36,033 nt of DNA, from the NCBI GenBank assembly GCA_012520395.1, contig JAAYOL010000038.1, forward strand, positions 1 through 36,033. The letters run 5' to 3'. A program made the translations under genes and the position numbers. The first letter of the stretch is position 1, and every line of letters begins with the position of its first letter. Source of the stretch: Clostridiales bacterium. Lineage in GTDB: Bacteria > Bacillota > Clostridia > Oscillospirales > Oscillospiraceae. The notes beneath the pieces are model-generated. The model searched no databases and had not been told where the DNA came from. It was given only the letters and a program-made list of their open reading frames with translations. This document shows, in pieces, positions 1-36,033 of this stretch.

Positions 1-1
1 A

Positions 2-481
2 GACAGGTACCGCAAGCTCAACGAAAGGCATGGCAAAAAGCAGTTTATCGTGCCCTATCTCATGTCCTCGCATCCCGGCAGTACGCTAAAGGACGCGGTC
101 TCTCTGGCCGAATACCTTAACAGGGCCGGAATACGCCCCGAGCAGGTGCAGGACTTCTACCCCACCCCGGGGACGCTTTCAACCTGCATGTATTACACTG
201 GACTGGACCCGCGTACAATGAAGCCGGTATATACGGCAAAAACCTTTCACGAAAAGGCGCTCCAGCGCGCAATGCTACAGTGGTTCCGCCCTGAAAAGCA
301 AAAGCTGGTTCTGGAGGCCCTTGAAAAGACAGGCCGGCAGGACCTGATAGGCCATGGAAAGAACTGTCTTATCAGGCCCCCACGCGCCAGAGGCGCAGAC
401 GCCCGCAAGCTCTCCCCTCAGGACCGTAAAAAGACGTCTACGTCAAGAAAAAAAGGAAGAAAAAATTTACGGCGGAGGTAA
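2..481 (+). CDS. ygiQ: YgiQ-type radical SAM protein, C-terminal part (5' end outside window)
   Basis: This is the 3' end of a gene cut by the left edge; it reads in frame from base 2. The surviving residues match the C-terminal region of YgiQ (UPF0313) radical SAM proteins: a YLMSSHPG stretch, then VQDFYPTPGTLSTCMYYTG, and LIGHGKNCLIRPP further on. The iron-sulfur CxxxCxxC core would lie upstream and cannot be seen. The last 35 or so residues form a Lys/Arg/Ser-rich tail that is probably disordered. The physiological role of this family is not settled, so none is claimed. A GTG at 50 could be mistaken for a start but lies inside the conserved region. The stop codon sits in the loop of the hairpin at 463-498. 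Confidence 0.85.
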   Translation, partial: DRYRKLNERHGKKQFIVPYLMSSHPGSTLKDAVSLAEYLNRAGIRPEQVQDFYPTPGTLSTCMYYTGLDPRTMKPVYTAKTFHEKALQRAMLQWFRPEKQKLVLEALEKTGRQDLIGHGKNCLIRPPRARGADARKLSPQDRKKTSTSRKKGRKNLRRR

Positions 482-498
482 ATCTCCGCCGTAAATTT
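463..498 (-). terminator. Intrinsic terminator shared by ygiQ and the abrB-type gene
   Basis: A perfect 15-base-pair inverted repeat: arm 463-477, loop 478-483, arm 484-498. Read leftward it is followed by a T-rich run (TTTTTTCTTCC), so it fits best as the terminator of the leftward regulator gene ending at 514. Read rightward no T-run follows. The stem lies over the last codons and stop of the rightward ygiQ gene. Confidence 0.8.
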
Positions 499-513
499 GC
501 AAATACATTGTAC

Positions 514-753
514 TTATGCCTTAAGATCTTTTAAGCATTCTGCACAGATATTCTTGCCTTTGTAGGTGCTGACATTCTTTGCGCTGTCACAAAAGATGCA
601 GGCCGGTTCATATTTTCTCAATATGATTGAAGACTCTTCAACATAAATCTCCAATGCGTCCTTCTCTGCGATGTCCAGTGTGCGGCGCAGCTCAATCGGC
701 AATACAATACGCCCGAGCTCGTCAACCTTCCTGACAATTCCTGTCGATTTCAT
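514..753 (-). CDS. AbrB/SpoVT-family transcriptional regulator with C-terminal Cys pairs
   Basis: A small DNA-binding protein of the AbrB/MazE/SpoVT swapped-hairpin type; such proteins bind as dimers or tetramers to AT-rich promoters and act as transition-state or sporulation regulators. The N-terminus, MKSTGIVRKVDELGRIVLP, is the classic AbrB signature. The C-terminal third carries CIFC and, 15 residues on, CAEC, a likely zinc site common in clostridial members. A Met two codons upstream (757-759) is also in frame, but the GGAGG at 762-766 lies only 2 bases from it and 8 bases from the Met at 751-753, so 753 is chosen. It has its own near-consensus promoter and ends at a strong terminator, so it is probably monocistronic. 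The target genes cannot be inferred. Confidence 0.92.
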   Translation of the reverse strand: MKSTGIVRKVDELGRIVLPIELRRTLDIAEKDALEIYVEESSIILRKYEPACIFCDSAKNVSTYKGKNICAECLKDLKA

Positions 754-811
754 ACTCATATCCTCCGTTTTTTTAAGGAATTTGCTTTCCTTCTCATCAG
801 ATTCTGACTAA

Positions 812-839
812 ATTATATCAGTTTTCAATTTTTTGTCAA
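812..839 (-). promoter_or_regulatory. SigA-type promoter for the AbrB-type gene
   Basis: Read leftward: -35 TTGACA (834-839), a 16-base spacer, then -10 TATAAT (812-817). Both hexamers are consensus. The predicted start near 805 gives a leader of about 50 bases. The surrounding 760-925 segment is very AT-rich and holds no gene. Confidence 0.8.
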
Positions 840-925
840 GTGTATTTGTAATATTATCCCTAAAATTCAATTTTTTTAAAATAAATAGTTCAACATTTGG
901 GGATTTGTGACAAAAATTGCTATTA

Positions 926-1780
926 TTACAATATCACGCTGTCGAATAAGGCCGAGATATGTCGGGCATCTGTGCCACAGCAGCCCCCAAGAACTGATGC
1001 ACCCAGGGATTTGATCCGGGCCATCTGAGATGAAAATTCTTCCGGCGGCAAGCTAAAAACGGGTCTCCCGTCGACATTTTTCGGCACACCTGCGTTAGGC
1101 TTTACAATGAGGGGGATTTTCGCCACCGCGCTCATCTCCAGTACAAGCCTCCCGATTAGCTCAAAATCGCCACAGCAGTTTATACCAAAGGCGCTGACGC
1201 CCATCTCCTGCGCTATTTTAAGCAGGTCTATAAATTTTTCGCCGTACAGGGATACTCCTGCCGCATTGCAGGTGAAGCTGAGGAACACGCTCTTTGCTGA
1301 CACAGACTTTATTGCGGAAACGGCAACTCGCGCCTCCTCGCCGGACATCTGTGTCTCCACGGCGAAGAGGTCTACCCCCGCCTGCTCCAAGGCACCAGCC
1401 TGCTCTCTATATATCTCGAAGAGCTCCTCTTCCTCCATGTCGCCGTAAGGCTCCAAGGGCTCGCCCGTCGGCGCTATGTCGCCTGCCACCATTGCCTTTC
1501 CCGATGCGGCCTTTCGCGACAGCTCGACCAGGCGCAGGTTGTACTCGCGCACCTTTTCTCCGCGTCCATACTTCCCAAGGGCAAACCGGTTAGCGCCGAA
1601 GGTCGGCGCGTATATGATATCCGAGCCCGCCCGGACATAGCTTCGCTGAAGCTCTATCAGGCTATCCGGGTTTTCCAGTATCCATTCTTCCATGCAGCTG
1701 CCCGGAGCGCAGCCTCGCTTTTGCAGCTCGGTTCCCATGGCTCCGTCTAGTATCAGCGGCAGTTTGTTAAAAAGCTCCAT
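926..1780 (-). CDS. Stand-alone homocysteine S-methyltransferase (MetH N-terminal module type)
   Basis: A 284-residue TIM-barrel methyltransferase of the Pfam S-methyl_trans family. Enzymes of this family pass a methyl group to the thiol of homocysteine, held by zinc. Visible signatures are LDGAMGTELQKRG (residues 11-23), FGANRF (61-66), NCC (201-203) and GGCCGT (265-270); the Cys of NCC and the GGCC pair are the expected zinc ligands. The protein ends after the barrel, so the folate, cobalamin and reactivation domains of full MetH are absent. It lies 26 bases after argS as the apparent last gene of the murI-argS run. It could serve a split methionine synthase, or use S-methylmethionine or betaine-like donors; the sequence does not decide. 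Confidence 0.85.
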   Translation of the reverse strand: MELFNKLPLILDGAMGTELQKRGCAPGSCMEEWILENPDSLIELQRSYVRAGSDIIYAPTFGANRFALGKYGRGEKVREYNLRLVELSRKAASGKAMVAGDIAPTGEPLEPYGDMEEEELFEIYREQAGALEQAGVDLFAVETQMSGEEARVAVSAIKSVSAKSVFLSFTCNAAGVSLYGEKFIDLLKIAQEMGVSAFGINCCGDFELIGRLVLEMSAVAKIPLIVKPNAGVPKNVDGRPVFSLPPEEFSSQMARIKSLGASVLGGCCGTDARHISALFDSVIL

Positions 1781-1806
1781 CTTAAGGCTCCCAATCCTTG
1801 CAGGGC

Positions 1807-3504
1807 TTACATCTTCTCCGGCGCAGTGACCCCAAGAATGTCAAGACTGTTCGCTATGACCATCCTTGTAGTATCGGCAAGTTTAAGTCTCGCGAGCAGC
1901 AGCTCCGGCTCCTCGCCCTTTATTCGGTTAGAATTATAAAAACGGTGAAAACGGGCGGCCAGCTCGATTACATAGCGGTTAATGCGCGACGGGTCGTAGT
2001 CTCGGGCGGCCAGCCTTATCTCCTCCGGAAGCAGGGATATCTGCTTTATCAGCTCGCGCTCATAGTCGGAGCTTAGTTTGGATACATCTATTTCCTCAAC
2101 TCTCGGTACCACATTGCCCTCCGCGGCCAGTGTGGCGACAAGGCTTGATATTCTCGCGTGGGCGTACTGGACGTAATATACGGGGTTTTCGCTGTCCTGA
2201 CGTATGGCAAGTCCCATATCAAACTCAAGGTGGGTATCGGGCTTGGCATTGAAGAAAAAGCGGCAGGCATCCACCGATATTTCATCCAGCAGATCGTTAA
2301 GCGTAATTGCCTTGCCTGTTCGCTTCGAGACCTTTATCGTCTCTCCGTCGCGCGTCAAGCGCACCATCTGCATTATAAGGAAGTCAAGCTTCGAGCTGTC
2401 GATACCCAGAGCCGGCGCGGTCATGGAGGCCTTAAAGCGTATTGCATGACCGTGGTGGTCGGCTCCCCAGACATCTATAACGCGGTCAAAGCCACGCTCT
2501 ATGAATTTGTGCCTGTGGTATGCTATATCAACGGCATAATAGGTGTAAAAGCCGTTGGCGCGGCGCAGAACCTCGTCCTTATCCGCACCAAAGTCGGTGT
2601 TGCGAAGCCAAAGGGCACCCTCCTTTTCGTAGGTGTAACCATTGTCAGTCAAGAGCTTTACAGTTTCCTCAACATAGCCGCTTTTGTGCAGGTCGCTCTC
2701 AAGGAAGAAGCGGTCAAAGCGTATGCGGTAGCGCTCCAGATGCTTTTCCATGAGTGCTATATTGTGGGGCAGTGCGAAATTTACAAAGGCCTCGCGTCGC
2801 GTCTGCTCATCCTCATTTACATATTTGTCGCCGTATTTATCAAAGAGCATCTGGGCAAGCTCCCTTATGTCGTCGCCGTGATACCCGTCCTCGGGGAACT
2901 GAACGGCCTGCTCGCCCAGGGCCAGCTGCAGATACCGCGCCTCTATCGAACGCCCAAACAGCTCTACCTGATTGCCCGCGTCATTGACATAAAATTCACG
3001 CCAGACCTCGTGGCCGGCGCGGTCTAAAATCGCGGCGAGAGTATCGCCCAAAACTCCGCCCCTTGCGTTTCCTATCGTCATAGGCCCGGTGGGGTTGGCT
3101 GAAACAAATTCGACCATAACGCGCTCGCCGGCTGCGGTATCGGCCCGCCCGTAATCCGCACCCTCCGCTTCAACCGCGGAAAGCACCTCGGCATACCATC
3201 TGTCGGACAGGCGGAAGTTAATAAACCCCGCCCCGGCTACCTCGGCGTTCGTAAAATAGCTTCCCTCCAGCTCAAGCTCCTTGGCCAGCTCGTCGGCTAT
3301 CCTGCGCGGCGGCATTCTCATGCTCTTTGCAGCGGCCATGGCATAGGAGCAGGCGTAGTCTCCCAGCGCGGCGTCCTTCGGTATCTCTATTGTGCCGCCG
3401 AGCTGGACGCCCGGAGGCAGCGCACCCTTTTGTGCCGCCCTCTCATAAGCTGCCATCACCAGAGAGTCTATTTGTTCCTTTGCCTTTTGAATGAGATTTG
3501 CCAT
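1807..3504 (-). CDS. argS: Arginyl-tRNA synthetase
   Basis: A class I aminoacyl-tRNA synthetase that charges tRNA-Arg with arginine. Its 565 residues are normal for the family. The N-terminal additional domain (about 1-100) precedes the catalytic core with the HIGH-equivalent NPTGPMTIGNARGG (137-150). The KMSKS-equivalent is IKVSKRTGKAITL, near residue 390, and the C-terminal DALR-type anticodon-binding domain ends the protein. In the HIGH-equivalent the position commonly His is Thr (see findings). The gene is 10 bases downstream of a DUF1934 gene, a pairing also known from Bacillus (ywiB-argS). It lies in the apparent murI-led transcript, and no T-box leader is seen directly upstream. Confidence 0.96.
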   Translation of the reverse strand: MANLIQKAKEQIDSLVMAAYERAAQKGALPPGVQLGGTIEIPKDAALGDYACSYAMAAAKSMRMPPRRIADELAKELELEGSYFTNAEVAGAGFINFRLSDRWYAEVLSAVEAEGADYGRADTAAGERVMVEFVSANPTGPMTIGNARGGVLGDTLAAILDRAGHEVWREFYVNDAGNQVELFGRSIEARYLQLALGEQAVQFPEDGYHGDDIRELAQMLFDKYGDKYVNEDEQTRREAFVNFALPHNIALMEKHLERYRIRFDRFFLESDLHKSGYVEETVKLLTDNGYTYEKEGALWLRNTDFGADKDEVLRRANGFYTYYAVDIAYHRHKFIERGFDRVIDVWGADHHGHAIRFKASMTAPALGIDSSKLDFLIMQMVRLTRDGETIKVSKRTGKAITLNDLLDEISVDACRFFFNAKPDTHLEFDMGLAIRQDSENPVYYVQYAHARISSLVATLAAEGNVVPRVEEIDVSKLSSDYERELIKQISLLPEEIRLAARDYDPSRINRYVIELAARFHRFYNSNRIKGEEPELLLARLKLADTTRMVIANSLDILGVTAPEKM

Positions 3505-3514
3505 CTTTTGTACC

Positions 3515-3937
3515 CTACGCCTCCCGTATGTTTATCTTAAACTCGTTTTTGCCCAGCACTACGCTGTCCAGGTCCACGGCATAGGACAGTTCAATATCGC
3601 CGCCGTTCTCGCCGAGTCCTGACTTTATTCTATGCGTGTTTACGCCCATTGTCGCCGCGCCGTAAGGAGTTTCGTAGAAGAAAAAATGCTTTTTTCCGTC
3701 TTCAAACATCATTTGAGAATTGATGTTGCCCTCGCGTGTGAGCATTACCTTGTCCCGGTCGACACGAAATGTCGTCTTTGTACCCTCGAGCCCGGTCAGC
3801 TCACTCTCCATATAAGTAAACTCACAGGCGGAATCGGAGAACGTATAGGTGCCGTCCGTAACAAGCTCGTAAATGTCGTTCTCTCCCTCGCTGGACTGAA
3901 ATCCCTTTATTGAAATTATAACGTCTTTTTCCTTCAT
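3515..3937 (-). CDS. DUF1934 (YwiB-like) beta-barrel protein
   Basis: A protein of about 140 residues matching the DUF1934/YwiB family, small calycin-like beta-barrels of unknown function almost always next to argS in Firmicutes. Typical features are the opening DVIISIKGFQ, a central strand-rich region with FRVDRDKVMLTREGNINSQM, and FEDGKKHFFFYETPYG before the final strands. No signal peptide or membrane segment is visible, so it is probably cytoplasmic. A Met five codons upstream (3950-3952) is in frame, but GAGGG lies at good distance only from the second ATG, so 3937 is preferred. The gap to argS is 10 bases and to murI 55 bases, suggesting one transcript. Confidence 0.88.
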   Translation of the reverse strand: MKEKDVIISIKGFQSSEGENDIYELVTDGTYTFSDSACEFTYMESELTGLEGTKTTFRVDRDKVMLTREGNINSQMMFEDGKKHFFFYETPYGAATMGVNTHRIKSGLGENGGDIELSYAVDLDSVVLGKNEFKINIREA

Positions 3938-3992
3938 AATCTTTTCCCTCATAATTAGTAGCTACGCATTATACCGCACTTTTGCCTGTTTG

Positions 3993-4808
3993 TCAAAAAC
4001 TGTTTAAATCAACCTTCGAGACCTCGCCCCGCACGTCCTGGTTCAGAAAAAGTGAGGCCGCGTTTGAAAAGCCCTCTATGCTGTCGGTGACAAAATATCG
4101 ATGGGCGGCGCGGCGCCCTTTTTCAGCCGAAATGTCGTTTTTCTTAAGAAGCTGCTCGACATAGGCGGCAGTCTCGGCCCCCGGGCTAACGAGAGTGACC
4201 CCTTCGCCCATATAGTCTCCTATAACATCTCCAATGAGTGGGTAATGGGTACAGCCTAAGATAAGTGTGTCCACTTTACGCGCCTTTATCGGAGCTAAGT
4301 ATTCGCTTACCGCTGTCTCTATCATTATATCGCCCCTGCTTATCCTCCCATTTTCAACAAGGGGAACCAGAAGCGGGCAGGCGGCGGAGAATATCTCGGC
4401 CTCCGGCAGTCTTTGGAGTATCAGCTTGTCATAGGCCCCGCTGTTTATCGAGGCCACAGTTCCTATAAGCCCTATTCTTTTGTTTTTCGTGACCTGTACG
4501 GCCCTCTCCACGGCCGGGCGGACTACACCCACTATCGGGATGTCATAGTCCTTTTCTATCTCGCCGAGCGCCGTCGTGCTGACGGTTCCGCAGGCTATTA
4601 CAATGGCCTTTATATCAAAGCTCGTCAGGAAGGCTATATCCTGTCTGGCGTATTTAATAATAGTCTCTCTGGAGCGTCCGCCGTAAGGCACGCGCCCCGT
4701 ATCCCCCAGGTAGATTATGTCCTCGTTCGGGAGTGTCTCCATGAGCTTCTGAACGGCTGTGAGCCCTCCGAGACCCGAATCGAAAACACCGATGGGACGG
4801 TTATCCAA
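3993..4808 (-). CDS. murI: Glutamate racemase
   Basis: Converts L- to D-glutamate for peptidoglycan stem peptides by cofactor-free two-base chemistry. Family marks are GVFDSGLGGLT near the N-terminus, YLGDTGRVPYGGRS, the first catalytic Cys in IACGT (C73), CPLLVPLVE and the second catalytic Cys in GCTHYPLI (C186). The first Cys motif is usually ACNT; here the Asn is Gly. The open frame extends upstream to 4892, but AAGGAGG stands 7 bases before a TTG at 4806-4808, which gives a 271-residue protein starting at the conserved sequence, so the TTG start is chosen. It heads the leftward murI-DUF1934-argS-methyltransferase run and has a recognisable promoter at 4884-4912. Confidence 0.94.
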   Translation of the reverse strand: MDNRPIGVFDSGLGGLTAVQKLMETLPNEDIIYLGDTGRVPYGGRSRETIIKYARQDIAFLTSFDIKAIVIACGTVSTTALGEIEKDYDIPIVGVVRPAVERAVQVTKNKRIGLIGTVASINSGAYDKLILQRLPEAEIFSAACPLLVPLVENGRISRGDIMIETAVSEYLAPIKARKVDTLILGCTHYPLIGDVIGDYMGEGVTLVSPGAETAAYVEQLLKKNDISAEKGRRAAHRYFVTDSIEGFSNAASLFLNQDVRGEVSKVDLNSF

Positions 4809-4883
4809 GGCTTTCCCTCCTTGTTTTTTGCTTGCCCGGACATAGGAAAGCAAATTTATGTGATATATCCGAAAAGCGGTTAT

Positions 4884-4912
4884 ATCATACAATATTAGTC
4901 AAGGTAATACAA
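4884..4912 (-). promoter_or_regulatory. Probable SigA-type promoter for murI cluster
   Basis: Read leftward: -35 TTGTAT (4907-4912), 17-base spacer, -10 TATGAT (4884-4889). The hexamers are near consensus. An overlapping TTGACT at about 4896-4901 has no -10 at the right distance. The predicted leader to the TTG start is about 70 bases. Confidence 0.6.
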
Positions 4913-4988
4913 GTCATATTTGAATGCTTATTTGCCTTCTTTTCATCTGTTTAAAAAATTTTATGTAGAATTTTTTTGGGCTATGCGC

Positions 4989-4994
4989 TATAAT
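4989..4994 (+). promoter_or_regulatory. Possible -10 element upstream of the 5055 gene
   Basis: A consensus TATAAT lies about 60 bases ahead of the 5055 start in an AT-rich stretch. No convincing -35 hexamer is found at 16-18 bases, so the promoter may be activator-dependent or use another sigma factor. Confidence 0.4.
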
Positions 4995-5054
4995 ATATTG
5001 ATATAAGGAGTCAATAAAAACACTCAACTTATCCTATTGTAAGGAGGGCTCGTT

Positions 5055-5459
5055 ATGAACATTGAATTAACAGCAAAGGAATTTCGCCGTCTGCTCGATA
5101 TGGCGTATATCGGTAACTGGATACTCAATTCAACGCGCGGGAACGACCGCATCAGCGATTACGACGAGGTGGAGTCAAAGCTGTTTGCACAGTGCATCAA
5201 ATACGGGATGCATGCCCTTTATGAGATAAAGGATGGGGAGGTCCTGCCTTCGAGAGCCTTTTCGGAGGGGGGCATACACGAGGCTATAATGGATTACGAG
5301 GATACGGTATTCTACGAAATCTTAGCGGAGGAGCTGGCCCGTCGGGATATGAACTTTGCGCCTATCAGCCAGGAGAACTTTGACGAGCTTGCTAACCGCA
5401 TTGACGAATATATTGAGGAATTTGAACGCAATGGTGTTGAGAATATTTCTCTGAACTGA
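5055..5459 (+). CDS. Uncharacterised acidic 134-residue protein
   Basis: Not recognised. The start is well supported: AAGGAGGG lies just before the ATG at 5055. The protein is acidic, with many Glu/Asp in its C-terminal half, has no signal peptide, membrane segment or Cys-pair motif, and looks mostly helical. Recognisable internal stretches are LTAKEFRRLLDMAYIGNWILN near the N-terminus and a helix-rich end containing ANRIDEYIEEFERNG. The opening suggests a compact all-helical cytoplasmic protein. Its neighbours are murI (divergent) and gdhA (downstream, about 480 bases away); neither points to a role. Codon usage resembles the neighbours. It is probably a lineage-specific conserved gene. Confidence 0.75.
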   Translation: MNIELTAKEFRRLLDMAYIGNWILNSTRGNDRISDYDEVESKLFAQCIKYGMHALYEIKDGEVLPSRAFSEGGIHEAIMDYEDTVFYEILAEELARRDMNFAPISQENFDELANRIDEYIEEFERNGVENISLN

Positions 5460-5739
5460 TTTAACAGTCCTGCCCTCGCGGCAGACCATTTAAACTATCG
5501 AAAAACATTTGTCCGGTAAGACCGGCGCCGCAAAAATTACTGGGGCATGTAAACACCGAAATGACGGATTTTGTTTTGCTACTAACAGCACTGTCCCCAG
5601 CTCTCTTGGCCGCCAGTTTGGTGTTCCTTTGTCTCCCAGAGCCTGCCTTTGGCGGGCTCTTAGTATTGCCCGGAAATACTATATCTCCCGCGTTTTCTGC
5701 AAGCTTCGAAAAATATCTTGCAAATTCCTAGTTTTTTTA
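5460..5739 (+). other. Long gene-free segment with several potential RNA stems
   Basis: No supportable gene is present; an 82-codon open frame (5509-5757) lacks a ribosome site and protein-like composition. Stems visible by eye are: TCCGGTAA (5512-5519) able to pair with TTGcCCGGA around 5666-5675; CTGGGG near 5539 with CCCCAG at 5595-5600; a 10-pair hairpin with a TTT loop at 5638-5660 (one T-G pair); and TGCAAG/CTTGCA at 5698-5722 followed by a T-run at 5732-5738, a weak terminator. It could be the 3' UTR of the upstream gene, an independent RNA, or chance. Confidence 0.4.
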
Positions 5740-5768
5740 TTTACTTTACAAATGTAATACATTATAAT
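5740..5768 (+). promoter_or_regulatory. Probable gdhA promoter
   Basis: -35 TTTACT (5740-5745), 17-base spacer, -10 TATAAT (5763-5768). The predicted start near 5775 gives a leader of about 165 bases that contains two small hairpins (5782-5802 and 5821-5842). Confidence 0.6.
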
Positions 5769-5771
5769 GTA
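5758..5771. promoter_or_regulatory. Palindromic operator candidate over the gdhA -10
   Basis: TACATTATAATGTA is a perfect 14-base palindrome that covers the -10 hexamer. Just upstream, TTACA-AA-TGTAA (5746-5757) is a second imperfect palindrome, and AATGTAATA occurs twice, at 5751 and 5766, 15 bases apart. The arrangement fits a repressor site, but the regulator is unknown. Confidence 0.45.
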
Positions 5772-5929
5772 ATAATGTTTGGCCTTTGCTTTTCTTAAAG
5801 GCTAAAACTATTAATTTTTATTGCACCTGTATTCTGGCGCAATGAAGAGGGAAAAAGCGCCGCATAGACCGACTTATTATATCAGCTATATTCCTATCCC
5901 TCAAACTTATTCGCCGGATTAGATTTTAG

Positions 5930-7282
<1,353 letters not shown>

Positions 7283-7303
7283 GTTAATATAGCTGACAAG
7301 CTG

Positions 7304-7329
7304 TGAGGGGACGGTTAACCGTCCCCTCA
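7304..7329 (+). terminator. Intrinsic terminator of gdhA
   Basis: A 26-base perfect palindrome (GAGGGGACGG arm with a TTAA centre) followed by TTTATTTTAT on the + strand. It also lies just past the stop of the convergent spoVAC, so it may slow both transcripts; the leftward side lacks a T-run. Confidence 0.85.
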
Positions 7330-7331
7330 GT

Positions 7332-7769
7332 TTATTTTATAATTGCTAAAAGAATACCGTAAATTACTGAGGCTGAGATTCCAAAAACGAGGACGGGACC
7401 TGCTATCACGAACATCTTAGCGCTCATTCCGCTAACATAGCCTTCGCTCTTAAACTCGATTGCGGGTGAGACTATTGAGTTTGCAAAGCCGGTTATCGGC
7501 ACTAAGGTGCCTGCACCTGAAAACTTTGCCATCCGGTCATAGACACCCAAGCCCGTCAGCAGCGCGCCGAGAAAGACGAGTACTACCGACGTGGCGCTCC
7601 CCGCCTCGTCCGCTCCAAGCTCGTAAAACTTAAATAGATTCAGTATCCCCTGTCCGATTACGCATATAAGCCCTCCGCTTAAAAATGCCTTGAGCACATT
7701 CCCTACCATGTTGGTGTTTGGAGACTTCTTTTTGATGTATTCTCCATATTCCTTATTTGTCATTTTCAT
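7332..7769 (-). CDS. spoVAC: Stage V sporulation protein AC (SpoVAC)
   Basis: A membrane protein of the spore inner membrane, part of the SpoVA complex that carries dipicolinic acid during sporulation and germination; SpoVAC is known to act as a mechanosensitive channel in Bacillus. The 145 residues show the family pattern: a polar N-terminus, a first hydrophobic span with GGLICVIGQ, then FLGALLTGLGVYDR, GAGTLVPITGFANS and EFKSEGYVSGM, and a C-terminal membrane segment. AAGGAGG lies 8 bases before the ATG. The gene is alone: no spoVAD or spoVAE follows (the convergent gdhA does) and upstream is the ribosomal terminator. I see no clear sigma-G promoter. Confidence 0.93.
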   Translation of the reverse strand: MKMTNKEYGEYIKKKSPNTNMVGNVLKAFLSGGLICVIGQGILNLFKFYELGADEAGSATSVVLVFLGALLTGLGVYDRMAKFSGAGTLVPITGFANSIVSPAIEFKSEGYVSGMSAKMFVIAGPVLVFGISASVIYGILLAIIK

Positions 7770-7872
7770 TTCTTCCGCCTCCTTCAGCGCTATTTTTTGA
7801 GGAAAACGGAAATATTATTCAAGCAATATCCTAGCGCAGCTTCTCATACCTAAGACCCGTGAAACGATTTAA

Positions 7873-7898
7873 GAGCCGCACGAATTGCCGTGCGGCTC
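7873..7898 (-). terminator. Terminator of the S10-spc-alpha operon
   Basis: GAGCCGCACG (7873-7882) and CGTGCGGCTC (7889-7898) form a 10-pair stem with a 6-base loop 15 bases after the rplQ stop. The leftward strand continues TTAAATCGTTT, a moderate T-run. Confidence 0.8.
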
Positions 7899-7912
7899 CT
7901 TTATCATGATAA

Positions 7913-8254
7913 TTATACTAATTCGATTATCGCCATTTCGGCTGCATCGCCCCTGCGGGGTCCGATACGCGTAATACGGGTGTAGCCGCCGTTGCGCTCG
8001 GCATACTTAGGAGCGATTTCGGTGAAAACCTTGGTGACGACATCCTCTTTTGTGATAAACGCCAGCGCCTGACGGCGGGAGGCGAGAGTGTTCGCCTTTC
8101 CAAGTGTAATCATTTTCTCGGTAAGAGGCGCAACCTCCTTAGCTCTCGTTACGGTTGTTTCCATGCGGCCGTTCTCGAGAAGCGCAGTGACCTGCTGCCT
8201 GAGCATGGCCATGCGCTGGTCGGTTGTCTTTCCGAGTTTCCGTGTTCCGGGCAT
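7913..8254 (-). CDS. rplQ: 50S ribosomal protein L17
   Basis: A bacterial large-subunit protein located near the peptide exit tunnel. The 113-residue length is the compact Firmicute form. The opening [18 protein letters not shown] and the closing [21 protein letters not shown] are the family's conserved ends. GAGGAGGAG precedes the ATG. It is the last gene of the long ribosomal operon, 23 bases after rpoA, and is followed by a hairpin terminator. The genes that often follow rplQ in Firmicutes (ecfA, ecfT, truA, rplM, rpsI) are not here. Confidence 0.98.
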
Positions 8255-8277
8255 TTTATTCTCCTCCTCGTAAAGAG

Positions 8278-9228
8278 TTAATTGTTATCATCGCTAGCAA
8301 GGGTAAGACCCATCATGGCCAGCTTATTTACGACCTCTTCAAGAGACTTGCGGCCCAGGTTTCTGACCTTCATCATCTCGCTCTCGGTCTTGCTTATGAG
8401 ATCCTCAACCGTGTTGATATTGGCGCGCTTGAGGCAGTTGAAGCTGCGTACAGACAGATCCATTTCCTCAATGGTCATTTCCAGTACCTTATCGCGCTGC
8501 GTCTCAGCCTTCTCAACGACAGTGGAACGGCTGCCGACGCTTTCGCTCAGGTCAGTGAACAGTGCGATATGGTCGCAGAGAATCTTTGCGCCAAGCGATA
8601 TTGCATCTCTTGCCGTAATGGTCTTGTTTGTCCAGACCTCAATTGTGAGCTTGTCAAAGTCCGTCATGTGCCCGACGCGCGTGTTTTCAACCGTGTAGTT
8701 GACCTTTAAGACCGGAGTATAGACGGAATCAACCGGAATCACCCCGATGACCGCCTGCTGGGGCTTGTTGCGCTCTGCGGGGACGTATCCGCGCCCTCTG
8801 CCAAGCGTAAGCTCCATGTTGAGTGTCGCGTCCGGGCCAAGCGTAGCTATATGGAGATCGGGGTTTAATATCTCAACCTCGCTGTCCGTCTTGATATCGC
8901 CCGCCTTGACCTCGCACTCACCGCTGGCTTCAATATAAACTGTTTTTACTTCCTCGCTATGAAGCCTTGCGATTATACCTTTTACGTTAAGCACTATCTC
9001 TGTAACGTCTTCTTTGACACCTGGGATCGTGGAAAACTCATGTGATATACCCGCAATCTTTATCGTTGTGACAGCGGTTCCGGGCAGAGAGGATAAAAGT
9101 ATCCTTCTAAGTGAGTTTCCCAAAGTGGTGCCATACCCACGCTCGAGCGGCTCAACAACATACTTGCCATAGGACTCGTCGCCGGGGGTTTCAAAACATT
9201 CAATACGCGGCTTTTCTATTTCTACCAT
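8278..9228 (-). CDS. rpoA: RNA polymerase subunit alpha
   Basis: The dimerising scaffold subunit of RNA polymerase. At 316 residues it has the full N-terminal assembly domain ([25 protein letters not shown] near residues 26-50) and, after a linker, the C-terminal domain ([22 protein letters not shown], then [11 protein letters not shown]) that contacts UP elements and activators. The open frame extends to a TTG at 9258, but the conserved start [10 protein letters not shown] at 9226-9228 has GGAGGAGGG about 10 bases upstream, so that is chosen. The gap from rpsD is 77 bases, somewhat longer than most in the operon. The presence of an intact C-terminal domain fits the AT-rich stretch upstream of the S10 promoter acting as an UP element. 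Confidence 0.98.
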
Positions 9229-9305
9229 AAATCTGATACCCTCCTCCTGTGCGCTCAATTAAGATGCGCATATTATTCCAGCTTACCAACAATGAGGGCT
9301 GTATT

Positions 9306-9935
9306 TTACTTAGAATAATACTCGACGATGAGGTGCTCCTGGATGGGCAGGTCAATATCGTTCTTCTCGGGAAGAGCTACGACCTTTGCAACCATCGCGT
9401 TTCTGTCAAAGTCAAGCCACTTTGGAGGCTGGCGGAAGGAGTTCGCCTCTATGACCGCTTTTATCTTCTCAAGGCTCTTGGAGGAGTCCTTGAGGCTTAT
9501 AATCTCACCCTGTTTCACGAGGTAGGAAGGAATGTTTACCTTCTTACCGTTTACGGTGAAGTGGCCGTGGCGGACAAGCTGTCTGGCCTCGGCGCGGGAC
9601 ATAGCAAAGCCGAGCCTGTAGACAACGTTGTCAAGACGGCTCTCAAGGATGGACAACAGGTTTTCACCAGTCTGGCCCTTTTTCTTGGAAGCGAGCTCAA
9701 AGTAGCCTTCGAACTGTCTTTCCAGAACGCCGTAATATCTCTTTGCCTTCTGCTTCTCACGGAGCTGTGTGCCATATTCGGAGACCTTGGATCTTCTCCC
9801 CTGGCCATGCTGTCCGGGAGCATAGGGGCGGCGAACGACGGCGCACTTATCGGTATAGCATCTGTCGCCCTTCAGAAAGAGCTTCTGGCCCTCCCTGCGG
9901 CAAAGGCGGCATACTGCGTCTGTATATCTTGCCAT
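9306..9935 (-). CDS. rpsD: 30S ribosomal protein S4 (zinc form)
   Basis: A primary 16S rRNA binder that starts assembly of the small-subunit body and affects accuracy. In several bacteria S4 also represses translation of its own operon. The 209 residues include an N-terminal Cys cluster, VCRLC followed by CYTDKC, marking the C-plus zinc-binding version, and the S4 RNA-binding domain ([24 protein letters not shown]) in the middle. It sits in the alpha block between rpsK and rpoA, downstream of the structured 365-base gap before rpsM. If that gap is a leader, S4 would be the first ligand to test. Confidence 0.98.
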
Positions 9936-9949
9936 ACTACATTTCCTCC

Positions 9950-10354
9950 TTAAACGCGGCGTCTCTTAGGCGGACGGCAGCCATTGTGCGGAATTGGTGT
10001 TACGTCTTTTATCATGGTTACCTCAAGGCCTACGGACTGGAGAGCGCGGATTGCAGCTTCGCGTCCGGCTCCGGGACCCTTAACAAAGACCTCGACGGTC
10101 TTCAGCCCATGCTCCATGGCGGCCCTTGCCGCAGTCTCGGCGGCTGTCTGAGCCGCAAAGGGCGTGGACTTTCTGCTGCCGCGGAAGCCCATACCGCCGG
10201 CGGATGCCCAGGATATGGCGTTGCCATTGGTGTCGGCTATTGTCACCATCGTGTTGTTAAACGAGGAACGGATATGCACCGTGCCCTTTTCAATATTCTT
10301 GCGTTCGCGGCGCTTTGTTCTGACGCGCTGCTTTGCGTTCTTTGAAACTGCCAT
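9950..10354 (-). CDS. rpsK: 30S ribosomal protein S11
   Basis: A platform protein of the small subunit near the mRNA exit and the Shine-Dalgarno helix. The 134 residues contain the family stretches [44 protein letters not shown] and the basic C-terminal [11 protein letters not shown]. It lies 14 bases from rpsD and 15 from rpsM, as usual in the alpha operon. Nothing unusual is seen. Confidence 0.98.
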
Positions 10355-10369
10355 TTACATATCCCTCCC

Positions 10370-10738
10370 TTACTTCTTCTTGTTGGCAATAGTCCTCTTC
10401 GGACCCTTGCGTGTGCGCGCGTTTGTCTTGCTGCGCTGACCTCTTACAGGAAGTCCCTTCCTGTGGCGAAGCCCTCTGTAGCTGCCTATCTCGTTAAGTC
10501 TCTTTATATCGAGCGCAACAGTCCTTCTCAGGTCGCCCTCAACAACATAGTTCTTATCGATGAACTCGCGCAGCCGAGCCTCTTCCTCTTCGGTCAGATC
10601 TTTTACTCTGGTGTCGGGATTGATACCCGTCGCCGCGAGTATGTCCTTTGCTCTTTTCTGGCCAATGCCGAAAACGTAGGTGAGACCTATCTCAATCCTC
10701 TTGTCCCTCGGCAAATCAACGCCGGAAATTCTCGCCAT
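10370..10738 (-). CDS. rpsM: 30S ribosomal protein S13
   Basis: A small-subunit head protein that contacts the large subunit (bridge B1) and, through its basic tail, the P-site tRNA. The 122-residue sequence begins [19 protein letters not shown], has [14 protein letters not shown] and ends [23 protein letters not shown]-like, all standard. It is the first gene of the alpha block. The 365 bases between it and rpmJ are gene-free and rich in inverted repeats, so its translation or the downstream block's expression may depend on that segment. Confidence 0.98.
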
Positions 10739-11103
10739 ACTTGTTAATCATTCCTTTCGTTTAAGTTAAAACGATTGATTGTTCACCGGGCTGCGACTCC
10801 TGCAGCTCCGGGGTTCCGGTTTGGCCGCGTAACCACAGCATACACATTCAAATCTGCTTTTATCCCGAACCTCGGGCGGACGACTGTGCAATAAACCGGG
10901 TCGTTTAATACGGGTTTAAATGTGTACGCTGTGGTTAGTTACGCGGCGCTTGGGGGTGTTCACGCCGAGATGTCCGGATTGGGATCAAGCTTTCGTCGGG
11001 CGAGACGCTCTCAGTCTGAAAAGTATCTGTTCCAGACAAATTACGGCGCCGGACAAAATCTCTCCGCTAAAACCGGAAGCTAACGGAATGTGAACTGAAT
11101 CTA
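10739..11103 (-). other. 365-base structured gap between rpmJ and rpsM
   Basis: No gene fits here. Reading leftward (transcript order) the segment holds three modules: (i) TGTCCGG/CCGGACA, 7 pairs, closing 10971-11055, with inner stems GTCTG/CAGAC (11014-11037) and CGTC/GACG (10994-11007); (ii) a long imperfect hairpin, 10824-10947; (iii) a hairpin of about 9 pairs with one bulged base at 10786-10811. Neighbouring genes in this operon are mostly 10-25 bases apart, so this is an outlier. No convincing promoter is seen. It could be an alpha-block leader RNA or an inserted palindromic element. Confidence 0.6.
10824..10947. repeat. Long imperfect inverted repeat (about 25-pair hairpin)
   Basis: Left arm 10824-10848 (GCCGCGTAA then CCACAGCATACACATT) pairs with right arm 10919-10947. 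Fifteen of 16 inner positions and all 9 outer positions match; the right arm has a 4-base bulge (TTAG, 10935-10938) and there is one A-C mismatch. The 70-base apical part contains CCCGA/TCGGG (10864-10876) and CGAC/GTCG (10881-10903). Confidence 0.8.
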
Positions 11104-11217
11104 TTAACCTTGCCTCTGTTTGTGCTTCGGATTATCGCAAATTACCATGACCTTGCCCTTGCGCCTAATAATCTTACACTTTTCGCACATGGGCTTGACT
11201 GAGGGTCTGACTTTCAT
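11104..11217 (-). CDS. rpmJ: 50S ribosomal protein L36 (zinc form)
   Basis: The 37-residue smallest large-subunit protein. Translation gives [20 protein letters not shown] and ends NPKHKQRQG, with the C-C-C-H zinc knuckle at C11, C14, C27 and H32, so it is the zinc-binding version. AGGTTGTTAGA lies before the ATG. It follows infA by 56 bases. After its stop comes the exceptional 365-base structured gap, where rpsM would normally follow closely. Confidence 0.97.
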
Positions 11218-11273
11218 TCTAACAACCTCCATGTTTAGGTGTCTTTACGGAAACAGGTCTGCCCCGCCTCCGA

Positions 11274-11492
11274 CTACTTACTTCTCCACGTTATACGGCC
11301 ACGAGTCAGGTCGTATGGCGACATCTGTACTGTCACCTTATCTCCGGGCAATATGCGGATGAAATTCATCCTGAGCTTTCCGGAAATGTGTGCGAGTATA
11401 GTATGTCCGTTGCCGATATCAACCGTGAACATCGTGTTGGGCAACGATTCGATAACCCTGCCCTCCAGCTCGATCACATCGTCTTTTGCCAA
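11274..11492 (-). CDS. infA: Translation initiation factor IF-1
   Basis: A 72-residue S1-like OB-fold protein that occupies the ribosomal A site during initiation and aids IF-2 and IF-3. It starts [22 protein letters not shown] and ends with [15 protein letters not shown]; the middle has [20 protein letters not shown], all canonical. Its first 19 bases overlap the end of the preceding KOW-domain gene in another frame, which points to translational coupling. Its place between map and rpmJ is the standard Gram-positive one. Confidence 0.98.
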
Positions 11493-11782
11493 ACGTATGT
11501 TCCTCCCTTGTCATTTCCTGCGCCAGCTTTGAAGGCAGCCAGCGTATTTCTTAATTCCTTGTTTGAAACCTTGCCTCCGTTTTTTATCTTCCAGGCGGTT
11601 TCGGCATCGCTTTCAGCCACGAAGCGAACATGCATTATGTTCTTCCGCTTCGGCTTTTCCAGCTTCCTGCCTTTCCCGTCCGCCAAAAGCACGCTCCTGG
11701 CGTCCCTGTCCAAAACAAAAAACAGCTCTCCTTTGTCTCTCCCGGCAAGGGAAATCACTATATGGGATTTTTCGATTTCCAT
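11474..11782 (-). CDS. KOW-domain RNA-binding protein (L14e-like, COG2163 type)
   Basis: A roughly 100-residue basic protein with an N-terminal KOW-like SH3 barrel: [19 protein letters not shown], then [20 protein letters not shown]. This resembles the L14e/L27e-type proteins (COG2163) found between map and infA in many Clostridia; a role in ribosome or RNA binding is likely but unproven. The C-terminal part, [19 protein letters not shown] onward, is less typical. The map stop and the ATG at 11780-11782 share one base (TGATG), so reinitiation is likely; an ATG two codons upstream is possible. It overlaps infA by 19 bases. Confidence 0.85.
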
Positions 11783-12540
11783 CAGCATATCCCGTCGACC
11801 ACCGTCAGTATTTCCGGTTCGCCGTTTGTGATAAGAACCGTGTTCTCATAGTGTGCCGAGGGCTTACCGTCCGCCGTTACCACAGTCCATCCGTCATTTA
11901 ATAGCCGTATGTCGGCCTTCCCCATGTTTATCATAGGTTCTATAGCCAAGGTCATGCCTGGAATGAGCCGCGGGCCGTGGCCCGGTTTTCCGAAGTTGGG
12001 TACCTGGGGATCCTCGTGGAGCTTTGCGCCCACGCCGTGTCCCACGTATTCTCTAATTACGGAATATCCGAAGGATTCTGCATATGCCTGGATAGCGTGG
12101 GAGATGTCCGACACGCGGTAGCCGGGACGCGCAAGCTTGAGGCCCTCAAAAAAGCTTTGACGGGTGACCTCGATGAGCTTTTCAGCGCTTTCATCTGCCG
12201 CTCCCGCTACAAACGTCGCGGCGCAGTCTCCATGAAAACCTCCCAGGAATGCTCCCACATCGACGCTGACAATGTCGCCCTCTTTGATCATACGGCTGCC
12301 AGGTATCCCATGTATCACCTCATCGTTAATGGAGATGCAAATGCTCCTTGGATAGCCGTTGTAGTTCAAAAAAGAAGGTACCGCCCCCTGCTTGACTATA
12401 AAGTCATGCACAGCTCTGTCGATTTCATAAGTGTGTACGCCGGGCGCTGTCATTTCCCCTGCCAAGGCACGGGCAGCCGCTGCAACAGCGCAGGCACGGC
12501 GCATCAGCTCTATCTCTTTTACAGATTTGATCTGAATCAC
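11782..12540 (-). CDS. map: Methionine aminopeptidase, type I
   Basis: Removes the N-terminal Met from nascent proteins with small second residues. The 252-residue pita-bread fold shows all five expected metal ligands: D94, D105, H168, E201 and E232, and the active-site His in DEVIHGIP (H77). It lacks an N-terminal extension and is therefore the short type Ia form. The start is GTG, overlapping the adk stop by one base (TAGTG), and the next gene's ATG overlaps the map stop, so adk-map-KOW-infA look translationally coupled. This is the usual spc location in Firmicutes. Confidence 0.97.
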   Translation of the reverse strand: MIQIKSVKEIELMRRACAVAAAARALAGEMTAPGVHTYEIDRAVHDFIVKQGAVPSFLNYNGYPRSICISINDEVIHGIPGSRMIKEGDIVSVDVGAFLGGFHGDCAATFVAGAADESAEKLIEVTRQSFFEGLKLARPGYRVSDISHAIQAYAESFGYSVIREYVGHGVGAKLHEDPQVPNFGKPGHGPRLIPGMTLAIEPMINMGKADIRLLNDGWTVVTADGKPSAHYENTVLITNGEPEILTVVDGIC

Positions 12541-13175
12541 TATAACTTCTCCAAAACTTCCTGCACCTGAGCATTTGTTTCCTCAGGGCTGCGGGAGCCA
12601 TCCACCACAAAGAGCCTTCCCCTCTGTTTGTAAAAATCTACAAGGGGCTCGGTCTCCTCGTGATAAACCTTTAATCTCATCCTGACCGTTTCAGGGTCAT
12701 CGTCCTTGCGTCTTGTGAGCTCGCCGCCACATTCATCGCAGATGTTCTCCGCTTTGGGCGGCCGGGTTATGACGTGATAGCTGGCGCCGCAGTCTATGCA
12801 TGTACGGCGACCGGCCATACGCTGTTCAATCAGCTCATCGGGCAGGTCAAGCAGTATGGCGGCGTCTATTTCGACTCCCGCCTTTTCCAAAGCCTCCGCC
12901 TGGGGGATTGTTCTCGGCACTCCGTCAAGGATGAAGCCGTTTTCACAGTCCTTTTGCGACAGGCGCTCCCTGACGATACCTATTATGACCTCGTCCGGGA
13001 CAAGCCTCCCCGATGAAATATACTTTTGGGCTTCCAGTCCTGTCGGCGTGCCTTCCTTTATGGCGGCGCGAAGAATGTTGCCCGTCGAAATCGCAGGTAA
13101 TCCCCGCTCTTTCGTAAGAAAATCAACCTGTGTGCCCTTTCCGGCACCGGGTGCTCCAAGTAGAATAAGGTTCAT
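12540..13175 (-). CDS. adk: Adenylate kinase (zinc-LID form)
   Basis: Interconverts ATP plus AMP with two ADP. The 211 residues have the P-loop GAPGAGKGTQ (8-17) at the N-terminus, the AMP-site LDGVPRTIPQAEAL and a LID domain with four Cys (C126, C129, C146, C149), the zinc-binding Gram-positive type. In most enzymes the LDGFPRT motif has Phe; here it is Val, a mild change. It lies 24 bases after secY and overlaps map by one base. Confidence 0.98.
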   Translation of the reverse strand: MNLILLGAPGAGKGTQVDFLTKERGLPAISTGNILRAAIKEGTPTGLEAQKYISSGRLVPDEVIIGIVRERLSQKDCENGFILDGVPRTIPQAEALEKAGVEIDAAILLDLPDELIEQRMAGRRTCIDCGASYHVITRPPKAENICDECGGELTRRKDDDPETVRMRLKVYHEETEPLVDFYKQRGRLFVVDGSRSPEETNAQVQEVLEKL

Positions 13176-13199
13176 ATAGCACTTTGCACTTCCCTTAAT

Positions 13200-14483
13200 T
13201 TATTCCAAGAAGCCCTTGTAGTGACGCATAAGCATCTGCGCTTCCATGCCTTTGACCGTTTCAAGCGCAACTCCTACAACAATGACTATGGATGTGCCGC
13301 CGAGTGCTATACCGGTGAGTTTTGTCACATTGCTGAAAATAAGAGGCAATATAGCAATTATACCCAAATAAATGGCGCCGAACAGCGTTATCTTTCCAAG
13401 CACCTTTGCAATAAACTCGGAGGTCGGTCTTCCCGCACGGAAGCCGGGAATGAAGCCGCCGTTTTTCTTCAGGTTGTTGGAGACCTCGATCGGATTAAAT
13501 TGAATTGTGGAATAGAAGTAGCTGAAGCCGATAATCAGCAGGAAGTATATTAAAATGTAGAAAATTGATGATGTGTCTATCGCGTTTAAGAATCTGTGCC
13601 AGAAGGAGCCTTCCGCCGGAGCCGGGAAAAAGTTTGCTATTGTGGCCGGCAGCATGGCGATGGACTGGGCAAAGATAATCGGGATTACGCCCGACATATT
13701 CACCTTTATCGGCAGATGCGTGCTCTGTCCACCATACATTTTACGCCCGACAACACGTTTTGAGTACTGTACGGGAATCCTTCTCTCGGCGTTCGTGACG
13801 AACACGATGAGTGCGACAATGGCGATGACGCCGATTATGATTCCGATGAAGGCCAGCCAGCTTAAATCTCCTCTGATAAGACCCGATACCATGTTCGAGG
13901 CATTCGAGGGGAAGCGTGAAACGATTCCCACAAACAGAATGATGGAGATGCCGTTGCCGATGCCGAATTCGGTAATCTGCTCGCCAAGCCACATGAGCAG
14001 GGCAGAGCCTGCCGTAAAGCTGATGACTATTACGCATGCTTCCCAAATGCCGCTGGAGGAAAGGAAGCCGTTATTCGCTATCAGATAGTAATAAGCAAGA
14101 CCCTGCAGCAGGGAGATTCCTACCGTGGCATAACGCGTGATGCTGGCAATCTTCTTTTGGCCCTCTTCTCCGCCCTCCTTCTGGAGTCTTTCCAGAGCGG
14201 GGATTGCAATGGTCAGCAGGTTCATAATAATCGAGGCGTTAATATATGGCTGTATTGAGAGCGCAAAAATCGTCGCCTGCGAGAATGCGTTACCCGACAT
14301 GACATTGTACAATCCAAGCACGGTATTGGAGAGGCTGTCGAAGTACTGCGCGAGCAGCGCAGTGTTGATGAAAGGAACGGGTACGGCGTTGCCTATACGG
14401 TAAAGCAGGATGATGAAAAGCGTAAATACAATTTTCTTTCTCTGCTCTTCTATTTTCCATGCGTTGCGAAAGGTCTGGAACAC
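13200..14483 (-). CDS. secY: Protein translocase subunit SecY
   Basis: The channel subunit of the Sec translocon, with ten membrane helices. The 427 residues show the expected opening (FQTFRNAWKIEEQRKKIVFTL), the plug region, the conserved cytosolic loop VQYSKRVVGRKMYGGQSTHLP and the GFIPGFRAGRPTSEF segment before the last helices. It overlaps nothing: one base separates it from rplO, and 24 bases from adk. Its place in the spc operon couples translocon supply with ribosome supply. Confidence 0.98.
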   Translation of the reverse strand: MFQTFRNAWKIEEQRKKIVFTLFIILLYRIGNAVPVPFINTALLAQYFDSLSNTVLGLYNVMSGNAFSQATIFALSIQPYINASIIMNLLTIAIPALERLQKEGGEEGQKKIASITRYATVGISLLQGLAYYYLIANNGFLSSSGIWEACVIVISFTAGSALLMWLGEQITEFGIGNGISIILFVGIVSRFPSNASNMVSGLIRGDLSWLAFIGIIIGVIAIVALIVFVTNAERRIPVQYSKRVVGRKMYGGQSTHLPIKVNMSGVIPIIFAQSIAMLPATIANFFPAPAEGSFWHRFLNAIDTSSIFYILIYFLLIIGFSYFYSTIQFNPIEVSNNLKKNGGFIPGFRAGRPTSEFIAKVLGKITLFGAIYLGIIAILPLIFSNVTKLTGIALGGTSIVIVVGVALETVKGMEAQMLMRHYKGFLE

Positions 14484-14484
14484 C

Positions 14485-14925
14485 TTATACCACCTCCGCC
14501 TTCCCGCCTGCGGCCTCTATCTTTTGTTTAGCCGTCTCGGAGAATGCGGAAGCCTTGACCGTCAACTTCTTCTCGAGGTTGCCGTTGCCAAGAATCTTGA
14601 CGCCGTACTGGCATTTTGAGAGGATACCTGCAGCCAGAAGCTCCTCGGCTCCTACGACCGAATTGTTTTCGAAGCGATTGAGCACCGATACGTTCACGGC
14701 CTCGAGCGGTTTTGCGAAAATGTTGTTGAAGCCTCTTTTGGGAATGCGCCTTGCAAGAGGCATCTGTCCGCCTTCAAAGCCGATCCTGACTCCGCCGCCG
14801 CTACGGGAATTCTGGCCCTTATGGCCGCGGCCGGCAGTTTTGCCGTTGCCGGAAGCGATTCCTCTTCCCTTGCGCTTGGCTTCACGTATTGAGCCTTTAG
14901 CCGGAGCAAGTTCATGTAATTTCAT
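14485..14925 (-). CDS. rplO: 50S ribosomal protein L15
   Basis: A late-assembling large-subunit protein with a long basic N-terminal extension reaching into 23S rRNA. The 146 residues start [20 protein letters not shown] and include [23 protein letters not shown]-type glycine-rich motifs, then the globular C-terminal part. Spacing is 11 bases from rpmD and one base to secY, so secY is probably coupled to rplO. Nothing unusual. Confidence 0.98.
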
Positions 14926-14936
14926 GCCTGCACCTC

Positions 14937-15116
14937 CTATTCTTCCGTAACTTTGAGCAGATAGCCAATCTTCGCTATCTTGCCCCTAGTCTGAGCATTA
15001 TCGGGCTGCACGGTTTCATCACCTATTCTCTTCAGCCCGAGAGATTCAGCAGTTGCGATGTGCTTATCAAGCCTGCCATTCAAGCTTTTAATAAGCGTAA
15101 TTTTAAGGTTTGCCAT
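14937..15116 (-). CDS. rpmD: 50S ribosomal protein L30
   Basis: A 59-residue large-subunit protein. Translation of 15116 to 14937 gives [20 protein letters not shown], a middle [18 protein letters not shown] and an end [14 protein letters not shown], the complete L30 fold with its KS-RG pattern. It is flanked by 11-base gaps on both sides, in the standard rpsE-rpmD-rplO order. Confidence 0.97.
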
Positions 15117-15127
15117 GTCTAGCCCTC

Positions 15128-15640
15128 CTATCCCTGGATTTCGCCGGGATTCTTCCCTCTGATTTTAGCTACCTGCTCGGCGTCTCTCAGGGTCTTTAGT
15201 CCCACCATTGTGGCGGCAACCACGTTCTGCGGGTTGTTTGAACGCAGGCACTTGGTCCTTATGTCCTTGATACCGGCAGCCTCAACGACTGCACGGACAG
15301 GGCCGCCGGCGATAACGCCTGTACCGGGAGCAGCCGGCTTGAGAAGGACCCTGCCGGCTCCGAAATTGCCTATAACCTCATGCGGTATTGTGGTTCCCGA
15401 GAGAGTTATGCTCACTACGTTTTTCTTGGCATCGTCTATGCCCTTGCGTATGGCTTCCGAAATTTCGGAGGCCTTGCCAAGGCCGTAGCCGACTCTGCCT
15501 TTTCCGTCGCCGACGACGCAAAGCGCGGCGAATTTGAAGATGCGGCCGCCCTTAACGGTCTTGGATACACGGTTCAGAGAAACGACCTTTTCAGTGAACT
15601 CGGACTGTGCTTCCTCGCGTCTGTCTCTATTATAAGCCAT
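15128..15640 (-). CDS. rpsE: 30S ribosomal protein S5
   Basis: A small-subunit protein at the mRNA entry and decoding face that influences accuracy. The 170 residues include a double-stranded-RNA-binding-like N-terminal part ([19 protein letters not shown]), [20 protein letters not shown] and the C-terminal domain with [19 protein letters not shown]. Gaps are 18 bases from rplR and 11 to rpmD. Nothing unusual. Confidence 0.98.
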
Positions 15641-15658
15641 CGTTTTATCTCCTCCCCT

Positions 15659-16018
15659 TTAAAATACGAGTCCGCCCTCGCGGGCTCCCTCGGCTAAACT
15701 CTGAACACGGCCGTGGAAAATATAGCCACCGCGGTCGAACACTACGGTTGTAATGTCCTTCTCCTTGGCGCGTTCGGCTATCATCAGGCCGACCTTCTTG
15801 GCAGCTTCGCGGTTTCCGCCGCTGCCCTCAAAGCCCTTCTCGATGGAGGAGGCGGCGCAGATGGTAACCCCGTTTACATCGTCGATAATCTGGGCGTAGA
15901 TATTCGCGCCGCTTCTGAAAACATTGAGTCTCGGTCTCTCAGGCGTACCCGAGATCTTCGCACGGACCCTTTTGTGGCGTACTAAGCGCTGTTTGTTCGT
16001 ATCCGGTCTTTTAATCAT
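15659..16018 (-). CDS. rplR: 50S ribosomal protein L18
   Basis: Binds 5S rRNA together with L5 in the central protuberance. The 119 residues begin [20 protein letters not shown], contain [21 protein letters not shown] and end [21 protein letters not shown]-like, the canonical L18 pattern. The N-terminal basic tail is the normal length for Firmicutes. It lies 16 bases after rplF and 18 before rpsE. Confidence 0.98.
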
Positions 16019-16034
16019 TTAGGCACACCTCCCT

Positions 16035-16577
16035 TTACTTTTTAGCTCCGGTCTTTCCTTCCTTGCGGCGGACGACCTCGTTAGCGTATTTGATGCCCTT
16101 GCCCTTATAAGGCTCGGGGGGTCTTTTGCTTCTGATGTCCGCGGCAAACTGTCCGACAAGCTGCTTGTCTATGCCGCTGACAATAATTTTGTTCGGGTTG
16201 GGCACATCGACCTGTATCCCCTCGACTTCGTCTACTATAACGTGGTGCGAAAAGCCGAGGTTCATAACAATCTGCTTGCCCTGCTTCTGAACCCTGTAGC
16301 CAACGCCGTTGACCTCAAGTTCCTTGCTGTACCCCTGTGTCACACCTACTACCATGTTGTTTATGAGGGTGCGTGTCAGGCCGTGCAGCGAGCGGTGGGG
16401 CTTTGCGTCCGTAGGACGACTTACGTTAATCACGCCGTCCTGAATATCCACCTTAACCTCCGGGTTAAGTGTTCTGGTGAGAGTGCCCTTCGGGCCCTTG
16501 ACGGTTATAACCGAGCCGTCAAGCTTTACTTCCACACCGGAGGGAATAGTGATGGGGGCTCTTCCAATTCTCGACAT
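16035..16577 (-). CDS. rplF: 50S ribosomal protein L6
   Basis: A large-subunit protein of two repeated alpha-beta domains near the factor-binding site. The 180 residues start [20 protein letters not shown] and end with [20 protein letters not shown], the conserved C-terminal motif, so it is full length. It lies 17 bases after rpsH. Nothing unusual. Confidence 0.98.
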
Positions 16578-16594
16578 CTTTTAGCTCCTCCCCC

Positions 16595-16993
16595 TTACCA
16601 CACAAACGCAAGGACTTCTCCGCCGACATGCTCTGCGCGAGCCTTTCTGTCGGTCATGACGCCCTTGGATGTTGAAATTATAGCAATGCCAAGTCCCCTG
16701 AGTACTCTCGGGAGTTCATCGGCTCCTGCATAGACGCGAAGGCCGGGCTTTGATACCCTGCGAAGGCCGGAAATGACCTTTTCCTTGCCGTTATTGTACT
16801 TGAGCGTGATGCGGATGATCCCCTGGGTGCCGTCATTGATTATCTGGAAGTTCTTAATGTAGCCTTCCTCAAGAAGAATTTCGGCTATTGCCTTTTTCAT
16901 GTTGGAGGCGGGGATATCAACGGTATCGTGCTTTGCAGAGTTAGCGTTTCTGATTCTGGTCAGCATATCCGCTATTGGATCGGTAATCTGCAT
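16595..16993 (-). CDS. rpsH: 30S ribosomal protein S8
   Basis: A primary 16S rRNA binder in the platform-body region; in E. coli it represses the spc operon by binding mRNA near the L5 start. The 132-residue protein starts [20 protein letters not shown] and ends [21 protein letters not shown]-like. The frame is open to 17104, but AAGGAGGAC stands just before the ATG at 16991-16993, which matches the conserved N-terminus, so that start is chosen. The 220 gene-free bases upstream, before rpsN, are unusual for this operon and rich in inverted repeats. Confidence 0.97.
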
Positions 16994-17213
16994 TAAATAG
17001 TCCTCCTTAATAGAGTTACAGCCAAGGCTGTTTTCGTGGCGAGGTTTCAAAGTTTTACAATGACCTTTCGCCATCAGATTTATGTTTTTATTATCCCGCC
17101 GCAATTAAAACGGCGGCTTTGCGCAGCGGCTAGGGAAAATTCGTTTAGACATGTCGAGTGCGGCGAAGCTGTGTTAAGATAACGCAAGCCGCCGAGACAA
17201 AGTATAAACGATT
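16994..17213 (-). other. 220-base structured gap between rpsN and rpsH
   Basis: Gene-free. Stems visible are ACAGCC/GGCTGT (17018-17031, tight loop), CCGCCG/CGGCGG (17096-17116, 9-base loop), and GCGGC/GCCGC enclosing GTTA-AGA-TAAC (17160-17192). The last 15 bases before rpsH contain a strong ribosome site. I find no convincing promoter. It may be a leader for the block starting at rpsH. Confidence 0.45.
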
Positions 17214-17399
17214 TTACCAGCTTGCCTTTCTTACGCCCGGAATCTGGCCCCTATATGCCAGCTCACGGAAGCAAATACGGCAGATGCCGTAATCTCTGAG
17301 ATAGGCGTGCGGACGGCCGCATATCTTGCAGCGGTTGTACCTGCGGGTAGAGAACTTCGGCTCTCTCTGCTGCTTAAGGATCATAGATTTTTTAGCCAT
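17214..17399 (-). CDS. rpsN: 30S ribosomal protein S14, type Z
   Basis: A 61-residue zinc-binding S14 of the small-subunit head. It has the two Cys pairs CKIC and CRIC of type Z, and the C-terminal [18 protein letters not shown]. This is the constitutive Gram-positive form; the zinc-independent long version is not present in this window. It lies 12 bases after rplE, while rpsH begins 220 bases downstream. Confidence 0.98.
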
Positions 17400-17411
17400 T
17401 TCTCTCCTCCT

Positions 17412-17954
17412 TTATGCCTGGGCGAAGGGAGCGCCCATAAGGGCTAAGAGCTCTCTTGCCTCTTCATCGGTCTTCGCGGTGGTGCAGATTACTATATCCA
17501 TGCCGCGTATCTTATCAATCTTGTCGTAATCGATTTCGGGGAATATGAGCTGCTCTCTAACTCCCATGGCGTAGTTGCCTCTGCCGTCGAAGGACTTCGG
17601 GCTGATGCCGCGGAAGTCGCGTACACGGGGAAGCGCTACGTTAAACAGTCTGTCCAGAAACTCCCACATTTTATCCTGGCGAAGGGTAACTCTCACTCCG
17701 ACGGGCATTCCCTCTCTGAGCTTGAAGTTCGCAACGGACTTCTTAGCCCTGGTCACAACGGCCTTCTGGCCGGTGATGGCGGAGATTTCCTTTACCACGG
17801 AGTCAAGCGCCTTAGCATTGTCCCTAGCATCGCCGCAGCCAACATTGACTACAATCTTATCAAGGCGGGGAATCTGCATCGGGCTTTTGTACTCAAACTT
17901 CTTCATGAGAGCGGGAGCGACTTCTTCCATGTATTTCTTTTTCATTCTTGTCAT
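17412..17954 (-). CDS. rplE: 50S ribosomal protein L5
   Basis: Binds 5S rRNA and contacts the P-site tRNA from the central protuberance. The 180 residues contain the typical [39 protein letters not shown] and [19 protein letters not shown] ends. GGAGG lies about 9 bases before the first of two close ATGs, so 17954 is chosen. Gaps are 15 bases from rplX and 12 to rpsN. Nothing unusual. Confidence 0.98.
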
Positions 17955-17969
17955 AATGTCACTCCTCCC

Positions 17970-18278
17970 TTATATTGATGCGCCGCATTTTTTGCAGACG
18001 CGTATCTTTGTGCCGTCGTCAAGTATTTTGTGGGCGGCACGGGTGGGCTTGGAGCACTTTGGGCAGACGCGCATGACCTTGCAGACGTAGATGGGGGTTT
18101 CCTTTTTAATGATTCCACCCTCTTCGCCCTGCTTGCGGGGTTTCATGTGCCTGCTTGCGACGTTGACGCCCTCGACTATCACCTTGCCGTTTTTCGGGTC
18201 AGCGGAAAGGACCTTGCCCTCCTTGCCCTTGTCCTTACCGGAAAGTACGACAACGATATCATCCTTTTTAATATTCAT
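17970..18278 (-). CDS. rplX: 50S ribosomal protein L24 with Cys pairs
   Basis: An assembly-initiating large-subunit protein with a KOW motif. The 102 residues start MNIKKDDIVVVLSGKDKGKEG (KOW) and continue with SRHMKPRKQGEEGGIIKKE. The C-terminal part carries CPKC and, about 20 residues later, CKKC, a zinc-ribbon-like pair of knuckles seen in many but not all bacteria. It sits in standard order between rplN and rplE with gaps of 12 and 15 bases. Confidence 0.98.
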   Translation of the reverse strand: MNIKKDDIVVVLSGKDKGKEGKVLSADPKNGKVIVEGVNVASRHMKPRKQGEEGGIIKKETPIYVCKVMRVCPKCSKPTRAAHKILDDGTKIRVCKKCGASI

Positions 18279-18290
18279 TGCAATACCCTC

Positions 18291-18659
18291 CTATATAACT
18301 TCAGGAGCGAGAGAGAGAATCTTCATGTAATCCTTTTCTCTGAGCTCTCTGGCTACCGGTCCGAATATACGTGTACCTCTGGGGTTCTTGTCTTCCTTTA
18401 TGAGCACGGCCGCGTTCTCGTCAAAGCGGACATAGGTTCCGTCGGCACGGCGAACGCCCCTTGCGCTGCGAACTATGACGGCTCTGACGACATCGCCCTT
18501 CTTGACAGTGCCGCCCGGGGCTGCCTTACGAACAGAGGCGACGATTACATCGCCGATGTTTCCGTATCTCCTCTTGGAGCCGCCCAGAACTCTAATGCAC
18601 TTTATCTCTTTGGCGCCGCTGTTGTCGGCGACCTTAAGATATGATTCCTGTTGTATCAT
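18291..18659 (-). CDS. rplN: 50S ribosomal protein L14
   Basis: A highly conserved large-subunit protein that forms inter-subunit bridges and is the docking site of the silencing factor RsfS. The 122 residues begin [19 protein letters not shown] and contain [22 protein letters not shown] and [22 protein letters not shown], the complete family pattern. Gaps of 12 bases on both sides. Nothing unusual. Confidence 0.98.
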
Positions 18660-18671
18660 TGGTCGGCCTCC

Positions 18672-18935
18672 TTACTTTGCCTTCTCTATAATTTCAACGA
18701 GTCTCCATCTCTTGTCCTTTGACAGAGGACGGGTTTCCATTACCTCGACTTTATCGCCGATGCGGCATTCGTTTTTCTCGTCGTGTGCCTTAAGCTTATA
18801 GGTTCTCTTAATAATTTTCTTATACAGAGGATGGGCCACGCTGTCCTCGACCGCTACTACGATGGTCTTATCCATTTTGTCGGAAACAACCTTGCCTACT
18901 CTGGTCTTTCTGGAAGTCGTTCTCACTTGCGTCAT
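18672..18935 (-). CDS. rpsQ: 30S ribosomal protein S17
   Basis: An OB-fold small-subunit protein that binds 16S rRNA early. The 87 residues include [39 protein letters not shown] and [20 protein letters not shown], all conserved. Its ATG directly follows the rpmC stop without any gap; the GGAGG ribosome site lies inside the end of rpmC. Confidence 0.98.
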
Positions 18936-19142
18936 TTAGCTTACCTCCTTACCCTCGAGCTGCTTTTCTCGCATAATGGTCTGGACTCGGGCAATGTTCC
19001 TCTTGACTTCCTTGATTTTAATAGGATTGTCAAGCTGGTTTGTCGCGTGCTGCATCCGGAGATAGAAAAGGTCGCGCTTCAGCTCTCCCAGCTTGGCGTT
19101 GAGCTCCTGTATGCTCAGCCCACGTACTTCAGTTGCCTTCAT
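18936..19142 (-). CDS. rpmC: 50S ribosomal protein L29
   Basis: A small helical-hairpin protein next to the exit tunnel, part of the docking site for the signal recognition particle and trigger factor. The conserved start is [20 protein letters not shown] at 19140-19142, giving 68 residues; the frame is open to 19169 but those extra nine residues lie inside rplP and are not conserved. It overlaps the rplP end by 14 bases and abuts rpsQ. Confidence 0.96.
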
Positions 19143-19569
19143 CTTGTTCACCACCTGTCTCGGAATCACGCTTTATGAACTTGGTCTTTATCGGCAGCTT
19201 GTGTGCCGCGAGACGGAGCGCCTCTCTTGCCATTTCCTCGGATACACCGCTCATCTCAAACAGGACTCTGCCGGGCTTTACAACAGCTACCCAGTACTCG
19301 GGGGAGCCTTTACCTGAGCCCATTCGGGTCTCTGCCGGCTTCTGTGTGACGGGCTTGTCGGGAAATATCTTTATCCAGACCTTGCCGCCACGCCTTGTGT
19401 AACGGGTCATCGCAATACGGGCCGCCTCGATCTGATTGCTGGTTATCCAGCCGGGTTCCATGGCTTGAAGGCCATATTCGCCGTATGATATAACGTTGCC
19501 CCGGGTGGCAACACCCTTCATACGTCCTCTGTGTACTCTGCGGTACTTAACTCTCTTCGGGAGAAGCAT
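19129..19569 (-). CDS. rplP: 50S ribosomal protein L16
   Basis: Lies near the A site and is needed for peptidyl-transferase-competent subunits. The 146 residues begin [19 protein letters not shown] and contain [26 protein letters not shown]-type motifs and the [18 protein letters not shown] stretch. Its ATG overlaps the rpsC stop by one base (TAATG), and its end overlaps rpmC by 14 bases. The C-terminal [10 protein letters not shown] is a short acidic tail. Confidence 0.98.
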
Positions 19570-20372
19570 TAGGCTTTACCTCCTTCTCTGGGGGCAGGGC
19601 CACGGCTATTCGGGCCTGCGCTGCGATTGCTGTTATAACCGCCCTGACGGGGTCCTCTCTGCCCACGGCGGTCGTTTCTACGATCTCTGCGATCCGCGGG
19701 AGGCCTGGTTGTGTCCATGGTGCGGGGAGTTGTTCTAAGCGTCTGGTTGAGTATCTCGCCCTTGTAAATCCATACCTTTACACCAATCTTGCCATAGGTC
19801 GTGTCGGCCTCGGCAAAGCCGTACTCAATGTCGGCCCTTATTGTCTGTAGGGGTATGGTGCCCTCGTGATAGGTCTCGCTGCGCGCAATTTCGGCGCCGC
19901 CGAGGCGGCCTGAGACCATTACCTTGATGCCCTTTACGCCGAGGCGCATGGCGCGTGACATGGCGTTTTTCATGGCGCGGCGGAAGCTTATACGCCTCTC
20001 AAGCTGAGACGCTATGTTCTCTGCTACGAGCTGAGAATTCGTGTCGGGGTTCCTAACCTCGATTATGCTCAGGGAAACGGGCTTGCCGATGCGCTTTTCC
20101 ATATCGGCACGCAGTTTCTCTATCTCGGCTCCGCCCTTGCCGATTACTATGCCGGGGCGTGAGCAATGGAGAAAAATCTTGATCCTCGTGCTGTCTCTTT
20201 CTATTTCAATTTTAGGAACACCGGCGGAATACAGCCTCTTCTTGAGGTACTTTCTGATATTGTAGTCCTCAACGATGAGATCGCCTACCTTTTCGTTTCT
20301 TGCATACCAGCGGGAATCCCAGTCCTTGATGACGCCGACACGCAAGCCGTGGGGGTTAACTTTCTGTCCCAT
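19569..20372 (-). CDS. rpsC: 30S ribosomal protein S3 with long Arg/Gly-rich tail
   Basis: A head protein that forms the mRNA entry tunnel and helicase site. The core has the KH domain ([19 protein letters not shown]) and the C-terminal S3 domain ([19 protein letters not shown], then [14 protein letters not shown]). The core ends near residue 215, the normal family length. About 50 further residues form a low-complexity tail rich in Arg, Gly, Pro and Asn ([18 protein letters not shown]). The tail has no stop or frameshift sign, so it belongs to the protein. Three bases separate it from rplV. Confidence 0.97.
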
Positions 20373-20375
20373 AAC

Positions 20376-20711
20376 TTACTCCTTTTCCTTCACGACGATG
20401 GTAATGTGTGATGTCCTCTTGTTGATTCGGAACATTCTGCCCTGAGCTCTCGGTCTGCCTCTTTTGAGGATGGGACCGGGGTTGGCATATGTCTCGGAGA
20501 CATAGAGGTTATCGGGATCCATCTGGTGATTGTTCTCGGCGTTAGCGACTGCGCTGTTTAAGAGCTTAATCATGAGCTCCGATGCGGCCTTGGGTGTCTG
20601 CATGAGTATCGCCGCCGCTGTCTTCGTATCCTTACCGCGAATGAGGTCGCAGACAATCTTGACCTTTCGTGGGGAGATACGAGCGTAGTTTAACTGTGCT
20701 CTTGCTTCCAT
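20376..20711 (-). CDS. rplV: 50S ribosomal protein L22
   Basis: A large-subunit protein whose beta-hairpin lines the exit tunnel, a site of macrolide-resistance changes. The 111 residues start with a short N-terminus ([20 protein letters not shown]) and have the hairpin region [20 protein letters not shown] intact with no insertion. It lies 14 bases after rpsS; its last codons hold the ribosome site of rpsC. Confidence 0.98.
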
Positions 20712-20725
20712 GTCTGCCTACCTCC

Positions 20726-20998
20726 TTATCTGCCTGTTTTGCTGCCGGCATGACCTCTATAGGTGCGTGTCGGCGCGAATTCGCCCAGTTTATGTCCTAC
20801 CATATCCTCCGTGATATAGACGGGGACATGTCTGCGGCCGTCGTGGACCGCTATTGTGTGCCCGACGAAGGAGGGGAATATCGTAGAGGCTCTGGACCAT
20901 GTCTTGAGAACCTTCTTATCGCCGGTCTTGTTCATTTCTTCTACCCTCTTCAGCAGCTCAGGTGCGGCGAAGGGGCCTTTTTTTACACTTCTACTCAT
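20726..20998 (-). CDS. rpsS: 30S ribosomal protein S19
   Basis: A small-subunit head protein that pairs with S13. The 90 residues begin [20 protein letters not shown] and end [14 protein letters not shown], both conserved; the middle has [23 protein letters not shown]. Gaps are 15 bases from rplB and 14 to rplV. Nothing unusual. Confidence 0.98.
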
Positions 20999-21013
20999 AT
21001 ATATTTAGCCTCC

Positions 21014-21850
<837 letters not shown>

Positions 21851-21854
21851 CTAA

Positions 21855-22151
21855 TTACACCATCCCTTCAAAGAACTCGATGGTCTTGGACTTGGGCGTA
21901 AGCCTGACGACGGCCTTTTTCCAGGAGGCTGTGCGCCCCTTGGGATTGGCGCCGATGCGCTTCTCCTTGCCCTTTACATGCAGTGTCGTGACCTTTTCGA
22001 CTTCGACGCCGAAAACCTCTTCAACGGCCTTGGCAATCTCTATTTTGTTAGCGTCCTTGGCAACCTCGAAAACATATTTCTTAATATCGTTATGTTCCAT
22101 GGACTGCTCGGTAATTACAGGACGAATCAGGATATCATAAGACGATTTCAT
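21855..22151 (-). CDS. rplW: 50S ribosomal protein L23
   Basis: An exit-tunnel protein that docks trigger factor and the signal recognition particle. The 98 residues start MKSSYDILIRPVITEQSMEH, contain YVFEVAKDANKIEIAKAVEE and VTTLHVKGKEKRIGANPKGR, all standard. Its ATG overlaps the rplD stop by one base (TAATG). Confidence 0.98.
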   Translation of the reverse strand: MKSSYDILIRPVITEQSMEHNDIKKYVFEVAKDANKIEIAKAVEEVFGVEVEKVTTLHVKGKEKRIGANPKGRTASWKKAVVRLTPKSKTIEFFEGMV

Positions 22152-22774
22152 TATGCGTAAACCTCCTCAATCCGGCGGAGTGCAGCCTGGTCAACTATGA
22201 ACTTCTCACAGTTAATAATGTCATAGGGGCTTAAGATTGTCGCGATTGTGGTCTTTATGCCGGGGATGTTGCGGGCGCTCTTTATCACGTTCTCATTTGC
22301 CTCAGCAGTGACGACCATCGCCTTGCCGCTTGCCTCAACCGCACTTAAAAACTTCTGGAAGTCCTTTGTTTTTATGGAGTCCATATTGATTTGATCGATG
22401 ACTATTATGTCGCTGGACTGAGCCTTGAGGGAAAGCGCGCTCTTAAGAGCTGTTCTCTTGGTCTTCTTGTTGATGGTGTAGCTATAATCTCTGGGCTTGG
22501 GGGCGAATGCCACGCCGCCGTGCGTCCAGTTGGGAGCTCTTGTCGAGCCTGTGCGGGCACGACCGGTGCCCTTCTGACGCCAGGGCTTTCTGCCGCCTCC
22601 GGAAACCTCGCTTCTGGTCAGCGCGCTCTGAGTGCCCTGACGCTGATTGGCGAGATAGTTCTTGACCGCCTCGTGCAAAGCGGCCTCGTTCGGCTCTACT
22701 CCGAATACGGCCTGGCTGAGCTCGATTTCTCCGACCTGCTCACCGGCCATATTATAAATCTTTGTTGTAGGCAT
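22151..22774 (-). CDS. rplD: 50S ribosomal protein L4
   Basis: A tunnel-lining protein with a long extended loop (SALTRSEVSGGGRKPWRQKG, then GRARTGSTRAPNWTHGG) followed by the globular domain. It is 207 residues long. In E. coli L4 also represses the S10 operon by binding its leader; the long leader here makes that a plausible but untested parallel. It follows rplC by 16 bases and overlaps rplW by one base. Confidence 0.98.
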   Translation of the reverse strand: MPTTKIYNMAGEQVGEIELSQAVFGVEPNEAALHEAVKNYLANQRQGTQSALTRSEVSGGGRKPWRQKGTGRARTGSTRAPNWTHGGVAFAPKPRDYSYTINKKTKRTALKSALSLKAQSSDIIVIDQINMDSIKTKDFQKFLSAVEASGKAMVVTAEANENVIKSARNIPGIKTTIATILSPYDIINCEKFIVDQAALRRIEEVYA

Positions 22775-22790
22775 CTAAATCTCTCCTCTC

Positions 22791-23486
22791 TCAGCGTCTT
22801 GCAGACTTCTTCTGCGGATTTGTGCTGACGGTCTGCACGCTGTTTTTGGCCTTGATGTTCTTAACTGTATTTCTAAGATATACGAGGCCGCCCTTAGGAC
22901 CGGGTATCGCGCCTCTCACAGCAATCAAGTTGAGCTCTGGGTCAACCTTCACAACGCCAAGGTTCATAACCGTGACCTGCTCGGCACCCATCTGGCCCGC
23001 TCCGATTTTGCCCGGGAAGATACGGGAGGGATCGGAGTTGCTGCCCATGGAGCCGGCGTGCCTGTGAACGGGGCCACCGCCGTGGCTCATTGCCGTTCTG
23101 CTTGCGTTCCAGCGCTTGATAACGCCGGAGTAGCCCTTACCGCGGCTGATTCCGGTCACATCGACCCTGTCGCCCTCGGCGAAAACGTCGGCCTTGATTT
23201 CGTCACCTACGTTTATGGAGTCCGCGCCTTCGAGCCTGAACTCCTTGAGGATCTTCTTCATCGGGACGCCCGCTTTTTTAAGGTGTCCCTGCTCAGGCTT
23301 GGTCAGCTTTCTTTCCTCAACATCCTGGAAACCGAGCTGTACTGAGGTGTAACCCTCTTTCTCGCAGGTCTTCTTCTGGATGACCACGCAGGGACCTGCT
23401 TCAATCACTGTAACCGGAATGACCTTGCCGGCTTCGTCAAATATCTGTGTCATGCCGACTTTTTTTCCGATTATTGCTTTCTTCAT
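22791..23486 (-). CDS. rplC: 50S ribosomal protein L3
   Basis: An early-assembly protein near the peptidyl-transferase centre. The 231 residues include [40 protein letters not shown] and [19 protein letters not shown], the family's central motifs. The C-terminus runs slightly longer than the usual 209-215 with a basic [12 protein letters not shown]-like end. It is preceded by AAAGGAGG and by an unusual 206-base gap with its own candidate promoter. Confidence 0.98.
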
Positions 23487-23692
23487 GCAATATTTCCTCC
23501 TTTAAGGTTATTGGTTGAGGGCGTCTTGCACCCACAACATGACCCGCCCGCCCCGCAAGTTGGCAGGCTTGTGCTGACATAATAATATAAATAGGTACTG
23601 CGCTCAATGAGCTGGCATTTTGCCGACGAAGCCGCTCGCCGCCTTCTTATAATAGGCAGGCCGACAAGGCGAAATGGCAAAAATACAAATAA
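23487..23692 (-). other. 206-base structured gap between rpsJ and rplC
   Basis: Gene-free apart from the rplC ribosome site. GGCATTTTGCC (23614-23624) pairs with GGCGAAATGGC (23668-23678) over 11 positions with one G-G mismatch and one G-T pair. CTTGC/GCAAG (23525-23559) is a weaker stem. A candidate promoter lies between the two. A 65-codon frame (23483-23680) runs across the segment into rplC but lacks a ribosome site and is not accepted. Confidence 0.45.
23579..23607 (-). promoter_or_regulatory. Candidate internal promoter for rplC onward
   Basis: Read leftward: -35 TTGAGC (23602-23607), 17-base spacer, -10 TATTAT (23579-23584), with a leader of about 85 bases. The -35 matches four of six positions. 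Confidence 0.45.
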
Positions 23693-24007
23693 TTAAAGCT
23701 TAATCTCAATCTCAACGCCAGCCGGAAGCTCAAGAGACATGAGAGCCTCAATGGTCTTCTGCGAGGGGTTTAAGATGTCGATAAGGCGCTTGTGCGTTCT
23801 GCGCTCAAACTGCTCGCGGCTGTCCTTGTACTTGTGTACCGCGCGAAGGATAGTGACAACTTCCTTCTTGGTCGGCAGAGGGATGGGTCCTGCCACCTTT
23901 GCGTCTGTGCGCTTGGCCGTCTCAACGATACGCTCAGCCGACTGGTCGATGAGCTGATGGTCATAGGCCTTTAGTCTGATTCTGATCATTTTCTTTGCTG
24001 CTGCCAT
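23693..24007 (-). CDS. rpsJ: 30S ribosomal protein S10
   Basis: A small-subunit head protein that also pairs with NusB in transcription antitermination. The 104 residues include [41 protein letters not shown] and [20 protein letters not shown], standard S10. It is the first gene of the S10 operon, preceded by a leader of about 320 bases. The str-operon genes (rpsL, rpsG, fusA, tuf) that often sit upstream are not present here; a divergent gene follows instead. Confidence 0.98.
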
Positions 24008-24329
24008 TGGTTTTTCCTCCTTAAGCGTACGTTTTGCGGTATTTTACCGCTGTTGCGTACGGATGAAAAATTCTGTCCACTTTACCGTGCGTATCATTCT
24101 GGCCCAAAAATCTCACCGGCATGTTGAGCCGGCGCATCTCTGTTACAGCGATATACGCAAAAAGGCGTAAAGCGCTTAGGTACAGACATTTTTCAGCCGC
24201 CCGATTGATAGGATCTCGCATGTTCGAAACCCACGGACATACTCTGCGAAAGTTACCTCGGAAAACCGAGCAATCTCCCGCTTCATCGCATTTTTTTGCG
24301 CACTTAGGGCATGTATCTGCACAAGGCGC
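24008..24329 (-). promoter_or_regulatory. Long structured S10 leader
   Basis: Between the predicted start near 24329 and the rpsJ ATG lie about 320 gene-free bases. Stems seen are CGCA/TGCG (24287-24300), CTCGG-AAAA-CCGAG (24257-24270), TACGC/GCGTA (24154-24169), CCGGC/GCCGG (24116-24132), and a two-part hairpin nearest rpsJ: CGTACG (24026-24031 with 24056-24061) around GCGGTA-TTT-TACCGC (24036-24050). None is followed by a T-run, so attenuation by termination is not obvious. Two open frames inside (24021-24221, 24176-24364) lack ribosome sites. Confidence 0.6.
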
Positions 24330-24335
24330 TCAAGT

Positions 24336-24364
24336 AGAATACCAAAAGAATCAGTTCTTGTCAA
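24336..24364 (-). promoter_or_regulatory. S10 operon promoter with AT-rich upstream element
   Basis: Read leftward: -35 TTGACA (24359-24364), 17-base spacer, -10 TATTCT (24336-24341). The bases directly upstream (about 24375-24395) are A/T-rich and could be an UP element for the alpha C-terminal domain, as at rRNA and ribosomal-protein promoters. Confidence 0.85.
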
Positions 24365-24408
24365 TAGGAACGCTGATATTTTTTTAACTTTTTCAGAAAT
24401 AGCCGCTT

Positions 24409-24441
24409 AAATTGTCCGAAGTCCGGCTAGCCGGTCAATTT
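24409..24441. promoter_or_regulatory. Palindrome between the divergent promoters
   Basis: CCGGCTAGCCGG (24423-24434) is a perfect 12-base palindrome. It is flanked by AAATTG (24409-24414) and CAATTT (24436-24441), making a nested inverted repeat. It lies between the leftward S10 promoter and the rightward promoter of the 24528 gene and could be an operator. Confidence 0.4.
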
Positions 24442-24448
24442 GGCGGTC

Positions 24449-24473
24449 AGCGTCAAAGGGCGCTTGTTTTTTT
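24449..24473 (+). terminator. Small terminator-like hairpin ahead of the 24528 gene
   Basis: AGCGTC-AAAG-GGCGCT (24449-24464; one T-G pair) is followed by TGTTTTTTT on the + strand. No + gene lies upstream, and the T-run overlaps the -35 of the next promoter, so it may only block stray transcription. Confidence 0.4.
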
Positions 24474-24492
24474 AGCCCTAATATTATATACT
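24464..24492 (+). promoter_or_regulatory. Probable promoter for the 24528-25673 pair
   Basis: -35 TTGTTT (24464-24469), 17-base spacer, -10 TATACT (24487-24492), with a start near 24499 and a leader of about 29 bases. Confidence 0.6.
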
Positions 24493-24527
24493 TATCGCTG
24501 AATAATGCAGGATAAGGGGGGCAGGGT

Positions 24528-25673
24528 GTGAAAAAAATCGCATTCATTATAGTTTGTGCTATTTGCGTCGCAATTATACTGTCTCTGAGTCCCGCCGGGA
24601 GCGCCTCCGATACATATTATTTTATAGTTATCAACGACAGGCCCGAGCCTCTCCAAAAGGATAGTATCCCCATAGAGTATAACGGCGTTATGTACGCACC
24701 TCTTTCGGTTTTTGGCAGCACTGTCCTCAAAACCTATCCCATTACCGACCATAAAAGCAGGATAGCTACAATATACTCCACATCCCATTTCCTCAGATTT
24801 CAAATAGGCGGCGATACCCGTGACGATGAAAACAACGCCTATTCCTTCAAGGCAATAATGATTAACCAATCTTTTTATGTGCCCGTAAAAGAGGTCTGTA
24901 ACTTCTTCGGCTTTGGCTATTCTGTTGTAAAAGAATCTGTCGCCCCTCCCTTTATCAGGATAACGAACTCCGGCGCCACTCTCTCAGACGCAGCCTTTGC
25001 AAAGGCTGCGGCACAGAAAATGCAGTCACTTTTCAGTGAGTTTCTCAACTCCTTCGCCCCCTCCCCGACTCCCACCCCAACTCCGCCCCCGCCCACTCCC
25101 ACGCCCTCCGGCACAGTTCAACCCGAGGTGAGCGTGTATCTCAGCTTCTTTGGCGCGGGAGAGGAAACCTTACGGGCTCTAAACCTGCTGAGCTTGTATG
25201 GGGATAGGGCATGCTTTTTCTTTACACCCGATGAAATCCGCGAAAACGCAGGCTTAGTGCGGCGGATTTCGGCGCTCGGCCACAGCATCGGCCTCGTATG
25301 CTCAGAAAACCTGCTGGAGGATTATGAGACGGGTTCAAAGCTCCTGTTCGAGGCCGCGAGGATAAAGAGTGTTCTTATCGCCCTTGACTGTGAGTACAGC
25401 TGGTATCTGGGGGAGCTTGCCAGGGAAGCCGGACTAATAATCTGGTGCGACTCCGGAATAAGAATGTATGGCAGGGATTCATCCCTATATCTATGGCAGC
25501 TCACATATCCGCTCAGCCTTGAGGACGAGCGGGCCGACCTCGCCATCTACTGCTCGGAAAGCTCTCTTTCCGTACTAAGCGGCTTTTTCGCCTATATGTA
25601 TAGAAACAACTTTTCGGTTAAGCCCATTAACGAAATCGCGGAAACTTATTTGAACTCAAACGGGGTGTATTGA
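24528..25673 (+). CDS. Secreted protein: copper-amine-oxidase-N-like domain plus inactive NodB-like domain
   Basis: A 381-residue exported protein. It has a signal peptide (MKKIAFIIVCAICVAIILSL, cleavage near SAS-D at 25-28). Residues about 30-150 resemble the copper amine oxidase N-terminal-like domain of clostridial surface proteins (IPIEYNGVMYAPLSVF, later SFYVPVKEVCNFFGF). A Pro/Thr linker (about 179-195) follows. Residues 200-375 follow the NodB polysaccharide-deacetylase plan: VYLSFFGAGEETLRALNLL in place of the TFDDGP segment, then RACFFF, then ISALGHSIGLVCSE where active enzymes have GHEIGNHTxSH. The metal-binding Asp and His residues are missing, so it is probably a glycan-binding or scaffold pseudo-enzyme. 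The start is GTG with a GGGGGG ribosome site; its stop overlaps the next ATG. Confidence 0.75.
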   Translation: MKKIAFIIVCAICVAIILSLSPAGSASDTYYFIVINDRPEPLQKDSIPIEYNGVMYAPLSVFGSTVLKTYPITDHKSRIATIYSTSHFLRFQIGGDTRDDENNAYSFKAIMINQSFYVPVKEVCNFFGFGYSVVKESVAPPFIRITNSGATLSDAAFAKAAAQKMQSLFSEFLNSFAPSPTPTPTPPPPTPTPSGTVQPEVSVYLSFFGAGEETLRALNLLSLYGDRACFFFTPDEIRENAGLVRRISALGHSIGLVCSENLLEDYETGSKLLFEAARIKSVLIALDCEYSWYLGELAREAGLIIWCDSGIRMYGRDSSLYLWQLTYPLSLEDERADLAIYCSESSLSVLSGFFAYMYRNNFSVKPINEIAETYLNSNGVY

Positions 25674-26407
25674 TGAAAGAAAATCTCAGAGCGGTGGTCC
25701 TCGCCGCGGGTAAGGGTACGCGCCTTAAGTCCGAGTCACACGACCTTCCCAAGGTTATGCGCCTGGCGGCCGGCCGCCCGCTTTTGGCCCATGTGCTCTC
25801 CTCACTCGACTTTATCGCCGCAGAGAACACAGTTATTGTGGTCGGCTATAAGAAGGATGCCGTCATATCCGCCTTCCCCGGCTACTCTTTCGCAGAACAG
25901 CGGGAGCAGTTGGGCACGGGGCATGCGGTAATGGCCGCAGCCGAGGCACTCGAGGGTTTTGACGGCTGCGTTCTCGTCTGCTGCGGTGATATGCCGCTTA
26001 TAAAGAGGAAGAGCCTGCTGGCCCTGGTCGACACTCATTTCGCGGAGAAAAACACCTGTACTATACTCAGCGGCACCTCGGACGAACCGCTTGATTACGG
26101 AAGGATAGTGCGAGATGCTGACGGCGCCTTTCTCAGAATGGTCGAGCATAAGGACTGTAATGAGGAGGAGCGTAAAATACGGGAGCTTAACAGTGGGGTT
26201 TATACATTCCAGGCCCCTGCCCTGCTCCGTGCGCTCTCAAAGCTGAGCCGCAACAATTCCCAGGGCGAGTATTACCTCACAGACGTACCGGCTATTTTGA
26301 AGTCAGAGGGTAAAAAGGTGGGCATATGCAACCGCCACTTAGGCTTAGAGCTTCTGGGTGTGAACACCCCCGAACAGCTCAGCCGTGTTGAGGAGCTTCT
26401 GAAATAA
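25673..26407 (+). CDS. GlmU-like uridylyltransferase domain protein (no acetyltransferase half)
   Basis: A 244-residue sugar-1-phosphate nucleotidyltransferase. The N-terminal VVLAAGKGTRLKSESHDLPKV is the pyrophosphorylase signature; REQLGTGHAVMA, CCGDMPLI, DYGRIVRDADG, HKDCNEEER and NNSQGEYYLTDVP follow as in GlmU. GlmU is normally about 450 residues with a C-terminal left-handed beta-helix that acetylates glucosamine-1-phosphate; this one stops at LGVNTPEQLSRVEELLK, just where the linker would begin. It would thus make a UDP-sugar, likely UDP-GlcNAc from GlcNAc-1-phosphate, but substrate is inferred. ATG overlaps the upstream stop by one base (TGATG), so the two are coupled. A terminator follows. 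Confidence 0.85.
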   Translation: MKENLRAVVLAAGKGTRLKSESHDLPKVMRLAAGRPLLAHVLSSLDFIAAENTVIVVGYKKDAVISAFPGYSFAEQREQLGTGHAVMAAAEALEGFDGCVLVCCGDMPLIKRKSLLALVDTHFAEKNTCTILSGTSDEPLDYGRIVRDADGAFLRMVEHKDCNEEERKIRELNSGVYTFQAPALLRALSKLSRNNSQGEYYLTDVPAILKSEGKKVGICNRHLGLELLGVNTPEQLSRVEELLK

Positions 26408-26413
26408 ATATCA

Positions 26414-26440
26414 AACTCCCGTGCTTTCGGCACGGGAGTT
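26414..26440. terminator. Bidirectional terminator between convergent genes
   Basis: AACTCCCGTGC (26414-26424) and GCACGGGAGTT (26430-26440) form an 11-pair stem with a TTTCG loop. It is followed rightward by ATTGTTTCT and leftward by TTTGATATTTATTTC, so it can end both the 25673 gene and the leftward gene ending at 26512. Confidence 0.85.
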
Positions 26441-26511
26441 ATTGTTTCTGGACACTTAATTATCTCATTCTTCGGAAATCAAGTATTGACACGAATTTCA
26501 GAAATGTAAGA

Positions 26512-27780
26512 CTAGGGTCTTTTTGACTCGGCCTTCTCTTTGGCCACCGCAAGCATCAGCCTTATGCGGTTTTCCTGGTTGACCCTCGCGGCGCCCGGGT
26601 CGTAGTCTATCGCTACGATGTTGGCACCGGGCATCAGTTCGCTGAGCCTTCTTATCTCGCCCTTGCCGCAAATGTGATTCGGCAGACAGCCGAAGGGTTG
26701 TGTGCAGACGATATTGCAGTAGCCAAGCTCTATAAGCTCAACCATTTCGGCCGGCAGCAGCCATCCCTCACCCATGCACATCCCAAGTCCGATTATTCCC
26801 TCCGCGTTCTTCTTAAGCTGCGAAAAGGGTGCGGGGGCAGTAAAGCGGGGATATGGCCCGAGGGCATCTATGAGGTGTTGATGGAGCCTGCTCAAGTATT
26901 TTACGGCGAACCTGCTTATCAACAGCTTACCGAGGGGCGTGCCATAGAGCCTTTTGTTTTCCTGCTCAATATTGAGACTGTAAAAGGCAAAGCCCAGAAG
27001 CCCGGGTACCATGACCTCGCAGCCCTGCCTGACGAGGAAGCTCTCCAGGTTGTTGTTCCCTACTGCGGAATACTTGACGTAGAGCTCGCCGACTATTCCG
27101 ACCTTTATCCTGCTTGGCCCGGCGATTATTCTTACCGAGGCGAAGTCCGCCGCTATGGCGGCAAGGTTTTTTCTTATATTGCCTTTGCCGAGCCCTTTTT
27201 GATTTTTAAACTGCCCGGAAATCTTATAAACCCATTCATCCGTGAGCCTCTGGCTTTCCCCAGGTCTTGCTTCATAGGGCATAACCTGATTTTTCAGCAG
27301 CATGAGCATGTCCGCATAAAGCCAGGCGGTAAGGGCCATCCTCAGCATGGGCATCGTTATTTTAAAGCCGCTGTTCTTTTCAATGCCTCCGTAGCACAGT
27401 GAAATAACAGGTACCTTTTCAAAGCCGCTTTTTGCAAGTGCCTTGCGCAGAAGATGGACATAATTTGAGGCGCGGCAACCGCCGCCCGTCTGGTAGAGCA
27501 TGAGGGCGGTTTTTTCGTTATCGTATTTACCGCTCTCAAGGGCACGCATAAACTGGCCTATGACGACTATGGCGGGGTAGCAGATGTCATTGTGCACATA
27601 GCGTAGCCCGGCCTCGACGGCGCTCTCCGTCTCCTCCTGCAGGATTTCGACCTTATATCCGTGAAGCCTGAAAATGCTGCGCATAAGCTCGAAATGAATG
27701 GGCGCCATGTTAGGGATGAGTATGGTATACTCATCCCTCATTTTCGGTGTGAACTCTATTCTGTTTAAGCCTTCCGCCAT
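26512..27780 (-). CDS. COG3581-type 2-hydroxyacyl-CoA dehydratase relative
   Basis: About 422 residues, related to the HgdB/DUF2229 group: proteins linked to 2-hydroxyacyl-CoA dehydratases and their BadF/HgdC-type activases. Visible marks are the Cys in HNDICYPAIV, the glycine-rich QTGGGCRASNYVHLLRKAL, CYGGIEKNSGFK, GIVGELYVKYSA, FGCLPNHICGKGEIRRL and DYDPGAARVNQENRIRLM; several Cys could ligate a [4Fe-4S] cluster. No substrate can be named. The frame is open to a GTG at 27813, inside a hairpin; the ATG at 27778-27780 is preferred but its ribosome site is weak. The usual large activase partner is not adjacent: upstream is a terminator and downstream a convergent gene. Confidence 0.75.
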   Translation of the reverse strand: MAEGLNRIEFTPKMRDEYTILIPNMAPIHFELMRSIFRLHGYKVEILQEETESAVEAGLRYVHNDICYPAIVVIGQFMRALESGKYDNEKTALMLYQTGGGCRASNYVHLLRKALAKSGFEKVPVISLCYGGIEKNSGFKITMPMLRMALTAWLYADMLMLLKNQVMPYEARPGESQRLTDEWVYKISGQFKNQKGLGKGNIRKNLAAIAADFASVRIIAGPSRIKVGIVGELYVKYSAVGNNNLESFLVRQGCEVMVPGLLGFAFYSLNIEQENKRLYGTPLGKLLISRFAVKYLSRLHQHLIDALGPYPRFTAPAPFSQLKKNAEGIIGLGMCMGEGWLLPAEMVELIELGYCNIVCTQPFGCLPNHICGKGEIRRLSELMPGANIVAIDYDPGAARVNQENRIRLMLAVAKEKAESKRP

Positions 27781-27809
27781 AGCTGAATTACCCGCTTCTG
27801 TACTATTTA

Positions 27810-27832
27810 CCACAGCCTGAAGCCGGCTGTGG
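27810..27832 (-). other. Hairpin in the leader of the COG3581-type gene
   Basis: CCACAGCC (27810-27817) pairs with GGCTGTGG (27825-27832), 8 pairs with a 7-base loop. Rightward it is followed by a T-rich stretch but there is no rightward gene nearby. It overlaps the alternative GTG start at 27813. Confidence 0.5.
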
Positions 27833-27959
27833 TATGTTTTTCTATATTTTATTGCCGCGACTTACAAGCGCCATCCGTCGGGGCGGCACTGTGCAAGCAC
27901 TATATAATATAGAGTACTTTCCGCATAACTGCAACAAGTAATTTCAGCAAACAAAAAAT

Positions 27960-27982
27960 CCGCCTCCCAAAAAGGGAGACGG
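27960..27982 (-). terminator. Terminator of the topoisomerase-lipoprotein cluster
   Basis: Read leftward, CCGTCTCCC-TTTTT-GGGAGGCGG (9 pairs with one T-G) followed by ATTTTTTGTTT. It is a strong intrinsic terminator about 170 bases past the stop of the transglutaminase-like lipoprotein gene. A second 10-pair hairpin, GCGTGGCGTC/GACGCCACGC (28003-28026), lies just upstream of it without a T-run. Confidence 0.85.
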
Positions 27983-28155
27983 TTTACATTAGTTGTCGGG
28001 GAGCGTGGCGTCCTTCGACGCCACGCCCTAGAAGCAGCCCGTACCGCCGTAATCATGCTTCTTTTCCTCATCGCAATTTTATTTTAACTCAAATTTAGAG
28101 GAAAATATGAACAATCTGTGTATATTCATTTAATAAAATGTAAATATTTCCAAAG

Positions 28156-29292
28156 CTATCTTATACGTCCCGTATAGGGAATTTCGAGCTTGTCATAGCT
28201 TAAGGAGCCGTCGCAAATTTTGTGTTCGGTCGTGTCCCAGCTGTAGTCAGGTTTCATATCCCTGTCCGCCCTCAAAAAGGCGGTGTTTATTCCGTTTTCC
28301 TTGCACATGGAGGGGTCGACATGATAATAATATCCCTTCAGGCCGATTATGTTCCAATAGTGCTTTTGACCGTTAAGCTCACCCTCCACAACTGTGCATT
28401 TTATACCGAGCAGGGAGCAGAGCATTTTGTAGGCCATTGCAAAGCCCTCGCTATTGCCCGCCCCTTCCATTATCGTAGCGTATGCCGTGTCGCCGTCCTC
28501 CGGCGAAAAGCTCGCGGCCGAGATGAGGGCAGAGCAGATGTTGTAGGCGGTGTACTCGTCAGCGGGTGCCTCCGCTCCCTTCAAAAGCCTCTGCGCCTCC
28601 AGGGTGAGCGCCAATCTCATCTCCGCTTCCCGTCTCGCTGTATACGGGTATTCAAGCTCTATTTCGAGTATTTTGGGCATAGTTTCACTTTCATACACGG
28701 TAATCTCCGCCGTGGGCAGCGCCATGACGGACTGAGGATTATCCCTGTAATACTCTTTTATATAAGCCTCGATATATTCCGGCGTCACAAGCTCGGAGGA
28801 TATGGATATGACAAGGTAGTCTTTGTGCGATTCCAGCGCGGTGCCAAGGGCACCCTGCACCGCCGAGGCATAGTTTAAGTACATGACGTTCTGAACCTGC
28901 TCCAGTGTGCGCCTGTAGTTGATGTATACGTTTGCCTCATAATATGAAACTATTCTGGAATAGCTGTGGGTGATGTAGTCAACCGCAAAGGCGCCTATGG
29001 CGGTCTCCCTTATTACTTCCAGGCTTGCCATTGAAATTGCGTCCGAAACGTCGCCGTCATAGCCGCTGACCTTTATACGGCCGTGCTCACGACCCTCCTT
29101 AACAAAGGTCAGGATAGCTGTTTTTATGCCCTGGTATGTCTTCACCTCGATTACGTCGGAATCCTGGCTCCCGCTGCCGGTTTCGTCCTCGTGGTCAGTG
29201 ACGACATAGTACTCGCTGTTCATTATCACGGAGCAGCCCGATGCCACAGACAGCAGCGCCGCCAAAACAAGCAGATATAGTATTCTTTTCAC
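28156..29292 (-). CDS. Lipoprotein with transglutaminase-like domain lacking the catalytic Cys
   Basis: A 378-residue exported lipoprotein: MKRILYLLVLAALLSVASGC with the lipobox Cys at residue 20. The middle is a mostly helical-strand region of unknown type. The C-terminal part (about 245-330) follows the bacterial transglutaminase/SLT-core plan: TAYATIMEGAGNSEGFAMAYKM, then HYWNIIGLKGYYYHVDPSM. In active members the first segment reads GxCxGYA; here it is GNSEGFA, so the catalytic Cys is Ser281, while the His (H311) and Asp (D326) remain. The frame is open to 29367, but AAGGAGG lies 7 bases before the GTG at 29292, which starts the signal peptide. It is the last gene of the leftward cluster before the terminator at 27960. 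Confidence 0.8.
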   Translation of the reverse strand: MKRILYLLVLAALLSVASGCSVIMNSEYYVVTDHEDETGSGSQDSDVIEVKTYQGIKTAILTFVKEGREHGRIKVSGYDGDVSDAISMASLEVIRETAIGAFAVDYITHSYSRIVSYYEANVYINYRRTLEQVQNVMYLNYASAVQGALGTALESHKDYLVISISSELVTPEYIEAYIKEYYRDNPQSVMALPTAEITVYESETMPKILEIELEYPYTARREAEMRLALTLEAQRLLKGAEAPADEYTAYNICSALISAASFSPEDGDTAYATIMEGAGNSEGFAMAYKMLCSLLGIKCTVVEGELNGQKHYWNIIGLKGYYYHVDPSMCKENGINTAFLRADRDMKPDYSWDTTEHKICDGSLSYDKLEIPYTGRIR

Positions 29293-29350
29293 AGCGACGC
29301 CTCCTTGCCGTTTCCAATTGAAAGGGGTCTCTTTGCGTTCAGAGAGCGGC

Positions 29351-30253
29351 TTACTCCTTATCCTCAAGGTACTGAAAGCCGAAGCCTAAAACCTCGCGTG
29401 TCTCCGAAATTATCACAAAGGAGTTCGGGTCAAAGCGCTTGACCACCCTTTTCAGATCCATTATCTGCTGCCTCTTTATAGCGCATAGCAGAACCATTTT
29501 ATCCTGGCCGGAGAAGGCCCCGCGCCCGTAGAGCAATGTAACGCCCCGGTCAAGCTCCTGAGTGATTGCCTTGCTTATTTCCTCGCTCTTCTCGGTGATG
29601 ATGTAGCAGACCTTTGAATAGTTAAGCCCGTACAGCACGGTATCAACCATCTTTGAAATGACAAAGGCCGCAACCACCGAGTACATCGCAGCTTCGTATT
29701 TGTTAAATACGAGGGCATAGCCGATAAAGATAACGGCGTTAAGTCCCATTACTATTTTGCCATAGTTAATATAGGGGAAATAGTGCCGGAGAACCTTCGC
29801 AACTATATCTATTCCACCGGTGCTGCCGCCCGCAGAATAAATCAAGCCCTGGCCGAGCCCCGTAATAACGCCCCCGAAAAGCCCGGCAAGCAGAGGGTTG
29901 GTCGTGAGCGTTATGGGCGGGACAAGCTCTAACAGGTCAAGTATAACCGAGCTGAGAACAAGGCCCATAACAGAGCCAATCAGAAAGCTCGGCCCCACCC
30001 TTTTCCATGCGAGAATAAAAAGTGGGATGTTCAGCGCGATGGTCACCAGACCCACCGGAGTAGTCAGAAGGTGGTTGAATATCATTGACACGCCCATGAC
30101 TCCGCCCATTATTATACCGTTTCGGTACATTAAAAAGCTGATGCCGGCGGCATCGAGAACCGAACCGACCAGTATCTTTAGGAACATCGATATAATCTGC
30201 CTCGTCCTGCCCTCCAAATCGATTTCCTTTCTCCGTAAACCCGTGATTTTCAC
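29351..30253 (-). CDS. YitT-family membrane protein (DUF161 plus DUF2179)
   Basis: An integral membrane protein of the YitT family, whose transport function is not established. Residues up to about 200 hold five or six hydrophobic spans, with the family stretches GIIMGGVMGVSMIFNHL and GLIYSAGGSTGGIDIVAKVL. The C-terminal DUF2179 domain (about 215-300) shows VTLLYGRGAFSGQDKMVLLC, the usual cytoplasmic ligand-binding-like fold. The frame is open to ATG 30274, which has no ribosome site; a GTG at 30253 has GGCAGGG 8 bases upstream and is preferred, with moderate confidence. It lies between the ParC-type gene (about 80 bases upstream) and the lipoprotein gene (58 bases downstream). Confidence 0.88.
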   Translation of the reverse strand: MKITGLRRKEIDLEGRTRQIISMFLKILVGSVLDAAGISFLMYRNGIIMGGVMGVSMIFNHLLTTPVGLVTIALNIPLFILAWKRVGPSFLIGSVMGLVLSSVILDLLELVPPITLTTNPLLAGLFGGVITGLGQGLIYSAGGSTGGIDIVAKVLRHYFPYINYGKIVMGLNAVIFIGYALVFNKYEAAMYSVVAAFVISKMVDTVLYGLNYSKVCYIITEKSEEISKAITQELDRGVTLLYGRGAFSGQDKMVLLCAIKRQQIMDLKRVVKRFDPNSFVIISETREVLGFGFQYLEDKE

Positions 30254-30333
30254 GGTCACAGCCCTGCCGCCCATGAGGGAGCGGGCAGGTTTTAGTAGTG
30301 AATAGGAAGTTTAAACCGCGAAGCCTCGCCCGA

Positions 30334-32571
30334 TTACAACAGGCTCATCTGCTTTTCCTCCATGTCCTCCTCGCGGAGGAGGGCTCCCGCGGCCGGCAGG
30401 CTGCGGACCCGGTAGCGCGAGATGTTCTGTATACCCGTTTCCGAGACAGGTAGAGCCTTTTTCAGCTTGCGCTTTGCCTTCATCGTCATGACCGAGACAC
30501 CCTGTGTGGTGCGTGTGGCCTTCGGCGCCAGCAGTGCCGTATTAAATATGATGGCCCGCCCCTCGGTCGAATATGCGGCCACTTCAATCTCTTCGCTGAA
30601 CTCAATTACCGCCTTGAGCGGGCTCTTATCCGAAAAGGCGCCGGTGAGTTTGCGGCGGTTTGTCTTTGTTTCATAGGCTGACACGGGCACGCGCGCGGCC
30701 TTGCCGTTTTCAAAAAAGAAAAGAAGACTGCCCTTGTAGTCTCTTGCGTTAACCATATAAACTACGTTCTCACCCGGCTCCATGCCGAGGTGCGACGGCA
30801 GGTATGTGCCGAGGACGGAGGCCTTTGTATCCTCGAAGTCCGAAGCCTTTACCTTATAACACTGCTGCCTGTCCGTAAAGATAAGCAGCTCGTCCCGGTT
30901 CGTGCCCTCGAAGGCCAGTAAGAGGCCGTCGTCCTCCTTATACTTCTGCTCACCTCCCATGCGCAGAGAGAGCGGTGTTATCTTCTTAAAATAGCCCTCG
31001 CGCGAGAGGAACATATTTACCTCGTAATCCTCTATCTGCTCTTCCTCACAGTAGTGCTCAACCTCGCTGGCATAGACTATGCCTGTTTTGCGCTCCGTGC
31101 CGTACTTTTTCATAACGCTTTTCAGCTCATCGACAATCAGCGCCCTAACCCGGCGGCGGCTTTTCAGCAGATCCTCAAGGTCCGCTATCTCCTTCTCAAG
31201 GGTTTCAGTCTCTTTTACACGCTTTAGGATGTATTCCTTATTTATGTTTCGCAGCCTGATGTCAGCCACGAATTCCGCCTGAGGCTCGTCGATGCCGAAG
31301 CCTATCATGAGATTCGGAATTACCTCGGCCTCCTCCTCGGTGTTGCGTATAATGCTGATGGCCTTGTCTATGTCCAGCAGGATTTTCTGAAGGCCTTTTA
31401 AGAGGTGGAGCTTTTCCTTCTTCTTAGACAGCTCAAAGAACGCCCTGCGCCTTACACAGTCGATGCGCCAGGCAGTCCACTCGTCAAGTATCTCCGCTAT
31501 GCCCATGACTCTGGGCGTTCCGGCTATGAGTATGTTGAAGTTGCAGGAAAAGCTGTCCATGAGCGGAGACATTTTAAACAGCTTCTGCATCAGCTTCTCC
31601 GGATCCACCCCGCGCTTCAGGTCAATGGCGAGCTTGAGACCGTTTAAATCGGTCTCATCGCGCATATCGCTTATTTCCTTTACCTTACCCTGCTTAATAA
31701 GCTCCGCCACCTTGTCCATTACCGCCTCGGCGGTGGTGGTGTAGGGCAGCTCATAAACCTCAATAATATTTTCCTTTTTTACATAGCGCCAACGCGAGCG
31801 CAGCTTAAAGCTTCCGCGTCCGGTACGGTAAATTGCCTCAATCTCGGACTTGTCGTATATAATTTCGCCGCCCGTTGAGAAGTCCGGGGCGAGCAGAGTT
31901 GACATAATGTTATGAGAAGGGTCATTTATGTAATCTATCGCCGTCTGACATACCTCGGCAAGATTAAAGCCGCAAATCTGGCTGGCCATGCCGACAGCTA
32001 TGCCGGTGTTGGCGGAAACCAGCACGTTGGGGAAGGTGGTTGGCAGAAGAGCCGGCTCCTTCATCGTGCCGTCATAGTTGTCTACAAAATCCACGGTATC
32101 CTGATCTATGTCGCGAAAAAGCTCGTTGCATATGGCGGCGAGCTTTGCCTCGGTGTACCTGGAGGCGGCATAAGCCATATCGCGGGAATAGACCTTTCCG
32201 AAGTTACCCTTAGAGTCAATAAAGGGCGTCAAAAGCGCCTCGTTTCCCTTTGAAAGACGCACCATTGTCTCATAGATTGCACTGTCTCCGTGGGGGTTTA
32301 GGCGCATGGTCTGCCCGACTATGTTGGCCGATTTTGTGCGGCCGCCCGTGAGCAGACCCATCTTATACATGGTGTAAAGCAGCTTCCGGTGGGAGGGCTT
32401 GAAGCCGTCTATTTCGGGTATGGCGCGGGAGACAATCACGCTCATGGCATAGGGCATGTAGTTTACTTCAAGCGTCTCAGTTATGCCCTGCTCCAGAACC
32501 TCAGCCCGCAGACCGATTACGTTAGGATTATTCACTTTTTTGGGGGCCTGTCCGTCTTTTTTCCTTGCCAC
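30334..32571 (-). CDS. Type IIA topoisomerase subunit A (ParC/GyrA family)
   Basis: The DNA-breaking subunit of a type II topoisomerase. The 745 residues show the N-terminal DNA-gate: VNYMPYAMSVIVSRAIPEID, the quinolone-site region LNPHGDSAIYETMVRLS (S97 aligns with GyrA Ser83) and the catalytic Tyr in AASRYTEAKLA (Y139). The C-terminal beta-pinwheel is present, but no GyrA box (QRRGGKG) is seen, so it resembles topoisomerase IV more than gyrase. Its presumed partner is the B-type gene at 34478, separated from it by the phosphate transporter gene. The ATG has a weak ribosome site. It is probably a decatenase-like enzyme; the name parC is not assigned because the sequence is divergent. Confidence 0.9.
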   Translation of the reverse strand: MARKKDGQAPKKVNNPNVIGLRAEVLEQGITETLEVNYMPYAMSVIVSRAIPEIDGFKPSHRKLLYTMYKMGLLTGGRTKSANIVGQTMRLNPHGDSAIYETMVRLSKGNEALLTPFIDSKGNFGKVYSRDMAYAASRYTEAKLAAICNELFRDIDQDTVDFVDNYDGTMKEPALLPTTFPNVLVSANTGIAVGMASQICGFNLAEVCQTAIDYINDPSHNIMSTLLAPDFSTGGEIIYDKSEIEAIYRTGRGSFKLRSRWRYVKKENIIEVYELPYTTTAEAVMDKVAELIKQGKVKEISDMRDETDLNGLKLAIDLKRGVDPEKLMQKLFKMSPLMDSFSCNFNILIAGTPRVMGIAEILDEWTAWRIDCVRRRAFFELSKKKEKLHLLKGLQKILLDIDKAISIIRNTEEEAEVIPNLMIGFGIDEPQAEFVADIRLRNINKEYILKRVKETETLEKEIADLEDLLKSRRRVRALIVDELKSVMKKYGTERKTGIVYASEVEHYCEEEQIEDYEVNMFLSREGYFKKITPLSLRMGGEQKYKEDDGLLLAFEGTNRDELLIFTDRQQCYKVKASDFEDTKASVLGTYLPSHLGMEPGENVVYMVNARDYKGSLLFFFENGKAARVPVSAYETKTNRRKLTGAFSDKSPLKAVIEFSEEIEVAAYSTEGRAIIFNTALLAPKATRTTQGVSVMTMKAKRKLKKALPVSETGIQNISRYRVRSLPAAGALLREEDMEEKQMSLL

Positions 32572-32633
32572 GGTAACCGTCCTTTATAAGCAGTCAATAA
32601 TATAGGTCCATGTGAGTTGTAATACGCACTTTT

Positions 32634-34382
32634 TTATACAATATATTTTTTGCGGTATCCCTCATACAATCTCTTAAATTCCTCGTTTCCGGTGTAGCGC
32701 AGGGAGCGGGCATATTCATGCATCAGGTAATTGCCCTGGCTTATCTCAATAAGGCCCAGCGCCACGTTTGAGCAGTGGTCGGCAACTCTTTCGAGGTTGT
32801 TGAGAAGGTCGGCGAGGATAAAGCCCAGCTCAATCGTGCATCTCCCGTCCTGAAGCCGTAAGACGTGCTTCTTCTTCATCTCAAGACAGAGCTCATCTAT
32901 AACATCCTCAAGCGGCTCAACCCTTTTGGAGGATTCCACGTCTCCGGTGCAGAAGGAGTTTATCGCTATTTCGAGTATCTCCTCCACGGCGGCGGATATT
33001 ACCTTTATGTCAGACTGTGCCACCTCCGAGAATGAGAGCTTCTTGTCATGCAGCTCCTCGGCGACCTCCAAAATGTTGACAGAGTGGTCGCTTATGCGCT
33101 CGAAGTCTCCGATTATATGCAGTAGCATGGAGACATCCTCGGCATTGTCCTTTGAAAGGTTGTGGCTGCTAAGCTCCACAAGATAGTTCCCCAGCTTGTC
33201 CTCGTACATATCCGCCTTTTCCTCGGAGGCGTGAATTTGGTTGCTGTCCTTCTCACTATAATTATTTATGTTTTTAATTGCCAGCAGCAGGGATGCGCGA
33301 ACATCCTGGGCCATTTCGCAGGCGAGCTTACGGCAGCGCTCAACAGCTATGGTGGGTGTGGAAAACAGCCTGCGGTCTAGAAGCTGAGTCTCCCGGTCTA
33401 CCTTCCCCTTTCCAATGGAGGCGGCGGCAAGCTTCTCAAGCTGCTTGGAAAACGGGAAAAGTATAAATACCGCGAACACCTTGAAGAATGAGTTAATAAC
33501 AGCTATTCCCACGGGTGTCGACGGCTGCAGCACGAAATTAAACCTGAATATGGCGTTTAGCGTGTAGAAGATCACAAGGAATATGGTTACACCTATAACG
33601 TTGAAATAAAGGTGGATAAAGGCTGCGGTGCGGGCGTTCTTGTTTGTGCCTATTGAAGAAAGCATAGCCGTTATGCATGTTCCGATATCCATGCCCAGCA
33701 TGATTGGAATGGCGCTTCCGTAAGATATTGCTCCGGTCGCCAGCGCAAGCGCCTGCAGTATGCCGATAGACGCAGAGGAACTCTGAATAATGCAGGTAAA
33801 AATCGTGCCGACGGCAACGCCGAGCAGCGGGTTTGAGAATTTCAGAAGCAAATTCGTAAATGCCGGAACCTCTCTTAGAGGCTCTACGGCGCCCGACATG
33901 CTGTCCATTCCGTACATCAAAACAGCAAAGCCGAGCAGAATTGTGCCGATGTTCTTCTTCCTTGGGTTTTTCCCGAACATAATGATAATAATGCCGATTA
34001 AGGCCAGTATCGGTGTAAAAGAGCTCGGCTTCAGAAGCTGGACCACAAGGCTTTCGCCCTGGATACCGGCCAAGCTTAAAATCCACGCCGTCACGGTAGT
34101 TCCTATGTTGGCCCCCATTATAACGCCAGTTGCCTGGGAGACCTTCATAAGTCCCGAGTTTACAAATCCCACAACCATAACCGTTGTGGCCGACGACGAC
34201 TGGACTATACCGGTTATCAATGTGCCTATCAGAACACCCTTAAATGGGTTGGAGGTAAGCTTCTCCAGGATGTTCTTCATCTTATAGCCGGCCTGCTTTT
34301 CAAAACCGTCTCCCATCAGCTTCATTCCGTAAAGGAAGAGGGCAAGCCCTCCAACGAGCTTTAGCACGTCGAAAATTGTCAT
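32634..34382 (-). CDS. Na/Pi cotransporter with C-terminal PhoU-like domain
   Basis: A sodium-phosphate symporter of the NptA/SLC34-like family (582 residues). The N-terminal 340 residues are membrane-embedded, with the two inverted-repeat signatures QSSSATTVM (from residue 61) and QSSSASIGIL (from 200), preceded by the opening KLVGGLALFLYGMKLMGDGF. The C-terminal 220 residues form PhoU-like helical repeats (AEEKADMYEDKLGNYLVEL, then LHIIGDFERISDHSVNILEV). It sits between the two topoisomerase genes in the same direction; the gaps are about 95 bases upstream and 62 downstream. AGGAG lies about 14 bases before the ATG, a long spacing. A small GC hairpin (34437-34450) precedes it. Confidence 0.93.
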   Translation of the reverse strand: MTIFDVLKLVGGLALFLYGMKLMGDGFEKQAGYKMKNILEKLTSNPFKGVLIGTLITGIVQSSSATTVMVVGFVNSGLMKVSQATGVIMGANIGTTVTAWILSLAGIQGESLVVQLLKPSSFTPILALIGIIIIMFGKNPRKKNIGTILLGFAVLMYGMDSMSGAVEPLREVPAFTNLLLKFSNPLLGVAVGTIFTCIIQSSSASIGILQALALATGAISYGSAIPIMLGMDIGTCITAMLSSIGTNKNARTAAFIHLYFNVIGVTIFLVIFYTLNAIFRFNFVLQPSTPVGIAVINSFFKVFAVFILFPFSKQLEKLAAASIGKGKVDRETQLLDRRLFSTPTIAVERCRKLACEMAQDVRASLLLAIKNINNYSEKDSNQIHASEEKADMYEDKLGNYLVELSSHNLSKDNAEDVSMLLHIIGDFERISDHSVNILEVAEELHDKKLSFSEVAQSDIKVISAAVEEILEIAINSFCTGDVESSKRVEPLEDVIDELCLEMKKKHVLRLQDGRCTIELGFILADLLNNLERVADHCSNVALGLIEISQGNYLMHEYARSLRYTGNEEFKRLYEGYRKKYIV

Positions 34383-34436
34383 GTTGTTGTCTTTTTCTCC
34401 TCTTAACTTCTTTTATAAATCCAACATATATTTCAA

Positions 34437-34450
34437 ACGCCCGAGGGCGT
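34437..34450 (-). other. Small GC hairpin between the topoisomerase B gene and the Na/Pi gene
   Basis: ACGCC-CGAG-GGCGT, 5 pairs, followed leftward by TTGAAATATA. It could be a weak terminator or processing site between the two genes, not a strong one. Confidence 0.35.
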
Positions 34451-34477
34451 GAATATTATTCCCGCTTTTCCCTCTCT

Positions 34478-36033
34478 TTAGGATATGTCCGCCATTGCGA
34501 GGTATTTATGGCCGTTTTCAGCTATGTGCTCCTTGCGCCCCGGGAGATTATCGCCAAGGAGCAGGTCGAAGACGTCATTGGTAAGCCTGGCGTCCTCGGG
34601 CATAACCTTGATAAGCCTTCTCGTCTCCGGATTCATTGTTGTCAGCCACATCATTTCAGGCTCGTTCTCGCCGAGCCCCTTAGAGCGGTTTATAGTGTGC
34701 TTGGCTCCTTTAAAGCCATTTACTATCTCGACCTTTTCAAGGTCGGAATAGGCAAAGTAGGTCTTGCCCTTGCACTCGATTTCGTACAGAGGGGACTCTG
34801 CAATATAGACATAGCCCTCCTGTATCAGGGTGGGCACAAGGCGGTAGAGCATCGTGAGTATCAGCGTGCGTATCTGAAAGCCGTCCACGTCGGCGTCGGT
34901 GCAGATTATAATTTTGCTCCAGCGCAGATTTCCCAGGTCAAAGGAGCTTAGCTCCTTCATCTGCTTGTGCCTGACCTCAACCCCGCAGCCGAGGACCTTT
35001 AGCAGGTCGGTTATAATCTCGCTTTTGAATATCCTGGCGTAATCGGCCTTGAGGCAGTTTAATATCTTGCCGCGCACGGGCATTATGCCCTGAAACTCCG
35101 AGTCACGGCTCTGCTTACAGGCCCCGAGGGCCGAGTCGCCCTCAACTATATACAGCTCACGTTTGCTGATGTCCTTCGTGCGGCAGTCGACAAATTTCTG
35201 CACCCGATTTGATATGTCTATGCCGCCGGAGAGCTTCCTTCTGATGTTTAGCCTTGTCCTCTCCGCGGTCTCGCGGCTTCGCTTGTTAATCAGCACCTGC
35301 TCGGCAATTTTCTCTGCCTCGGTCGGGTTTTCTATGAAGTATATCTCAAGCCTTTCCTTAAAAAACTCGGTCATGGCCTCCTGAATAAACTTGTTCGTTA
35401 TAGCCTTTTTCGTCTGATTTTCATAGGAGGTCTGGGTGGAAAAGCAGTTTGTGACCAATACCAGGCAGTCCTGTATATCATTGAAGTTAATTCTGCTCTC
35501 ATTCTTCTGGTACTTGCCGTTTTTGCGCAGGTAGGCATCGATTGCGGAAACAAAGGAACTTCTTACAGCCTTTTCAGGGCTGCCGCCGTATTCCAGCCAG
35601 GACGAGTTGTGGTAGTATTCGATGGTGGCAAGGCGATTTGAAAAGCAGAACGCTGCCGACAGTTTGACCTTGTATTCAGGCTTGTCCTTCCTGTCGCGGC
35701 CACGGCGCTCCGTCTCTATGAACACGGGCTGAGTCAGCGTTTCCTCACCCACCAACTCCGAAACATAGTCGATTATGCCATTTTCGTACTTAAAATCGGT
35801 GACCTCAAACTTGCCGTCCTTCTGGTTCCGGAAGCGGAAGGTCACCCCCGCGTTTACCACTGCCTGCCGCTTCAAAACATCAAGGAAGTACTCCTCGGGG
35901 ATGTCTATATCGGTAAAAACCTCAAGGTCGGGCCTCCAGCGTATGAGTGAGCCGGTCTTCTTCCTGTCCGTCGGCTCGGACTTCAGCCCCCCGACGTTCT
36001 CGCCCTTTTCAAAGCGCAGGCTGTACTTTTTAC
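34478..36033 (-). CDS. Type IIA topoisomerase subunit B (GyrB/ParE family), 5' end outside window
   Basis: The ATPase/TOPRIM subunit, cut by the right edge. The frame is open through 36033; residues upstream of the TTG at 35875 read RWRPDLEVFTDIDIPEEYF-like, standard GyrB/ParE, so 35875 is not the start. Visible parts are the transducer end, the TOPRIM EGDSALGACKQSRDSEFQG and CTDADVDGFQIRTLILTMLY, and the C-terminal SKGLGENEPEMMWLTTMNPE. Gyrases read EGDSAGGSAKQGRD and DADVDGxHI; here the GG and the His are changed, so it is a divergent family member. With the 30334 gene it presumably forms one enzyme. The ATP-binding N-terminus is not in the window. Confidence 0.9.
   Translation of the reverse strand, partial: KKYSLRFEKGENVGGLKSEPTDRKKTGSLIRWRPDLEVFTDIDIPEEYFLDVLKRQAVVNAGVTFRFRNQKDGKFEVTDFKYENGIIDYVSELVGEETLTQPVFIETERRGRDRKDKPEYKVKLSAAFCFSNRLATIEYYHNSSWLEYGGSPEKAVRSSFVSAIDAYLRKNGKYQKNESRINFNDIQDCLVLVTNCFSTQTSYENQTKKAITNKFIQEAMTEFFKERLEIYFIENPTEAEKIAEQVLINKRSRETAERTRLNIRRKLSGGIDISNRVQKFVDCRTKDISKRELYIVEGDSALGACKQSRDSEFQGIMPVRGKILNCLKADYARIFKSEIITDLLKVLGCGVEVRHKQMKELSSFDLGNLRWSKIIICTDADVDGFQIRTLILTMLYRLVPTLIQEGYVYIAESPLYEIECKGKTYFAYSDLEKVEIVNGFKGAKHTINRSKGLGENEPEMMWLTTMNPETRRLIKVMPEDARLTNDVFDLLLGDNLPGRKEHIAENGHKYLAMADIS

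Follow-up and report, generated by a model that had tools for sequence, protein, structure and literature searches.

The 365 bases between rpmJ and rpsM (10739..11103, minus strand) in the window, as we call the whole 36,033-nt stretch of DNA analysed here, are best read as an alpha-operon leader RNA that acts in cis and is young and specific to the lineage. This is the most economical reading, and we give it about an even chance. The invariance of its stem suggests that the element is functional, and its position, together with the analogy to other bacteria, suggests that it would regulate the downstream block rpsM-rpsK-rpsD-rpoA. A new alpha-block leader RNA had been proposed in an earlier, sequence-only reading of this DNA, and it has become the best supported of the possibilities raised there, as the element is present in single copy, is bound to one locus in three congeners and mainly keeps its structure on the sense strand.

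Both the spc and the alpha ribosomal blocks lie on the minus strand of the window. Upstream of the gap is rpmJ (L36; 11104-11232, Pfam PF00444), and downstream follow, on the same strand, rpsM (S13; 10370-10738, PF00416), rpsK (S11; 9950-10354, PF00411), rpsD (S4; 9306-9935, PF00163) and rpoA, called as an open reading frame (8278-9258). The gap measures exactly 365 bases and holds no plausible gene, as the sequence-only reading had stated. Its open reading frames reach merely 34-57 aa, and a hidden gene was rejected because indels of 6, 2, 1, 1 and 1 bases relative to a congener break the frame, so that no reading frame is conserved. Further upstream, between infA and map, a 104-aa open reading frame (11474-11788, minus strand) has no Pfam match at 1e-3; its position suggests the KOW-type protein that is common there in Clostridia.

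On the transcribed (minus) strand the gap is predicted to fold at -132.5 kcal/mol, whereas its dinucleotide shuffles reach -97.0 ± 6.0 kcal/mol (z -5.9). The plus strand gives a similarly extreme value (z -6.8), as expected with a dominant inverted repeat, and energy alone therefore does not give the strand. The long hairpin, 7-pair stem and bulged hairpin named from the sequence are all present and lie where they had been placed, in a gap far more structured than its shuffles. They had been described in plus-strand terms, and this orientation did not hold: transcription follows the minus strand, so that the 7-pair stem comes first, on the 5' side of the long hairpin, and the bulged hairpin adjoins rpsM.

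Read from its 5' end, the predicted RNA contains a 5' domain (10967..11062) closed by a stem of 7 pairs (10971-10977/11049-11055) together with an outer stem of 4 pairs. This domain is kept in the congener G001, where its changes are G-U compatible, and is absent from G003. It is followed by the long imperfect hairpin (10824..10947), with 29 pairs (8 + 21) and a 62-nt inner region, which is found in the fold and in G001 and is shorter in G003. Its invariant arms are, in RNA sense, ACCACAGCGTACACA on the 5' side (10921..10935) and TGTGTATGCTGTGGT on the 3' side (10832..10846), and they pair with one conserved G-U. In the three-sequence consensus fold, a closing helix of TTCCGGT (11072-11078) and ACCGGAA (10814-10820) encloses the 5' domain and the long hairpin (10814..11078). 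Next to rpsM stand the small bulged hairpin (10784..10811), in which four pairs are changed yet still paired in G001 and two are broken, and an rpsM-proximal module (10739..10785) made of a TCGTTT/AAACGA hairpin, the Shine-Dalgarno sequence AAAGGA (10752-10757) and a spacer. All of these features are on the minus strand.

A search with the element gave matches in all four other genomes of the genus examined, each at rpsM. The gap measures 365 nt in the window, 353 nt in G001, 184 nt in G003, 115 nt in G004 and 392 nt in G002. G001 is 75% identical to the window over 360 nt, and in G003 the arms of the hairpin are shared, as are the 47 nt nearest to rpsM (94% identity). G004 and G002 (loci L004 and L005) share just the last 31-37 nt, which are common to all five congeners; their gaps contain an unrelated single-copy palindrome, TGTAGGGCCG..CGGCCCTACA, and in G002 a further 276-nt insertion stands between this palindrome and the rpsM-proximal module. 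Among 132 distinct rpmJ-rpsM gaps, lengths range from 14 to 463 nt and half are 45 nt or shorter. The genus closest by rpsM has a 32-nt gap and the nearest other genera have gaps of 32-36 nt, which indicates that rpsM can in general be expressed without the element. These short gaps, together with the unrelated palindrome in two congeners, speak against a leader and show that the window element lacks deep conservation. The nearest named records are Oscillospiraceae/Ruminococcaceae MAGs, and the best named isolate is Sporobacter termitidis.

The hairpin arms at 10832-10846 and 10921-10935 are letter-for-letter identical in three species (window, G001 and G003). Third codon positions of rpsM agree at 0.72 between window and G001, 0.70 between window and G003 and 0.66 between G001 and G003, and those of rpsK at 0.61 between window and G003, with the out-of-frame rpsK comparisons to G001 and G011 left aside. 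Identity of both arms despite the third-position divergence of rpsM therefore calls for selection or a very special history. Within the hairpin core, 17 of the 21 pairs are invariant in the three species, 15 of them consecutive, with the G-U conserved at the same pair; of the other four, three show compatible variation and one is broken in G003. Divergence is free in the inner region of the hairpin and in its outer flank.

As the 17 core pairs never vary, they say nothing about pairing. The consensus fold of window and G001 reaches -86 on the sense strand, against -46 ± 5 for column-shuffled alignments (z -7.5), with a z of -4.5 for the antisense strand; when G003 is added, both strands are alike (sense -6.7, antisense -6.6). 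In the helices compared between window and G001, nine changes affect one side only; on the sense strand they leave a G-U pair, whereas on the opposite strand they would be A-C mismatches. Five two-sided changes keep the pair and four touch a broken pair, two of these as A-C, in a count that leans towards structure because RNAalifold picked the pairs. The comparison covers the hairpin in three sequences and the whole element in two, and at this depth the compatible changes are moderate evidence for a sense-strand RNA. The sequence-only reading had asked for covarying stems in related gaps and for gaps that are not short in close relatives. The outcome was mixed: compatible changes were found, in two to three sequences only, and the gaps of the nearest genera turned out short.

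In the minimum-energy fold of the bare leader, CATTCC at the 5' end pairs with GGAATG at the Shine-Dalgarno sequence, and this is kept in the congener. However, the pairing vanishes once rpsM codons are included, and masking by the leader 5' end was rejected. With 45 nt of rpsM, Shine-Dalgarno exposure is 0.44 for the full leader and 0.45 when the first 30 nt are removed; it is 0.44 for the last 45 nt only and 0.46 ± 0.18 with the upstream part shuffled. Exposure is thus equal with and without the leader, and folding gives no support to simple Shine-Dalgarno masking. The candidate left is that a protein recognizes the stem, either as feedback by S4, S11 or S13 or as processing by a double-strand RNase.

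In the feedback form, which is the likeliest mode of the leader reading, the rpmJ-rpsM transcript would carry a structured RNA in which the closing helix holds the 5' domain and the long hairpin together, with the small hairpin and then the rpsM start region on its 3' side. A protein made by the block, or another RNA-binding protein, would recognize the invariant stem, and this would lower expression of the rpsM-rpsK-rpsD-rpoA block that the element may control. S4 is a tentative and on balance improbable choice of ligand, taken from precedent: unrelated alpha-operon leaders of other lineages have S4 as their confirmed or proposed ligand (PMC7247131), which is the only ground for naming it. 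The S4 response suggested in the sequence-only reading goes back to operon content. Mimicry of rRNA was sought in E. coli 16S, where neither the arms nor the core of R1, a second RNA described below, had an above-chance match; in 800 kb of a complete genome, no 16S gene of the family was found. About 98 of the 132 gaps end in 20-30 nt resembling GAAAGGA(A/T)TGATT, conserved beyond the Shine-Dalgarno sequence and sometimes surrounded by a small hairpin. Across the family this hairpin is weak (mean -2.09 kcal/mol, against -1.55 ± 0.14 kcal/mol when arms are shuffled between species).

The alternative that survives best, although we regard it as unlikely, is a processing or stability hairpin at the junction of the spc-block and alpha-block messages, which RNase III would cut or which would protect an mRNA end, with no ligand and no feedback. 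A stem of 29 pairs suits RNase III as a substrate, and a stable long hairpin occurs in the gap of all five congeners in the form of two unrelated sequences. The lack of effect on predicted start-site exposure fits as well. This explanation, however, leaves the sequence invariance of the arms, beyond their pairing, unaccounted for.

The sequence-only reading had also considered an inserted palindromic element. Like MITE or REP palindromic repeats, the window element has inverted arms with a variable middle, but those repeats are multi-copy and this one is repeated nowhere. Searched against their own genome, the whole element and the hairpin alone each occur in one place, and the other matches are 14-19 nt long, at chance level. 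As an inverted pair, the 15-nt arm was found among 300 family genomes at this locus only, in the window's own genome (G000), G001 and G003; the other 297 genomes contain three single unpaired arms, about 2.5 being expected by chance according to our own estimate. With one copy, and paired arms only at the rpsM locus, a dispersed repeat was therefore rejected, and so was a viral origin, as the exact two-arm pattern was not found in viral contigs.

A functionless relic of a MITE-like insertion that the intergenic site tolerates, the arms being its terminal inverted repeats, is a different matter. Conserved ends around a divergent interior would suit such a relic, as would the short gaps in relatives and the turnover suggested by the unrelated palindrome in two congeners and the 276-nt insertion in G002. 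It is nevertheless rather improbable. Its single copy in every genome and its absence from viral contigs speak against it, no target duplication was seen, and the flanks continue the inverted repeat. Moreover, neutral decay would not spare 30 identical bases at about 0.65-0.70 third-position identity. Least probable, and quite doubtful, is a site acting at the DNA level, where a DNA-binding protein would read an inverted pair of half-sites (ACCACAGCRTACACA) of an operator or a recombinase; this suits the invariance of the sequence itself rather than of pairing alone but not the differing half-site spacing (89, 87 and 59 nt start to start), the lack of a second such pair in the genomes or the changes near the arms that favour sense-strand G-U.

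The preferred reading, a leader RNA of the alpha operon, agrees with the occurrence of ribosomal leaders only ahead of r-protein genes, as the element stands at rpsM in all three congeners that have it. It resembles none of the leaders known from this position. The E. coli alpha-operon leader is an S4-binding nested pseudoknot directly ahead of rpsM. Its position and operon content are like those of the window locus, but the window element is longer and has a long hairpin instead of the nested pseudoknot; Alpha_RBS, the Rfam family of this pseudoknot leader, has no match in the gap. The impression that the layout does not look like the E. coli motif was therefore correct. The whole of Rfam gave no match in the gap at gathering score and chance-level models only at permissive E-values, so that no known family is matched above chance.

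In Clostridia, the S4-Clostridia leader RF03140 precedes rpsM-rpsK-rpsD-rpoA-rplQ (Eckert and Weinberg, 2020; PMC7247131). It stands ahead of the same operon as the window element but is made of two short hairpins in 55 positions, to which the latter bears no resemblance. RF03140 has no match in the window at its gathering score of 37.5, nor at E up to 5 in 10400-11300, nor in 18 rpsM loci of the family, and its cut-off was reached in none of 147 genomes of the order. A literature search found no paper on an rpsM leader in the family, and rpsM goes unmentioned in a survey of 50 bacterial genomes.

Of the 57 distinct family gaps longer than 80 nt, 34 contain a different RNA, R1, which is compact and conserved. 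It shares with the window element its place, its structured character and its lack of an Rfam match, but is unlike it in form, with 76 positions written as CCCGCAUG..CUCCCUCCGGCGGGA..AAGCC..AUGCGG. In order, it comprises UCCCGCAUGG, a variable helix, the constant core CUCCCUCCGGCGGGANNAAG, the return strand and AUGCGG, and is followed by the Shine-Dalgarno sequence. Its invariant core is CUCCCUCCGGCGGGA..AAG, and its carriers include L011, L012, L020, L030, L118, L121, L137, L140 and L155. The R1 model matches 36 loci. At 28 bits or more it was found in 11 of 120 family genomes, each time directly ahead of rpsM, and six weaker matches elsewhere in these genomes look like noise. A shallow search without positive control gave no match in 245 genomes drawn from the order. 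R1 is absent from the window gap (best score 9.8 bits, E 0.8, with filters off) and from the window's congeners.

In a plain MAFFT alignment of R1 (n = 29), 93% of cells are paired, compared to 88.5% with partners shuffled and at most 46% when slid, and the covariation score is 0.202, compared to 0.117 and at most 0.100, respectively. Under a tree-keeping null, a single pair reaches significance on the MAFFT alignment (E 0.0009), and three pairs do so on the alignment fitted to the model. Covariation in these alignments supports the middle helix of R1, and the predicted outer and apical helices are mostly invariant. A variant in L116 (1016-1128) has a lengthened apical hairpin (CCCGCCGG..CCGGCGGG), which supports the CCC/GGG core pairing. 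Carrier L137 has a near-perfect sigma-70 promoter, TTGACA-18-TAAAAT, further upstream, as do some other carriers, where R1 would thus be a true 5' leader. R1 is a good candidate for a new ribosomal leader, stronger than the window's own element, and lends itself in particular to binding assays with S4, S11 and S13.

The presence in related genera of an unrelated conserved RNA in the same gap, only ahead of rpsM, indicates that the site is used for leader RNAs in the family. Unrelated leader RNAs seem to displace one another in this gap. It counts against the leader reading that the ribosomal leaders known so far are conserved in their loops and junctions and not in an extended plain duplex. 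An alpha-operon leader read through a long sequence-invariant duplex, in a gap where R1, the window RNA and the third palindrome have replaced one another, is a speculative proposal, but if true it would be unlike the known ribosomal leaders. The window element and R1 would also fill a gap in an order with almost no recognized alpha-operon leader, and would show unrelated regulators rapidly succeeding one another at a single fixed site.

Elsewhere in the window, the Rfam S10-Clostridia leader RF03136 is matched at 24220-24294 (minus strand) with 35.7 bits against a cut-off of 35.1, and stands about 212 nt upstream of rpsJ (23693-24007). A hairpin, ACTCCCGTGC..GCACGGGAGT, at 26409-26445 lies between the convergent genes 25670-26407 (plus strand) and 26512-27813 (minus strand), and is probably the shared terminator of both.
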